From assembly GCA_020722065.1 (NCBI GenBank), contig DYLK01000018.1, forward strand, positions 1 through 55,805: DNA of 55,805 nucleotides, in the 5' to 3' direction. The position numbers were made by a program, and so were the translations under genes. The stretch is from Melioribacter roseus (GTDB lineage Bacteria; Bacteroidota; Ignavibacteria; Ignavibacteriales; Melioribacteraceae). Below, one piece after another: positions 1 to 55,805 of this stretch. How positions within the stretch are numbered: the first letter of the stretch is position 1; each line of letters begins with the position of its first letter. The notes below the pieces were generated by a model, which made no database searches, was not told the DNA's origin, and saw nothing but the letters and a program-made list of their open reading frames with translations.

Positions 1-41
1 TAATAATTTATTTTTATTGATTACTGTTCACTCATTACCGA

Positions 42-1427
42 TTACTTCATCAAAACCATTTTCTTTGTTGCAACAAAGTCTCCACTTTGCAATCTGTAGA
101 AATAAACTCCAGACGAAAGATGGCTTGCATTGAAAACAACTTCGTGTGATCCTGCAGCAAGAGGTTGATTTACTAATTCGGCTACTTGCTGTCCGATTGC
201 ATTATATACACTTAGTTTTATATTTCCACTATGTGGAATAGAAAATGATATTTCTGTACTTGGATTGAATGGATTTGGGTAATTCTGTGATAAATGAAAA
301 GAAGTTGGCAATTTATCAATAAAATTATCTTCAATATTTGTATTCCAACCCATTTCATCTTTTATATAATTAGCAAGATTAGCTCCCATTTCTAAATGAT
401 GGCGAACTCTTGGATGTGATCTCCAATTTGGGTCAAAAGGGAAGAAAAATGTACCAAGATTCGAATCAGCATCTTCAATTCTTAATTTTTCAACTGCAGA
501 TGAAATATAACCAGGCCAAGGTGAACCTTCTCGAGTTGCGTCCATACTACCTAACGACCCAATAATAAACGCATTTGGATGTTTACTTCGGATTGTTCTC
601 AAAAAAGTAGCATAGGCTTCAACTCTTTGTGATGAATCTGGAATGGGATTTAGATTATTAATTAGCCAACTATCGTTTTGAAAGATGTTGATTACAACAA
701 CATCTGGTACAAATTCATTAAAATTCCAAAAGCTGTTTGCATCTTCAGGGTCAAGTCTGTAGTAGTATTCTGGCATAGTTACCGGGAACCAGCTAATCAT
801 TAAACCAATTCCACTTTTGGCTATACACATATAATCTGCTTCAAGTGTTCGAGAGGCAATTGCACCATAAGCCAAGAAATTATTTTCTTGGGACATATCG
901 CCCAAATCAACATTATCTGGTGCTTCATTTCCTAACCCGCAAGTTATCGAATCACCATAGAAAATAATTTTTCTATTTGGACGAGTTTGCGGTGGAAGCA
1001 ATGTTTTCCCGTCATCAAGATAAACACCCAAGAATTTTGTTGGTCCGCTATCAGATTCTGTTCGTCTGAAAATCTCGAGACTGTGAACTGTATCTGCGAG
1101 AGTTGTAGAAATTAGATAAATTTGATTTCCCGCACGACAATCAATTATATATGGATTTTCGTAATCGTCATCTATAAAAACATTGTAAAACGATTCGCCA
1201 GTTTCATCATCAAGGTTTATTATCAATAACGAGCCTTCAAAATTTGTCTTGATATAACTTCCAGGCCAATAAATAACGGGTTTATTGGGAATTGTGAAAT
1301 CTATTCTGCCAGTGTACTGAAAATTAGGATTATCGGCAGTAATTATTTCGAAAGCAAATGCTTTGTTATGAAACACAAAAGCTAAGATTGCAAGTAAAAT
1401 TACTTTTTTAATTGTTCTGAATAACAT
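42..1427 (-). CDS. Secreted SGNH/GDSL esterase with T9SS sorting domain (CE2-like)
   Basis: Probable exported carbohydrate esterase or deacetylase. A signal peptide covers residues 1-25. A beta-rich N-terminal domain (about 30-145) is followed by an SGNH hydrolase domain (about 150-357). The nucleophile is Ser160 in GDSIT. Block III is represented by N251-D252, and D332 with H338 (followed by Pro) complete the triad. This order, a small beta domain before the SGNH fold, is that of carbohydrate esterase family 2. Residues 375-461 are a type A sorting domain containing QNYPNPFNPST and ending in KKMVLMK, so export by the type IX system is expected. The start is an ATG at the signal peptide. The gene lies 10 nt downstream of the CotH gene on the same strand and is probably co-transcribed with it. 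The esterase fold is secure; the substrate is inferred from the architecture only. Confidence 0.85.
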   Translation of the reverse strand: MLFRTIKKVILLAILAFVFHNKAFAFEIITADNPNFQYTGRIDFTIPNKPVIYWPGSYIKTNFEGSLLIINLDDETGESFYNVFIDDDYENPYIIDCRAGNQIYLISTTLADTVHSLEIFRRTESDSGPTKFLGVYLDDGKTLLPPQTRPNRKIIFYGDSITCGLGNEAPDNVDLGDMSQENNFLAYGAIASRTLEADYMCIAKSGIGLMISWFPVTMPEYYYRLDPEDANSFWNFNEFVPDVVVINIFQNDSWLINNLNPIPDSSQRVEAYATFLRTIRSKHPNAFIIGSLGSMDATREGSPWPGYISSAVEKLRIEDADSNLGTFFFPFDPNWRSHPRVRHHLEMGANLANYIKDEMGWNTNIEDNFIDKLPTSFHLSQNYPNPFNPSTEISFSIPHSGNIKLSVYNAIGQQVAELVNQPLAAGSHEVVFNASHLSSGVYFYRLQSGDFVATKKMVLMK

Positions 1428-1437
1428 ATTCCTCTTT

Positions 1438-4400
1438 TTATTTAATTAATATCATCTTTTTTGTTTCTACAAAACTACCGCTTTGTAATTTGTAGAAGTA
1501 AACGCCAGTTGGTAAGTTTTCGGCATTGAATTTAATTTCATAACTTCCAGCAAGTTGCTTCCCATTAACCAAAATTGCCACTTCTTTTCCGAGTACGTTA
1601 TATATTTTTAGTACAACATTACTGCTTACTGGTAACTGATAACTGATTTTCGTACTTGGATTAAATGGGTTTGGGTAGTTCTGATATAGTTTATATTCAG
1701 TTGGAATTTGGTTAAAATCGTTTCCTGATGATGTAAAAACGCTATTTTGTAAACTTGGTGTTCCGTGATTTGTTGAAGCTGACCAATTATAGTATTTCGA
1801 ATTATCCAAAGTGTAATTTTTCAATTCGAGAGAAGAACCTTCGCCATCTGGTTCTTCTGGCCAAGGTGTTTTATCATCATAAGTTAGCGAATCAATGATT
1901 ATTCCATCTGAATTGAATAAGCGAATTAATTCTCCGCCTCCGCTTAACCCAAAACTGAAGTTTCCTATATAATTTGTGGCTTCTGGGAATTTCGATTTGA
2001 AAAGATTTGTATCGCTGCAAATGACAAAAAATCCATCTGAATTGATGATTGTTCCTTGTGGGAATGTGAACGAGTGTTCATCGTCTGAATCTTTGAAAAT
2101 CCAATTTGATAAATCAATATTTTCTGATTTAGAATTGTAAAATTCCACCCAATCTTCTGAATTAAACGTTTCGGCAGAATTGTAGTTGATTTCATTTATA
2201 ACAACTTGTCCCGAATTTCCACTTTCAACAAAAATTGGCGTTAGATTTACGTTTACCGAACTTGTGATTGTAATTGGATTTTCAGTTGAAGAAACGCTTC
2301 CTTCCCAATGCGAAAATACATATCCGCTTTTTGCAATTGCTTGAATTTCTATTGGAATGTTGTTAAAGAAATGTCCCGACCAATTTTGATATTGAATTGG
2401 TAATTCTTCAATTGCTGCACAACCTTTTGAAATATCTTGATTTATCTCTATTTCGTATTGTCCGTTAATTCCAAAATGATTCATAAAATATAATGTCATA
2501 TAAATAGAGCGTTGATTGGCAAAAGTTCGCAATGTGTTAATTTCATTTTGCCAATTGTTTGCATCCCAATTCCATCTTGCAAAGTGAGTAGGAATTTCGG
2601 GAGCAATGCGATTTGCAAATCTTGAAATAATATTATTAATAGAATCGGCACGGAAAAGCGTGTTTACATAAACTGAAAATCTTGCTATAAACTGATTTTT
2701 GAATTTTTCATTTTCCAAGAATCTACGCGCAAGATAAGTTGACCAAGGTGGATTTGGCCACTCTGGTCCGTTTTCTTCTAATGCAAATTCGAGAGTGTTA
2801 AATGCAAAAGCGTTCTGGTCAAAAATTCCAAAGCCAAAATCTGTGTCGTATAAAATCCATCGCCAAGGAGAATTTGTGCTTCGTTGTTGCCAGAATTTTA
2901 TGTTGTTCCCAGGCCAATCGCGGTTATCAATAAAAATTTCGGTTAGATAGTAATCAATAAATTCTTTTATATCTACTTTGGAATTTATATAATTATAGCC
3001 TTCATCAGTTGTTAAATCCATTCCATCAAGAGAATTATAAAAATCTTCGTAGCTTCCAGTTTCGCCGTGAACAAGTTGGAAATAGTTTTCGATTATGTTC
3101 AAATCTTCAGTTGGAATATTATAATGAGCCGAAATAAAACTTTCGTTAATTTTCTCGCGTAGATTATGAATTCCCCAATATTCTCCATTTAGATAAACCA
3201 CAACTGGTCTGTATTTTTGTTTATCTATATCAAGTGGCATAACGATTTCTTGTTGCAAAGCATCGCGAAACATTGTTCTATTCCAATCGTTTCCGCTATT
3301 TCGTAAAACAAAATTTTGGTAAGAATAAATCTCGTTTTCTGGGAATAATTTATATGGAATGTCAGACTGTCCATATTTTCCTCGAGCAAAAAATGCAAGC
3401 GATTTCTGATCATTTGCTCGGCTCCATTGACCAAAAATTTTGATTCCGCCATCCATTTCAAAACCTAATTCTCCATTTAGTTCAAAGAATTCAATATGAA
3501 TCGGTCGTTCCCAATCTTGCCAAAAATTTGCTCCGAAATATGGATAATTTGGGTCGGCATTTGGTCCCATCACGTAAATTCCAGAATCATAATCAAAGAA
3601 ATGTTCTGGATTTGTGGAAAGTGAAACTATCGGTAAATTTTGTGGTTCGTTAATAAAAAAAGTGTGTGTTTGTGTTGGACTTGGTAGTAGATTTTCGCCA
3701 AAAATCTTTGCTCGAATTGTTTGTGTTTGGGTAATGTTGATTGGATTTTGATAAATTGGCGAATCTGTTGTTGGAAGAGAACCATCAGTTGTAAAATGAA
3801 TATTTCCATTTCCGTTTGGATTTATCAACTGAAGATTTATCGGGGAATTGTAAAACCCACGTTGAAAATTGAAAATTGGAGAGTCAAGAAATCCAACAAA
3901 TCCGTTGTTTTCATTCAATTTTCCTGGCGTTGGTTGATTGAAATAGAAAAGATTTTCAGAGCCGTTTGGAAATCTTCCGAGTGAAATATCTGGTTCTTGA
4001 TTTCGTGTGAAAAGGGAATCAACAATTTCTTCGTTCTGATTGAACAAAATTAGCATTTCGCCATCGGCATTTAGCTTAAAATTTGTGTGAAGAAAAGTAG
4101 GTTTCAAGTTCAAAATATCGATTGTTCCAACTGGATTTTGTGGTTGATTTGCATAACCAAGCGAAAGAAATGGAATTAAAGTCAAATCTGACGAACTTGA
4201 ACTTACGTTATGAACTTCAATTGCGAGAATATTTTCTCCGTTCTGAAGTAAATCTAAATAATTGTGAATTGGATAGGCATTTGGCGAATTTCCCGAATAC
4301 ATTTGTGCTTCGTGTTCAGTTGTCGTTGGCGTGTTATAATTAACTGCTGAACCGCTTTCGCCAAGATTTTCACGCGCAATTTCAGTCCCGTTTAGATAAG

Positions 4401-4962
4401 CAACAAAACCGTCATCAAAATCACAATGGAAAAATAAATCGGTAATTTCAGAAGTATCGGCTACAAAAAATGGAATTCGTATATAAGCTGCAATTGTATT
4501 TGGAATTGTTGTATTATCATCGTTATCGCTATAACCAATTCCAAGTTGTCCGTTCGCCCACGAATTGTCATCGTAAGTTATTGTTTTCCAAGAAGAAGAT
4601 GGATTACTTTGTGGAACTAAATATTTACAACTTTCCCCTTCGCGAATAATCGTTTCCCAATATCGCACAAAATTTGTTCGACTATTTCCCGAAGCAAAAA
4701 CAAGAAGTAAACTATCTGGTTCAAGAATTAATTCGGGGAATTGCCATTGATTTGGATTTTCTAAATCTGTGCTAATAAAATATTCGGAAAGATTTATCGG
4801 GTTTTCAGAGACATTAATAAGTTCAAACCAATCTGGAGTTTCGCCATCAATATCAAAAATTACAAACGAGTTTGAACTTGAGACTTCGTTAATTTTGATT
4901 TCCTGAGCGAATATTTGACTGTAAATCAATAATTGAATAAAAATGATAAGTAGTTTTTTCAT
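1438..4962 (-). CDS. Large secreted CotH-family protein with lamin-tail domains and T9SS sorting domain
   Basis: A 1174-residue exported multidomain protein with a signal peptide (1-19). In order it has a lamin-tail domain (about 20-110), a beta-sandwich region (about 120-270), a chitobiase/hexosaminidase C-terminal-type module (about 365-440, with FTTDGSLPTT), a CotH kinase domain (about 510-780), a region like an InlB B repeat (GYVFSHWEG), a second lamin-tail domain (about 930-1075) and a type A sorting domain (about 1090-1174, YQNYPNPFNPST, ending KKMILIK). The CotH part shows YWGIHNLREK and DTDFGFG, the latter at the position of the metal-binding Asp of CotH kinases. CotH of Bacillus phosphorylates spore-coat proteins. 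In this group of bacteria such proteins are cell-surface or secreted, and their substrates are not known. It precedes the SGNH esterase by 10 nt and probably forms a secreted-enzyme operon with it. Confidence 0.85.
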   Translation of the reverse strand: MKKLLIIFIQLLIYSQIFAQEIKINEVSSSNSFVIFDIDGETPDWFELINVSENPINLSEYFISTDLENPNQWQFPELILEPDSLLLVFASGNSRTNFVRYWETIIREGESCKYLVPQSNPSSSWKTITYDDNSWANGQLGIGYSDNDDNTTIPNTIAAYIRIPFFVADTSEITDLFFHCDFDDGFVAYLNGTEIARENLGESGSAVNYNTPTTTEHEAQMYSGNSPNAYPIHNYLDLLQNGENILAIEVHNVSSSSSDLTLIPFLSLGYANQPQNPVGTIDILNLKPTFLHTNFKLNADGEMLILFNQNEEIVDSLFTRNQEPDISLGRFPNGSENLFYFNQPTPGKLNENNGFVGFLDSPIFNFQRGFYNSPINLQLINPNGNGNIHFTTDGSLPTTDSPIYQNPINITQTQTIRAKIFGENLLPSPTQTHTFFINEPQNLPIVSLSTNPEHFFDYDSGIYVMGPNADPNYPYFGANFWQDWERPIHIEFFELNGELGFEMDGGIKIFGQWSRANDQKSLAFFARGKYGQSDIPYKLFPENEIYSYQNFVLRNSGNDWNRTMFRDALQQEIVMPLDIDKQKYRPVVVYLNGEYWGIHNLREKINESFISAHYNIPTEDLNIIENYFQLVHGETGSYEDFYNSLDGMDLTTDEGYNYINSKVDIKEFIDYYLTEIFIDNRDWPGNNIKFWQQRSTNSPWRWILYDTDFGFGIFDQNAFAFNTLEFALEENGPEWPNPPWSTYLARRFLENEKFKNQFIARFSVYVNTLFRADSINNIISRFANRIAPEIPTHFARWNWDANNWQNEINTLRTFANQRSIYMTLYFMNHFGINGQYEIEINQDISKGCAAIEELPIQYQNWSGHFFNNIPIEIQAIAKSGYVFSHWEGSVSSTENPITITSSVNVNLTPIFVESGNSGQVVINEINYNSAETFNSEDWVEFYNSKSENIDLSNWIFKDSDDEHSFTFPQGTIINSDGFFVICSDTNLFKSKFPEATNYIGNFSFGLSGGGELIRLFNSDGIIIDSLTYDDKTPWPEEPDGEGSSLELKNYTLDNSKYYNWSASTNHGTPSLQNSVFTSSGNDFNQIPTEYKLYQNYPNPFNPSTKISYQLPVSSNVVLKIYNVLGKEVAILVNGKQLAGSYEIKFNAENLPTGVYFYKLQSGSFVETKKMILIK

Positions 4963-5162
4963 AATAATCTTTTTAATTTGATATAATTAACAATTACTAT
5001 TCTCAATAATCATACCAGAAAACAAAAAAGATTTTCTTGTATTATTACTTAAAATGCTTGTTACTTAAACAATATAGAATCTTTTAATTATTAATTGCAT
5101 AAGGATGTTATTATTTTAATAATTTTACAAAACCGTTTTAATAATTTGAAGTAGAAATTGTT

Positions 5163-5179
5163 ATCTCATAAAATGAGAT
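5163..5179. repeat. Short perfect inverted repeat upstream of the solute-binding-protein operon
   Basis: ATCTCAT-AAA-ATGAGAT: two 7-base arms around a 3-base centre, 59 nt before the TTG start at 5239. The 276-nt region 4963-5238 between the divergent CotH and solute-binding-protein genes holds no other feature I can support. The repeat could be an operator or a small hairpin in the leader. No regulator can be assigned. Confidence 0.4.
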
Positions 5180-5238
5180 TGTTGCGTGTTTTTTAACAAT
5201 ATTGTCAGAAATTTCGCGCCATTTTAGAGGCATAATTT

Positions 5239-6570
5239 TTGAAAAAGAAACACAATAATTATACGCCTATGAACACAAAAAATTTATTTATAATAATCAT
5301 AATTCCAATAGCATTTATCATCCTATTTATTTCTTCAAATCCATTACAAGTTGGAATAGCAAAGAAATCGAATATCAAAGAAATTTATTTTGTTGATAAT
5401 ATTTCAGATGCTCACCAAGAAATAATTAATCTTTTTAACCGCAAAAATGAAGGTAGAATTAAGATAATTCCAATTGATATTCCTTTCTATAAATTCAGTA
5501 CGAATGAAAGGAAAGAATTATTAATGCGTGCATTGAGATTGAATTCCGAACGAATTGATATTTTTGCTGCAGATATTATTTGGATAAGCCGATTTGCAAA
5601 ATGGGCAGAACCACTACAGAATTACTTTACAAGCCGAGAAATTGCAAGATATTGTCCAATCTCAAAAAAAATTGGTTATTTGGGCAAAAATCTTATTGCT
5701 TCACCAATTTATTTGGATGTTAGTTTGTTGTTTTATCGTGAAGATTTATTGAAAAACTTACCAAATTCGGAAGCATTCATTAAAAAATTAAACTCAAATT
5801 TAACGTGGGAAGAATTTGTTCAATTTGGGCAAAAATCAAACAAAATAAACAACTTTTATTACTTTCCTGCCGATGAATACGAAGGTTTAATTTGCTCTTT
5901 ATCGGAATTAATTTTGCAACAAGATAGTGCCTTTTTTTATAATGGTAATTTTAATCTAAATGATAATGAATCTCGGAAATCTTTTCAATTTTTAGTTGAT
6001 TTAGTAAATAAATACAAGCTTTCGCCAACTGAAAGTATAAATTTCAGAGAAAATACTGCTTATTCAAATTTTCTTCAAAATGATGGAATTTTCCTGCGAG
6101 GCTGGCAAAGTTTTGCTTTAGACAATAAAAATTTAGATAAATCAACACGAAAAGAAAAATTTCTTAAAACTGCTGAAATGCCGTTTTTTGATGGATTTAA
6201 GAAAGGTGCTACAATTGGTGGTTGGAATTTAATGCTATCAAAAAATAGTAAATACAAAAAAGAAGCTGTTGAATTTATTAAATTTACTTTGAGCGAAGAA
6301 GCACAAAAAATTTTGTATGAAAAAGGTTCGTATTTGCCTGTAATCAAATCAGTTTATCAAGATTCTGCTTTTGTAAAAAAACATCCGAGTTTAAAGATTG
6401 CAAAAAAAATATTATCAAACGGAATTTTACGTCCGCAAATGGAAGACTACACAATTGTTTCTGATATAATTGCACATCATTTGCGATTAGCAATTTCAAA
6501 TAAAATTTCGGTTGAAACAGCACTTTTGCAAGCACAACAGACAATTAATCAAGTTAGAAGAAAGCGATGA
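5239..6570 (+). CDS. Periplasmic extracellular solute-binding protein (family 1 type), sensor-associated
   Basis: Resembles the sugar-binding proteins of ABC importers (type II periplasmic-binding fold): N-terminal hydrophobic segment about 17-35, then a two-lobe protein of about 400 residues. Family-like features are DIFAADIIWISRFAKWAEPL in the first lobe, YREDLL, and near the C-terminus GWNLMLSKNSK followed by EAVEFIKF. There is no lipobox Cys, so it may be anchored by its N-terminal helix or be free in the periplasm. The TTG at 5239 has AGAGG 8 nt upstream. An in-frame ATG at 5269 is an alternative with no visible ribosome site. No permease or ATPase gene is adjacent. The gene instead overlaps a sensor histidine kinase by 4 nt (ATGA), so its likely job is ligand presentation to that kinase. 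The ligand is unknown. Confidence 0.75.
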   Translation: MKKKHNNYTPMNTKNLFIIIIIPIAFIILFISSNPLQVGIAKKSNIKEIYFVDNISDAHQEIINLFNRKNEGRIKIIPIDIPFYKFSTNERKELLMRALRLNSERIDIFAADIIWISRFAKWAEPLQNYFTSREIARYCPISKKIGYLGKNLIASPIYLDVSLLFYREDLLKNLPNSEAFIKKLNSNLTWEEFVQFGQKSNKINNFYYFPADEYEGLICSLSELILQQDSAFFYNGNFNLNDNESRKSFQFLVDLVNKYKLSPTESINFRENTAYSNFLQNDGIFLRGWQSFALDNKNLDKSTRKEKFLKTAEMPFFDGFKKGATIGGWNLMLSKNSKYKKEAVEFIKFTLSEEAQKILYEKGSYLPVIKSVYQDSAFVKKHPSLKIAKKILSNGILRPQMEDYTIVSDIIAHHLRLAISNKISVETALLQAQQTINQVRRKR

Positions 6571-8039
6571 TAAAATCCACAAAAGACAAACTAAAGAAAT
6601 ATCATATTGAATTCCGACACATTACCGCAGTAGTTTTAATGTTGGTTGTATTTCAGTTTATTTTAAGTCTTGTTCAACGTTCTTCTTTTAACGATTTACT
6701 AACAGAAACACAACATTGGTATCAAAAACATTCAGCAGAAATTCTTGGGAACACAAATGCAACTTCACTTGAATTATTAATTGAAAATGTAGATTCTTTC
6801 GAAAATTTGGGCGAATCGCAACGAAGGAAAATTGTTCAATCTTTTAACATCATACTTACACAACAAATTTTAGAGAGAAACATCAAAGAAATTTGCATAG
6901 TTACAGAACAAAACGGCTCAATTATAACAATTGATAATGGAATTGACTTACTTCATTTTTTGGAAAACAAACAAATCTCATCCGAAAGGAATTCCCAGCA
7001 CAAAACCGCTGTTCAACTTTACAAGACTAAATATAAAACAATTAAAAAAAATGAAGAAATATTAACTTTAATCGAAAAACAAAATGAATTTGATATTCTT
7101 GTTCCACTTGCTCCACGGGGCGAATTAATTGGTATGTTTTACATTTGCAGTAATCCAGATTTTTCATCAATTTCAAGTGAATTTTTATCAAATTACAACC
7201 AAGTCGCAATCATTTATCTTTCAATAATTTTACTTGGTTTGCTAACAATGTATTACATCACAACATACACAATGCGAGAAAGAGACAGAGTTCAGCAAAA
7301 ATTATTTGAAGAACAGCAACAAAACTTAAAAAGGCAAATCGAGCACGAGAAAGAATCACTTTTTACAAAGCGAATTTACCATACGCATCACAAAGCGGAA
7401 AAAGTTATGGGTTTTATAAAAGACGATTTACGGGAACTTACCGCTGAAAATACCGAGTTAATAAAAGAAAAAGTTACAAAATACGCCAATTTTGTGGCTC
7501 GAGCAATTTACGACATGAAATGGTACGATCCACCAATAAATACAATCAGAAATCCAATTTTTAGGACAAACGTAAACCAACTAATCAGATTTATTGTGAA
7601 CAACATTTTTCTTCGGGTAACATCAAAAATGGAAAAATTCAAATTCACGTTGAACCTTGATGAAAAATTTCCTTTGGTTGGAATAAATGAATTTGTTGTG
7701 TGGGAAATTATAGAGCCGTTAATTCAAAACAGCATCGATCACGCTCCCGAAAGAAATATTGAGATTATAATTTCAACTAAATATTTGCCAGAAGAAAATG
7801 TATCTCAAATAATTATTGAAGATAATGGAGATGGAATTCCACATAATCTAATTGAATCGAACGAAGAAGGAATTCAAAAAATATTCCTTGAAAATGTTTC
7901 TACCAAAAATTTAACTCAAAGAAATAGTGGTTATGGCTGCTATATTGCTCATCAACTTGCAACTAAAAAGTGTGGTTGGAATTTAACTGCAGAAAATCTG
8001 GAAATTGGTTGCAAATTTATTTTTACACTAAAAGTATAA
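6567..8039 (+). CDS. Membrane sensor histidine kinase with atypical phospho-acceptor region
   Basis: Two-transmembrane sensor kinase: TM1 about 18-36, a periplasmic sensor domain of about 175 residues (37-212, possibly Cache-like), TM2 about 213-232, a coiled coil about 235-265, then the kinase core. The usual H-box (SHEhRTP) is absent. The candidate phospho-acceptor lies in IYHTHHKAEKV (H272, H274 or H275). The ATPase domain has an N-box around N388 (EPLIQNSIDHA), a G1 box DNGDGIP (419-425) and a G2-like GYGCYIAHQL. The gene overlaps the upstream solute-binding-protein gene by 4 nt and is followed 4 nt later by a sigma54-type response regulator. That order makes a periplasmic binding protein, kinase, regulator relay likely. 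It is clearly a kinase by its ATP-binding boxes; the phosphorylated His is inference. Confidence 0.85.
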   Translation: MIKSTKDKLKKYHIEFRHITAVVLMLVVFQFILSLVQRSSFNDLLTETQHWYQKHSAEILGNTNATSLELLIENVDSFENLGESQRRKIVQSFNIILTQQILERNIKEICIVTEQNGSIITIDNGIDLLHFLENKQISSERNSQHKTAVQLYKTKYKTIKKNEEILTLIEKQNEFDILVPLAPRGELIGMFYICSNPDFSSISSEFLSNYNQVAIIYLSIILLGLLTMYYITTYTMRERDRVQQKLFEEQQQNLKRQIEHEKESLFTKRIYHTHHKAEKVMGFIKDDLRELTAENTELIKEKVTKYANFVARAIYDMKWYDPPINTIRNPIFRTNVNQLIRFIVNNIFLRVTSKMEKFKFTLNLDEKFPLVGINEFVVWEIIEPLIQNSIDHAPERNIEIIISTKYLPEENVSQIIIEDNGDGIPHNLIESNEEGIQKIFLENVSTKNLTQRNSGYGCYIAHQLATKKCGWNLTAENLEIGCKFIFTLKV

Positions 8040-8043
8040 GGCT

Positions 8044-9486
8044 ATGGAAAAAGATATTATTAATGTTTTACTTATTGAAGATGAAGATTTTGATGCACGC
8101 CGAGTAAAAAATACAATTCGCTTATTTGAAGATAAAATAATAATTCAAGCGATTGTTTCTAACGGCGATGCTGCTTTGTCGTTGCTTTCTGCCAATAAAA
8201 ATAATTATGATGTTGTAATTATGGATTATCAAATAGCGGGAACTTTGCACGGAGTAGATTTAATAAAACGCATCAAAGATATTGAGAAATCAATACAAAT
8301 TATTGTAATTACGAAACTTACAATTGATATTACTGACTTAAAATTTGCTCGACAATTAATGGATGCTGGTGCCTTTTGGTATTGTACAAAATATCCAAAC
8401 GACATTGAAGATTATATTTATCAGCCAACTGATTTTGTAATTAGCCTTTTTAATGCTTTCGATAGAAAATTACTTGAAGATAAAAACAAGAAATCAAATT
8501 TGCGATTAGATGAAAAAATAGAGCAAATTCTGATGAGCAAAACGATTATTTCAAAATCGCAAGCAATGGAAACCGTAAAATCATCAATTGAAAAGTTTGC
8601 AAGCACTGAAGTTCCGGTATTAATAACTGGGGCGTCTGGAACGGGAAAAGAACTTGTTGCTTATAATCTGCATTACAGAAGTAAACGGAAATACGACAAT
8701 TTTGTTCCAATAAATTGTGGCAGTTTACCAAATGATTTAATAGAAAGTGAGCTTTTCGGTTACGAACGCGGTTCATTTACTGGTGCTGGAAATCAGAAGG
8801 AAGGTTTGTTTGAAATCGCAAATAATGGGACACTATTTCTTGATGAAATTGCGGAATTACCACTTTCCGCTCAAGTAAAACTGCTTCGAGTTATTCAAGA
8901 TGGAGAGATAGATAAAATTGGTCGAACGAAAACGATAAAAGTAAATGTCCGAATTCTTGCCGCTTCTAACAAAGATTTGCGAAAAGAAATTGACGCTGGT
9001 CGCTTCAGAGAAGATTTATACTACAGATTAAATGTTTTAATTGTTCCGCTACTTCCATTAAATAAGCGAATTGATGATATTCCTGTTTTAACAGAACATT
9101 TTTTGCAACAATTCAGTTTTCAGATGGGAATAGAAACTCCTAAAATCTCGGAAGAAGCAATGCAAATGCTTGTAAATTACGATTGGCCTGGAAATGTAAG
9201 AGAGCTGAAAAATGTTCTGCAGCGCGTACTTTTTGTGGCAAGTGGAGAAATAAATTCGATGAATATTCAACAATCGATAATTCCACGCACAAAACAAAAC
9301 ACACAAAATCCACTTTTGTTTGAGCGAGATAACATTGTTCCGTGGAAAGATTTAGAAAAAAAAATAAAATATGATTATTTCAAATTCGTCCGAGATAATT
9401 CAGAATCTGATGCAGACGCCGCAATCAAATTAGGACTTGCTCCACCAAACTATTACAGAATGACAAAAGAATTAGGCTTGAAATAA
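8044..9486 (+). CDS. NtrC-family sigma54-dependent response regulator
   Basis: Three domains: receiver (about 5-135; acidic pair E12/D13, phospho-acceptor D61 in MDYQ, conserved K116 in CTKYP), AAA+ sigma54-interaction domain (about 165-400), and a short FIS-type DNA-binding C-terminus (about 435-480). The AAA+ part has a Walker A of GASGTGKE (196-203, Ala where Glu is usual) and a sigma54-contacting loop of GSFTGA (243-248) in place of GAFTGA. Walker B is LFLDE (D267/E268), and FREDLYYRL and NYDWPGNVREL are both present. It is expected to activate sigma54 promoters when phosphorylated by the kinase encoded 4 nt upstream. The targets are unknown; its own operon is a candidate. Confidence 0.92.
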   Translation: MEKDIINVLLIEDEDFDARRVKNTIRLFEDKIIIQAIVSNGDAALSLLSANKNNYDVVIMDYQIAGTLHGVDLIKRIKDIEKSIQIIVITKLTIDITDLKFARQLMDAGAFWYCTKYPNDIEDYIYQPTDFVISLFNAFDRKLLEDKNKKSNLRLDEKIEQILMSKTIISKSQAMETVKSSIEKFASTEVPVLITGASGTGKELVAYNLHYRSKRKYDNFVPINCGSLPNDLIESELFGYERGSFTGAGNQKEGLFEIANNGTLFLDEIAELPLSAQVKLLRVIQDGEIDKIGRTKTIKVNVRILAASNKDLRKEIDAGRFREDLYYRLNVLIVPLLPLNKRIDDIPVLTEHFLQQFSFQMGIETPKISEEAMQMLVNYDWPGNVRELKNVLQRVLFVASGEINSMNIQQSIIPRTKQNTQNPLLFERDNIVPWKDLEKKIKYDYFKFVRDNSESDADAAIKLGLAPPNYYRMTKELGLK

Positions 9487-9549
9487 AAAAAATAGTAATC
9501 AGTTGTGAGTGATCAGTAATGAGAGAAAATAAACCATAAATTGTGGTAG

Positions 9550-9569
9550 GTCAGACGTTCCCGTCTGAC
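9550..9569. repeat. Hairpin repeat, GTCAGACG type
   Basis: Perfect inverted repeat GTCAGACG-TTCC-CGTCTGAC in the intergenic stretch 9487-9760. It is markedly more GC-rich than its surroundings, which suggests a dispersed REP-like element rather than gene-specific regulation. A related hairpin with the same CAGACG...CGTCTG core lies 35 nt further on. Confidence 0.6.
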
Positions 9570-9603
9570 AAAACAAAAAATGATTTAATTGTTAATTCAA
9601 ACG

Positions 9604-9623
9604 AACAGACGCGGTCGTCTGTT
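9604..9623. repeat. Second hairpin repeat of the CAGACG...CGTCTG type
   Basis: Perfect inverted repeat AACAGACG-CGGT-CGTCTGTT. It shares the CAGACG core and the 8-4-8 geometry with the hairpin at 9550-9569 but differs in the outer bases and loop, so the two look like diverged members of one small repeat family. Confidence 0.6.
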
Positions 9624-9682
9624 TCACCAAATAATTAAAAACTTAATCTATAAACTGAGAACAATTATTTAGTTTAAAAATA

Positions 9683-9709
9683 TGAACTCCACCTTCAACG
9701 TGGAGTTCA
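9683..9709. terminator. Strong hairpin, probable bidirectional terminator
   Basis: TGAACTCCAC-(7 nt)-GTGGAGTTCA: a 10-bp perfect stem flanked by an A-run on the left and TTTTAAGTTT on the right. It lies between the convergent response-regulator gene (plus) and the TPM gene (minus), where a two-way terminator would be expected. The same sequence family recurs at 55626-55660, so it is both a terminator and a dispersed repeat. Confidence 0.65.
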
Positions 9710-9760
9710 TTTTAAGTTTATAATTTGATAACAATCTGTCAAATCAAACTTCAGACAATT

Positions 9761-10489
9761 TTACCAACTGCCACTTGCTCCGCCACCGCCAAAACTACCG
9801 CCGCCACCGGAAAATCCGCCAAAATCACTGTCGCCAAAACCACTACTTCTACCGCCACTGCCATTCGAAAGGGCAGAACCAAGCCACAGCATTCCCAAAC
9901 CGTTTCCTCTTCCTCCTTTTCCCATAAAGAAAATTATAAAGAAGATTATAAATAAAATTGTTCCCCACGGAAAACCATCTTCGTTTTTCGAGCGAGATTT
10001 ATCTTGTTTGTATTCCCCTTTTGTTGCGGCAATTATTGATGTAATTCCAGCCATAACACCGTCATAAAAATTTAGATTTTTGAAATGCGGTTTTACATCA
10101 TTTCGGATAATAGAGCTTGCTAACGCATCGGGCAATGCTCCTTCAAGTCCGTAGCCAACTTCAATTCGCATCTTTCTATCTTTTTTGAGAATAACGAATA
10201 AAATACCGTTGTTTTTGCCTTTTTGTCCGATATTATTCTGTTTTGCAACTTGATATGCAAAACTTTCTATTGGATAATTATCAATGGTATATTCAAAAAG
10301 GACGGCAATTTGAGTTGAAGTTGAATCTTCAAATTGTTGTAATATTCTATTAATATTTGCAATTTCGGATTTGGTTAGAGTGTTTGTTCTATCAGTGCAA
10401 TATCTTTCCAATGTTGGAATATAAGGTTGAGCAAAAGTTAAATTGCTCAGTAGAATTGCAAAAACGAGAGTAAGAATTAGCTTTTTCAT
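9761..10489 (-). CDS. TPM-domain (TLP18.3/Psb32/MOLO-1) membrane protein
   Basis: Signal peptide about 1-20, then a TPM domain (about 25-165) with the family hallmark MRIEVGYGLEGALPDA. A transmembrane segment follows (about 174-192, WGTILFIIFFIIFF), and the tail is very rich in Gly and Ser, ending in GGGGASGSW. This domain order is typical of bacterial TPM proteins found next to LemA. Their function is unsettled; photosystem repair and phosphatase roles are known only for plant relatives. It is encoded 3 nt after the lemA-like gene, so the two proteins are probably co-translated and act together at the membrane. Family assignment is secure; the role is not. Confidence 0.9.
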   Translation of the reverse strand: MKKLILTLVFAILLSNLTFAQPYIPTLERYCTDRTNTLTKSEIANINRILQQFEDSTSTQIAVLFEYTIDNYPIESFAYQVAKQNNIGQKGKNNGILFVILKKDRKMRIEVGYGLEGALPDALASSIIRNDVKPHFKNLNFYDGVMAGITSIIAATKGEYKQDKSRSKNEDGFPWGTILFIIFFIIFFMGKGGRGNGLGMLWLGSALSNGSGGRSSGFGDSDFGGFSGGGGSFGGGGASGSW

Positions 10490-10492
10490 AAA

Positions 10493-11092
10493 TTAAAATT
10501 TCACTTCAGGAACTTTTTCGCTTCCAGCGGCAGCTTCAAAATATTGTTTTTCAGAAAATCCACCAAAACCAGCAACCAAACTGCCAGGGAATTTGCGAAT
10601 TGTTGTATTAAATTGTCGAACAATTTCGTTAAAGTTCATTCTTTCAACTGAAATTCTATTTTCAGTCCCTTCAAGTTGTGTTTGCAATTGTAAAAAATTC
10701 TCATTTGCTTTCAATTCTGGGTATTTTTCGACAGTTACTAACAATCGCGATAAAGCGGAACCAAGATTATCTTGAGCTGATTGAAATTGTTTGAATGTTT
10801 GAGGATTTGAAAGCATTTGAGGAGTAAGTTTTATTTCATTTACTTTCGAACGAGCTTCGGCAACTGCCGTGTAAGTTTCTTTTTCAAAATTTGCAACTCC
10901 TTTTACCGTATTTACCAAATTTGGAATTAAATCGGCACGGCGTTGATATTGATTTTCAACTTGGCTCCATGCAGTTGCTACTGATTCATCAAGCGAAACA
11001 ATTCCATTGTAAGTTGAAACCGCCCAACTTACTACAGAAAAAATTAGAATAACAACTATTCCCAAACCAATTAATAAACCTTTATTTTTCAT
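10493..11092 (-). CDS. LemA family protein
   Basis: A 199-residue LemA protein with one N-terminal transmembrane segment (about 5-25) followed by a long helical domain. The family signature is visible as YNGIVSLDESVATAWSQVENQYQRRADLIPNLVNTVKG and, near the C-terminus, ERMNFNEIVRQFNTTIRKFPG. LemA proteins are membrane-anchored with an unknown biochemical role. In Listeria LemA is needed for presentation of a formyl peptide. The ATG at 11092 is preceded by AAGGA. The downstream partner is the TPM protein (3-nt gap), a widely seen pairing. Confidence 0.93.
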   Translation of the reverse strand: MKNKGLLIGLGIVVILIFSVVSWAVSTYNGIVSLDESVATAWSQVENQYQRRADLIPNLVNTVKGVANFEKETYTAVAEARSKVNEIKLTPQMLSNPQTFKQFQSAQDNLGSALSRLLVTVEKYPELKANENFLQLQTQLEGTENRISVERMNFNEIVRQFNTTIRKFPGSLVAGFGGFSEKQYFEAAAGSEKVPEVKF

Positions 11093-11191
11093 TTATTTTC
11101 CTTTTTTATACTATATAATAAAATTAGATGATGTAAAATAAAAAAATCATTTTACTTACAATTTATTTTAATAAAATCATTTTAAGTAATG

Positions 11192-13717
11192 TTAATTATT
11201 TCTAAATGCTTCTGAAATTCTTTGCTTAAATATCGATAAATCTACTGGTTTTGAAAAAATTTCATAGAAATTAAAACTTCGTAAATCATTTAGTTTTTTT
11301 TGTGATTTCTCTCGAGTTAGCACAATTATTTTTGTCTTGAATCTTTCGTTAAGTTTGTTCAACATTTCTGAAAGATCATAAACACTGAAATCTGCAATTT
11401 CAATTTCAGATAATATTACAATTGGCGAAGTTGTGATAAGATTTTCTTCAACTTCTGATTTATTTGAACAAACTGTTACTTTGAAATCTGGGAATAAACT
11501 TCTAATCAATTTGGAATAAAGCAATGCGTCTGTTGTATTGTTGTCAACCAACATAATATTTGTTGATGAAGTAGGTAGCGTAAAAATAAATTCCGTTCCT
11601 TTGCCGAATTCGCTTTCAACTCGAATATCACCACCGTGCTTTTTAATCATCTCATAAACAAGTGAAAGTCCCAAACCTGTGCCTTTTTCGCCCGCAGTGC
11701 CAAGATTTGTGAATTTTGAATCAACTTTGAACAATTTTGAAATATCTTCTTTGCGAATGCCAACACCAGAATCTTTAACTGAAATTTCAATGAAATTAGA
11801 ATTGATTTTCTGCTTTGCAGTAACTAAAATTGAATCGCCAGCTCGTGTGAATTTCAAAGCATTTCCAAGCAAATTACCGAAAATTTGTGCAATCAGATTT
11901 TCATCAGCGTGAACAAAAATATCTGAATCAAGCGAAAATGATAAAGAAATTCCTTTTTGAATTGCCGTTCCCTGAAGAATGTTTACAGAATTAGCAATTA
12001 CATTTTTCAGATTTAGTTTAGTAGCAGCAAATTGTATTCTTCCCGTTTGCAAACGAGTCCAATCCAAAAGAGAATTGAGCAAATTCAACATCGATTGAGA
12101 AGAATTCTGAATAAATTTGATATATTCTTTTTGCTTGTCCAGTGGAATATCATCTTCAGATAACATTAAATCTGTAAAACCAAGAATTGAGCTAAACGGA
12201 GTTCGTAAGTCGTGGGAAATAATTGAAATAAATCTGTCTTTTGCTTGATTTAGTTCCTCAAGTCGCAAAACTTGTTTAGAAATTTCTTCTTTTTCAAAAA
12301 CTAAACTCGAAATGTCGCTCATTTTTCCTTTTGCCGAAATTATTTTCCCCTCTTCATTTCTATTCAATTCAAAAAGCAATCTTAAATTCAAAATCTGATT
12401 TTTTCTCGAAATCACCTTAAAATCCAACTCAAATTTCTTTTTTGATTTATTTGTAAAAGACTTTCTTAATTCATCAAAAAAGTGCTTTCTATCGTTTGGA
12501 TGAATAATTTTGTACCAAAAAAATGGCGAATTCATTTCAGAAGTTGTAACATTTCCCAAAATATTTTTCACATTTTCGGTAACCGAAGTTAAACGCAATT
12601 TCCCTTCAACAATTTCAATTTCAAAGAAAACATCTGAAATTTCATTTATAACTTTCTGGAAATTAGTCTTTAATTCCAAATTTTCGTTTACAAGTTTTAA
12701 TTCTTCGGTATTGTCTTTTACTAAGAGAAGAATATTATTGCTTTGCCCTTCTTCTTTCACAAAAATAAGTTGTAAATATTTTGTTAATTTTTTCCTTTTT
12801 AGCTCGTAATTAACTGAAAGAAAGTCTTGCGAAATTAATAAGTTAATTGAATTATTAATTTCTTCGCCAAAAATGTCGGTAATTAATGTCCCTTTTTCGA
12901 TTTGTAGATATTTGCGTAATTCTTCATTCCCAGAATTAAAGTCGGTAACGAAAAAATTTTCATTTAACACTAAAAAAAGATTTCCGCCAAGAATGTTATC
13001 TCCAATTGATTTTAACCTTTTTTCTTCAGCCAATAATTTGTGCTTTTCTTCGGTTACATCGCGGAACACAATAAAAGTGAAACTATTTTTCATTTTAAGC
13101 AACTTGAAATTTGAAAAGCCAATTTCAAGAAATTTTTGATTTGTTTGGTCGTGGAAGAGAATTTTCCCGAAATTATCCAAAGTTTTTGAGATATATTTTA
13201 CTGCAAAATTCATTGCCGCCTCAAAATCAAATTTTGATGCAAGCTCAATATCTATTTTAGGCTGGAAAAGAATATTCCAATTTGAATCAAACAAAGCAAA
13301 ATGCTCGAAGAAAGATTTCATCAAAAGCGAGAAAAAACGTGTTCTTATCAGATTTTCGTGTTCATTTTCTTCATTTGTAACTATATCTTCAATTACTAAA
13401 ATTCCACCAATAAATTGATTTTTCTCGTAAATCGGAATTCCTTTTACCACAATTGAAAGCAATTTGCCCGACCTTTTCTTTGTAAAATTTAACTCAATTT
13501 CAAAAGGAGTTTCCCTAATATTTTGAATTAATTCCACAAATTGTTCATCAACAAAATCCGTTTTACGAATATCTTTTCCAATGTGCATACTTGCCAATTG
13601 TTCAGAAATATTGAAAGAATTGAAGATTTCGTTTATGAATTCAATTTCAAAGTTTTTATTAAAAAAGATAACAGCAATTGGAATTTCGTTTAATATTTTA
13701 TTTTCGTTTATCTGCAT
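11192..13717 (-). CDS. Soluble multi-PAS hybrid histidine kinase with degenerate receiver domain
   Basis: Cytoplasmic sensor kinase with no membrane segment. Residues 1 to about 475 contain about four PAS-like modules (roughly 5-115, 130-225, 235-340, 350-475). The dimerisation domain has H502 in SHDLRTP, followed by an ATPase domain with an N-box (GNLLGNALKFT), G1 (KDSGVGI) and G2 (GTGLGLSLVYEM). Residues about 720-841 form a receiver-like domain in which the phospho-accepting Asp appears to be Glu (E771 in VILSEIEI) and the acidic pair is D725/N726. T801 and K823 are kept. The domain therefore cannot be phosphorylated in the usual way and may be locked or serve as a protein-binding module. 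It is transcribed alone, with 99-127 nt gaps on both sides. Kinase function is secure; signal and partner are unknown. Confidence 0.9.
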   Translation of the reverse strand: MQINENKILNEIPIAVIFFNKNFEIEFINEIFNSFNISEQLASMHIGKDIRKTDFVDEQFVELIQNIRETPFEIELNFTKKRSGKLLSIVVKGIPIYEKNQFIGGILVIEDIVTNEENEHENLIRTRFFSLLMKSFFEHFALFDSNWNILFQPKIDIELASKFDFEAAMNFAVKYISKTLDNFGKILFHDQTNQKFLEIGFSNFKLLKMKNSFTFIVFRDVTEEKHKLLAEEKRLKSIGDNILGGNLFLVLNENFFVTDFNSGNEELRKYLQIEKGTLITDIFGEEINNSINLLISQDFLSVNYELKRKKLTKYLQLIFVKEEGQSNNILLLVKDNTEELKLVNENLELKTNFQKVINEISDVFFEIEIVEGKLRLTSVTENVKNILGNVTTSEMNSPFFWYKIIHPNDRKHFFDELRKSFTNKSKKKFELDFKVISRKNQILNLRLLFELNRNEEGKIISAKGKMSDISSLVFEKEEISKQVLRLEELNQAKDRFISIISHDLRTPFSSILGFTDLMLSEDDIPLDKQKEYIKFIQNSSQSMLNLLNSLLDWTRLQTGRIQFAATKLNLKNVIANSVNILQGTAIQKGISLSFSLDSDIFVHADENLIAQIFGNLLGNALKFTRAGDSILVTAKQKINSNFIEISVKDSGVGIRKEDISKLFKVDSKFTNLGTAGEKGTGLGLSLVYEMIKKHGGDIRVESEFGKGTEFIFTLPTSSTNIMLVDNNTTDALLYSKLIRSLFPDFKVTVCSNKSEVEENLITTSPIVILSEIEIADFSVYDLSEMLNKLNERFKTKIIVLTREKSQKKLNDLRSFNFYEIFSKPVDLSIFKQRISEAFRNN

Positions 13718-13844
13718 ATTTTACCCACGTTTCAGTGGCAACTATTGTTCCAATAAATTCTTCGTTTTTATGTTAAATTAGCACATTGCAAAGTTCATTA
13801 TGCGAAAATGTATTTTTTAAATACAGAAAAAGTAAACAAATATT

Positions 13845-14765
13845 TCATTTCAGATTTTCCAGCCACAGAATTAATTTATCTGTCCAACTATGAAGTAATT
13901 TATCATTTTTGGCAAGCGAAAAACCGTGTCCGCCTTTTGGAAAAATCACAAACTCCGATTTTGAATTATATTTTTCTAATTTCCTATAAAACAATTCAGA
14001 ATTTTTGATTGAAACTAAATTATCATCTTGAGCATGAAAAATGAAAGTTGGCGGTGTGTTTTGGGAAACAAAAAATTCATTAGAAAAAAAATAAACATCA
14101 TTAGAATCGGGATTTTCGCCCAAAAGAGCGGATTTTGAGCCAGAATGTGTAATTGAATCTTGAAATGAAATTACGGGATAAGCAAGAACCAGGAAGTTTG
14201 GTGTTTCGCTAACTAAATCAATTTCGTCTGTATTCTGAAATGAGGAAGTGCCAAAATGTGTCCCGAAAGTTGCGGCTAAATGTCCTCCAGCGGAAAATCC
14301 CATAATCCCAATTTTATCTTCATCAATTCCCCAATTTTTGGAATTGAAGCGAACAAGTTTTATCGCTCTTTGCAAATCGAAAAAAGGTGTAAATTGTTTG
14401 TTTTCAACACTTTTTGAAGTTGGCAATCTATATTTCAAAACAATTCCAACAATTCCATTTTCGTTCAACCATTTTGCAATTTCAGTTCCTTCCCAGTTGT
14501 AAGCCAAAACTTGGTAGCCACCACCAGGACAAATAATTACTGCTTTTTTGTTTAGATTTTCATTTTTAGGCAAAAAAACTTCGATTGTTGGAACTTGAAC
14601 ATTTTTTATTAACAAAATATTGGAATTTTCAGCAAATTCAGTAGTCTCAACTTCATCAGTTTCAATTCGGTTGGGAATTACTTTTCCCCAAATTGGAATT
14701 GTAAAACTTTGAGCAAAAGTAAAATCAGTAAACAAAAAAACAGTGAGTAAAATCAGTATTTTCAT
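13845..14765 (-). CDS. Exported alpha/beta hydrolase (BD-FAE / acetylxylan esterase-like)
   Basis: Signal peptide about 1-18 followed by an alpha/beta-hydrolase domain. The oxyanion region is ICPGGGY (about 78-84). The nucleophile is Ser158 in GFSAGG, the acid is D247 or D248 in HAQDDN, and the base is H280 in KGGHGF. The combination of PGGGY, KYRLP and GFSAGGHLA is typical of the feruloyl/acetylxylan esterase-like group often annotated as endo-1,4-beta-xylanase B. A periplasmic or secreted ester hydrolase acting on plant-polymer side chains is likely; the substrate is inferred from the family only. The gene is divergent from the aldo/keto reductase gene and 127 nt upstream of the PAS kinase gene on the same strand. 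Confidence 0.85.
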   Translation of the reverse strand: MKILILLTVFLFTDFTFAQSFTIPIWGKVIPNRIETDEVETTEFAENSNILLIKNVQVPTIEVFLPKNENLNKKAVIICPGGGYQVLAYNWEGTEIAKWLNENGIVGIVLKYRLPTSKSVENKQFTPFFDLQRAIKLVRFNSKNWGIDEDKIGIMGFSAGGHLAATFGTHFGTSSFQNTDEIDLVSETPNFLVLAYPVISFQDSITHSGSKSALLGENPDSNDVYFFSNEFFVSQNTPPTFIFHAQDDNLVSIKNSELFYRKLEKYNSKSEFVIFPKGGHGFSLAKNDKLLHSWTDKLILWLENLK

Positions 14766-14845
14766 AAAAATCCAAATTATGATTTGTTAAAAGAAAAAAC
14801 GAAATAGAAAATGTTAATTTTAAATCAAAAATAAATAGAATTATT

Positions 14846-15748
14846 ATGAAAAAAATTAAAATTTCACAACAAGTTACGTTTTCGCAGTTTTCACAAGGAT
14901 TTTGGAGAATGAGAGAATGGGGGTTTACAGAAAATGAATTGATTAATTTTTTGCACAAAATTAGCGAATTGGGAATTACAACTTTCGACCACGCAGACAT
15001 TTACGGGAATTATCAGAATGAAGAAATATTTGGGAAAGCGTTCAAAAATTCTGGTTTATCCCGAAGTAATTTTCAGTTTGTAACAAAGTGTGGAATTAAA
15101 TTAGTATCGGAAAATCGCCCAGAAAATACGTTCCATTCTTACGATACTTCCAAAAAACATATAATCCATTCAGCCGAAAATTCGCTAAAATTCCTTAAAA
15201 CAGATTATTTAGATGTTTTGTTAATTCACAGACCAGATTTTCTTATGAATGCTGATGAAGTTGCGGAAGCTTTTACTGAATTAAAATTGTCTGGAAAAGT
15301 GGTGAATTTTGGCGTTTCAAACTTCAATCAAGCACAATTTTCGTTATTGCAATCTCGAATAGATTTTCCGTTAATTACAAATCAAATCGAATTATCACTT
15401 CTTAATTTGGAACATTTAGAAAATGGGAATTTGTATTATTTGCAAGAAAAAAAAGTAAAACCTATGATTTGGTCGCCGCTTGCTGGTGGAAAGATTTTTA
15501 CTATAAAAAATGAGCAAAATATGCGAATTCACAAGGAAATAGAAGAAATTGCACGAAAATCAAATTTTGATAATTGGGAAGCAATTGCGATTTCTTGGAT
15601 TTTGAAATTCCCGCTTGAAATGAATATTATTCTCGGAAGTGGAAAAATAGAACGAATAAAATCTCAAATTGAATCAATAAATTTTGAGATGGAAAGAGAT
15701 GATTGGTTCAAATTGTGGACGGCAATTAAAGGTTTTCAAATTCCCTAA
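14846..15748 (+). CDS. Aldo/keto reductase (YdhF-like)
   Basis: A 300-residue NAD(P)H-dependent oxidoreductase with a TIM-barrel fold. The catalytic tetrad is visible: D48 in TFDHAD, Y53 in ADIYGN, K81 in VTKCG and H128 in LLIHRPD. The GVSNF motif follows in the middle, and the C-terminal cofactor region has ILGSGKIERI. Closest in pattern to the E. coli YdhF group, whose physiological substrate is unknown. The ATG start fits the usual N-terminus of the family. The gene is divergent from the exported esterase, and its stop codon abuts that of the convergent DUF218 gene with no spacer. Confidence 0.9.
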   Translation: MKKIKISQQVTFSQFSQGFWRMREWGFTENELINFLHKISELGITTFDHADIYGNYQNEEIFGKAFKNSGLSRSNFQFVTKCGIKLVSENRPENTFHSYDTSKKHIIHSAENSLKFLKTDYLDVLLIHRPDFLMNADEVAEAFTELKLSGKVVNFGVSNFNQAQFSLLQSRIDFPLITNQIELSLLNLEHLENGNLYYLQEKKVKPMIWSPLAGGKIFTIKNEQNMRIHKEIEEIARKSNFDNWEAIAISWILKFPLEMNIILGSGKIERIKSQIESINFEMERDDWFKLWTAIKGFQIP

Positions 15749-16714
15749 TTAAATACCAAAAAGAATAAATAATCCAATTGCAGCACTTTCGCGAAGGTAC
15801 AAATAAATTTCTTTTTCAAACGAAAAATCAGATTTACTAGCACTAACTGAAATATTTAGATTATAAAAATGTGCCATTTCAATTACTCGTTTAAGATGGA
15901 ATTCGTTAGAAACGATGCATAATTTTTTGTTGGCAAAATATTTTTTTAGAAACTGAATTTGTTCGAAAGTTGAAGTTGTTTGTTCCTCAAATTCAAGAAC
16001 TTCGTTTGGAACTCTCAATTTTGTAAGATATTCGTAGCCAGCTTTTGCTTCGCTAATTTCCCCAGGAGCATTTGAGCCAGTTAGTAAGATTTTGGGAGAA
16101 ATTCCATTTTGCCAAAGTTGGTATGCTCTATCTAATCTACTTTTTAGAATCTTTAACGGATTCCCTTCTTTTCCAACTGCCGTTCCTAAAACTACAATGT
16201 AATCAAATTTCTCAGTGGAATTTTCATCAATTTTATTGTCAGTTTTAGTAACGACCGTTACAATACAATAAATTCCAAATATGACAAAAAGAGAAAAAGT
16301 TAACAAAAATTGCTTCCTCTTCAATTTCTTTCTACAAAATTGGTTTATCACAACAGAAGAAAATGAAATTGTTAATCCAATGAAACTTAGAATAAATAAA
16401 GAAATGACAGCAACTTTGTGTAATGGAAATCCAAATAAATAAGAATTGAAGAAAGGGAAATCGAGAATAAAAAGAAATTCTGCAAAAATTGAACTGATGA
16501 AAGAAAAAATTGCTATTGTTTCGACAGCAAAACTTGGATAGACATTCTTTTTGAATAACTTTTCAATCAGTTTTAGCGTAAAGACAAGCATTAGTACAAA
16601 GTAAAATAAGGTAAATAGCGAAAACGCATTATTTATCGAAAATTCCACATTATTATGGAAGTATTTTTGAGTGAAAAGATATATGGTTGTTGCTAATAAA
16701 TAGAAAAATGTCAT
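15749..16714 (-). CDS. YdcF/ElyC-like DUF218 membrane protein
   Basis: Four hydrophobic segments in the first 170 residues are followed by a DUF218 domain (about 185-320). It starts DYIVVLGTAV and contains LKSRLDRA, LLTGSNAPGE followed by SEA, and CIVSNEFHLKRV. The SRLDRA and SNxFHxxR patterns are the family hallmarks. E. coli relatives with this domain (ElyC, SanA) affect cell-envelope integrity, and the biochemical activity is not established. It overlaps the upstream ABC ATPase gene by 4 nt (ATGA), which indicates translational coupling though not necessarily a shared function. It is tail to tail with the aldo/keto reductase gene without any spacer. Confidence 0.85.
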   Translation of the reverse strand: MTFFYLLATTIYLFTQKYFHNNVEFSINNAFSLFTLFYFVLMLVFTLKLIEKLFKKNVYPSFAVETIAIFSFISSIFAEFLFILDFPFFNSYLFGFPLHKVAVISLFILSFIGLTISFSSVVINQFCRKKLKRKQFLLTFSLFVIFGIYCIVTVVTKTDNKIDENSTEKFDYIVVLGTAVGKEGNPLKILKSRLDRAYQLWQNGISPKILLTGSNAPGEISEAKAGYEYLTKLRVPNEVLEFEEQTTSTFEQIQFLKKYFANKKLCIVSNEFHLKRVIEMAHFYNLNISVSASKSDFSFEKEIYLYLRESAAIGLFILFGI

Positions 16715-17481
16715 TTTCGTAAAATGCTAATTGTGGAATAATTATCGGTAAAATTAATTTTTGAATTAACGTGGAAGTAATATTTTATGTTATTCTCAGT
16801 CAAAATTTCTTCTTTTTTGCCTTTTTTGATTTTACCTTCGTGTAAAATTAGTACATTTTGGGCAAAGAGAAAAGCGATATTTAAATCGTGCGTAACGGTT
16901 ATTGTGGTCAATTTCTGTTCATCAGAAAGTTTAGCAAGAATTTCAAAAATTGAAATTTGATGTTCAACATCCAAATAGGAATTTGGTTCATCTAACAATA
17001 AAATTTTAGGTTGTTGAACCAAAGCACGCGCGATTAATGTTCTTCTTAATTCTCCACCAGAAATTTTTGTGATTTGCTTTTTCCTTACAGAATTCAAATC
17101 GAGTTTGGTAATAAATTCATCAATTATTTCTTTATCCCTTTGACTCTGAACCCCAAAAAAGTTTACAAATGGAGTTCTTCCAGTTGAAATTATTTCTTCA
17201 ACAGAAAATGGGAATATTTCAGATTGTGTTTGTGGAACGAAAGCAATAATTTTTGCTAATTCTTCGCTTGTATATTCATTTTGATTTTTTCCAAGAATGA
17301 ATATTTTACCCTTTTTTTTGTTTAATAACCCAAGCAAAATTTTCAATAATGTTGTTTTCCCACTTCCATTCAAGCCAATTAAAAAATTTTGTGATTTTTC
17401 CTCAATCTCAAAAGAGCAATTGTCAATTAATTTCTGATTTGAAAAAGAAAACGAAATATTTTGTATGTCGAGTATATTCAA
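16711..17481 (-). CDS. ABC transporter ATP-binding protein, iron-siderophore/cobalamin type (FecE/BtuD-like)
   Basis: A 256-residue ABC ATPase with Walker A GLNGSGKT (36-43), Q-loop VPQTQ, signature ISGGELRR (about 140-147), Walker B ILLLDEP (about 160-166) and the switch His198 in THDLN. STGRTPF after the Q-loop is typical of the FecCDE/BtuCD importer group. Its likely membrane partner is the FecCD permease encoded at 18380-19366 on the same strand. The two are separated by an OsmC gene on the opposite strand. No substrate-binding protein of this importer is seen in the window, so the cargo (iron chelate, heme or cobalamin) cannot be decided. Confidence 0.88.
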   Translation of the reverse strand: MNILDIQNISFSFSNQKLIDNCSFEIEEKSQNFLIGLNGSGKTTLLKILLGLLNKKKGKIFILGKNQNEYTSEELAKIIAFVPQTQSEIFPFSVEEIISTGRTPFVNFFGVQSQRDKEIIDEFITKLDLNSVRKKQITKISGGELRRTLIARALVQQPKILLLDEPNSYLDVEHQISIFEILAKLSDEQKLTTITVTHDLNIAFLFAQNVLILHEGKIKKGKKEEILTENNIKYYFHVNSKINFTDNYSTISILRK

Positions 17482-17630
17482 GTGTTTTTGATTGAAAATT
17501 AAATAAAAAAAGATTTCGAAACTAATTTTTCCCCTAAAATAAGATATTTAATAGTTCGTATAAAATACTATGCCACAAAAATCATTATTTATTACTTAAA
17601 AGGCACTATAATTAAAGTATTTTTTACACT

Positions 17631-17660
17631 AAATAGATTTTTTTGTAAGAAAATCTATTT
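17631..17660. repeat. Inverted repeat in the ABC ATPase-osmC intergenic region
   Basis: AAATAGATTTT-(8 nt)-AAAATCTATTT: 11-base perfect arms in the 299-nt divergent region 17482-17780. It lies 120 nt before the osmC start and 149 nt before the ABC gene start. It could be an operator serving both genes or a hairpin in one of the leaders. A T-rich run follows on the plus strand. Apart from this and the promoter-like box at 17720, the region shows nothing else. Confidence 0.45.
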
Positions 17661-17719
17661 GTATGGGTTTTTTATAAAATCAAATTTAAATAAAAAATTA
17701 TTTTATAATTATTGGAACT

Positions 17720-17727
17720 TATATTTG
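17720..17727 (+). promoter_or_regulatory. Putative promoter -7 element for osmC
   Basis: TATATTTG matches the TAnnTTTG -7 consensus known from Bacteroidota primary-sigma promoters and lies 53 nt upstream of the osmC ATG. No clear TTG was found at the expected -33 spacing, so this rests on one half of the consensus. Confidence 0.35.
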
Positions 17728-17780
17728 GGATATGAATCTAATAGGATATAATATCTATTTATAAAAAGGAGAAAAACAAA

Positions 17781-18242
17781 ATGAAAATAAATCAAAATAT
17801 GTTAGTTCGAGTAAGCGGAAAAAGTGAAAACCCAACTAAAATCAACATAAAAGCTGGTGAATTTAATATGGTAATTGACGAACCAGAATTTCTCGGTGGA
17901 ACAAATCAAGGACCAAGCCCTGTTCAAGCACTTTTAATGTCGCTTGTTGGCTGCTTGAATATTACAGGACATTTTGTCGCGAGACAATATGATTTAAAGT
18001 TAAACGGGATGGAAATTGAAATAGAAGGCGAATTAAATCCAAGTAAATTTATGGGAATTTCGCAAGATGACCGCGCTGGTTTCAAGGAAATCAATGTGAA
18101 AATCTATCCAGATTTTGAAGATGTAACAATTGAAGAAATAAAAAATTGGCTTGAAGAAACAGAATCTCGTTGCCCAGTTACAGATAATATTCGCTTAAAA
18201 ACAAATATTCGAGTTGAACTCCCTGAATTGATTGAAAAATAA
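17781..18242 (+). CDS. OsmC/Ohr family protein
   Basis: A 153-residue thiol-peroxidase-fold protein. The conserved Cys pair is present: C58 in LVGCLN and C131 in SRCPVTDNI. The family motif GPSPVQALLMSLVGC is clear. OsmC/Ohr proteins reduce organic hydroperoxides in the cytoplasm through these two Cys residues. This one belongs to the broad OsmC branch, and its natural substrate is not known. The start is supported by AAAAGGAG ahead of the ATG. It is transcribed alone, with a promoter-like box upstream and a hairpin terminator just downstream, between two ABC-importer genes on the other strand. Confidence 0.92.
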   Translation: MKINQNMLVRVSGKSENPTKINIKAGEFNMVIDEPEFLGGTNQGPSPVQALLMSLVGCLNITGHFVARQYDLKLNGMEIEIEGELNPSKFMGISQDDRAGFKEINVKIYPDFEDVTIEEIKNWLEETESRCPVTDNIRLKTNIRVELPELIEK

Positions 18243-18254
18243 GTACCTCAAAAT

Positions 18255-18289
18255 AAAAAGGCTTGGTTATTTTATAATCAAGCTTTTTT
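18255..18289 (+). terminator. Rho-independent terminator after osmC
   Basis: AAAAAGGCTTGGTT pairs with AATCAAGCTTTTTT (two G-T pairs) around a short AT loop, ending in a T-run. It starts 12 nt after the osmC stop codon. The A-run on the left arm means it could also act from the other side. Confidence 0.65.
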
Positions 18290-18379
18290 AATCCTTTATT
18301 TTTAGAATTTTCTCTGAAAACTCCCTTTTCAAAACAAAAAATTAGCTAATTGGATTGTTAAATCTTTCATAATTACCTT

Positions 18380-19366
18380 TTAATTAATTAAGGTGAAATT
18401 TTTTCGTAAAAGATAAATAAAAATTGGAGCTCCGATCATTGCAGTTATTGCTCCAACTGGTAATTCCGAAGGCAAAATAATGGTACGAGCAAATGAATCT
18501 GCAATAAGTAGAAGAATTCCACCCCAAATGAAGGACATTGGAATTACATACCGATTATCATAGCCGACAAAAATTCTAACAATGTGTGGAATTATCATTC
18601 CGACAAAACCGATTACACCTGAAACTGAAACTAAAACACCGACTAATACTGTTGCTAAAAATATAAAAGTATTTTCTAAACGATTTTTATTAATTCCAAG
18701 TGTACGAATGTGTTCATCATTTGAAGCAAGTAAGTTCAATCTGAAACTTCCTAAAAAAATAATTGCTGAAAGTAATAATGAGAAAATCATTACTAAATAT
18801 GCTTTTTCTGAATTGATAAAAGATAAAGTTCCAACAAGCCAAAAAATTGCAGTTTGCAAGTTCTCTTTCATCAAAAGAAGGATTATTAAAATGCTTGAAC
18901 CGAAAAATGCACCAATCATAACTCCAAAAAGAAGAAAATTTGTTGGCGTACGTAAATGATTTTGCGAAGAAATAAGTAGTAAAAGTAAAATAATTATTAT
19001 CGCGCCGAGGAAAGAAAAGAATTGTGTGAACGCAAATGAAAGTCCGAGCCAAAATGAAATTAATGCTCCCAAAGTTCCGCCGCTCGAAATTCCCAAAATA
19101 TAAGGTTCTGCAAGTGGATTTTTAAGAATTACTTGCAAAACAGCTCCAGCAACGGCAAGTCCACCTCCAACACCGATTGCAGATATAATTCTTGGAAATC
19201 GCAAAAAAAGTACAATTTGAGCATTTTTTGTCGGATTTTGACTGAAAATGGAAAGGAAATCAGAATATGAAAAATCTACAGAACCAAAAAACAAAGATGA
19301 AAATGCAACCAAAAAAAGTAAACCGAGAGAAAGAAAGAGAAAAATCATAAACTTTCTAAAATTCAT
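18380..19366 (-). CDS. FecCD-family ABC transporter permease (iron-chelate/cobalamin)
   Basis: A 328-residue integral membrane protein with about nine or ten hydrophobic segments and the family motifs. These include FLRFPRIISAIGVGGGLAVAG followed by LKNPLAEPYILGISSGG near residues 50-100, and near the C-terminus SGVIGFVGMIIPHIVRIFVG and LPVGAITAMIGAPIFIYLL. These are hallmarks of BtuC/FhuB/FecCD permeases that import iron chelates, heme or vitamin B12. It starts 2 nt after the obg stop codon and is therefore co-transcribed with obg. The matching ATPase is probably the one at 16711-17481. Confidence 0.92.
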   Translation of the reverse strand: MNFRKFMIFLFLSLGLLFLVAFSSLFFGSVDFSYSDFLSIFSQNPTKNAQIVLFLRFPRIISAIGVGGGLAVAGAVLQVILKNPLAEPYILGISSGGTLGALISFWLGLSFAFTQFFSFLGAIIIILLLLLISSQNHLRTPTNFLLFGVMIGAFFGSSILIILLLMKENLQTAIFWLVGTLSFINSEKAYLVMIFSLLLSAIIFLGSFRLNLLASNDEHIRTLGINKNRLENTFIFLATVLVGVLVSVSGVIGFVGMIIPHIVRIFVGYDNRYVIPMSFIWGGILLLIADSFARTIILPSELPVGAITAMIGAPIFIYLLRKNFTLIN

Positions 19367-19368
19367 AG

Positions 19369-20355
19369 TTAATTCTCAATTTCTTTCCAAAATCGTTCGA
19401 TTAGTTCGTCGAGGTTAATTCTTGCTACAGAAGAAATGCAGTAAATTTGGTCGGAATAATTTCTGATTTTTCTTTTTTTTACTTTTTTAATTTCTTCTTC
19501 AGATAAAATATCCAATTTTGTAAAAGCAACAATTTTTTTCTTTTGAGCAAGCAAATCGCTGAATTTTTCCAATTCCTTTATCAAAGTTCGGAAAGATTTT
19601 TGATAATTTTCGTCAGTAGCGTCAATCATTATCAAAAGAATTTTTGTCCTTTCAATATGCTTTAAGAATTTATGTCCCAAGCCTTTTCCTTCGGAAGCTC
19701 CTTCGATTATCCCAGGAATATCGGCAATAGTAAAAGTTTTATAATCGCGATATTTTACAATTCCTAAATTTGGTTGAAGAGTTGTAAAAGGATAATCGGC
19801 AATTTTAGGACGAGCAGCAGAAATAGAAGAAATGAATGTTGATTTTCCAGCATTTGGAAAGCCAACTAAACCAACATCCGCTAGTAATTTTAGTTCAAGT
19901 TTCACATATTTTTCAACGCCAATTTTTCCTTCTTCTGCGAATCTTGGTGCTTGGTTTGTAGCTGTTGCAAAATTTGAATTCCCTTTTCCGCCTCTTCCGC
20001 CTTTTGCAACAACAAACTGCATAAAATCTGAACTTAAATCAACAATTTCTGTGTCTGTTTCGAAATCCTTTATTATTGTTCCAACTGGAACTTTTATAAT
20101 AATATCATTTCCACTTTTTCCGTCTTTGAGAGATTTTCCGCCGTTTTCGCCATCTTCGGCAGCATACTTTTTTTTGTAATTAAAATCTAAAAGTGTGTGC
20201 AAATTTGGATCAGCTAAAAATATTACATCGCCACCTTTTCCACCATTTCCGCCATCGGGACCGCCTTTGGGAACAAATTTTTCTTTTCGGAAAGATGAAT
20301 GACCATCGCCACCTTTTCCAGATCGTATGAATATTCTTGCTTCATCTATAAACAT
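19369..20355 (-). CDS. obg: Obg/CgtA GTPase
   Basis: Essential ribosome-assembly and stress GTPase. The N-terminal Obg fold (1-160) is glycine-rich (KGGPDGGNGGKGGDV). The GTPase domain has G1 GFPNAGKS (165-172), an effector segment DYPFTTL, G3 DIPG (212-215), G4 TKLD (279-282) and G5 around SSV (308-310). At 328 residues it lacks the variable C-terminal OCT domain, as in many Gram-negative orthologs. It sits 31 nt after an unrecognised gene and 2 nt before a FecCD permease gene, an unusual operon partner. Confidence 0.96.
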   Translation of the reverse strand: MFIDEARIFIRSGKGGDGHSSFRKEKFVPKGGPDGGNGGKGGDVIFLADPNLHTLLDFNYKKKYAAEDGENGGKSLKDGKSGNDIIIKVPVGTIIKDFETDTEIVDLSSDFMQFVVAKGGRGGKGNSNFATATNQAPRFAEEGKIGVEKYVKLELKLLADVGLVGFPNAGKSTFISSISAARPKIADYPFTTLQPNLGIVKYRDYKTFTIADIPGIIEGASEGKGLGHKFLKHIERTKILLIMIDATDENYQKSFRTLIKELEKFSDLLAQKKKIVAFTKLDILSEEEIKKVKKRKIRNYSDQIYCISSVARINLDELIERFWKEIEN

Positions 20356-20386
20356 CGTATCTCTATATTATTTTTTATTTGTAGAA

Positions 20387-21001
20387 TTAGTTAACCCAAC
20401 TTATGGTTTTATCTCGCAGTGAGCGATTTAACAAATCAGCATGTTCCAAAGTTAGAGCGACTTCTAAAATTGGTTCTAATTTTATTTTTTGTGATGTTGG
20501 AATGAAGACTTCGTTGTAAACCAATTTTCCCTTTTCTAAATCGATTGTATAGACAAAAACTTCGTTGTTTTGCAAAAAAGATAGAATTGATTTATCCTTT
20601 ACAGCCTCGTGTAAACCTTGAGCAGCAAAAATACGAACGTGAACAATAATTGCCATTTCTTGATTTGATTTTGCTAATTCTTGCAATGTTTGATTGAAAA
20701 GTAACATTGTTTGCTCAATTGGTGTCTCGCCGCCGAACATTAGCAAAACTGCGTCTGGGTTAAATTCAATAACAGATTTAATTGTTGATTCAATCTGATT
20801 TTCTTCCACGATAAAGTGTGAAATTGTTCCATTTGTGTTATTTGAAAAAACGGCTTCTGCAGCGGCACTTAAAGCGGAACAAATAATATTTTTGGTTGAA
20901 ATTACGGCGACTTTGCTATATTCAGTTAAAATTGCTTCGCCTACAACTTTTCCTGTCAATGCACGCAAGTAAATTTCTTCAGAAAATGTGTTTTTGGGCA
21001 T
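20387..21001 (-). CDS. Conserved-looking protein of unknown function upstream of obg
   Basis: A 204-residue soluble protein that I do not recognise. Predicted alternating strands and helices (VAVISTK, AVLLMFGGETP, MAIIVHVRIF, VFVYTIDLEKGKLVYNEVF) suggest an alpha/beta fold with a C-terminal beta hairpin. FGGETPIEQTM looks like a possible ligand loop. There is no signal peptide or membrane segment. The ATG is preceded by AAAAGGAG, so it is clearly translated. It lies 31 nt upstream of obg on the same strand and is probably the first gene of the obg-permease operon. Confidence 0.7.
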   Translation of the reverse strand: MPKNTFSEEIYLRALTGKVVGEAILTEYSKVAVISTKNIICSALSAAAEAVFSNNTNGTISHFIVEENQIESTIKSVIEFNPDAVLLMFGGETPIEQTMLLFNQTLQELAKSNQEMAIIVHVRIFAAQGLHEAVKDKSILSFLQNNEVFVYTIDLEKGKLVYNEVFIPTSQKIKLEPILEVALTLEHADLLNRSLRDKTISWVN

Positions 21002-21104
21002 TTTTTTCTCCTTTTATTATTATTCAAAATTTACCAATAATTTTGGCATTTTACTAATTAACTATAAAATGAAATTTCTATTAATTCCCAATAGAAATTT
21101 TTCA

Positions 21105-21112
21105 TATTTTTG
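21105..21112 (+). promoter_or_regulatory. Putative promoter -7 element for the DUF1648 gene
   Basis: TATTTTTG fits the Bacteroidota TAnnTTTG element and lies 24 nt before the ATG at 21137, which gives a short leader. No -33 TTG was seen at the expected distance. Confidence 0.35.
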
Positions 21113-21136
21113 CTTTCGATTAATTAATGTAAATTT

Positions 21137-21646
21137 ATGAAAAATAGAATTAAATTTTTTCTAACAATCCCTTTCTTATTGTTTATTGTTCAATATTATT
21201 CTTTCTATCATTTGCTTCCGCAAGAAATTGCCGTTCATTTTAATATTTCAGGAAATCCAGATAGATGGTCAGATAAATCAACTGCTTTCATCACTCATTT
21301 TGTGATTTTATCTGCAATGACTTTCTTGTTTTTGGGAATTTCCTATTTAATTGGGAAAATGTCGGATTCATTAATAAATTTACCAAACAAACACTATTGG
21401 TTGAATTCAGAAAATCGAGAAAAATCTATAAATTATTTAAAGAACACGATTGCAACAATGGGAATTTTAACAAATCTATTCATTGTTTATTTTAATCAAT
21501 TAAGTATAAAAGCAAATTTGGATCAGACAGCAATTCCGATATTTCATTCACTTGCTGGAATGATTGGACTTTTCCTTTTTTTGGGAATTTTAATTTTTAG
21601 ATTATATAGTAAATTTAACAATATTCCAGAAAGTGAGAATCGTTAG
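21137..21646 (+). CDS. DUF1648 membrane protein
   Basis: A 169-residue membrane protein with about four hydrophobic segments (about 8-27, 52-72, 98-118, 130-155). After the first comes HFNISGNPDRWSDKSTAF, the hallmark of DUF1648 (usual form HFxxxGxPDRWxSK). Related proteins include the SdpI immunity protein of Bacillus, but this one has only the DUF1648 part. Its role is unknown. Transcribed alone, divergent from the obg operon. Confidence 0.8.
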   Translation: MKNRIKFFLTIPFLLFIVQYYSFYHLLPQEIAVHFNISGNPDRWSDKSTAFITHFVILSAMTFLFLGISYLIGKMSDSLINLPNKHYWLNSENREKSINYLKNTIATMGILTNLFIVYFNQLSIKANLDQTAIPIFHSLAGMIGLFLFLGILIFRLYSKFNNIPESENR

Positions 21647-21724
21647 TAAAATCTTTCAAAATTTTGGTATTAATTATTTTTATAAATACAAAACTAATTG
21701 TCGGATTATGAATTGAAAGATAAA

Positions 21725-22837
21725 TTAATTTTTAAATAAATTTTTAAGAAGAATTTCAACGGCTTCAATAGGAAGAATTTCATCGTTTTCAATCTGTTTT
21801 CTGATTTTAGAAATTAGAATCTTCACTTCTGGATTGTTGTAAAAGCGACGTTTTAGCTCGTTTTCTGTAGTTGAAAACACCCAATTGAGAGATTGTTGTT
21901 TTCTTTTTGAATAAAATTCATTGTTTCGCTTTTTAATATCAACAAATTCCGAAATCATCTCCCAAATTTCTTGAATTCCAATATGGTTTAAAGCTGAAGC
22001 GATTAATACTTTTGGTTGCCAAATTCTTGAATTATCCTGAATTATCTTGATTGAGTTTTCGAGTGATTTTGCAGCTAATTCAGAAGCAAGTTTGTTTTCA
22101 CCATCAGCTTTGTTTAAAATAAATCCATCAGAAACTTCAATAATTCCTCGTTTTATTCCCTGAAGTTCATCACCAGTTCCAGCAACAGTTACTAATAAGA
22201 AAAAATCAATCATAGACGAAACCGAAATTTCACTTTGTCCAACTCCAACGGTTTCAACTAAAATTACATCGTAACCAGCTGCTTCACAAAGAAGTATTGT
22301 TTCATAACTTTTTTTTGTAACTCCACCCAAATTTCCGCCAGAAGGAGAAGGACGAATAAAACAATTAACTTCGCGGGAAAGTTTCTCCATTCTAGTTTTA
22401 TCACCCAAAATGCTTCCTTTTGTTACTGAACTTGATGGATCAACGGTTAAGACTGCAACTTTATGTCCGATACTAATTAAATACAAACCAAGTGCTTCGA
22501 TAAGAGTACTTTTCCCAGCGCCAGGAATTCCACTAATTCCAACTCGAATAGAATTTCCCGTTTTTGGTAAAATTGATTTTAGAATTTCTTTCGCTTTTTT
22601 TGCGTGGTTTTCTGAATTGCTTTCAACTAACGTAATTGCTTTTGCGAGAGCTACTCTATCGTTAAGTAATATTTTTTTTACAAATTCATCTATCAAAATC
22701 TCATTATTAGTTTGATTATCAACTATTGTAGATTCCATTTTGATTGGCGAAGCCGTTACAATTTTGGTCGCAAATTTTGAATTGTCTTCATTTTTGTGCC
22801 ATTCTGGTAAATTTTCTGGATTTTTAATTTTAGTCAT
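21725..22837 (-). CDS. meaB: MeaB/ArgK-type G3E GTPase (methylmalonyl-CoA mutase chaperone)
   Basis: A 370-residue P-loop GTPase. Walker A is GIPGAGKS (103-110), followed by VDPSSSVTKGSILGDKTRM and FIRPSPSGGNLGGV, and then VETVGVGQSE with NKADGEN as the base-specificity motif. These are diagnostic of MeaB, which loads and protects the B12 cofactor of methylmalonyl-CoA mutase. The first 45 or so residues are an extension relative to many orthologs. An internal Met34 is a possible later start. No mutase subunit gene is in the window, so it is separated from its client here. A promoter-like TAATTTTG lies 17 nt before the ATG. Confidence 0.92.
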   Translation of the reverse strand: MTKIKNPENLPEWHKNEDNSKFATKIVTASPIKMESTIVDNQTNNEILIDEFVKKILLNDRVALAKAITLVESNSENHAKKAKEILKSILPKTGNSIRVGISGIPGAGKSTLIEALGLYLISIGHKVAVLTVDPSSSVTKGSILGDKTRMEKLSREVNCFIRPSPSGGNLGGVTKKSYETILLCEAAGYDVILVETVGVGQSEISVSSMIDFFLLVTVAGTGDELQGIKRGIIEVSDGFILNKADGENKLASELAAKSLENSIKIIQDNSRIWQPKVLIASALNHIGIQEIWEMISEFVDIKKRNNEFYSKRKQQSLNWVFSTTENELKRRFYNNPEVKILISKIRKQIENDEILPIEAVEILLKNLFKN

Positions 22838-22854
22838 ATTTATATCAGTAAAAA

Positions 22855-22862
22855 CAAAATTA
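22855..22862 (-). promoter_or_regulatory. Putative promoter -7 element for meaB
   Basis: Read on the minus strand this is TAATTTTG, an exact TAnnTTTG match ending 17 nt before the meaB ATG at 22837, so transcription would start close to the gene. It lies in the 119-nt divergent region shared with the gene at 22957. Confidence 0.4.
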
Positions 22863-22956
22863 TGTTTAATAAATTATTATTATTTTCGAATATATTTTCG
22901 TAAATCTAAAGGAAAATCCTTTTATTTAATAATTTTATAACAAAAAAAATGAATTT

Positions 22957-23856
22957 ATGACAAATCCTGAAAGATTGACAATTGCAGTTAATGGCGAAAA
23001 CCCAAAAGAGGTTAAAAGAAAACTTGTTGGACTTTTGCGCGATTTATCAATAGATAGCCACAAATACAGAATTTATGTTGACGAGGGTTCTAAAACAATA
23101 ATAAAGCTGATAATTGACGAACTTTATGTAGAACAATTTATTTACGAAGGACTGAACAACCAAATTCAATTTATTGGGACAAGTGAAAAAGTGCGAAGAA
23201 TACTGAATTTACTTTCTTTAGATTATGAAGACTTGGATGATTCACGCGAATTTAAAAAATCGGAAAACGAAACAGTAAATAAAGTACAAGAAGAAATAAT
23301 TTCGTTTGTTAATCTTGACCCAGCAACAATAAAAATGAGCAAAATTTTAGATTCTACAAATCTAACAGATATAATTGAAGATAGTTCTCAAATGATTGTG
23401 CAAGGTGAAGATGTTATAAAAAGAGCAAAAGAAGTTATCGTAAATAGAACAGAAAAAGAAATTGCTGATGCAATACGAGGTTCGAATGATAATCCAAGAA
23501 ATGCAAAAAAGTCAATTAAAATTCTAAAAAAAATTCTATTTGAATCATTTTTGCAAAGCAATAACTTTTTGGACCTTTCTGAAAAAGCAGGTATGAACAT
23601 ACTTGAACTTTGCAAAAAAAATGTAATTTTAAATGAAGAATTAATTGAAATTATACAAAATCGAAACGTAAATGGGTTTATTAGAATAAAAGCTGCAGCA
23701 GTTTATGTTGACAATCTATATAAAAGATCAAAAATGACAGATGGACATCTAAAAGGGATTGATTTTTTAGACCTAAAACTATTTTATCAACAAAACCAAA
23801 ATACTTTCGATAATTTTGAAATAAAAAATCTTTTGTATGTTTTTAATAGAATTTGA
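22957..23856 (+). CDS. Unknown protein A of a tandem paralog pair
   Basis: A 299-residue soluble protein that I do not recognise. Residues about 1-90 look like a small alpha/beta domain (LTIAVNG, YRIYVDEG, IIKLIIDE, IQFIGTSEKV). Residues about 100-299 look almost entirely helical, with repeat-like helices and the segment EKAGMNILELCKK (209-221) followed by FIRIKAAAVYVDNLY. The next gene product, 9 nt downstream, has the same layout and the matching segment KKAGIAAIEVAKK, so the two are diverged tandem duplicates. There is no signal peptide or membrane segment. The gene heads a run of five same-strand genes ending at 26550. The helical part may be a HEAT-like scaffold; this is inference. Confidence 0.7.
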   Translation: MTNPERLTIAVNGENPKEVKRKLVGLLRDLSIDSHKYRIYVDEGSKTIIKLIIDELYVEQFIYEGLNNQIQFIGTSEKVRRILNLLSLDYEDLDDSREFKKSENETVNKVQEEIISFVNLDPATIKMSKILDSTNLTDIIEDSSQMIVQGEDVIKRAKEVIVNRTEKEIADAIRGSNDNPRNAKKSIKILKKILFESFLQSNNFLDLSEKAGMNILELCKKNVILNEELIEIIQNRNVNGFIRIKAAAVYVDNLYKRSKMTDGHLKGIDFLDLKLFYQQNQNTFDNFEIKNLLYVFNRI

Positions 23857-23865
23857 AGGGGAAAT

Positions 23866-24774
23866 ATGAATTCTGAAACAATTTCAATTGTATTGAACGA
23901 AAAAGAGCAAATAGAAGATGTACGAAAAGCTCTTGCAGAATTTAAAATTAATTATCCAGAAGCAAAAATAGCTAAACCAAAATTTGGTGAGTTAAGCAGA
24001 AAAATTTTAATTACATTTAAAGTTGACAAGGACTATACGGCAAAGCTTATAACTACTTTTACAAGATACTACATTAAAATACTTGCGACAACTAATGTTA
24101 TTAAAGACAAAGTAAACGAGGCTACAAGCCAATATGTTGAAGTATTAGCTAGGCAAGATAAAGGTTGGGACGAACTAAAAATTGAACAACCAAAGATGAG
24201 TATTTCTGAACTTGAAGCTTGGGCTGAAGAAGGAGAATACAGCGAAATTCTAAAAGTTGCGAATAATTTAATTCAATATGGTGAAGAACTTAGCGAAAAA
24301 GCTAAAGGAGTTTTACAAAGAAGTTTGTTAAAAGCAATAGAAAATGCTATAGCACTTGCAGAAGAAGATGAAAAAAATGCAAGTCGTTCCATTAGCGATT
24401 TAATACATATTGCAACCGATCCAAAACTAAAAGTATTACAAAAAGTTGATATTATGAAAAAAGCGGGAATTGCTGCGATTGAAGTTGCTAAAAAATATGA
24501 AAAACATATATACGATTTAGTTAGAATTGCCAACAATACAGATTTACACAACATGATAAACGTTGTAGCCGCTGTGGAATTTGCAAAAATTGTAATGCAA
24601 AACAAAGAGAAATACGAAAAAGATATTACAACTGCCGCTCGTGTGATGAATATTCGTTGGCTCGGAATTGCTTATGATGTTGCCAAAGATTTAATTTCAA
24701 AAGAAGATCAAAAAATATTCTTTGAAGTAATCGATTTCCTTAAAGCCGAAAGAAGTAAAATTGATTCCGATTAA
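23866..24774 (+). CDS. Unknown protein B of a tandem paralog pair
   Basis: A 302-residue soluble protein without a family that I recognise. It copies the layout of protein A: an N-terminal alpha/beta part (ISIVLNEKE, KILITFKVDKDY, IKILATTNVI; residues 1-85) and an all-helical part. Matching segments are KKAGIAAIEVAKK (198-210) and VVAAVEFAKIVM (233-244). It carries a longer C-terminal helical end than A (NIRWLGIAYDVAKDL). The start is supported by AAGGGG 5 nt before the ATG. The next gene begins inside or just after its stop, so coupling is likely. The acidic, repeat-like helices suggest protein binding rather than catalysis. Confidence 0.7.
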   Translation: MNSETISIVLNEKEQIEDVRKALAEFKINYPEAKIAKPKFGELSRKILITFKVDKDYTAKLITTFTRYYIKILATTNVIKDKVNEATSQYVEVLARQDKGWDELKIEQPKMSISELEAWAEEGEYSEILKVANNLIQYGEELSEKAKGVLQRSLLKAIENAIALAEEDEKNASRSISDLIHIATDPKLKVLQKVDIMKKAGIAAIEVAKKYEKHIYDLVRIANNTDLHNMINVVAAVEFAKIVMQNKEKYEKDITTAARVMNIRWLGIAYDVAKDLISKEDQKIFFEVIDFLKAERSKIDSD

Positions 24775-25609
24775 TAAACAAATGGTTTTTACCGCTCTCT
24801 TAATTCTTTTCTCATTTTCAATTCATCTATCTCAAAATTTGATAGAATCTAAAAAAATAGGTGAATTTCAAAAAGCAAGCAATTTAGTCTATTTATCTGA
24901 AGGATATTTTTTTATTTCAGATGAAAATGAAAATTCAATAATAAAAATTGATACTTTAGGAAACATACAAAAAGTAATTGGCGGTTTTGGTTGGGAAAAT
25001 TCGACCTTCGATTTCCCATCAGATTTGTTCTTTGCTTCTTTGAACTTGTTTGTGTGCGACAAAAACAACAACAGAATCCAAATTTTTGATAGATTTTTAA
25101 ATTTTCTTTATCAAATTAATTCCGATGAGTATTTAATTTATCCACAAAGTTGCGCCATTTCAGCTCAAGGAGATTTATTTGTTCTCGATTCAGATAACAA
25201 ACGCATTCTAAAATACGATATGTTCGGAAAATTAATTTCTGAAATTGGATATTTTACAAATGGTGAATTTTCGCTCGAAAATCCTTCAAAAATTGAGGTA
25301 AATGGTAATTCAGATTTATTTGTTCTGGAAGAAAATTCGCTATTGGTTTTTGATTTATTCGGCACTGGAAAAGCAAAAATTTCTCTAAAAGCAAACTTTA
25401 CTAATATAAATTCATTCGACAATATTTTAATTATATCAAACGAAAAAGAGGTAATTTTACTTGATATTTCTTCAAGAAAAATGCAAAGTCTCGAGTTTAC
25501 GGATTTAAATTCCACCATTACAGATGCAATTTTAATTGACAAAAATTTATGGGTTTTAACAGAAAATTCTCTTCATCAATTCAAAATATTTGAGAATGCT
25601 AAAGATTAA
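24761..25609 (+). CDS. Exported NHL-type beta-propeller protein
   Basis: A 282-residue protein with an N-terminal signal sequence and about five or six NHL/YVTN-like propeller blades. Typical blade segments are GYFFISDENENSIIKIDTLG, LFVCDKNNNRIQIFDRF and LFVLDSDNKRILKYDMFGK. Such propellers bind proteins or ligands in the periplasm or at the surface. The TTG at 24761 overlaps the upstream gene by 14 nt and supplies a Lys ahead of the hydrophobic core. The in-frame ATG at 24782 gives a signal peptide without a basic residue and is the alternative start. It is the third gene of the paralog-pair unit and overlaps the next gene. The partner is unknown. Confidence 0.78.
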   Translation: MIPINKQMVFTALLILFSFSIHLSQNLIESKKIGEFQKASNLVYLSEGYFFISDENENSIIKIDTLGNIQKVIGGFGWENSTFDFPSDLFFASLNLFVCDKNNNRIQIFDRFLNFLYQINSDEYLIYPQSCAISAQGDLFVLDSDNKRILKYDMFGKLISEIGYFTNGEFSLENPSKIEVNGNSDLFVLEENSLLVFDLFGTGKAKISLKANFTNINSFDNILIISNEKEVILLDISSRKMQSLEFTDLNSTITDAILIDKNLWVLTENSLHQFKIFENAKD

Positions 25610-26042
25610 ATTTGCAATTGTTCTGATACTTTTAATTTGGAATTTGGGCAACTTTATAGAATTCTATATTCACTTGGCAGATTTTTTGCTGTTCTTTCAT
25701 CTTTTTTTTAATCATTTATTCAGTTTTGTATGTCATCAAGATGCTGAAAAAGTAATTTCATTTTGGGGAAAATCGACTTTGCTTTGTAGCCGATGTTCTG
25801 GAATTTATTTTGGAGCATTTTTATTCTCGATAGTTAATATTTTCACCAAACAAGCAAAGTTGATAAAAACAAAGTATTTGTTCTTTGCTGCAATTCCCTT
25901 AATTTTTGATGTAACGTTCACTTCCTTTGGCATTTATAATTATTCAAAAATAATAGCATTTTCAACGGGAATTTTACTTGGTTTTGTCGGATTAGAATTT
26001 TTAATATCAACAATTTTCACATTTTCAGATAACGGAGAATAG
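25596..26042 (+). CDS. DUF2085 membrane protein
   Basis: A protein of about 148 residues with three or four membrane segments and the DUF2085 signature: FSFVCHQ, then LLCSRCSGIYFGAFLF. The Cys/His set CHQ...CSRC is conserved in the family, whose function is unknown. Metal or redox chemistry near the membrane is a guess based on those residues. The ATG at 25596 overlaps the propeller gene by 14 nt. A TTG two codons earlier is also possible. It is co-transcribed with the genes on both sides. Confidence 0.8.
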   Translation: MLKIKFAIVLILLIWNLGNFIEFYIHLADFLLFFHLFFNHLFSFVCHQDAEKVISFWGKSTLLCSRCSGIYFGAFLFSIVNIFTKQAKLIKTKYLFFAAIPLIFDVTFTSFGIYNYSKIIAFSTGILLGFVGLEFLISTIFTFSDNGE

Positions 26043-26043
26043 T

Positions 26044-26550
26044 TTGAAAAAATATTACCCAATTTTAATAGCAGGTTTTATCGGTGGAATTGCTTTCATA
26101 ATTCCAATTTTTAAGAGTTTATCTTGTTGTTTAGTTATTCCAATAATTTCAGTTTTAGCTTTATATTTTGAGATGAAAAGCACGGGGAGAATTGAGCCAT
26201 TTAAACTTAAGGAAGGAATTTCTATTGGGTTATTTACTGGAATTAGTTCCGCTTTTTTTGGATTATTTTTCGATGTTTTCATTACTTTGGTAACGCATTC
26301 CAACGAACTTGTGTTGAGTTATCCACAAATGAATGAAATGTTAAACACTTTTCCCGTTGATGAACCAACAAAGAAGCAAGCGTTAGAAATGATTAAAAAT
26401 GTTGTTCAGCAAATTCAGAATAATGGATTTTCATCAATATATGTTTTTGCTATGCTCATCAATGGATTAATATCAAATTCAATTTTTGGAATAATTGGTG
26501 GAATTGTTGGAGCTAGAATTTTGAACAATAAATTCTTTAAGGTTGAATAA
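26044..26550 (+). CDS. Small membrane protein of unknown family, TTG start
   Basis: A 168-residue membrane protein with about four hydrophobic segments: an N-terminal helix, one through SCCLVIPIISVLALYF, one through GLFTGISSAFFGLFF and a C-terminal NSIFGIIGGIVGARI. A soluble loop of about 45 residues sits before the last segment. The TTG start at 26044 is decided by GGAG 6 nt upstream, by its position 1 nt after the previous stop and by the lack of an ATG before codon 44. The layout resembles DUF4199-type proteins of Bacteroidota, but I cannot assign it firmly. Last gene of the five-gene unit; it is tail to tail with the next gene with no spacer. Confidence 0.7.
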   Translation: MKKYYPILIAGFIGGIAFIIPIFKSLSCCLVIPIISVLALYFEMKSTGRIEPFKLKEGISIGLFTGISSAFFGLFFDVFITLVTHSNELVLSYPQMNEMLNTFPVDEPTKKQALEMIKNVVQQIQNNGFSSIYVFAMLINGLISNSIFGIIGGIVGARILNNKFFKVE

Positions 26551-28389
26551 TTATATAAATAAGTTTTGTAATTTTTGACGAATTGCAATGACTTCGTTTA
26601 TAATTTCCTGTTTTAATTCATTTCTATGCATTTCTTTATCTTTTTCAAACTCACTTATTTCTTCTTTTAAATTTTCAATTTTTTCATTCATTTTCTTTGA
26701 ATGAAAAGCAATTTGTTTTTCAGCTTCTAATTTTAATTGCTTTCTGTTACGTTCACCAACGTTTTTTAAGTATGCAATTTGTTTAACTAATCTGTTTTTC
26801 TGAGTAGTTCTTTCCCACATTGTCGAGGCTGAAGAAACTAAAGAAACGAGAGTTCCAACAATGTATGTTAATAATCCCCACTTAAAACCAGCAAAAATTG
26901 TAGCGGTTAAAACTAAACCAAAATTATTATAATTATTAATATTATTTAAAAATCCTCCCGAAAAACCAGTAATAATGAAAACGACCATTGAAATAATACC
27001 GTTGTAAATCATTGAATTTTTGAATGTTTCACTTGGATTAAACTTTGAATTTTCGTCAATGTGTTCCAACTTAAATTCTACATTCCCAACTAATTGCTCT
27101 AATTCATGCTCGACAGAGGAAAGCGATACTTCAAGTCTTTTTTCTATTTCTTTAGTTCCTTTTTCAATTTCGCTTTGAGTTAGTTCAATTCGTTTTTTAC
27201 TTTCTTTTATCTGAATATCAAATATTTTTACTTTTTCATCAATGTTTTTTTCGTATTTGTCTTCAGCGTTTTTTAATATTAATTCCAATGTACTATTAAA
27301 GAACTTTGAAATTAAATAACTAATATTTGAAATAACTTTATTCTGATTTTCTTTATATAAACTACAAGCCTTTTTAAGAAATTCAATATTCATTGCAATT
27401 TGATCGGTATAATGTTCAGATAATTTTAAGTTTTCCAGAGTATCGAGGTTCACCAAAATTTGTTTCAAAGAGCGAGTGTCGTATTCATAGTTGAAGTTAA
27501 TAATTTGTTCCAACTGCTCAAACATTACAGAAAATTCATCTTCTGAAAAAATATTATAAATTATTGCATTTTTTACAAAAAAATCTAACAAGTTTACACT
27601 TCTATATTTTATTGCAAAAGTAAACCTTTCTTTGTCAAACTCAATCAAATGAACAATTTGGGCAGAAGCCGCCTCAAAATCACCACTTTTTAGATAAGCA
27701 ATTGCGTTAAAATAGGTTGCAGAAATCCCATTGTTTTTTAACAAAATTGTGTCTTCAAATTGTGTTATAGATTTATAAAAATCACCAGCTTTTAGATAAA
27801 TAATTCCCTTGTATAGATTTATGTAATATTTTAATTCAGAAATATACTTTTCATCCAATCCTTCTTGAAATTCAGTTAATTGTTCTGCTTCATCAAGTAG
27901 TTGAATTGCTTTGTCTAATGATATCATCGGGACATTAAAAGAAAGAAGAATTGCATGTAAAATTTTCTTCAAAATGTGGTTTTTATCCAAATCTTTTTCT
28001 AATAAATTAATTGCAGAAAGAGTGTAAAATTGCTTGTCTCTTTCGGACTTTAGGAAAACCCATTTTGAATAAAGTTTTTTAAGTTCGGAAAAACGGGAAT
28101 TTTTTCCACTTGATTTGTTTAGATTATCAAAATACTCTTCAGTTTTTAATAAAAATGGTATATCTGAAATCCAAAATAATGGAGCGGAGTCCATTTTGAT
28201 AAGGAATTCGCTAATGTTAGGAGGTAATTCAATGGAATAAAATCTGGCGGTGGATTTTATAAAATCCAAATGATCAAAGTTCGGTTTGACATAACCTTTA
28301 AACGCTTCTTTAACAAATTGTCGAAACTTTGAAATATCTACCGAGGAATACTCACCCAATCCCTGGGTTAATCCATCGTTTACTTGCAT
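26551..28389 (-). CDS. Large TPR and coiled-coil membrane protein of unknown function
   Basis: A 612-residue protein that I do not recognise as a whole. An N-terminal helical region (1-130) is followed by TPR-like helices (about 185-255, YYINLYKGIIYLKAGDFYKSITQFED, then AYLKSGDFEAASAQI). A helical section and a coiled coil (about 375-445) come next, then two membrane segments (about 461-481 and 489-520), and a long basic/acidic coiled coil reaches the C-terminus (about 530-608). There is no signal peptide, so the TPR part and both coiled coils are probably cytoplasmic, held by a membrane hairpin. AGGGA precedes the ATG. A scaffold or mechanosensing role is conceivable but unproven. Confidence 0.75.
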   Translation of the reverse strand: MQVNDGLTQGLGEYSSVDISKFRQFVKEAFKGYVKPNFDHLDFIKSTARFYSIELPPNISEFLIKMDSAPLFWISDIPFLLKTEEYFDNLNKSSGKNSRFSELKKLYSKWVFLKSERDKQFYTLSAINLLEKDLDKNHILKKILHAILLSFNVPMISLDKAIQLLDEAEQLTEFQEGLDEKYISELKYYINLYKGIIYLKAGDFYKSITQFEDTILLKNNGISATYFNAIAYLKSGDFEAASAQIVHLIEFDKERFTFAIKYRSVNLLDFFVKNAIIYNIFSEDEFSVMFEQLEQIINFNYEYDTRSLKQILVNLDTLENLKLSEHYTDQIAMNIEFLKKACSLYKENQNKVISNISYLISKFFNSTLELILKNAEDKYEKNIDEKVKIFDIQIKESKKRIELTQSEIEKGTKEIEKRLEVSLSSVEHELEQLVGNVEFKLEHIDENSKFNPSETFKNSMIYNGIISMVVFIITGFSGGFLNNINNYNNFGLVLTATIFAGFKWGLLTYIVGTLVSLVSSASTMWERTTQKNRLVKQIAYLKNVGERNRKQLKLEAEKQIAFHSKKMNEKIENLKEEISEFEKDKEMHRNELKQEIINEVIAIRQKLQNLFI

Positions 28390-28464
28390 ACTTCTTCCCT
28401 GAAGTTATTTTTTATTAATCTATATTAACTTTTTAATAGATAATCGGAAAAAAACAGAAATTCT

Positions 28465-28833
28465 TTAAACTTTCTTGAGAATTTCTTCAACTTTTTCTGC
28501 CGGGCGGGCAAGAATTACTTTATTTCCATTTTGAATAATTGGTCGGTTAATTAAATCGGGGAAATCTACTAAAAAGGTAAGAATTTCATCTTCGGTGTAA
28601 TTTTTATTTTTGAAATCATAGATTTTATATTCTTCTGCTTTAGTTCTTAAGAAAAATTCGGCTTTTTCTCCTGATTTTTGAACTAAATCGAAAAGGGTTT
28701 CTTTTGTGAATGGCTTTTCATAGTAATTAATTAGCTCAAAATCCACATTTCTTTCTTGTAAATATTTGATGGCTTTTCTACTCGTGGTACAAGTTGGTTT
28801 GTAATAAACTACAATTTTATTTACTTTTTCCAT
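28465..28833 (-). CDS. ArsC/Spx-family thioredoxin-fold protein
   Basis: A 122-residue member of the ArsC/YffB/Spx family. The N-terminal strand leads into PTCTTSRK with the catalytic-type Cys15, followed by a Ser (S18) rather than a second Cys. NRPII with R97 is the conserved Arg region of arsenate reductases. It could reduce arsenate with glutaredoxin, or be one of the many ArsC-like proteins of unknown substrate. No ArsR, ArsB or Acr3 gene is near, which weakens the arsenate reading. It directly abuts the cation-channel gene (0-nt gap) in a three-gene operon. Confidence 0.85.
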   Translation of the reverse strand: MEKVNKIVVYYKPTCTTSRKAIKYLQERNVDFELINYYEKPFTKETLFDLVQKSGEKAEFFLRTKAEEYKIYDFKNKNYTEDEILTFLVDFPDLINRPIIQNGNKVILARPAEKVEEILKKV

Positions 28834-30093
28834 TTATTCATCCATTTTGGTTTCGCGGAGAAGAATCTGATTATGTATTTTCTGATAAATTTTGTCGTTT
28901 TTATGAATTATTTTGTTAAAATTTTCTCGGTCTAAATAGTATAGATTACAATAGGTTACAGCTTTTGCTGTTGCATTGCGAGTTTGGTTTTTGAATAATG
29001 AAATTTCGCCCAAAAAATCACCTTCAAAAATTCTGGCAATTTCTGTTTCATTCTGTAAGATTTGGATTTCTCCTTTTATTAAAAAGTACATTTTGTCGCC
29101 GATTTCACCTTCACGGAATAAAAATTCATCTGGTGTAACAACTATTGGTTGAAGCTTTTGTGATAATTCTTCAATTAAATCCGAAGAAAGATCAGCAAAA
29201 ATATCTACTTTCATCAAAGCGTCTTTCCTCAAAAAAGAAAAAACTTCAATTTTTAACCCGTGAGGGAGTTGGTTTACAAACTCGTTTTCATCAAAACCAA
29301 GTTTCTCTTGCCAAGCGTAATGAAAGTATTTTTGGATTCGATGTTGTAATTCAACGGGTAATTTCCTGTATTTCGATATAGTTGAAAGATTTTCAAGATT
29401 TGTTTGATATTTCTTTTGTGCTGGGTCTCGATAAGAAAGTAAACTGGAAAAACTACCAATCAAATAACCATAAAATCCAACGCCAGCAATCATCACGAAA
29501 ATGGAAAACAAACGTTGTTCTGTGTTTTGAGCTACAATATCGCCAAATCCAACTGTGGAAAGTGAAGTAATTGTCCAATAAAGTGATAAAATATAATTAT
29601 CATAAAATGAAGTGTTTGAAAACTGATAGATTGCAAACCAGCCACAGGAAATCCAATGGGCAACTTGTGTAAACCAAAAAATGAAAATCGAGAAAGTTAC
29701 TAATGTTCGATTTGTTATTGATTTATCTTTAATTATGTGAATTCGGTTGGAAACATTGAAAATCTTAAAAAAGGGGAAAACCCATAAAAAATTGGTTGGG
29801 AATAAATAAAATGGGAAAATGGGTAGAAAATTAGTTAGAAATGAAAAGAAAGTAATTTTATCTGTATTTTGGAAAAAGTCATTTAGATTGGAATTGGTTC
29901 TTTTCTTATTAATGTATGTTAAAGAAAAAAAATCAACGAGAAAAATTACATTTGCGAAAAAATATAAAGGATTTTGCGATGGAATTAGTTCGGGATTAAT
30001 GAAATTCAGCGGAATTGCAATAGAAATTCCCCAAAATGAGAGAATTACAATTAATGAAAATACAGTTTGATATTTAGATATAATTCTAATCAA
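28834..30093 (-). CDS. Cyclic-nucleotide-gated-type cation channel with C-linker
   Basis: A 419-residue six-segment channel subunit. Hydrophobic segments occupy residues 10 to about 215. The pore loop ends in TVGFGD (180-185), a potassium-type filter. The S4-like segment (about 103-122) carries few positive charges. A C-linker (about 225-300) contains YRKLPVELQHRIQKYFHY and LPHGLKIEV, like those of eukaryotic CNG/HCN channels and the bacterial channel SthK. The cyclic-nucleotide-binding domain (about 305-410) has GEIGDKMYFLIKGEI and a phosphate-binding cassette with GEISL and R372-N-A-T. Gating by cAMP or cGMP is expected. It starts 2 nt after the thioesterase gene and abuts the ArsC-like gene. 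Confidence 0.9.
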   Translation of the reverse strand: MIRIISKYQTVFSLIVILSFWGISIAIPLNFINPELIPSQNPLYFFANVIFLVDFFSLTYINKKRTNSNLNDFFQNTDKITFFSFLTNFLPIFPFYLFPTNFLWVFPFFKIFNVSNRIHIIKDKSITNRTLVTFSIFIFWFTQVAHWISCGWFAIYQFSNTSFYDNYILSLYWTITSLSTVGFGDIVAQNTEQRLFSIFVMIAGVGFYGYLIGSFSSLLSYRDPAQKKYQTNLENLSTISKYRKLPVELQHRIQKYFHYAWQEKLGFDENEFVNQLPHGLKIEVFSFLRKDALMKVDIFADLSSDLIEELSQKLQPIVVTPDEFLFREGEIGDKMYFLIKGEIQILQNETEIARIFEGDFLGEISLFKNQTRNATAKAVTYCNLYYLDRENFNKIIHKNDKIYQKIHNQILLRETKMDE

Positions 30094-30095
30094 TT

Positions 30096-30503
30096 TTAGT
30101 TATTCTGCTTTAAGTGCAATTGTAAAAATTGTTTGATTTCTTGTGGAATTTTTGTTTTGGTTACGGAATTTATATCAACTGCAACGTGAACAGTTTTTAC
30201 ATTTGCTCGCAATTCGGAGTTGTTATAAAAATTGTAACTGACAGAAAAGGCGTGATCGGAAATGTGCAAAATTTCCAATTCGATTTGCAAAGTTTCGCCA
30301 GCAATCGATGGCTTTCTGTAGCTTGCTTCACTTTTCACTAATGGAAAACCAATTTTATTATCATAATAATATTTTTTATAATCAAAGTTGGAAAGAATAA
30401 AATCTTCAAAAGCTTCGTGTGCAAATTTGTAAATATTTGCAAAAAACATGATTTTCCCAGGGTCGCAATCTCCAAATCGAACAATTTTTTTTGTGGTGAA
30501 CAT
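30096..30503 (-). CDS. Hotdog-fold acyl-CoA thioesterase (4HBT family)
   Basis: A 135-residue single hotdog domain. RFGDCDPGKIMFFANIYKFAHEAFEDF (R9 onward) is the 4-hydroxybenzoyl-CoA thioesterase-type active-site region, with the catalytic Asp in CDPGK. It probably hydrolyses acyl-CoA or aryl-CoA thioesters in the cytoplasm. The substrate cannot be read from the sequence, and no aromatic degradation or Tol-Pal genes are adjacent. It is the first gene of the thioesterase-channel-ArsC operon and is divergent from the PAS kinase at 30619. Confidence 0.88.
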   Translation of the reverse strand: MFTTKKIVRFGDCDPGKIMFFANIYKFAHEAFEDFILSNFDYKKYYYDNKIGFPLVKSEASYRKPSIAGETLQIELEILHISDHAFSVSYNFYNNSELRANVKTVHVAVDINSVTKTKIPQEIKQFLQLHLKQNN

Positions 30504-30618
30504 TTTAATCCATTTTATTTATGTACAAAATTTACAAATTTAGAATGTTTCATTATGAAACAATTTTTTCTTCAAAAAGATTAATTTTTTGTATTTTGCA
30601 GTAAATCAAAAAAACGAA

Positions 30619-32142
30619 ATGCAAAATAAAATATTAAAGCAAATACCAATTCCTTTTGTTATCACTGAACTTACAAAACCGAAGAAACATATTATTTCTG
30701 AAGGAATTTCGAAGGTTTTTGGGTTTTCTGAAGAAGAGTTTAACAATTTCCCACAAAGAATAATTCGAACAGTATTTAGAGAATATTACGAAAATTTGAA
30801 AATTTTTCGGGAAAATCTGAAGAAACAAAAAGAAACAACGGTTGAATATTGGATGAAAGATGCTTTTAATAATGAAAGATATTTACGTCAAGTTGCAACG
30901 CCAATTTTTGAAAATGGGAAAATGACGAAAATTATTTCTGTTTTTTATGATTTGACACGCCAACACAATCTTCAGGCAATGTTAGAAAATGCAAATAATA
31001 AATTCAAAACACTTCTATCAATTTCAAATGAATTGATTTTTTCGTTAAATCGAAGTGGCTATTTTATGCTTTTGAACGACGGTGGTGTGAGTTCGCTTGG
31101 TTATAAAACAAATGAATTAATTGGTAAACATTTTTTAGAAATTGTTGCCGAAAATCAAAAACCATCAATTGCAATTGCTTTCCAGAAAATCTTAAAATCA
31201 CAAGAAGCGGTTACTTTTGATGTTAATTTTATTGATGCAATATCGCGTGAAGTTCCATTTCAGATTACAGCGGTTTCCTTAAAAGTTGGGAATGACATTA
31301 CAGGAATGATTGGTTATGGGAAAAATTTTGATAAAATTGTGCGTGAAGAACGAAAATTGAAGGAATTGAACGAAAAATTGGTTGAAGTCAATAGACTTTT
31401 ATCAATAGAAAAAGACAGAGCAAACGCCCAGATTAGTGAGCTTGAGAAAATAAACGAGATGAAAAATGAATTTATTTCAAATATTTCACACGAATTCCGC
31501 ACGCCGTTATCGTCAATAATTGGATTTGCCGAAACAATTTACGCTGATGAAGAATTGCCTTATGAAATGGTTCGCGAATTCAACGAAATTATTCATTCGG
31601 AAGGAATAAGATTAATAAAATTGGTGGATGAAATACTTGATTTCTCAAAATTGGAAGAGAAAAAAGTTCAATTGGATTATTCAAAATTCAATCTTTTGGA
31701 ATCAATAGAAAATATTGTTCAGCATTTCAAAACAATTGCAAGCAAAAAAAAGATAACATTTAAAATGGATTTGCCTGAAGCAGTTTTTATGATTAACGCA
31801 GATAGAATCAGAATTGAGAAAGCGATTTCAAATGTTATTTCAAATTCAATTAAGTTTACACTCGATGGCGGGTATGTCCAAATCTCAATTAAGAATTTTT
31901 TGAAAGAAATAGAAATCTCAATTCGAGATAATGGAATTGGAATCCCAGAAAATGAAATTGACCAAATTTTTCAACGCTTCAGAAAAGCAAACGTCCCGGG
32001 ATATCATCGTCCCGGAGCTGGATTTGGATTAGCATTCGTAAAACAAATTATTTCGCTTCACGGTGGGACTATTTCGGTAAAAAGTAAACTTAAAGTTGGA
32101 ACAGAAATTAAAATCAGATTACCTAAAAATTTTGAGGAATAA
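30619..32142 (+). CDS. Soluble PAS-domain sensor histidine kinase
   Basis: Two PAS domains (about 1-115 and 125-240 from the ATG), a short coiled coil (about 240-280), a dimerisation domain with H291 in SHEFRTP, and an ATPase domain with an N-box (NVISNSIKFT), G1 (RDNGIGIP) and G2 (GFGLAFVKQI). There is no membrane segment, so it senses a cytoplasmic signal. The ATG at 30619 places the first PAS domain at the very N-terminus. A TTG 30 nt earlier is open but has no ribosome site. The sigma54 response-regulator gene begins at the next base after the stop, so the two form a dedicated pair. Confidence 0.92.
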   Translation: MQNKILKQIPIPFVITELTKPKKHIISEGISKVFGFSEEEFNNFPQRIIRTVFREYYENLKIFRENLKKQKETTVEYWMKDAFNNERYLRQVATPIFENGKMTKIISVFYDLTRQHNLQAMLENANNKFKTLLSISNELIFSLNRSGYFMLLNDGGVSSLGYKTNELIGKHFLEIVAENQKPSIAIAFQKILKSQEAVTFDVNFIDAISREVPFQITAVSLKVGNDITGMIGYGKNFDKIVREERKLKELNEKLVEVNRLLSIEKDRANAQISELEKINEMKNEFISNISHEFRTPLSSIIGFAETIYADEELPYEMVREFNEIIHSEGIRLIKLVDEILDFSKLEEKKVQLDYSKFNLLESIENIVQHFKTIASKKKITFKMDLPEAVFMINADRIRIEKAISNVISNSIKFTLDGGYVQISIKNFLKEIEISIRDNGIGIPENEIDQIFQRFRKANVPGYHRPGAGFGLAFVKQIISLHGGTISVKSKLKVGTEIKIRLPKNFEE

Positions 32143-33525
32143 ATGGAAAAGCTAATTTTTATTGTGGATGATGAACAATCGATATTAAAATTACTTACAC
32201 ACTGGGTTAAAAATAAATGGAAATACGAAGTAAAAACATTTGAATCGGCAACAGAAATGCTCAATAATCTTGATGAAAATCCAGATTTAATTCTTCTTGA
32301 TATTATGTTGCCCGATATGAACGGAATTGATGTTTTACGTTCGATAAAGAAAACAAATCAGTATTTGCCAATAATTATGCTATCAGCACAAGGCAGCATT
32401 GAAATTGCGTTAGAATCACTAAAAATTGGAGCTTTTGATTATTTCCCAAAACCAGTCGACCAAAATCGCTTGGAAATAGCAATAAAAAATGCCATTCAAA
32501 ACTACACACTTCACAAACGCGTAAAACTTCTGCTTTCAAATCTACAAAAAGAATATAGTTTTGATAACATTGTTTCAGTTGATAAAAAAATGAATAACGT
32601 TTTTTCGCTTGTGCAACGAGTTTTGAATAACGACATTACCGTGCTAATTCAGGGAGAAAGCGGAACTGGAAAGGAGTTAATTGCAAAGGCAATTCACTTT
32701 AATGGCAAACGCGAAGCAAAACCATTTGTTGTGGTTAATTGTGCGTCAATTCCAAGAGAATTGCTGGAAAGTGAATTGTTTGGTCACGAAAAAGGTTCTT
32801 TTACTGGTGCAATTCAAAGAAAAATCGGCAAGTTTGAAATGGCGAACGGTGGAACAATTTTTTTAGATGAAATAGCGGAATTGGAAATGTCGCTTCAGGC
32901 AAAAATATTACGGGTAATTCAAGAAAAACAATTTGAGCGGGTTGGTGGGAATGAAGTTATAAAAACTGACGTAAGAATTCTTTCGGCAACAAACAAAGAT
33001 TTAGAAAAACTTGTCGCGAATGGAGAATTCCGCGAAGATTTATATTTCAGACTAAATTCCTTCCCAATAAATTTACCACCACTTCGCGAAAGAAGAGAAG
33101 ATATTGTAATATTAATTGATCATTTTATCAAAATATTTAATACCAAAATGGAAATGAATATTGCGGGAGTTACACCAAAAGCATTGAAATTATTGTACAA
33201 TTATGATTGGCCTGGAAATGTTCGGGAATTGGAAAACACAATAGAACGTGCAATGATTTTATCTGATGGAAATAAAATAAACGAAGAAACACTGCCAAAG
33301 CAAATCTTAAAAAGTAACAAAGAAGCATATTATTCCAATGGAGCAAATCTTTTTGATATGGACACACCAATCTTGCCATTTGAAAAAATTAAAGAACAAG
33401 CAATTCGACATGCAATTAAAGTCTCAGGCGGAAATATTCAGGAAGCAGCTCGAAAATTAGATTTAGGAAGAGCAACTATTTATCGATTAATTGAAAAATA
33501 CAATATTGAAGTAGATAAAGAATAG
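32143..33525 (+). CDS. NtrC-family sigma54-dependent response regulator
   Basis: A receiver (1-120; D9/D10, phospho-acceptor D53 in LLDIMLPD, K103) is followed by an AAA+ domain (about 140-375) with Walker A GESGTGKE (171-178), the sigma54 loop GSFTGA (218-223) and TIFLDEIAE as Walker B. FREDLYFRLNSFP and NYDWPGNVRELENT follow, and the C-terminus is a FIS-type helix-turn-helix (AARKLDLGRATIYRLIEKY). It activates sigma54 promoters after phosphorylation by the kinase encoded immediately upstream (0-nt gap). Both regulators in the window carry Ser in GSFTGA. The target genes are unknown; the adenine deaminase gene follows 17 nt later. Confidence 0.94.
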   Translation: MEKLIFIVDDEQSILKLLTHWVKNKWKYEVKTFESATEMLNNLDENPDLILLDIMLPDMNGIDVLRSIKKTNQYLPIIMLSAQGSIEIALESLKIGAFDYFPKPVDQNRLEIAIKNAIQNYTLHKRVKLLLSNLQKEYSFDNIVSVDKKMNNVFSLVQRVLNNDITVLIQGESGTGKELIAKAIHFNGKREAKPFVVVNCASIPRELLESELFGHEKGSFTGAIQRKIGKFEMANGGTIFLDEIAELEMSLQAKILRVIQEKQFERVGGNEVIKTDVRILSATNKDLEKLVANGEFREDLYFRLNSFPINLPPLRERREDIVILIDHFIKIFNTKMEMNIAGVTPKALKLLYNYDWPGNVRELENTIERAMILSDGNKINEETLPKQILKSNKEAYYSNGANLFDMDTPILPFEKIKEQAIRHAIKVSGGNIQEAARKLDLGRATIYRLIEKYNIEVDKE

Positions 33526-33542
33526 AAAATATCAGAGGAAAA

Positions 33543-34577
33543 ATGGAGAACTTGAGTTTAGAAAATTTTATTAAGGGAATTCCAAAAGCTGAATTACATT
33601 TACACATTGAAGGCACATTTGAACCAGAATTAATGTTTGAAATTGCGGAAAGGAATAATACTAAAATTGATTATTCTTCAGTTGAAGAACTAAAATCAGC
33701 TTATAATTTCAATAATTTACAAGAATTTTTGAATATCTATTACACAGGGGCAAAAGTTCTCCAAAAGGAAGAAGATTTTTACGATTTAACTTGGGCATAT
33801 TTCCTAAAAGCCAAAGAAGACAACATAATTCATACAGAAATTATGTTCGATCCGCAAACTCACACCGAACGAGGAATTCCGTTTGATGTTGTAATAAATG
33901 GAATTAGCAAAGCTCAAGAAAAAGCTAAATTAGAACTTGGAATTACATCAAAATTAATAATGTCTTTTCTCCGCCATCTTGACCAAAATTCGGCTTTTGA
34001 AGTTTATAAAAATTATGAGAAACATAAGGAAAAGATTGACGCAGTTGGGCTTGATTCATCAGAAGTTGGAAATCCGCCTATTCTTTTTTCTCAAATTTTT
34101 AGCAAAGCCAAAAATGATGGACTGAAAATTACTGTACACGCTGGCGAGGAAGGACCACCTGAATATGTTTGGCAAGCTCTCGACATTTTGAATGTTCATA
34201 GAATTGATCACGGAAATCGCTCGCTTGAAGATGTTAATTTAATAAATAGAATAGCACAACAACAAATTGCGTTAACAGTTTGTCCACTTTCCAATCTGAA
34301 GCTAAAAGTTGTAAGGGATTTGAAAGAACATCCACTTAAAAAAATGCTTGATTTGGGAATAAAAGTAACTGTAAATTCAGATGACCCAGCATATTTCGGT
34401 GGTTATATAAACGAAAATTTTCTCGCGACCGCAAAAGCAATAAATTTGACGAAAGAAGATATTTACAAACTTATTAAAAATTCATTCGATGCAAGTTTTG
34501 TTTGTGATTCTCATAAAAAGCAAATGTTTGAAAGGCTTGAAAAATATTATTCTAAAACTAATTTCATTTACAAGTAA
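33543..34577 (+). CDS. Adenine deaminase (adenosine-deaminase-like family)
   Basis: A 344-residue zinc hydrolase of the adenosine/AMP deaminase superfamily. Metal and catalytic residues are H19 and H21 (ELHLHIEG), H199 with E202 (HAGEEGPPEY), H223 (RIDHG) and D280/D281 (VNSDDPAYFGGY). The segments FNNLQEFL, FDPQTHTERGIPF, GLDSSEVG and NSDDPAYFGGY match the bacterial and yeast adenine deaminase branch rather than true adenosine deaminases, so adenine to hypoxanthine is the better prediction. AGAGG precedes the ATG. It lies 17 nt after the sigma54 regulator and just upstream of the acyl-CoA synthetase and metK-ahcY genes. Purine salvage of adenine is the likely role. Confidence 0.88.
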   Translation: MENLSLENFIKGIPKAELHLHIEGTFEPELMFEIAERNNTKIDYSSVEELKSAYNFNNLQEFLNIYYTGAKVLQKEEDFYDLTWAYFLKAKEDNIIHTEIMFDPQTHTERGIPFDVVINGISKAQEKAKLELGITSKLIMSFLRHLDQNSAFEVYKNYEKHKEKIDAVGLDSSEVGNPPILFSQIFSKAKNDGLKITVHAGEEGPPEYVWQALDILNVHRIDHGNRSLEDVNLINRIAQQQIALTVCPLSNLKLKVVRDLKEHPLKKMLDLGIKVTVNSDDPAYFGGYINENFLATAKAINLTKEDIYKLIKNSFDASFVCDSHKKQMFERLEKYYSKTNFIYK

Positions 34578-34652
34578 TTAATTCAAGAATTTTGAACTTA
34601 AATTTTAACTTTGAGAAAAATTAAAGAAAATTGTTCCTAAAAAAGAGAAAGT

Positions 34653-36341
34653 ATGAACTTTAAAAAAATGACAGTTAAGGAAGTTATTTGTAATTCAGTA
34701 GTTACTTTTGCAGAATATACAGCATTAGGCACCGTTGATGGCGAAAAAATTACATACGAGGAATTAAAAAACAGAATACAAGTTTTGTCTGCCTTTTTAA
34801 AAAATATAGGAATAAAAAAGGGTGATAGAGTAGCAATTCTTGCTGAAAATTCTCCAAATTGGGGAATTACATATTTCTCCACACTTTCACTTGGTGCGGT
34901 GTTAGTTCCAATTATGACGGAATTTCAACCAATAGAAATAAAACATATTCTAAAACACTCAGAAGCAAAAGCAATTTTTGTTTCATCTAAATATTACGAA
35001 AAAATAGATGAGATAGATTGGGAATTTATAGAAAATGTAATTCTACTTGATGATTTTAGCATTATTCCGCCGAAAACGAAAAACGATTTTTTCAAAGAAG
35101 TTCTTAAAAATGGTCAAAAGGAATTCAATAAAGTATTCGAAAAAGTGAAGGAAGTAGTTGGGTTAAAAAATGAAAATGTTGAAGAAGGAGATTTAGCATT
35201 AATCCTTTATACATCAGGCACTACGGGCAATTCAAAAGGTGTGATGTTAACTCACAAAAACATAGTTTATGATGCTTATGCAACCATAAAGCTTGTAAAT
35301 ATTAAAAATGAAGATGTAATGCTTTCAATGCTTCCTCTTTTTCACACATTTGAATCAACTTTAGGATTATTAACCCCAATATTGGCTGGAGCATCGGTTT
35401 ATTATCTTCAAAAACCACCAACTCCCGCAACATTATTACCCGCATTTCAGAAAGTAAAGCCAACTGTTTTGCTTGCCGTTCCATTGATAATTGAAAAAAT
35501 TTATAAAGGCAGAGTAATAAAAGAAATCAATGCAAAAGCAATTACCAGAAGTGCATATAAATTTCCACCGCTTAGAAAAGTAATCAACAAAGTTGCTGGG
35601 AAAAAATTATACCAAACTTTTGGAGGAAATCTGAAAATGTTTTGCATTGGTGGATCGCCACTTGCAAAAGAAGTAGAAAAATTTTTGATTGAAGCCAAAT
35701 TCCCTTATGCAATGGGTTATGGTTTAACAGAAACTTCTCCGCTTGTAACTGGAACAACACCACAATTCACCAGATTTACGTCATCTGGGACGATACTTGA
35801 AGGAATGGAAGTAAAAATTGCAACTTCTTTTGATGAAGCGAATGAAGGAGAAATTTTGATAAAAGGTCCGAATGTTATGAAAGGTTATTACAAAGATCCC
35901 GAAAGAACATCGGAAGTTTTTACTTCAGATGGATATTTCCGCTCGGGCGATTTAGGACATTTGGATAAAGATGGATATTTGTTTATTAAAGGAAGAAGCA
36001 AAAATATGATACTTGGTGCGAACGGGAAAAACATCTATCCAGAGGAAATTGAGCAAGTTATAAATGAACAAGATTTTGTCGTGGAATCAATAGTCGTTGA
36101 AAGGAATAAAAAATTAACGGCTCTTGTTTATCTTGACCAAGAAATGATAGATGCTGTTTATGGGACTGCAAAAATGATTGAAAGTGAAGCACGAAAAATT
36201 ATTGAAGATTTGCTTTTAAAAATTCAAACTCAAGTAAATGAAAAAGTGCCGACTTTTGCAAAAGTTAAACAAGTAATTCATCAAACAGAAGACTTTGTTA
36301 AAACTCCGACTCACAAAGTAAAGAGATTTCTATATCACTAA
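34653..36341 (+). CDS. AMP-binding long-chain acyl-CoA synthetase (FadD-like)
   Basis: A 562-residue adenylate-forming enzyme. The P-loop LILYTSGTTGNSKG, the middle motif PYAMGYGLTETSP, and YFRSGDLGHLDKDGYL with the hinge KGRSKNMI are all present. The C-terminal catalytic Lys region is TPTHKVKRF. It activates a fatty acid with ATP to acyl-AMP and then to acyl-CoA. Chain length is inferred from overall similarity to FadD and may differ. The ATG has AAAAGAGAAAG upstream. It is the last gene before a 148-nt gap leading to metK. Confidence 0.92.
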   Translation: MNFKKMTVKEVICNSVVTFAEYTALGTVDGEKITYEELKNRIQVLSAFLKNIGIKKGDRVAILAENSPNWGITYFSTLSLGAVLVPIMTEFQPIEIKHILKHSEAKAIFVSSKYYEKIDEIDWEFIENVILLDDFSIIPPKTKNDFFKEVLKNGQKEFNKVFEKVKEVVGLKNENVEEGDLALILYTSGTTGNSKGVMLTHKNIVYDAYATIKLVNIKNEDVMLSMLPLFHTFESTLGLLTPILAGASVYYLQKPPTPATLLPAFQKVKPTVLLAVPLIIEKIYKGRVIKEINAKAITRSAYKFPPLRKVINKVAGKKLYQTFGGNLKMFCIGGSPLAKEVEKFLIEAKFPYAMGYGLTETSPLVTGTTPQFTRFTSSGTILEGMEVKIATSFDEANEGEILIKGPNVMKGYYKDPERTSEVFTSDGYFRSGDLGHLDKDGYLFIKGRSKNMILGANGKNIYPEEIEQVINEQDFVVESIVVERNKKLTALVYLDQEMIDAVYGTAKMIESEARKIIEDLLLKIQTQVNEKVPTFAKVKQVIHQTEDFVKTPTHKVKRFLYH

Positions 36342-36489
36342 ACAAAAATATGAAGCAATATATTAGTATTAATTTTTTATCAAACTGGTTCGCTTAGCAA
36401 AATTGAAACAGTTTTTTTCAAAATTTGTGTTTTCTAAGGAAATAATTTAAGTTGAACTATAAACAATTAAAAAAAAATAAGGAGAAAAT

Positions 36490-37644
36490 ATGTCCTATCT
36501 TTTCACGTCTGAATCGGTTTCAGAAGGACATCCAGATAAAATTGCTGACGCAATATCTGATGCTATTCTTGATGAAGCGCTTAAACAAGATCCAACAAGC
36601 CGAGTTGCTTGTGAAACATTCGTAACAACTGGATTAGTGGTTGTTGGCGGAGAAATGACAACAAAAGCATATGTTGATGTGCAAGAAGTTGTTCGACAAA
36701 CTATAAAAGAAATTGGCTATACAAAAGCAGAATACAGATTTGATTCTGAATCTTGCGGAGTTGTAAATACAATTCATTCACAATCTCCCGATATTGCAAT
36801 GGGCGTTGATACAGGCGGCGCTGGCGATCAAGGTTTAATGTTTGGTTATGCAACAAATCAGACTCCCGAATATATGCCAATGCCTATTGTCTTTGCACAC
36901 AAACTTGTGAAAAAACTTGCCGATATAAGAAAAAAGAAAAATAATCTTATGCCATATTTGCGTCCCGATGCAAAATCGCAAGTTACAATTGAATATGATG
37001 AAAATCATAAACCTATTAGAGTTGACACAATTGTTGTTTCAACCCAACATGATGGCGGTGTTAAGCAAGCAAAAATCAAACAAGATGTAATAAAACATGT
37101 AATTAAAGATGTAATTCCAGAAAAATATCTCGATAAAAACACAAAAATATATGTTAATCCTACAGGAAATTTTGAAATCGGAGGACCACACGGCGATAGT
37201 GGTTTAACTGGAAGAAAAATTATAGTTGATACTTACGGCGGTTGGGCAAGGCACGGAGGCGGAGCTTTTTCGGGCAAAGATTCCACAAAAGTTGATAGAA
37301 GCGCTGCTTACGCTGCTCGCCATATTGCAAAAAATGTAGTAGCCGCTAAATTAGCTGATGAATGCGAAGTGCAATTGGCTTATGCTATTGGTGTAGCACA
37401 ACCAGTTTCTGTTCATGTTGATACTCACGGAACAGGGAAAATTGCTGATAATATTATTGCAGAAATGATTTTAAATGTTGTGGACTTAACTCCAAAAGGA
37501 ATTATAGAAAGACTACAATTACGCCGTCCAATCTTCAAAAAAACAACTTCGTATGGTCATTTTGGACGAAAAGAAAAAGAATTTACTTGGGAAAATTTAG
37601 ACTTAGTAGATTTATTTAAAAAATACTTAAAAGGTGAAAAATGA
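36490..37644 (+). CDS. metK: S-adenosylmethionine synthase
   Basis: Methionine adenosyltransferase, which makes SAM from ATP and methionine. Full length (384 residues) with both signatures: [12 protein letters not shown] (loop over the active site) and [23 protein letters not shown]-terminal SVSEGHPDK with the ATP-contacting His and [12 protein letters not shown] are also present. GGAG 5 nt before the ATG sets the start. It overlaps ahcY by 4 nt (ATGA), so synthesis and recycling of SAM are translationally coupled. I looked for a SAM riboswitch in the 148-nt leader and saw none. Confidence 0.98.
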
Positions 37645-39062
37645 ATGAATTAGTCGTAGATAATGTTTTAAAATATAAAGTTCGAGATATTTCTCTTGCT
37701 GCTTGGGGAAGAAAAGAGTTAAATCTTGCTGAAAAGGAAATGCCAGGACTTATGGCGCTTCGTGAAAAATATGGAAAAACTAAACCACTTGCAGGAGCCA
37801 AAATTACTGGCTCATTACACATGACTATCCAAACAGCGGTGCTAATTGAAACTTTGGTCGAGCTTGGTGCCGATGTTCGTTGGGCAAGTTGCAATATCTT
37901 TTCAACACAGGATCATGCCGCTGCGGCAATTGCCGAAAGAGGAATTCCAGTATTTGCATGGAAAGGAGAAACTCTCGAAGATTATTGGTGGTGTACAGAA
38001 CAAGCTTTAACTTGGCCTGACGGAAGCGGACCCGATTTAATTGTTGATGATGGCGGAGATGCTACATTAATGATTGTAAAAGGAAAAGAAGTTGAAGCAA
38101 ATCCGTCAATTTTGGATAAACAATTCAGTTCTGAAGAAGAAATTGAATTTTTTAAAAAATTGAAACAAACTTTTGCTGCTAATCCAACAAAATGGACAAC
38201 TTTTGCTTCAAAAATTCGAGGAGTTTCAGAAGAAACAACTACTGGCGTTCATAGACTTTATCAAATGAAAGAAGCTGGAATTTTACCTTTCCCTGCAATA
38301 AACGTAAATGATTCAGTTACAAAATCAAAATTTGATAATTTATATGGATGTCGTGAATCTCTTGCTGACGGAATTAAACGCGCAACTGATATTATGGTTG
38401 CAGGAAAAAATGTTGTTGTTTGTGGCTACGGTGATGTTGGAAAAGGTTCTGTTCAATCTCTAAAAGGATTTGGAGCAAGAATTCACGTTACAGAAATAGA
38501 TCCAATTTGTGCTTTACAAGCTGTAATGGAAGGTTATGAAGTTAAAACTGTCGAAGATTTTATTCCAATTGGCGATATTTATGTAACAACAACTGGAAAT
38601 CGTGATATTATTACAATTGACCATATTGAAAAAATGAAAGATGGTGCAATTATTTGTAACATCGGACATTTTGATAATGAAATTCAAGTTAATAAATTAA
38701 AAAATTATCCAGGTATTAAACACATCAACATAAAACCACAAGTTGATCAATATGTTTTTCCAGATGGACATTCAATTATTCTTCTTTCTGAAGGAAGATT
38801 GGTAAATCTTGGGAATGCAACAGGACATCCATCTTTTGTTATGAGTAATTCCTTTACAAATCAAACTCTTGCTCAAATTGAACTTTGGACAAAAGAACTA
38901 AAAGTTGATGTTTATCGTTTACCAAAACATTTGGATGAAGAAGTTGCCCGTTTACATCTCGAAAAACTAGGCGTAAAACTCACAAAACTTACCAAAGAAC
39001 AAGCTGATTATATTGGCGTTCCAGTTGAAGGTCCGTATAAAGCAGAGCATTATAGATATTAA
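37641..39062 (+). CDS. ahcY: Adenosylhomocysteinase
   Basis: S-adenosylhomocysteine hydrolase, 473 residues. It splits the product of SAM-dependent methylation into homocysteine and adenosine using bound NAD. The NAD site is [43 protein letters not shown] and [17 protein letters not shown] are family signatures, and the C-terminus ends in [11 protein letters not shown]. The length includes the roughly 40-residue insertion common in bacterial and plant enzymes. Start and metK stop share ATGA. A strong terminator follows at 39090. Confidence 0.98.
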
Positions 39063-39089
39063 AGAATAATTTCAGAAAAGAATATTATT

Positions 39090-39125
39090 AACCTCTAAAA
39101 TGAAATGTTTTAGAGGTTTTTTATT
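39090..39125 (+). terminator. Rho-independent terminator after ahcY
   Basis: AACCTCTAAAA-(7 nt)-TTTTAGAGGTT followed by a T-rich run: an 11-bp perfect stem, 27 nt after the ahcY stop. The clearest terminator in the window; it closes the metK-ahcY operon. Confidence 0.85.
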
Positions 39126-39203
39126 TTTTAGCTGAATTATAAATTCGGAACCCATTCCAATTTTGGAAAAAAATCTCGTCCATTTTAGTTGTGATTTATA
39201 TTA

Positions 39204-39554
39204 TTAAGCTTTTTTTACAATATATCTGATAATTTCCGCGTGTTCGATTGTAATTAAACCACCACAATTTGAAGTTTCGAAAAGCGAATTGATAATTGGA
39301 AGGAAGTTCTCAATTTTTTCTTTTTCATCAACAATTTCAATAATAATTGGTAAATCTTCAGATAATCTTAAAATTTTGGTAGTGTGAATCCTACTTGTTC
39401 CACCAAAACCCATAATTCCTTTATAAACAGTTGCTCCAGCTAATCCAAAATTTTTAGCTTCAAGAACAATGCTTTCATAAAGCGGAATTGAATTAATTTT
39501 ATCAGAATCACCGATAAAAATTCTAAGTAATTTTGCACCTTTTTTAATTTCCAT
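39204..39554 (-). CDS. DUF190 protein, partner of CrcB
   Basis: A 116-residue protein of the DUF190 (PII-like ferredoxin-fold) family: KLLRIFIGDSDK, YESIVLEAKNFGLAGATVYKGIMGFG and LPIIIEIVDEKEKI. The open frame continues upstream inside crcB, but the family N-terminus and the ATG at 39554 place the start here. This ATG overlaps the crcB TGA by one base. DUF190 genes commonly sit beside crcB. A regulatory role in fluoride export is suspected from that linkage but not shown. Confidence 0.88.
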   Translation of the reverse strand: MEIKKGAKLLRIFIGDSDKINSIPLYESIVLEAKNFGLAGATVYKGIMGFGGTSRIHTTKILRLSEDLPIIIEIVDEKEKIENFLPIINSLFETSNCGGLITIEHAEIIRYIVKKA

Positions 39555-39937
39555 CACACACCACCAAAGATTTTTGATAAATAATAAGCAAAAATAATTG
39601 CAAAAATTGATAAAAATAAATTCAAAAGTATGTTGGTAATCGCCCAAAGTATTTGAGAATCTCGTAATAATTCGAAAGTTTCGTAGGAAAATGTAGAAAA
39701 GGTAGTAAAACCGCCGCACACACCAATTGTTAATAATAATCGCATTTCAGATGAAATTAATTCCTTTGCATCGAAATAAAAAATGATTATTCCAAGGGCA
39801 AAACTTCCCAAAATATTAACAGAAAGTGTCCCAATTGGAAAACTAAGAATAGTAAATTTTTGGACAAAACCCGACATCCAATAACGCAACATTCCCCCAA
39901 ACGCTGCTCCAACTGCTACTAAAAGATAGTTATTCAT
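39554..39937 (-). CDS. crcB: CrcB/Fluc fluoride channel
   Basis: A 127-residue, four-segment membrane protein. GGMLRYWMSG near the N-terminus and GVCGGFTTFSTFSYE in the third segment carry the family's Arg, Asn/Phe-box and TTFSTF residues. It forms a dual-topology dimer that lets fluoride out of the cell. It is followed at once by the DUF190 gene. I saw no fluoride riboswitch in the 234-nt region upstream, which is very AT-rich and holds two inverted repeats instead. Confidence 0.93.
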   Translation of the reverse strand: MNNYLLVAVGAAFGGMLRYWMSGFVQKFTILSFPIGTLSVNILGSFALGIIIFYFDAKELISSEMRLLLTIGVCGGFTTFSTFSYETFELLRDSQILWAITNILLNLFLSIFAIIFAYYLSKIFGGV

Positions 39938-40002
39938 AGAAATTATTGTATTTATTTATTAACAAAAAATACAAAAATGATTGTTACTAAGTATATGATA
40001 AT

Positions 40003-40069
40003 TGATAAATCGCTGTTTTAAGAGCAATTTATCATTTGCTTGAAAAGAAACTGATTTATCGGTAAATCA
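40003..40069. repeat. Two adjacent inverted repeats between crcB and yajQ
   Basis: First repeat: TGATAAATCGCT (40003-40014) pairs with AGCAATTTATCA (40023-40034) with one G-T pair. Second repeat: TGATTTA-TCGG-TAAATCA (40052-40069). Both lie in the divergent control region 39938-40171, about 65 nt upstream of crcB and just upstream of the yajQ promoter-like box. Their arms share TGAT and AAAT elements, so they may be two copies of one operator. Confidence 0.45.
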
Positions 40070-40132
40070 ATGATTATAAAAATTGACTAAATCAAAATAC
40101 TTCCTCAGAACTGCTTATTCTGAAAATATTGT

Positions 40133-40140
40133 TAATTTTG
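40133..40140 (+). promoter_or_regulatory. Putative promoter -7 element for yajQ
   Basis: TAATTTTG, an exact TAnnTTTG match, 31 nt upstream of the yajQ ATG and followed by a purine-rich leader with GAAAGAGAG. No -33 TTG at the expected spacing. Confidence 0.4.
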
Positions 40141-40171
40141 CAACAAAAATTTAAGAAAGAGAGAAAATAAA

Positions 40172-40669
40172 ATGTCAAAAACAGCGTCATTCGATATTGT
40201 TTCAGAAGTGGATTTTCAGGAAGTTGATAATGCAGTAAATCAAGCAAATAAAGAAATTACACAGCGTTACGATTTGAAAGATTCCAAAACAGAAATTGTT
40301 TTAAATAAAACAGATAAAAATATTACAATAAACACACAGGATAATTTTTCATTAAAATCTTCAATGGAAATACTAAATGCAAAATTTGTTAAACGAGGAA
40401 TTTCTATAAAAGCACTAAAAGCAGATAATCCCGAACCCGCTTCTGGTGGAAGAATTCGTCAAAAGATAAATTTGTTAAGTGGAATTTCCAAAGAAGATGC
40501 GAAGATTATTACAAAGTTAATAAAAGATATGAAATTGAAAGTTACTGCTCAAATTATGGATGAAAAAGTACGAGTTCAAGGAGCAAAAATTGATGATTTG
40601 CAAGCAGTTATTCAAGCAGTAAAAGATGCAAATCTTTCTTTTCCCACACAATTTACAAATTATAAATAG
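40172..40669 (+). CDS. YajQ family nucleotide-binding protein
   Basis: A 165-residue protein with the characteristic start ASFDIVSEVDFQEVDNAVNQANKEI and a C-terminus VRVQGAKIDDLQAVIQ followed by FPTQFTNYK. It has two ferredoxin-like halves. Members bind nucleotides, and the Xanthomonas and Pseudomonas relatives bind cyclic di-GMP and act as effectors. Whether this one does is not visible from the sequence. Monocistronic, with a strong hairpin after its stop codon. Confidence 0.94.
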   Translation: MSKTASFDIVSEVDFQEVDNAVNQANKEITQRYDLKDSKTEIVLNKTDKNITINTQDNFSLKSSMEILNAKFVKRGISIKALKADNPEPASGGRIRQKINLLSGISKEDAKIITKLIKDMKLKVTAQIMDEKVRVQGAKIDDLQAVIQAVKDANLSFPTQFTNYK

Positions 40670-40678
40670 TTTGATAAT

Positions 40679-40729
40679 AAATTTACGGATTTTCTAATTC
40701 CATCAAAAAAATAGAGAATCCGTAAATTT
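40679..40729. terminator. Bidirectional terminator between yajQ and the Prc-type protease
   Basis: An 18-base left arm (40679-40696, core TTTACGGATT) pairs with 40712-40729 with a single mismatch around a 15-nt loop containing an A-run. It begins 9 nt after the yajQ stop and ends 16 nt before the stop of the convergent protease gene, so it can end both transcripts. Confidence 0.75.
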
Positions 40730-40745
40730 CTTACAAAATAACAAC

Positions 40746-42773
40746 TTATTTCTTTTTTGTTTGAAGAATGAAGTCAGATAAAATTCTTTTCGCTTCAGAT
40801 AAAAAAGGATCTTCATCTTTTGCGAATTTTTCTCTTTCTTTCTTTCTCGTTTCCTTTATTTTATCATTTTCATCACGTTCTTTTTTGCGGTCCTTTTCAT
40901 TCAACGAAAAGAATTTCTGATTTTTTGTTTTGTTGTATTTGTCAATATCTTCATAAATGTATTTGAATTCAGGATTTTTTTTGATTCTTTCTTTGTAATT
41001 CTTTGTTAAAACGGGAATTACATTCGTCAAATCACCATACTTGTGAAATTGTGAGGAAACAATTTTATCCCAAGGAAGTGCCGATTTTATGGAACTTTCA
41101 CCAGATTCCTTTGGGTCGTAAACAGTTGGGAAAGAAATATCAGGTATTACACCTTTATTCTGCGTGCTACTTCCTGTAACTCTATAAAATTTTGCAATTG
41201 TCATTTTTAGTGAACCAATTTGTTGCTGTGGAGTTTCTTTAACCAATTTGTCTAAACTAATCAGATTTTGTACAGTCCCTTTCCCGTAAGTTTGTTCGCC
41301 GACAATTAATCCGCGACCGTAATCTTGAATCATTCCCGCAAAAATTTCAGAAGCCGAGGCAGAATATCTGTTTACTAAAACAAGTACAGGTTTTTCAAAA
41401 GTAATATTTGGATTTGGATCTTCTTCAATATCAATTCTTCCAGTTGAATTTTTAATTTGGACAACTGGTCCTTCTTTGATAAATAATCCGCTCATTTCAA
41501 TTGCTTCGGGAAGTGAACCGCCTCCGTTATTTCGTAAATCGATTATTACTCCATCAACTTTAGCTTTCTTCAAATCAGTAAGCAATCTCTCAACATCTTC
41601 GGTTGTGCTGGAGCTTTTTTCGTCTGTATTTCCGTAATTTGTGTAAAAGTCTGGGACTTTAATAACCCCGATTTTAAAATTTATGTTATTAAATTTTATG
41701 TCAACTGTATCAGCTTTTGCAGCTCTTTCAGTTAGTTTAATTTTATCACGCACAAGTTCAAGTTCAAATGGTTTGGAATTCAAACTCATATCACCGTGAA
41801 GGATTTGCAAACGAACAATTGTTCCTTTTTTTCCTCTAATCAATTGAACAACATCGTCAACTCGCCAGCCAACAACATCAACCCATTCTCCATTTTTACC
41901 TTGAGCAACTGCAACAATTTTATCTTCTTCTTTCAAAATTCCACTTTGCGAAGCTGGTCCGCCAGGGATAACTTGCATTATAGTTGTATAATCATCTTGA
42001 TTGGAAAGAGTTGCTCCAATTCCTTCGAGAGAAAGACTCATATTTATCTTAAAATCATCAGAAGTTTTTGGCGAAAAATAGGAAGTGTGTGGGTCGATAT
42101 TATAAGTAAAACTATTTATAAATAGTTGAAAAACATCTTCGGCGTCATATTGAAGAATAAATTTATGGAATTGATGATAACGATTTGTGAGAGTTTTTTT
42201 AATTTCATTATACTCTTTCCCGTTCAATTTTAGATTCAAAGCATCATTTTTTAAGCGAGTTCGCCAAAGTTCATATACTTCTTTATCATTTTTGGGAAAA
42301 TTGGCTTTACTTCTATCAATTTCAAATTGTTCATTACGTGAAAAATCGAAACCTTGCGCTAATATTTTGTCAATTATAGGAATTGATTTTGTTAAATTTT
42401 TCTTAAATCTGTTAAAAATAAAATAAGCGGGATAAAGATTTCCATTCTTGATATTATCATCAAATTCAGTTCTGAATTTTTTGAAATCATTTATATCTTT
42501 TTCTGTAAAATAGATTCGGTTATTGTCTAATCGGTCAATATATTCATCAAAAATTAATGATGAAACTGAATCGTTTAAATCAATTTTCTTGAAATGATAT
42601 CTTTCCAAAATTGTTTGAATCATTTTTGTAATTTCGGGATGTAAATCCCACGCCGTAATTACTTTATTTGTGTCTAATTGAGCATTCTTTTCAATTAAAT
42701 CTTCTGTTGTTTGAGCTGTTAAAACTACAATTGTACTTAACAATACGCCAAAAACTCTTAAAATTTTATTCAT
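40746..42773 (-). CDS. prc: Tail-specific carboxy-terminal processing protease (Prc/Tsp type)
   Basis: A 675-residue periplasmic S41 peptidase. Signal peptide about 1-20; N-terminal helical domain (about 40-225) with YHFKKIDLNDSVSSLIFDEYID and IDPHTSYFSPKTSDDF; PDZ domain about 240-335 (GIGATL, VIPGGPASQSG); then the protease core. The catalytic dyad is S473 in SASASE and K498 in TYGKGT, 25 residues apart as in the family. The charged C-terminal extension (about 575-675, DUF3340-like) is typical of Prc. It degrades or trims periplasmic proteins from the C-terminus. SD GAGG precedes the ATG. Monocistronic and divergent from cmoA. Confidence 0.94.
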   Translation of the reverse strand: MNKILRVFGVLLSTIVVLTAQTTEDLIEKNAQLDTNKVITAWDLHPEITKMIQTILERYHFKKIDLNDSVSSLIFDEYIDRLDNNRIYFTEKDINDFKKFRTEFDDNIKNGNLYPAYFIFNRFKKNLTKSIPIIDKILAQGFDFSRNEQFEIDRSKANFPKNDKEVYELWRTRLKNDALNLKLNGKEYNEIKKTLTNRYHQFHKFILQYDAEDVFQLFINSFTYNIDPHTSYFSPKTSDDFKINMSLSLEGIGATLSNQDDYTTIMQVIPGGPASQSGILKEEDKIVAVAQGKNGEWVDVVGWRVDDVVQLIRGKKGTIVRLQILHGDMSLNSKPFELELVRDKIKLTERAAKADTVDIKFNNINFKIGVIKVPDFYTNYGNTDEKSSSTTEDVERLLTDLKKAKVDGVIIDLRNNGGGSLPEAIEMSGLFIKEGPVVQIKNSTGRIDIEEDPNPNITFEKPVLVLVNRYSASASEIFAGMIQDYGRGLIVGEQTYGKGTVQNLISLDKLVKETPQQQIGSLKMTIAKFYRVTGSSTQNKGVIPDISFPTVYDPKESGESSIKSALPWDKIVSSQFHKYGDLTNVIPVLTKNYKERIKKNPEFKYIYEDIDKYNKTKNQKFFSLNEKDRKKERDENDKIKETRKKEREKFAKDEDPFLSEAKRILSDFILQTKKK

Positions 42774-42870
42774 TATTTCCTCAGAATATTTTGTTAGTTT
42801 ACATTTTTAGTAAATAAAAGTTTCTTAAAATAGTTTATTTTATTCAATTAGAAAATTCTTTGCCATTTTT

Positions 42871-43593
42871 ATGATAAAAAAAGATAATGTTTACAACAAT
42901 CCTTTAGAGCAAATAGTTGACTTTAAGTTCGATGAAAAAGTTGCAAATGTTTTTGAAGATATGCTTAAACGCTCGATTCCAGGCTATGCTTTATCAATTA
43001 ATTTAATTGGATTGCTTACAAGAAAATATTTTATAGCTGACACAAATTGCTACGATTTAGGAAGTTCACTCGGAGCAAGTTCATTGGCAATATTCGAAAA
43101 TATTAAGCAAATGAAGGGAAAAATATTTGCCGTAGATAATTCAAAAGAAATGATAAATCGCTCAAAAGCCTATTTAAAATCGAATGAAAATGTAGAAATT
43201 GTACTTTTGAATGAAGATATTTTACAAACCAAAATTGAAAATGCTTCAATTGTAGTTCTGAATTACACTTTGCAATTTATCCCAAAAGAAAAACGAGATT
43301 TATTAATTCAACAGATTTATAACGGTCTTGTTGAAGGTGGCATTTTGATAATAAGTGAAAAATTGAATTTTGAGCAAAAAGAAAATGAATTGATGACAAA
43401 CTTGTATTACGATTTCAAGAAAATGAACGGCTATTCGGAAATGGAAATATCGCAAAAAAGAGAAGCTTTGGAAAATGTTCTAATCCCCGAAACATTGGAA
43501 ATTCATCGAGAAAGAATTTATAAAATTGGTTTCTCGGATTTTTATCTTTGGTTTCGGGCATTTAATTTTGCGTCATTTTTCGCAATAAAATAA
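42871..43593 (+). CDS. cmoA: Carboxy-S-adenosylmethionine synthase
   Basis: A 240-residue SAM-binding protein with the CmoA-specific start (FKFDEKVANVFEDMLKRSIPGYA) and the G-loop CYDLGSSLGASSLA (about 60-73). VLNYTLQFIP and GLVEGGILIISEK also fit. CmoA converts SAM and prephenate to carboxy-SAM, the donor for the wobble-uridine modification of tRNA. Directly followed, 11 nt later, by cmoB, which confirms the assignment. Confidence 0.94.
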   Translation: MIKKDNVYNNPLEQIVDFKFDEKVANVFEDMLKRSIPGYALSINLIGLLTRKYFIADTNCYDLGSSLGASSLAIFENIKQMKGKIFAVDNSKEMINRSKAYLKSNENVEIVLLNEDILQTKIENASIVVLNYTLQFIPKEKRDLLIQQIYNGLVEGGILIISEKLNFEQKENELMTNLYYDFKKMNGYSEMEISQKREALENVLIPETLEIHRERIYKIGFSDFYLWFRAFNFASFFAIK

Positions 43594-43604
43594 AGCAATT
43601 TATT

Positions 43605-44564
43605 ATGATTAAAGAGCAAATTTTAAACAAATTACAGGAATTTAATATTCCGAGATTGTTAGATGAAACTAATAATTTATTCGGTAGATTTGAAAATTCG
43701 GGTGATTTTAATCTATTTCTGGACATTCTAAATAACTTTCCTAAAATTAAAACCAAACATTTTATTCCGTTTGCAAGAACTGTTGAAATTGGAAAACGAG
43801 AAGAAATTGAAGATTCTGAAAATAGAATAATTATTGAAAATCTTAAAAAATTAATGCCTTGGCGAAAAGGTCCTTTTTCTATTTTTGGTAATTTTATTGA
43901 TTCGGAGTGGCAATCTTGGATGAAATGGGAAAGAGTGGGAAAAAATATAAAATCGTTAAAAGGGAAATCAATTTTGGATATTGGTTGCGGTAACGGATAT
44001 TATTCGCTTAGAATGCTTGCTCAAAATCCGCGGTTGATAATTGGTTTGGAACCATTTTTGTTAAATCTGTTTCAATTTTATGCCGTTTCATCTTTCCTTG
44101 AAAAAACTAATATCGCAGTTTTGCCATCAATTTTTGAGGAAATTCCACAGAATTTACGCTATTTTGATATCACTTTTTCAATGGGCGTTCTTTATCATCG
44201 CCGTTCTCCTTTTGATCATCTTTATCAACTTAAACAAGCAACAAAACCTGGTGGACAAGTAGTTCTTGAGACTTTGGTAATTGATGGAAAAAATAGCGAA
44301 GTTCTTGTTCCACAAGATAGATATGCCAAAATGCGAAATGTTTGGTTTATACCAAGTATTTTAACTTTAGAAAGTTGGTTGAAAAGAATGAATTTTACTC
44401 AAATTCAGCTTGTTGATGTTTCAGTAACAACAACTGTTGAACAAAGGAAAACGGAATGGATGCAATTAGAATCGCTTGAAGATTTTTTATCTGAAGATAA
44501 AACAAAAACTTTAGAAGGACTTCCACTTCCAAAACGTGCTACATTTGTGATGGAAGTCTTATAA
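43605..44564 (+). CDS. cmoB: tRNA 5-carboxymethoxyuridine methyltransferase
   Basis: A 319-residue carboxymethyltransferase that moves the carboxymethyl group of carboxy-SAM to 5-hydroxyuridine-34 of tRNA, giving cmo5U, which broadens wobble decoding. The SAM fold starts at ILDIGCGNGYYSLRML. CmoB-specific segments are MPWRKGPFSIFG with IDSEWQSWMKW, FSMGVLYHRRSPFDHL and the C-terminal EWMQLESLEDFL followed by TLEGLPLPKRA. It pairs with cmoA just upstream. Only 4 nt separate its stop from that of the convergent DUF3078 gene. Confidence 0.94.
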   Translation: MIKEQILNKLQEFNIPRLLDETNNLFGRFENSGDFNLFLDILNNFPKIKTKHFIPFARTVEIGKREEIEDSENRIIIENLKKLMPWRKGPFSIFGNFIDSEWQSWMKWERVGKNIKSLKGKSILDIGCGNGYYSLRMLAQNPRLIIGLEPFLLNLFQFYAVSSFLEKTNIAVLPSIFEEIPQNLRYFDITFSMGVLYHRRSPFDHLYQLKQATKPGGQVVLETLVIDGKNSEVLVPQDRYAKMRNVWFIPSILTLESWLKRMNFTQIQLVDVSVTTTVEQRKTEWMQLESLEDFLSEDKTKTLEGLPLPKRATFVMEVL

Positions 44565-44568
44565 AAAA

Positions 44569-45408
44569 TTATAGCAATCTATATGAAATTCCTACTTCTA
44601 AAGCTTCTTTTGCTTGAGTTGTAAATGATTCTGAAACATCATAAACCATTAAAAATGTTAGATTTACGTGCAACCAACTATTTACTTTTGCTGTAATAAT
44701 ATTATCCCAACGAACATCCCAAGTTCCCAATCTTTCAAATCCTGAATACAATCTCAAAAAAGAACCATAGGAAATATTTTCTTCGATTTTCAAATTTAGT
44801 TTTGAAATTGATTCAATTCCCATTTCTGATTTGAATGTTTCAATTTCAGCTGTTTTTATGTCATCGGTTTTAGCAGTAAATTCATTCCCAAAAATTTGAT
44901 GAAAGCCAACGCCAACTTGTGTTGTAAAAACTGCATTTGGTTCATAAATCAAACCGAAAGCTTCGGTTAAATCTGCAGGATCAAATATTGCTGAAACTTG
45001 AATTGGCTCAGAAGAATCGTAATTATAGCCTGGAGCATTCTGAGTAATTAAATTTATACCAGCAAAGTAATTGAAAAGCCAATCAGTTTTGTAGGAAAGT
45101 TTGTTGTTAAAAAGTAGATCATTTTGTAAGGTTTTGGTAAAATCTTTCCCAATTTGTGATTTTCCATAAGAAGTTTTAAGAAGATTTGTAAAATTTATTG
45201 ATTCGTTTTGATAATCCAATTTTGCTTCGCCAACAAATGTTCCAGAATATGTGTTTTCGCCACCTTTTGTCCAATTGCTAAATTGTGTTTGGCTAAAGTT
45301 AAAACTGACAATTGCCGATGGAATCCAGCGGTTTAAATTTTCTTGAGCAAATATTGAAGTAACAGCAAGTATAAAAACAGATAATATTTTTGTCATTGTA
45401 TAAACCAA
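44569..45408 (-). CDS. DUF3078 outer-membrane protein
   Basis: A 279-residue protein with a signal peptide (about 1-21) and a beta-barrel-like pattern of alternating residues ending in an aromatic/aliphatic strand (EVGISYRLL). FNFSQTQFSNWTKGGENTYSGTF after the signal is the start of the DUF3078 family of Bacteroidota and Chlorobiota. The function is unknown; a small outer-membrane barrel is the likely structure. Monocistronic between cmoB and the broken mscL. Confidence 0.82.
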   Translation of the reverse strand: MVYTMTKILSVFILAVTSIFAQENLNRWIPSAIVSFNFSQTQFSNWTKGGENTYSGTFVGEAKLDYQNESINFTNLLKTSYGKSQIGKDFTKTLQNDLLFNNKLSYKTDWLFNYFAGINLITQNAPGYNYDSSEPIQVSAIFDPADLTEAFGLIYEPNAVFTTQVGVGFHQIFGNEFTAKTDDIKTAEIETFKSEMGIESISKLNLKIEENISYGSFLRLYSGFERLGTWDVRWDNIITAKVNSWLHVNLTFLMVYDVSESFTTQAKEALEVGISYRLL

Positions 45409-45495
45409 AGTATTTTAATAGGAATTAACTTTAAAAAATCTTAAAAAAAGTTGATTAATTAGAGAAAATCTTCAAAGTTCTGTTGAGTCAGAAAT

Positions 45496-45892
45496 TTACT
45501 TTTTTAATAAATCTCTTATTTCTGTTAATAATTTTATTTCGATTGAAGGCTCTGTTGGGGCATTAACTTTTTCGTCTTCTTTCTTTTTAAGTGAATTTAT
45601 ACCTTTAATAATTACAAAAATTGCAAATGCAACAATAATAAAATCAATAACAGTGTTAATAAACACACCATATTTTAATAAAACCGCAGATTCATTTCCA
45701 AAAGGTTTTTTTAACGTGATAGAAAGATTACAAAATCTACACCGCCGAATAAAATTCCAATCGGAGGCATAATTACATCAGAAACCAACGAAGAGACAAT
45801 TTTACCAAAAGCGGCGCCAATTATAATTCCCACAGCCATATCAACTACATTTCCACGCATTGCAAAGGTTTTAAATTCTTTAAAAAACTCAT
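45496..45892 (-). pseudogene. mscL: mscL, large-conductance mechanosensitive channel, broken by two 1-nt deletions
   Basis: Read in pieces, the minus strand encodes a complete MscL: MSFLK, then [17 protein letters not shown] and [34 protein letters not shown], then [40 protein letters not shown], and a tail ending EIRDLLKK and TAA. The frame changes twice. Near 45875 one A is missing in the A-run after the fourth codon, and near 45728 one A is missing between GTA and ATCTT. Restoring both would give 132 residues, the normal length. The protein sequence is otherwise intact, so the lesions are very recent or are base-calling errors in short A-runs. MscL would release solutes on hypo-osmotic shock. 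Confidence 0.85.
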
Positions 45893-45974
45893 TTTTTCTA
45901 CTTTTTTATGTTTTTTAAAATTTATTTTTCTTCAGGTAATTTAATTGTTTGTTTTTATTTTTAAAAAAGAAGCT

Positions 45975-46838
45975 ATGGAAAATCCCAGATTATATATCGG
46001 AACGGCAGGTTGGTCTTATGAAGATTGGCAAAATATATTTTATCCTTTTTCGAATAGTAAAACTTTTAGTTGGCTAAAATATTATTCAAGATTTTTTAAT
46101 ATAGTTGAAGTTAACGCATCTTATTATAAATATTTACCAAAGCAAATTGTGGCAAGTTGGCAAAATCAAATTGATGCTGATGATTTTCAATTTTCTTATA
46201 AATTGCACATGGATTTTACTCACAAAAAAAGTTATAGCGAAAAGCAAGTTGATTTGGTTTGTGAAAATCTTGAAGTATTAAGGGAGAAAAATTTACTATC
46301 GGGATTATTAATTCAATTTCCAAATACATTTAAAGCAACAAGTGAAAATGTGGAATATTTATCGCAATTGTTGGAATATTTTAAGAATTATGAGAGATTT
46401 ATAGAGGTTCGCCATTTATCTTGGATAGGGAAAAAAGCAAAAACTGTTACTTTTTGCACAATTGATCAGCCGAAATTAAATGAATATCTTCCATTTATTC
46501 CAACATTTGGAAACGAAGCAGCATATTTTCGTTTTCACGGAAGAAATATCACCGCTTGGCAGAAAAGCCTAAAAAATTTCGGCAAAAAGCAAACTTATGA
46601 GCAAGCAAGTGAAAGATATGATTATCTATATAACGAAGAAGAGATTGATAATTTTACAAAGGAAATAAAAAATATTTCTGAAAAAGTTAAGAAAGTGATT
46701 GTAATTTTTAATAATCATCCTGGTGGAAAAGCGATTGCTAATTCTTTTCAGATTAAAGAAAATCTTATCGGAAATAATAGAATTCAAATTCCTGGGACAA
46801 TAATAAAAAAATTCCCATTTTTAGAAAAAAAAGCATAG
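45975..46838 (+). CDS. DUF72 family protein
   Basis: A 287-residue protein with a TIM-barrel-like fold. The family start LYIGTAGWSYEDWQNIFYP, the segment VNASYYKYLPK, and near the C-terminus AYFRFHGRN, YDYLYNEEEI and VIFNNHPGGKAIANS are all DUF72 hallmarks. The function is unknown. The ATG at 45975 places the family N-terminus at residue 5; an earlier TTG at 45945 would add ten residues without family support. Monocistronic; the neighbouring genes do not hint at a role. Confidence 0.88.
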   Translation: MENPRLYIGTAGWSYEDWQNIFYPFSNSKTFSWLKYYSRFFNIVEVNASYYKYLPKQIVASWQNQIDADDFQFSYKLHMDFTHKKSYSEKQVDLVCENLEVLREKNLLSGLLIQFPNTFKATSENVEYLSQLLEYFKNYERFIEVRHLSWIGKKAKTVTFCTIDQPKLNEYLPFIPTFGNEAAYFRFHGRNITAWQKSLKNFGKKQTYEQASERYDYLYNEEEIDNFTKEIKNISEKVKKVIVIFNNHPGGKAIANSFQIKENLIGNNRIQIPGTIIKKFPFLEKKA

Positions 46839-46925
46839 TTTTTGTGAGATTAATCAATTTGCAAATCGAAAAAATCGATAACTTTCACAGCGAAAAAATA
46901 AAAATTAAACTATCAAGAGGAATTA

Positions 46926-48224
46926 ATGAGCAAAAAATTTATTATTTCAATTTTTATATTAACATTTATTTCCACAACAACTTTTGCACAATTTAGTCTC
47001 GAAAGCCTAAAAAAGAAAGTGCAAAAAAAGATTGAAAATCGAATTGAGAAAAATATCGACAAAGGAATTGATAAATCGTTAGACAAAGTGGAAGAAGAAG
47101 CGGGAAAATCTATCTCTGGCACAGATTCATCGCAAGTTGAACAAAAAACTAATCAAAAAGCCACTACCACAAAACTTGATGAAAAAACTAATATTGTTGC
47201 AGATTCTACTCAAAAATCTTCCCCAAAAATTCTTTGGAATAAATATGATTTTATTCCAGGAGCAGAAATAATTTTTGAAGATAATCTTGAAAATGAGCAA
47301 AATGGAGAATTCCCTTCAAAATGGGATTTGTATGAGGGAAACATAGAAATTGCAAATTTTGAGGGAGAAAATGTAATTTATTTTATTAAAGCAAATGCAA
47401 ATGGTGGTGGTGGAATTGTTCCATTAATTAAAAATGCAAATGAAGATTATCTTCCCAATGAGTTTACTGTTGAATTTGATGCGTATTTTCCATCAAATTA
47501 TTTGACATATTACGTATTTTTTGCAGATATGATTAATCAGCGGGAATTAATCAAAACTTTCTCAAAACAAGAAAATCCGAAAGATCAATATTTAAGATTC
47601 GATATTAATTCAGCAGATGCAAAAGATAGAGATGGAAATGTACTACCAAGTGAATTTTCTGTACAAAAAGGCGACACTTGGCGACACATTGCAATTTCGG
47701 TTAACAATCGGGCATTAAAAGCATATCTCGACCAAACACGAATTTTGGATATTCCTAATATTAAATATAATCCAACTGGAATTGGAATTTGTACACACAA
47801 TCCAAGTGGAACAGTTAAAGGATATATTAAAAATATCAGAATAGCAAAAGGCGCTGTTCCGCTTTATGATAAGTTTTTAACAGATGGAAAATTTGTAACA
47901 TCAGGAATAAAATTCGACATTGGAAAAGCTTCTATCAAGCCAGAAAGTATGGGTGTAATTAATTATGTTTTCGAAATGATGAAAAATCATCCCGATTTGA
48001 TATTTTCGGTAGAAGGTCATACAGATTCAGATGGAAATGATTCTTTTAATCAGAAATTATCTGAAGAAAGAGCTAATTCTGTAATTCGGGAATTAGTTGG
48101 TATGGGAATTGAAAAGAATCGATTAACTGGAAAAGGTTGGGGAGAAAGTAAACCGATTTGTCAAAATACTACTCCCGAAGAAAAAGCACAAAATAGACGA
48201 GTCGAATTTATAAAAATTAAATAA
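46926..48224 (+). CDS. OmpA-family outer-membrane/peptidoglycan-binding protein
   Basis: A 432-residue exported protein: signal peptide about 1-21; a basic amphipathic, coiled-coil-prone stretch (about 25-60, KKKVQKKIENRIEKNIDKG); a linker; a beta-rich lectin-like middle domain (about 110-310); and an OmpA C-terminal domain (about 315-432). The latter has VEGHTDSDGND, LSEERANSVIREL and AQNRRVEF, the peptidoglycan-binding motifs. It probably tethers the envelope to the cell wall. The middle domain resembles a LamG/concanavalin-like sandwich, by pattern only. SD AGAGGA precedes the ATG, and the next gene starts 12 nt downstream. Confidence 0.85.
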   Translation: MSKKFIISIFILTFISTTTFAQFSLESLKKKVQKKIENRIEKNIDKGIDKSLDKVEEEAGKSISGTDSSQVEQKTNQKATTTKLDEKTNIVADSTQKSSPKILWNKYDFIPGAEIIFEDNLENEQNGEFPSKWDLYEGNIEIANFEGENVIYFIKANANGGGGIVPLIKNANEDYLPNEFTVEFDAYFPSNYLTYYVFFADMINQRELIKTFSKQENPKDQYLRFDINSADAKDRDGNVLPSEFSVQKGDTWRHIAISVNNRALKAYLDQTRILDIPNIKYNPTGIGICTHNPSGTVKGYIKNIRIAKGAVPLYDKFLTDGKFVTSGIKFDIGKASIKPESMGVINYVFEMMKNHPDLIFSVEGHTDSDGNDSFNQKLSEERANSVIRELVGMGIEKNRLTGKGWGESKPICQNTTPEEKAQNRRVEFIKIK

Positions 48225-48236
48225 AAGGGAATAAAA

Positions 48237-48671
48237 ATGCGATTACTAATCTCTTTCTTGATGTTTGCTTCAGTTGTGTTTTCTCAAAAAACTCCTGAAC
48301 AAATTGGAAATTTGAAAAAGGCAGATTTCGAAAAATGGATGAAGCCGTTGGTACTTGATGGACACAAATTTTCGGGTTTTGAACACGAATTCGATTCTTT
48401 TCACGCAGTATTTTTGAAAGGAAAGGACCCAATTCAAGTTATTGTTCGTCTTGATGATGGATTATTTAAAGAAGCTCAACTTAAAAAAATGGGTTATCAA
48501 GTATTTGAAGTAAACAAATTAAAACACTTTTTGAATGCAAATGATTTTCAAACAATTGACAATGTAATTTTGCCGAAATATAAAGTCTTTTTTAGTGTTG
48601 GAGTTCAAGGCAAAAAGTCAAAAGAATACATGACTAAATTGTTTGAACAAATCAAAATTTATGAAAAATAA
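48237..48671 (+). CDS. Small exported protein of unknown function
   Basis: A 144-residue protein with a signal peptide (about 1-16, cut before QKTPE). The mature part has alternating strands and helices (HAVFLKGKDPIQVIVRLDDG, VFFSVGVQGKKSKEYMTKLFEQI) and no Cys. I recognise no family. AGGG upstream and the 12-nt distance to the OmpA-family gene indicate co-transcription, so a periplasmic or outer-membrane role beside that protein is plausible. A terminator hairpin follows. Confidence 0.7.
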   Translation: MRLLISFLMFASVVFSQKTPEQIGNLKKADFEKWMKPLVLDGHKFSGFEHEFDSFHAVFLKGKDPIQVIVRLDDGLFKEAQLKKMGYQVFEVNKLKHFLNANDFQTIDNVILPKYKVFFSVGVQGKKSKEYMTKLFEQIKIYEK

Positions 48672-48678
48672 AAAATAT

Positions 48679-48712
48679 AATCTATCGTAGAGTTGATTCT
48701 TTACGATAGATT
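48679..48712. terminator. Bidirectional terminator hairpin
   Basis: AATCTATCGTA-(12 nt)-TACGATAGATT, an 11-bp perfect stem with an A-run on the left and T-rich sequence on the right. It lies between the small exported-protein gene (plus) and the stop of the convergent CocE/NonD hydrolase gene, which starts one base later. Confidence 0.75.
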
Positions 48713-48713
48713 T

Positions 48714-50543
48714 CTATTTATCAAGTAATTCGTTGAAGTAAATCTTTGAACCATTTTCGCCTGTGTAAATTGTAATTTCACTTGGAACGAAATCAGAATT
48801 GTTGGCATTTGGAATATCAATAAATTGTTGAGGATTTCTATCAAAAAATGGGAAAAAAGTACTCTGAATTTGAACTTTTATCTTGTGTCCAATTTTGAAT
48901 GTGTGTAAAATATCTTGCAAAACTAATGAAATTTCAGTCTTCTGATTTGGTACGAATGGCTCTGGATTTTCGAGTCCATTTCTGAATTTCCCGCGAATAA
49001 TTTCATATCTTACTAATTGTTCAAAATCTTTCCCCAATTCGCTTTTTGGATAAACATCAATCAATTTAACTACAAAATCAGCGTCCGAAGTTGAAATTGA
49101 AGCAACTAAATTTGCCAAAATTTCGCCAGTAAACGTTATTCCATTTTGCAACTTTTCAGTTTCAAACGAAAGAATATCTTTTCGATTTTTTAGAAATATC
49201 TGATTTTCAACCATATATTCTTTTGGATAAAAACTTGACATATTATAAACTTTTGAGGAATATGGAACGGGATTTTTGGGATTGCTTATGTATTTCAACA
49301 TTCCACTTTGTTTTTGATTATTAATTAAAATCGATTTATCAGAATTTAGCGAAAGATATTTTTTTGTGATTTGCTTTGGAGGCCAAGAATCAAATTGTTT
49401 CCATTCGTTCTTTCCAGTATTAAAAACTGAAATTTCGCTCAAATTATGATTTTTTCCATCTTTTAAATAATACATAAAGAATGGATATTCAATTTTTTCT
49501 TGATAATATTTGCTTGTCTCCGAATCAAAATTAACTTCTCCTAAAAAAGTACCATCAGTCCTTGCCCAACCACCGTGAACCCAAGGTCCCATTACCAAAA
49601 AATTATCAATTCCAGTGTTTTGCTTTTCAATAGCAGAATATGTTTTTAACGTTCCAAAAAGATCTTCACTATCAAACCAACCGCCAACAACCAAAACTGC
49701 AGTCTGAATATTTTGATAATCATCAAGAATTGAACGAGATTTCCAAAAATCATCATATTTCGTGTGAACCATCATCGAGTCCCAAAATGGAATTTGATTT
49801 TTGAAAAATCGTGTATTGGCGTTTTTAAGCACTTCGATTTCATTTAGATAAAAATCAAATTGATTTTTGTCTGGCGTCACTAATCTACCTGGCCATTTTG
49901 TTGTAACTTCATCGCGGATTCTTCCAAAGCCAGAAAAAAAAGAAAATCCCATCGAAAGAGAAAAAGCTCCGTTGTGGTGAAAATCATCACAACTAAACCA
50001 ATTTGAAATTGGAGCTTGCGGAGAAACTGCCTTCAAAGCAGGATGTTTTGAAATTGCACCAACTCCAGCATAAAAACCTGGATAAGAAATTCCCCACATT
50101 CCAACTTTGCCATTATTGTTAGGTAGATTTTTCACAAGCCAATCGATTGTATCATAAGTGTCAGTTGATTCATCAATTTTTGTGGGAATTTGTGAATCAT
50201 CAATTTGTGGACGCATATTTTCAAATTCCCCTTCGCTCATAAATTTTCCGCGAACATCTTGGTAAACGAAAATGAATTTCTCTTTCATCATAATTTCTGA
50301 TGGACCAATTAATTCGGGAAATTCTGACTTTTCATAAGGACGAATTCCGTAAGGTGTTCGATTTAACAAAATTGGATACTTTGTGGAATTATTTTTTGGT
50401 GAATAGACAATTGTATAAAGTTTTATGCCATCTCGCATTTTAATTTGGTAAACAGATTTGGTGTAATTTTGTTCGACATAAGAGTTTGCTGAGCAATTTG
50501 TGAACAAAAATATTAATAACAAGAAATAAATCCATCTTTTCAT
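48714..50543 (-). CDS. CocE/NonD family serine hydrolase, probable lipoprotein
   Basis: A 609-residue hydrolase of the X-Pro dipeptidyl-peptidase S15/CocE family. A signal peptide with a lipobox-like LFTNC puts Cys17 at the mature N-terminus, so anchoring in the membrane is likely. The alpha/beta-hydrolase domain starts MRDGIKLYTIVYSPKN. The nucleophile is the Ser of MWGISYPGFYAG, the acid lies in VVGGWFDSEDLFG and the base in GPWVHGGW. The C-terminal third is the family's jelly-roll domain (YEIIRGKFRNGLENPEPF). It acts on amide or ester bonds outside the cytoplasm; the substrate cannot be told. GGAG precedes the ATG. Monocistronic and divergent from dxr. Confidence 0.9.
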   Translation of the reverse strand: MKRWIYFLLLIFLFTNCSANSYVEQNYTKSVYQIKMRDGIKLYTIVYSPKNNSTKYPILLNRTPYGIRPYEKSEFPELIGPSEIMMKEKFIFVYQDVRGKFMSEGEFENMRPQIDDSQIPTKIDESTDTYDTIDWLVKNLPNNNGKVGMWGISYPGFYAGVGAISKHPALKAVSPQAPISNWFSCDDFHHNGAFSLSMGFSFFSGFGRIRDEVTTKWPGRLVTPDKNQFDFYLNEIEVLKNANTRFFKNQIPFWDSMMVHTKYDDFWKSRSILDDYQNIQTAVLVVGGWFDSEDLFGTLKTYSAIEKQNTGIDNFLVMGPWVHGGWARTDGTFLGEVNFDSETSKYYQEKIEYPFFMYYLKDGKNHNLSEISVFNTGKNEWKQFDSWPPKQITKKYLSLNSDKSILINNQKQSGMLKYISNPKNPVPYSSKVYNMSSFYPKEYMVENQIFLKNRKDILSFETEKLQNGITFTGEILANLVASISTSDADFVVKLIDVYPKSELGKDFEQLVRYEIIRGKFRNGLENPEPFVPNQKTEISLVLQDILHTFKIGHKIKVQIQSTFFPFFDRNPQQFIDIPNANNSDFVPSEITIYTGENGSKIYFNELLDK

Positions 50544-50680
50544 TTATTCTCCAATTTGAAAAAAGTTGAAATTTAAGTGGGAAAATACATCTAATTTCCC
50601 ATAAACTAAATTACGATTGGATTTTTTGACGTCTGAAGTGAGCCAAATTTCGTATCTTAAAATAATAATTTGATATTTTT

Positions 50681-51820
50681 ATGAAGAAAATTTTTATTCT
50701 CGGCTCAACTGGTTCAATTGGAACAAATACACTCGATGTTGTTCGTAAGTTTTCTGACAAATTTAAAATTGTTGGAATTACTACGAATACAAACATCCAA
50801 TTACTGCAAAAACAAATTGAGGAATTTCATCCGCAAACGGTTGTAATTGGAGATGAAAATTTAGCAAAATCATATAAAACAAAGAAGTTTGAAATTTATG
50901 CTGGTAATTCTGGACTTTTGGAAGCCGTAAAAACTACTGAATTTGACATTCTTGTTTCATCTTTAGTTGGATTTGCTGGACTTGCACCGACGATTGAAGC
51001 AATCAAAAAAGGGAAGCGGATTGCTTTGGCAAACAAAGAAACGCTAGTTGTTGCTGGCGAAATAATAAATCAATTAGCAAAAGAATATAATTCAGAAATA
51101 ATTCCAGTTGATTCTGAACATAGTGCAATTTTTCAAGCGCTAATTGGCGAAGAAAAAAAATCTATTAACAAATTGATAATTACAGCTTCGGGCGGACCTT
51201 TTCGAGGGAAAAAAAGAGAAGATTTAAGAAATGTTACTATTAAACAAGCTCTTTCGCACCCGAATTGGGAAATGGGGGACAAAATTACAATTGATTCAGC
51301 AACAATGATGAATAAAGGTCTGGAAGTAATTGAAGCGAAATGGCTTTTTGATGTAAATTTTAACAAAATAGAAGTTGTAGTTCATCCCGAATCAATAATT
51401 CATTCCATGGTGGAATTTTCAGATAAATCGATAAAAGCACAATTAAGTTTCCCCGATATGCGACTTCCAATTCAGTACGCATTAACATTCCCTGAAAGAT
51501 TTGAAAGTGAATTTGTGAATACATCTTTTCCGAAATTGAAAAACCTTTCATTTTACGAACCCGACATTGAAACATTTGAAAATCTTAAACTCGCTTATGA
51601 AGTTGGAAAATCTGGAGGGAATTTACCATGTATCTTAAATGCGGCAAACGAGATTGCAGTAGAATCGTTTTTATCAAAAAAAATAAGTTTTTTGGAAATA
51701 TTCGAGTTAAATAAAAAAGCATTGGATAATTTTGAACATAAAAAAATTGAAAATATTGAAACAATTTTTGAATGTGACTATCTAACACGACAGTTTGTAA
51801 AATCATTAATAAATTCATAA
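50681..51820 (+). CDS. dxr: 1-deoxy-D-xylulose-5-phosphate reductoisomerase
   Basis: A 379-residue enzyme of the methylerythritol phosphate (MEP) route to isoprenoids. It converts DXP to MEP using NADPH and a divalent metal. The N-terminal Rossmann motif is LGSTGSIGTNTLDVV. PVDSEHSAIFQ holds the metal-binding Asp and Glu, ASGGPFRG the substrate loop, and HPNWEMGDKITIDSATMMNKGLEVIEA and VHPESIIHSMVEF complete the active site. Followed 9 nt later by rseP, a common arrangement. Confidence 0.97.
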   Translation: MKKIFILGSTGSIGTNTLDVVRKFSDKFKIVGITTNTNIQLLQKQIEEFHPQTVVIGDENLAKSYKTKKFEIYAGNSGLLEAVKTTEFDILVSSLVGFAGLAPTIEAIKKGKRIALANKETLVVAGEIINQLAKEYNSEIIPVDSEHSAIFQALIGEEKKSINKLIITASGGPFRGKKREDLRNVTIKQALSHPNWEMGDKITIDSATMMNKGLEVIEAKWLFDVNFNKIEVVVHPESIIHSMVEFSDKSIKAQLSFPDMRLPIQYALTFPERFESEFVNTSFPKLKNLSFYEPDIETFENLKLAYEVGKSGGNLPCILNAANEIAVESFLSKKISFLEIFELNKKALDNFEHKKIENIETIFECDYLTRQFVKSLINS

Positions 51821-51829
51821 AAGGAAAAA

Positions 51830-53182
51830 ATGGATTATATATTTTATTTTTTGGTTACGATAGGAATTTTGGTATTTATTCACGAATTCGGTCATTTTGC
51901 AGCGGCAAAACTTACTGGAATGCGAGCCGAAGTTTTTGCAATTGGTTTTGGAAAAAGATTATTTGGTTGGAATAAAATTAACGGATTTACAGTAGGTAAA
52001 TTACCTGAAAATTTAGATTTGGGAAATCATACTGATTATAGAATTTCTCTACTCCCGCTTGGTGGTTATGTGAAAGTGGCTGGAATGGTTGATGAAAGTA
52101 TGGACACAGAAAACATGGCTTCTGAACCGCAACCTTGGGAATTTCGGGCTTCTACAACACCACGCAAAATTTTAGTTCTAATTGCTGGCGTTTTGATGAA
52201 TTTGTTGCTTACTATTTCAATTTTCTGGGGAATGAATTATTTCCAGGGAAAACAAGTTATTAAAACAACTCAACTTGGAAATGTTCAACGAGGTGGCGAG
52301 ATTTACCAACTCGGATTTCGTTCGCAAGATAAAATTGTTGCCGTAAACGGCAAAAAAATGGAGAATTGGGAAGATGTGCTTTCTTCGTTACTAATGACAC
52401 AAGCTGTAGAATTAAAAATCAATATTGATAGAGACGAAAGAAATATTAATCTTGTTGTAGAATCAGATAAATTGCGTGAGCTTTCACAAAAAGGATTGTT
52501 TTTGCCAATGGCGTTTTCGCGTCCAGTTGTAACGTCTGTAATGGAAAATTCACCTGCAAAAGATGCTGGTTTACAAGATGGCGATGTTTTAGTTAAGATA
52601 AATAAAACCGAAGTTCTAACTGCCAAAGATGTAATTGCAATTGTTACAGAAAATAAAGCAAAACCCATTTCTATTGTTGCAGTAAGAGATGCAGACACAA
52701 TGAATTTTGTCGCAAAAACAAGTGTTGATGGTTTAATAGGAATTGGACTTGCTGAAATTTATACTGGTGAAGTATATTATAAAACGTATGGTTTTTTTGA
52801 TTCATTTGTGCAAAGTTTTATAAACATTTCTGATTATACTAAACTTACTTTCACAATGCTTGGAAGAGTAATTCAAGGCGAAATAGCATTTGAATCAGCA
52901 TTTGGAGGTCCAGTAAAAATCGCAAAATTTGCTGCAAAATCCGCAGAGAATGGATTTAGCACATTTCTTTATTTTTTAGCAGCACTAAGTTTAAGTTTGG
53001 CGATAATAAATATTTTCCCATTCCCAGGTTTGGATGGTGGACATTTAGTAATTGTTGTTATTGAAGCAATTATTCGCCGTGAACTTCCACTTAAAGCAAA
53101 AATTGTAATTCAAAATATTGGATTTTTTGCCTTGCTTGCGTTAATGGCATATATCATTTACATTGATATTACAAGTATGTAA
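51830..53182 (+). CDS. rseP: RseP site-2 intramembrane metalloprotease
   Basis: A 450-residue site-2 protease. The zinc site is HEFGH (18-22) in the first membrane segment, and the third ligand is the Asp of FPFPGLDGGHL near the C-terminus. Two PDZ domains lie between (about 140-205 with GFRSQDKIVAVNGK, and about 215-300 with SPAKDAGLQDGDVLVKIN). It cuts anti-sigma factors or signal peptides within the membrane during envelope stress responses. AAGGA precedes the ATG. It belongs to the dxr-rseP-msrA unit, with the msrA start 1 nt after its stop. Confidence 0.95.
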   Translation: MDYIFYFLVTIGILVFIHEFGHFAAAKLTGMRAEVFAIGFGKRLFGWNKINGFTVGKLPENLDLGNHTDYRISLLPLGGYVKVAGMVDESMDTENMASEPQPWEFRASTTPRKILVLIAGVLMNLLLTISIFWGMNYFQGKQVIKTTQLGNVQRGGEIYQLGFRSQDKIVAVNGKKMENWEDVLSSLLMTQAVELKINIDRDERNINLVVESDKLRELSQKGLFLPMAFSRPVVTSVMENSPAKDAGLQDGDVLVKINKTEVLTAKDVIAIVTENKAKPISIVAVRDADTMNFVAKTSVDGLIGIGLAEIYTGEVYYKTYGFFDSFVQSFINISDYTKLTFTMLGRVIQGEIAFESAFGGPVKIAKFAAKSAENGFSTFLYFLAALSLSLAIINIFPFPGLDGGHLVIVVIEAIIRRELPLKAKIVIQNIGFFALLALMAYIIYIDITSM

Positions 53183-53183
53183 T

Positions 53184-53831
53184 ATGAAAATGAAATTATT
53201 TTGGGCTACATTTTTTGTAGCCTTTTTTGTTTTTGCTCAACCAAAGAATTTTAACAAAAATACAACTCAAGTTAAATTAGAAAGAAAAATGGAAAATACA
53301 ATAGAAAAAGCAGTTTTGGGGGCAGGATGTTTCTGGTGCGTTGAAGCAATTTTTCAGAGATTAAACGGCGTTATTTCTGTTTTGCCAGGTTATTCTGGTG
53401 GAAAAACAGAAAATCCTACTTATGAACAAGTTTGTCAGAATAATACTGGACATGTTGAAGTTGCTGAAATTACTTTCGATTCAAAAATCATTTCTTTTGA
53501 AGAAATTCTTGAAGTATTTTGGGCAACACACGATCCTACAACTTTAAACAGACAAGGAGAAGATGTTGGCGAGCAATATCGTTCAGTTATATTTTATGTA
53601 AATGAAAAGCAAAAGCAAGTTGCAACAAAATATAAAAATCAGCTAAATAATGCTAAAATTTGGAAAAATCCAATTGTTACGGCAATTGAGCCACTAAACA
53701 AATTTTGGCCTGCCGAAAATTATCACCGCGATTATTTTAACCAAAACAGTGATAAGGCATATTGCCAACTTGTTGTGCGTCCGAAAGTGGAAAAATTCAA
53801 AAATAAATTTGAAAATAAACTGAAAAAGTGA
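53184..53831 (+). CDS. msrA: Exported peptide-methionine (S)-S-oxide reductase
   Basis: A 215-residue MsrA. The catalytic Cys49 is in GAGCFWC, followed by GYSGGKTENPTYEQVC, TGHVEV and FWATHDPTT...QGEDVGEQYRS. A further Cys near the C-terminus (AYCQLVVRPK) is a candidate resolving residue. The first 18 or so residues (KMKLFWATFFVAFFVFAQ) form a signal peptide, so this copy works in the periplasm on oxidised methionine. The ATG at 53184 follows the rseP stop by 1 nt. A TTG at 53163 would add seven residues before the signal and is less likely. The link to rseP suggests a shared envelope-stress role. Confidence 0.93.
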   Translation: MKMKLFWATFFVAFFVFAQPKNFNKNTTQVKLERKMENTIEKAVLGAGCFWCVEAIFQRLNGVISVLPGYSGGKTENPTYEQVCQNNTGHVEVAEITFDSKIISFEEILEVFWATHDPTTLNRQGEDVGEQYRSVIFYVNEKQKQVATKYKNQLNNAKIWKNPIVTAIEPLNKFWPAENYHRDYFNQNSDKAYCQLVVRPKVEKFKNKFENKLKK

Positions 53832-53880
53832 ATACAAACAATAAATTCGAAATTCATAAAAATATAATGCAAAGTAAAAT

Positions 53881-55242
53881 ATGTTTATAGATACGCACAC
53901 TCATCTTTTTTATCCAAATTTTGAAGAAGATTTTGATGAAGTCTTGCAAAGAGCAAAAGAAAACAAAGTCGATTTTATGCTTGTTCCCGCAACTGATTTG
54001 GAAACAGCCAAAAAAACAATCTCGCTTGCCGAAAAATATCCACAGATTTATGCAGCAGTCGGAGTTCATCCGCACGACACAAAAGATTGGAAAGATGAAT
54101 GGATTGATGAATTGCGAAATCTTGCAAAACACGAAAAAGTTGTTGCAATTGGCGAGATTGGCTTGGATTATTATTATGATTTTTCTCCAAAGGAAATTCA
54201 GATTGATGCTTTCAGAAAGCAACTCGATTTAGCTATCGAATTGAATTTGCCAGTTGTAATCCACAATCGCGATTCGAATGAAGATGTTATGAATTTTGCA
54301 CGCGAATACGCAAAAAAAGGTTTAAAAGCTCAATTTCATTGCTTTGCTGGTTCAAAAGAAGACGCAAAAGAATTAGTTGAACTTGGATATTTTATTTCGT
54401 TTACGGGAAATATCACTTTTAAAAAATCTGATACTTTGCGAGAAATTGTAAAAGCAGTTCCGTTGGAAAATATCTTAATTGAAACAGATTCGCCTTTTTT
54501 AACACCAGTTCCACACAGAGGAAAACGAAACGAACCATCTTATATTGGGTTAGTTGCCGAAGTTGTTGCTGAACTTCATAATGTGCGAGTAAAAGATGTT
54601 GCACGAACAACTTCATACAACACTTTGAAATTATTCGGTTTCGGAAAAGCTCCAGAGAAGAAGTTTACTTATCAGATTGGAAAATCTCTTTATATAAATG
54701 TTACAAATAGGTGTAATGCAGATTGTATTTTCTGTACTCGAAAAGAAGAACCAATAATTTTTGGATACAATTTGGGAATGGAAAAATCAGAAGAACCGCC
54801 AGCGGGAATTTACATAAATGAAATAGGCGACCCCAAAAAATATAAAGAAATTGTGTTTTGCGGTTATGGCGAGCCAACAATTCGTTGGGATATTGTAAAG
54901 CAAGTTGCAACTTGGGTAAAAGAAAACGGCGGAAAAACAAGAATGAACACAAATGGTCACGGAAATTTAATCAATAAGCGTGATATTACTCCAGAATTGA
55001 AAGATACAATTGATATGGTTTCTATAAGTTTGAATTCCGTCGATCCCAAACAATACGCAAAATTAATGCGCGTTGATGAAAGTCTGCACGCCGAAATGCT
55101 TGATTTTGCTCGGAAAGCGAAAAATTACACATTGGTTGTTATGTCGGTAGTTGGTCTAAGTGAAGTAGATACTCAGATTGCTCGTGATTTTGTAAAAGCC
55201 GAACTCGGTGTTTTATTCAGAGAAAGACCATATTTTAGTTAA
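53881..55242 (+). CDS. TatD-family metal-dependent hydrolase fused to a radical SAM domain
   Basis: A two-domain fusion of 453 residues. Residues 1 to about 255 are a complete TatD DNase-like barrel: H6 and H8 (DTHTH), E92 (GEIGLDYY), H128, H153 and D203 (ETDSPFLTP). Residues about 262-453 are a radical SAM domain with the 4Fe-4S motif C278-x3-C282-x2-C285 (NRCNADCIFC) and GEPT (330-333) for SAM binding. TatD proteins are 3'-5' nucleases; the function of the attached radical SAM unit is unknown. The junction is in frame with no stop or repeat, so this is a real fusion. The next gene starts 6 nt after the stop. Confidence 0.92.
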   Translation: MFIDTHTHLFYPNFEEDFDEVLQRAKENKVDFMLVPATDLETAKKTISLAEKYPQIYAAVGVHPHDTKDWKDEWIDELRNLAKHEKVVAIGEIGLDYYYDFSPKEIQIDAFRKQLDLAIELNLPVVIHNRDSNEDVMNFAREYAKKGLKAQFHCFAGSKEDAKELVELGYFISFTGNITFKKSDTLREIVKAVPLENILIETDSPFLTPVPHRGKRNEPSYIGLVAEVVAELHNVRVKDVARTTSYNTLKLFGFGKAPEKKFTYQIGKSLYINVTNRCNADCIFCTRKEEPIIFGYNLGMEKSEEPPAGIYINEIGDPKKYKEIVFCGYGEPTIRWDIVKQVATWVKENGGKTRMNTNGHGNLINKRDITPELKDTIDMVSISLNSVDPKQYAKLMRVDESLHAEMLDFARKAKNYTLVVMSVVGLSEVDTQIARDFVKAELGVLFRERPYFS

Positions 55243-55248
55243 AAAGTA

Positions 55249-55617
55249 ATGAAAGCATTTTTTACAATTGGTTTACTCGTTATTTCAAACACTTTTATGA
55301 CTTTGGCGTGGTACGGTCATCTTAAATTTTCGCAATGGAATTGGTTTTCGAAATTGAGTTTAGTTTCCATTGTAATTATTAGCTGGGGAATTGCACTTTT
55401 CGAATATATTTTTCAAGTGCCAGCAAATAGAATCGGTTTTAAGGAAAATGGCGGACCTTTTTCTCTTGTGGAGTTAAAAGTAATTCAAGAAGTGATTACA
55501 CTTACAATTTTCGTGGTTTTCAATGTAATTGCATTCAAAAATCAAGAACTAAAATTGAACCATTTTATTGCATTTATTTTGATTGTTTTAGCTGTCTATT
55601 TTGTGTTTAAAAAGTAA
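55249..55617 (+). CDS. DUF486 small membrane protein
   Basis: A 122-residue protein with four membrane segments. MTLAWYGHLKF, then WGIALFEYIFQVPANRIG and LKVIQEVITLTIFVVF are the DUF486 hallmarks. The family resembles small drug/metabolite exporters (half-size DMT proteins), but its substrate is unknown. It lies 6 nt after the TatD-radical SAM gene and probably ends that transcription unit, with a hairpin 9 nt downstream. Confidence 0.88.
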   Translation: MKAFFTIGLLVISNTFMTLAWYGHLKFSQWNWFSKLSLVSIVIISWGIALFEYIFQVPANRIGFKENGGPFSLVELKVIQEVITLTIFVVFNVIAFKNQELKLNHFIAFILIVLAVYFVFKK

Positions 55618-55625
55618 ATAATTAA

Positions 55626-55660
55626 TAGATGAACTCCACCTTTAAGGTGGAATTCATCTA
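55626..55660. terminator. Hairpin repeat/terminator, second copy of the GAACTCCACC family
   Basis: TAGATGAACTCCACCTT pairs with AAGGTGGAATTCATCTA with one C-A mismatch; the innermost pairs must open to leave a loop. The core ATGAACTCCACCTT is identical to the left arm at 9682-9695. It lies between the convergent DUF486 gene and the gene leaving the window, where a terminator is expected. Confidence 0.65.
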
Positions 55661-55679
55661 TTTATGTTTCTTAAAAATT

Positions 55680-55805
55680 TTAATCTTGTGGTTCGTATTC
55701 TAAACCCATATTACTAAAATGAGCGTTTGTCATTTTGGTTTTCTTCCCATCTAAATCGTATTTATAACCAGAAACTGCTTTCCCTTTTTTAAAAAAAATT
55801 TTATA
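55680..55805 (-). CDS. 3' end of an unidentified gene running off the right edge
   Basis: An open frame on the minus strand, entering at the window edge and ending in TAA at 55680-55682, gives a 41-residue C-terminus: KIFFKKGKAVSGYKYDLDG, then KKTKMTNAHFSNMGLEYEPQD. The GYKYDLDGKK pattern resembles the repeated units of YwqK/MORN-type proteins of Bacteroidota, a weak resemblance. The convergent arrangement with the DUF486 gene and the hairpin between them support a real gene end. Confidence 0.55.
   Translation of the reverse strand, partial: YKIFFKKGKAVSGYKYDLDGKKTKMTNAHFSNMGLEYEPQD

Follow-up and report, generated by a model that had tools for sequence, protein, structure and literature searches.

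The described counterparts closest to the locus studied here, in predicted fold or in sequence, are ACT and PII-like regulatory domains (the C-terminal domain of AcuB, the regulatory domain of aspartate kinase, GlnB/GlnK), ARM/HEAT-like alpha-solenoids (VPS35, Armc8 and the designed helical repeat DHR71), and two domain families, DUF2085 (PF09858) and DUF4199 (PF13858). In ACT domains that bind amino acids, the loop joining strand 1 to helix 1 keeps a glycine. DUF2085 is a family without known function; the passage on it in PMC6997564 is from an expression table, as is the passage on DUF4199 in PMC10434189. A literature search on conserved hypothetical proteins of Ignavibacteria and Melioribacteraceae gave nothing on these genes among the matches listed (8 of 19), judged by title and the start of the abstract, and one on bacterial signaling adaptors with an ACT domain and HEAT repeats gave nothing relevant by title. 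Here we describe five genes from a 55,805-nt stretch of Melioribacter roseus contig DYLK01000018.1 (the window). What is new is the family of the first two products, A and B, and its predicted combination of an ACT-like with an alpha-solenoid-like domain.

Five packed genes and an uncatalogued family

ORF analysis of the window gave five tightly packed genes at 22957-26550 on the + strand:

Protein A gene: 22957..23856, + strand, 299 aa, diverged paralog specific to the genus, lacking N-x-R-W
Protein B gene: 23866..24774, + strand, 302 aa, canonical family member
NHL-repeat beta-propeller gene: 24761 (TTG) or 24782 (ATG)..25609, + strand, probably exported product, first gene of an order-wide trio
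DUF2085 membrane protein gene: 25590..26042, + strand, start TTG 25590 or ATG 25596
DUF4199-like small membrane protein gene: 26044..26550, + strand, near-invariant C28-C29 pair

A and B are separated by a gap of 9 nt. At the B-propeller junction there is an overlap of 14 nt with the TTG start or a gap of 7 nt with the ATG start, the propeller and DUF2085 genes overlap by 20 nt (TTG 25590) or 14 nt (ATG 25596), and the junction to the last gene is 1 nt. An earlier reading made from the DNA letters (the sequence-only reading) had put all gaps and overlaps at no more than about 14 nt, which holds if the DUF2085 gene starts at its ATG and fails if it starts at its TTG. All five genes are under purifying selection, with a dN/dS of 0.12-0.23 between the window and its nearest relative (G003), as expected of real coding genes.

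The same reading had called A and B tandem paralogs of an unrecognised family, quoting segments that are indeed present in the two sequences. The pair align at 28% identity over 111 aa in BLASTP (E 2e-8), a B-homologue profile built with A left out recovers A at E 7.1e-20, and hhalign aligns the two over 284 columns, nearly their full length (probability 98.5, E 3.8e-15). Judged from these alignments, the homology of A and B is beyond chance, and the possibility that the two are unrelated can be set aside.

The family was likewise unrecognised in the Pfam, NCBIfam, PADLOC, PHROGs and PDB sequence searches made. Neither A nor B has a Pfam or NCBIfam family above cut-off, and the PDB sequence search gave a sole match at E 0.91. 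Across the B family, 29 of 29 members were without an NCBIfam match at E<=1e-3, and Pfam matches were scattered, each in at most 3/29 members, with the plant domain RST scoring best (1.4e-4, 2 members; among the families listed, 25 of 56). A defence or phage origin was considered and rejected: PADLOC gave no family for any of the five proteins at E<=0.1, hence no anti-phage defence component, and PHROGs gave a single weak match, to B (E 0.002), in a group of unknown function. Plasmid and phage records contained no relatives of B at E<=1e-5. We conclude that A and B belong to a soluble protein family that is uncatalogued and was seen almost exclusively within one order, which appears to be Ignavibacteriales. 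In the searches made, Pfam, NCBIfam, PHROGs and PADLOC offered no fitting model for this family, which has a near-invariant motif open to mutation.

Predicted folds and the N-x-R-W motif

A small alpha/beta N-terminus and a long helical C-terminus had been proposed for both proteins, and structure prediction of each single protein supports this layout, with elements in similar order (mean pLDDT 88.9 for B and 76.9 for A). In B, an ACT-like domain (about residues 3-75), a low-confidence linker (96-108) and a helical C-domain (113-301) are predicted. The A model has an ACT-like domain at about 4-75 and a low-confidence linker at 92-120, followed by the helical C-domain, with the linker and parts of the N-domain of modest confidence.

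The N-terminal 75 residues of A and B are predicted to form a beta-alpha-beta-beta-alpha-beta, ferredoxin-like fold, as in ACT domains. In fold searches with the models, the N-domain of B matched AcuB (9s4v_C; Z 9.2, 2.1 A over 70 residues), and so did that of A (9qs7_B; Z 10.1, 1.9 A over 69 residues). The ACT label is not unique, as ferredoxin-like domains outside the ACT group score nearly as well, namely a V/A-ATPase chain for B (5gar_N, Z 8.7, a tie with the AcuB match) and MscS for A (Z 8.4). While the predicted fold is thus like that of ACT and PII-like regulatory domains, A and B differ from them in having no sequence-profile match, a first-loop glycine that is rare and a long helical domain fused to the fold. 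An ACT-like fold, as modelled, does not in itself show that the N-domains dimerise.

The C-domain of both proteins is predicted to be all-helical, about 190 residues long and alpha-solenoid-like, in which it resembles ARM/HEAT-like proteins. The C-domain of B matched VPS35 (5osi_K) at Z 8.4, with 4.8 A over 174 residues, and DHR71 (5cwn) at Z 10.1, with 4.3 A over 162 residues, and that of A matched Armc8 (8a1i_P; Z 8.2); these are middling scores (Z about 8-10) that, according to the tool, can reflect a common arrangement, and other ARM/HEAT families than VPS35, Armc8 and the designed repeats are also compatible with the search. Unlike in alpha-solenoid proteins, sequence repeats are barely detectable in the A/B family: blocks R1-R2 paired at a probability of 50, while no other tested pair exceeded 7 and R2-R3 and R1-R3 stayed below 1, so internal repeats were essentially undetected. 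Foldseek alone, with the B model against the PDB, gave no match at E<=0.001, and its top rows (including 14-3-3 and designed proteins) had TM-scores near 0.2.

The helical domain of B carries the motif N262-x-R264-W265. Among 61 aligned members other than A, N262 is present in all 61, R/K264 in 59 and W265 in 51. The four full-length A proteins have D, D, D and N at position 262, and lack both the R/K of 264 and the W of 265; A has lost the signature of the family, and B is its canonical form.

An envelope trio and its companions in one genus

The three genes after B encode what the sequence-only reading took for a beta-propeller, a DUF2085 protein and a small membrane protein, and the first two assignments were confirmed. 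First, the propeller matches NHL at 38.4 bits against a Pfam cut-off of 20. Its N-terminus looks hydrophobic by eye, while a 19-residue hydropathy test at 1.6 gave no segment; relatives occur in 54/58 genomes, its own included. Second, the DUF2085 protein scores 62.8 bits against a cut-off of 25 and shares the Cys/His pattern of that family, with C46-H47 and C64-x-R66-C67 (numbered from ATG 25596) invariant in 36/36 aligned orthologues; the family is present in 50/58 genomes and here belongs to the trio, outside A-B. Third, the last protein itself falls under the curated DUF4199 cut-off (22.9 bits against 32.3). Of its 28 scanned orthologues, 25 reach E<=1e-3 against DUF4199 (E down to 3.3e-9), which makes this its likely family. 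It was found in 53/58 genomes, with C28 in 39/40 and C29 in 38/40 aligned proteins. The trio order is consecutive in 31 of the 38 loci read outside the genus, and the trio forms an older operon kept across the order. This three-gene envelope operon, conserved within one order, has apparently gone unstudied and is now set apart from the genus-specific genes before it.

The proposal that A and B lead a single five-gene system was not borne out. Outside the genus, no A or B relative occurs at any of the 38 trio loci read and no trio genes occur at the B-type loci read, so the unit is a composite, a genus-level assembly of two separate gene sets, and does not look ancient. Within the genus, gene order is kept beyond this strain, as the reading had anticipated: A-B-propeller is found in four of five genomes and all five genes in three (G000, G002, G003). 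In the fourth genome, G001 (77% complete), A-B-propeller is followed by an opposite-strand gene, the DUF4199-like gene is on another contig and DUF2085 was not found. A membrane-linked complex of all five products is possible in this genus, the one genus in which the link between A/B and the trio was seen.

As the best explanation overall, held tentatively and with less than even confidence, we propose an ACT-paired A-B hetero-oligomer that is co-expressed with the envelope trio in this genus and may act on it. The oligomer would be cytosolic and joined by the ACT-like domains of A and B, with the helical domain of B binding a partner through its N-x-R-W region and A modulating or capping B. 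The pair, which would be co-expressed with the trio in this genus, may contact one of the trio's membrane proteins at the inner face. A stronger form, which we consider unlikely, has A-B as a cytosolic regulatory pair of a new kind, an active B and a motif-less pseudo-copy A joined through ACT-like domains. One genus would have captured this pair to control, from the inner face, an undescribed envelope complex that is found across the order and consists of the exported propeller, the DUF2085 protein with its Cys/His pattern and the DUF4199-like protein with its Cys-Cys pair. Defining the family and setting the trio apart makes two questions testable, namely the role of the trio and the reason for a duplicated, regulator-like pair before it in one genus.

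That A-B is functionally unrelated to the trio, sharing its transcription only because of where the pair happens to lie, with B serving as an adaptor in some other part of the cell, is a substantial possibility, if somewhat short of an even one. The trio manages without A/B in 38/38 loci read outside the genus. B-type genes, present in 55/164 genomes of the order, lie among neighbours that change from locus to locus: of 65 loci, 34 lack any neighbouring gene on their own strand within 150 nt, and 10 lie beside enolase (9 divergently), in cases scattered over the tree. However, G000, G001, G002 and G003 all retain A-B-propeller junctions of -14 to +9 nt even though A orthologues of the more distant species are only 33-37% identical.

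Possible signalling or metabolite-sensing roles and the probable origin of A

The family could instead be a signalling adaptor that links sensors (PAS kinases, CheW/MCP, STAS) to outputs, the trio being the output in this genus, which we regard as rather unlikely. In G002, A is preceded at 10 nt by the gene of a PAS-domain protein, which has a relative in G004. Upstream of homologues in other genomes lie a PAS kinase (G006, at 22 nt), a response regulator (G031, at 8 nt) and CheW (G008, G021 and G492). HATPase_c was found in 10/103 immediate neighbours scanned, compared with 3/110 genes four or more away. However, six neighbours are orthologues of a single hybrid kinase within one genus (6 members carry Reg_prop and HisKA_3), which probably supplies six of the ten HATPase_c matches. 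A first neighbour count (22/124 at distance 1 against 15/307, p 4e-5) was biased, as its queries were drawn from the neighbours themselves, and was rejected under a fairer control: removal of own-genus matches left 10/124 against 13/307 (p 0.089), and a within-locus permutation gave p 0.70.

A role of the family as an allosteric metabolite sensor, with an amino acid or nucleotide as small-molecule ligand of the ACT-like domain, seems improbable to us. The N-domain matches include regulatory ACT/PII-like proteins (AcuB and aspartate kinase for A and B, GlnK/GlnB for B), and several homologues adjoin enolase and glutamine synthetase genes. Against this, the first-loop glycine of ligand-binding ACT domains is present in just 5 of 61 aligned non-A members, and Pfam ACT is absent from the matches of the window's A and B at E<=1.

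Among the genomes searched, A occurs only in this genus. Its clade is supported at 100/100 and groups with the B clade of the genus at 92/64, which supports a duplication origin; on this tree, the most likely source of A is a tandem duplication within the genus or close to it, followed by fast divergence. That A is a decaying, non-functional duplicate, as its long branch (2.05), its lost signature residues and a third family member visibly broken in G003 might suggest, is very improbable given its dN/dS of 0.23 against G003, a reading frame open in 4/4 genomes with a complete A and an N-domain 46-47% identical between the more distant species.

A and B belong to an uncatalogued protein family

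Five plus-strand genes are flanked in the window by a divergent MeaB-type GTPase gene and a convergent gene for a 612-residue protein.

Genes of the locus
21725-22837: MeaB-type GTPase gene, divergent from the five genes
22957-23856, plus strand: A, soluble by hydropathy (maximum 19-residue average 0.87)
23866-24774, plus strand: B, soluble by hydropathy (maximum 19-residue average 1.08)
Gene 3, plus strand: NHL propeller, with a hydrophobic N-terminus in the sequence
Gene 4, 25590-26042, plus strand: DUF2085 membrane protein
Gene 5, plus strand: DUF4199-like membrane protein
26551-28389, minus strand: 612-residue gene, convergent on the five genes

Compared with the nearest relative (genome G003), purifying selection acts on all five genes (dN/dS 0.23 for A, 0.16 for B, 0.15 for NHL, 0.12 for DUF2085 and 0.23 for the DUF4199-like gene). 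A and B are paralogs within an uncatalogued family, as the sequence-only reading had proposed: a profile from 29 B-type proteins (family members other than A) detects A at 7.1e-20, a profile of A proteins detects B-type proteins, and an alignment of one profile to the other spans 284 columns (E 3.8e-15). That reading had also recognised no family for either protein, and this held, as neither A nor B reached the cut-off of any Pfam or NCBIfam model, PADLOC gave no match and PHROGs gave one weak match to B (E 0.002, function unknown). For the 29 B-type members, NCBIfam returned nothing at E<=1e-3 and Pfam scattered matches, each to at most three members (best 1.4e-4); a PDB sequence search for the B family gave a single match at E 0.91. 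Three divergent members (loci L123, L124 and L125), at 336-361 aa, exceed the canonical 300-residue form and widen the family beyond it.

The alpha/beta N-terminus and helical C-terminus first described from sequence appear in both predicted structures (mean pLDDT 88.9 and pTM 0.62 for B; 76.9 and 0.52 for A). The models predict a strand-helix-strand-strand-helix unit plus a short strand, to about residue 75, followed by helices interrupted by a low-confidence linker. The predicted N-domains match ACT domains over about 70 residues at about 2 Å, and AcuB ranks with the top matches (Z 10.1 for A and 9.2 for B). For B, YdjB scores as high as AcuB (Z 9.2). Domains of V/A-ATPase and MscS follow closely at Z 8.3-8.7, so the term "ACT-like" names a fold and does not single out one family. 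We do not assign the N-domain to the ACT family, as both the ACT sequence profile and the first-loop glycine fail. Fold matches of the B C-domain include helical-repeat designs and VPS35, at Z values of 8-10 that can reflect a common arrangement, and we term the C-domain alpha-solenoid-like and no further. Foldseek alone found no match to the B model at E<=0.001. The family is new and combines known folds in a new way; we do not claim a new system.

Distribution of the family and divergence of A

Across 58 genomes, counted with the window's own, 14 match A as query and 25 match B. Full-length A orthologues occur only in four members of the window's genus (G000-G003); G004, also of this genus, has an N-terminal piece of A at a contig end, and the remaining matches are B-type. 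Within the order Ignavibacteriales, the B profile matches 55 of 164 genomes; for one of these (G033) the match is no better than 5.7e-4 and its stretch yielded no family ORF. Among 395 genomes drawn evenly from the phylum, with up to six candidates scored per genome, 14 matched: 12 lie in Ignavibacteriales, another lies in the class but outside this order (E 1.2e-23), and the last, at 4.1e-4, is doubtful. Scanning GTDB contigs with a single pattern, the one search to cover phyla beyond the window's own, yielded 13 confirmed loci, all apparently in genomes of the order. Plasmid and phage records held none matching B.

A tree of 65 members groups the four A proteins in a single clade (support 100/100, branch 2.05). 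This clade adjoins the four genus B proteins at support 92/64, so its placement is uncertain; open inner branches number 23 of 62, and among the other 57 members the backbone is unresolved. Among the 61 non-A members, aligned columns (numbered as in B) conserve N262 (61), R or K264 (59) and W265 (51), the N-x-R-W motif of the C-domain, together with G123 (58) and Y125 (55). All four A proteins retain L179, A200, G201 and L218 but have lost the motif: position 262 is D in three of them and N in the fourth, and 264-265 lack both R/K and W. A free regex count found the pattern in 54/61 non-A and 1/4 A proteins; the single A match is not borne out by the aligned columns. An origin of A as a tandem duplicate is supported, though not certain. 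The window genome carries a third family member (L063, contig 37, 8950-9846), divergent from enolase; in G003, whose A and B are intact, the enolase-adjoining copy is broken, with stops and only fragmentary matches.

In over half of family loci (34/65), no adjacent gene on the same strand lies within 150 nt. Ten of the 65, including L063, adjoin enolase, nine divergently, and their places in the tree are spread widely (8 changes of this label). Other neighbours, several assigned by eye, are CheW, methyl-accepting proteins, PAS kinases, a response regulator, STAS proteins, TPR proteins and carbon-nitrogen hydrolases. In G002 (L065, 7622-9592) A is preceded at 10 nt, on its own strand, by the gene for a 657-residue PAS-domain protein in which no kinase domain was found; a relative of that protein precedes A in the same way in G004 (L067). 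By Pfam, HATPase_c occurs in 10/103 near proteins (103 of 110 listed) versus 3/110 far, and Response_reg in 4/110 far proteins. A phmmer signalling count, with queries drawn from the neighbours themselves, gave 22/124 near versus 15/307 far. Once matches from the query's genus were discarded, 10/124 versus 13/307 remained (p 0.089), with 11/115 at distance 2 and 20/107 at distance 3. The p value was 0.70 when positions were shuffled within loci, and with a single locus per genus 6.7 were observed versus 5.1 expected. Given the filtered count and the shuffle, we do not claim a link with signalling genes.

A composite unit and a possible role for A-B

The five-gene unit is composite. Relatives of its last three genes (the trio) are widespread, with DUF2085 in 50/58 genomes, the DUF4199-like protein in 53/58 and the propeller in 54/58, a few of these merely distant propellers. 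Inspection of every gene in 44 trio loci (40 fetched, plus the 4 A-B loci) showed the three genes uninterrupted and in the same orientation in 34; without the six genus loci the figure is 31/38. For L143, one of the seven misses, search coordinates put the missing gene in place. L132 and L145 hold all three genes in order (the last in L132 by search coordinates), L152 lies at a contig end, and L163, L164 and L168 are without DUF2085. In L132 and L145 (two genomes of another family, f2) a 64-residue opposite-strand gene, by eye ribosomal protein L28, intervenes between propeller and DUF2085. Relatives of A or B were confined to the four A-B loci: phmmer and both family profiles found none in the 38 trio loci outside the genus, and no trio genes were found in B-type loci there. 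Outside the genus, a gene of 93-124 residues, membrane-like by eye and absent from the window's operon, follows the DUF4199-like gene in 30 loci (among L129-L168); beyond it lie convergent genes, TonB/ExbD/ExbB-like by eye.

The suggestion that A and B head one five-gene unit thus fits the tight order within the genus but not the separate trio and A/B loci elsewhere. Gene order is conserved beyond the strain: G000, G002 and G003 keep all five genes in order, G001 has A-B-propeller and then a gene on the opposite strand, its DUF4199-like gene lying on a separate contig, and contig ends split G004. It is equally likely that A-B merely shares the trio's transcription or that A-B acts on the trio at the inner face of the membrane. 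Under the second reading, A and B would pair through their N-domains, B would bind a partner through its N-x-R-W region, and A would modulate B.

All 36 aligned DUF2085 orthologues retain C-H and C-x-R-C, plus G and Y shortly after; our guess is that this conserved set could be a metal or haem site. In the literature searched, DUF2085 and DUF4199 each occur in one paper, in passages from expression tables. The neighbouring 612-residue protein (26551-28389) has a weak TPR match, below cut-off, and by eye a coiled coil and a membrane segment. Its relatives are present in 43/58 genomes, and the G003 match contains one in-frame stop. In G006, of another genus, a homologue (25% identity over 599 aa) lies directly downstream of a B-type gene.
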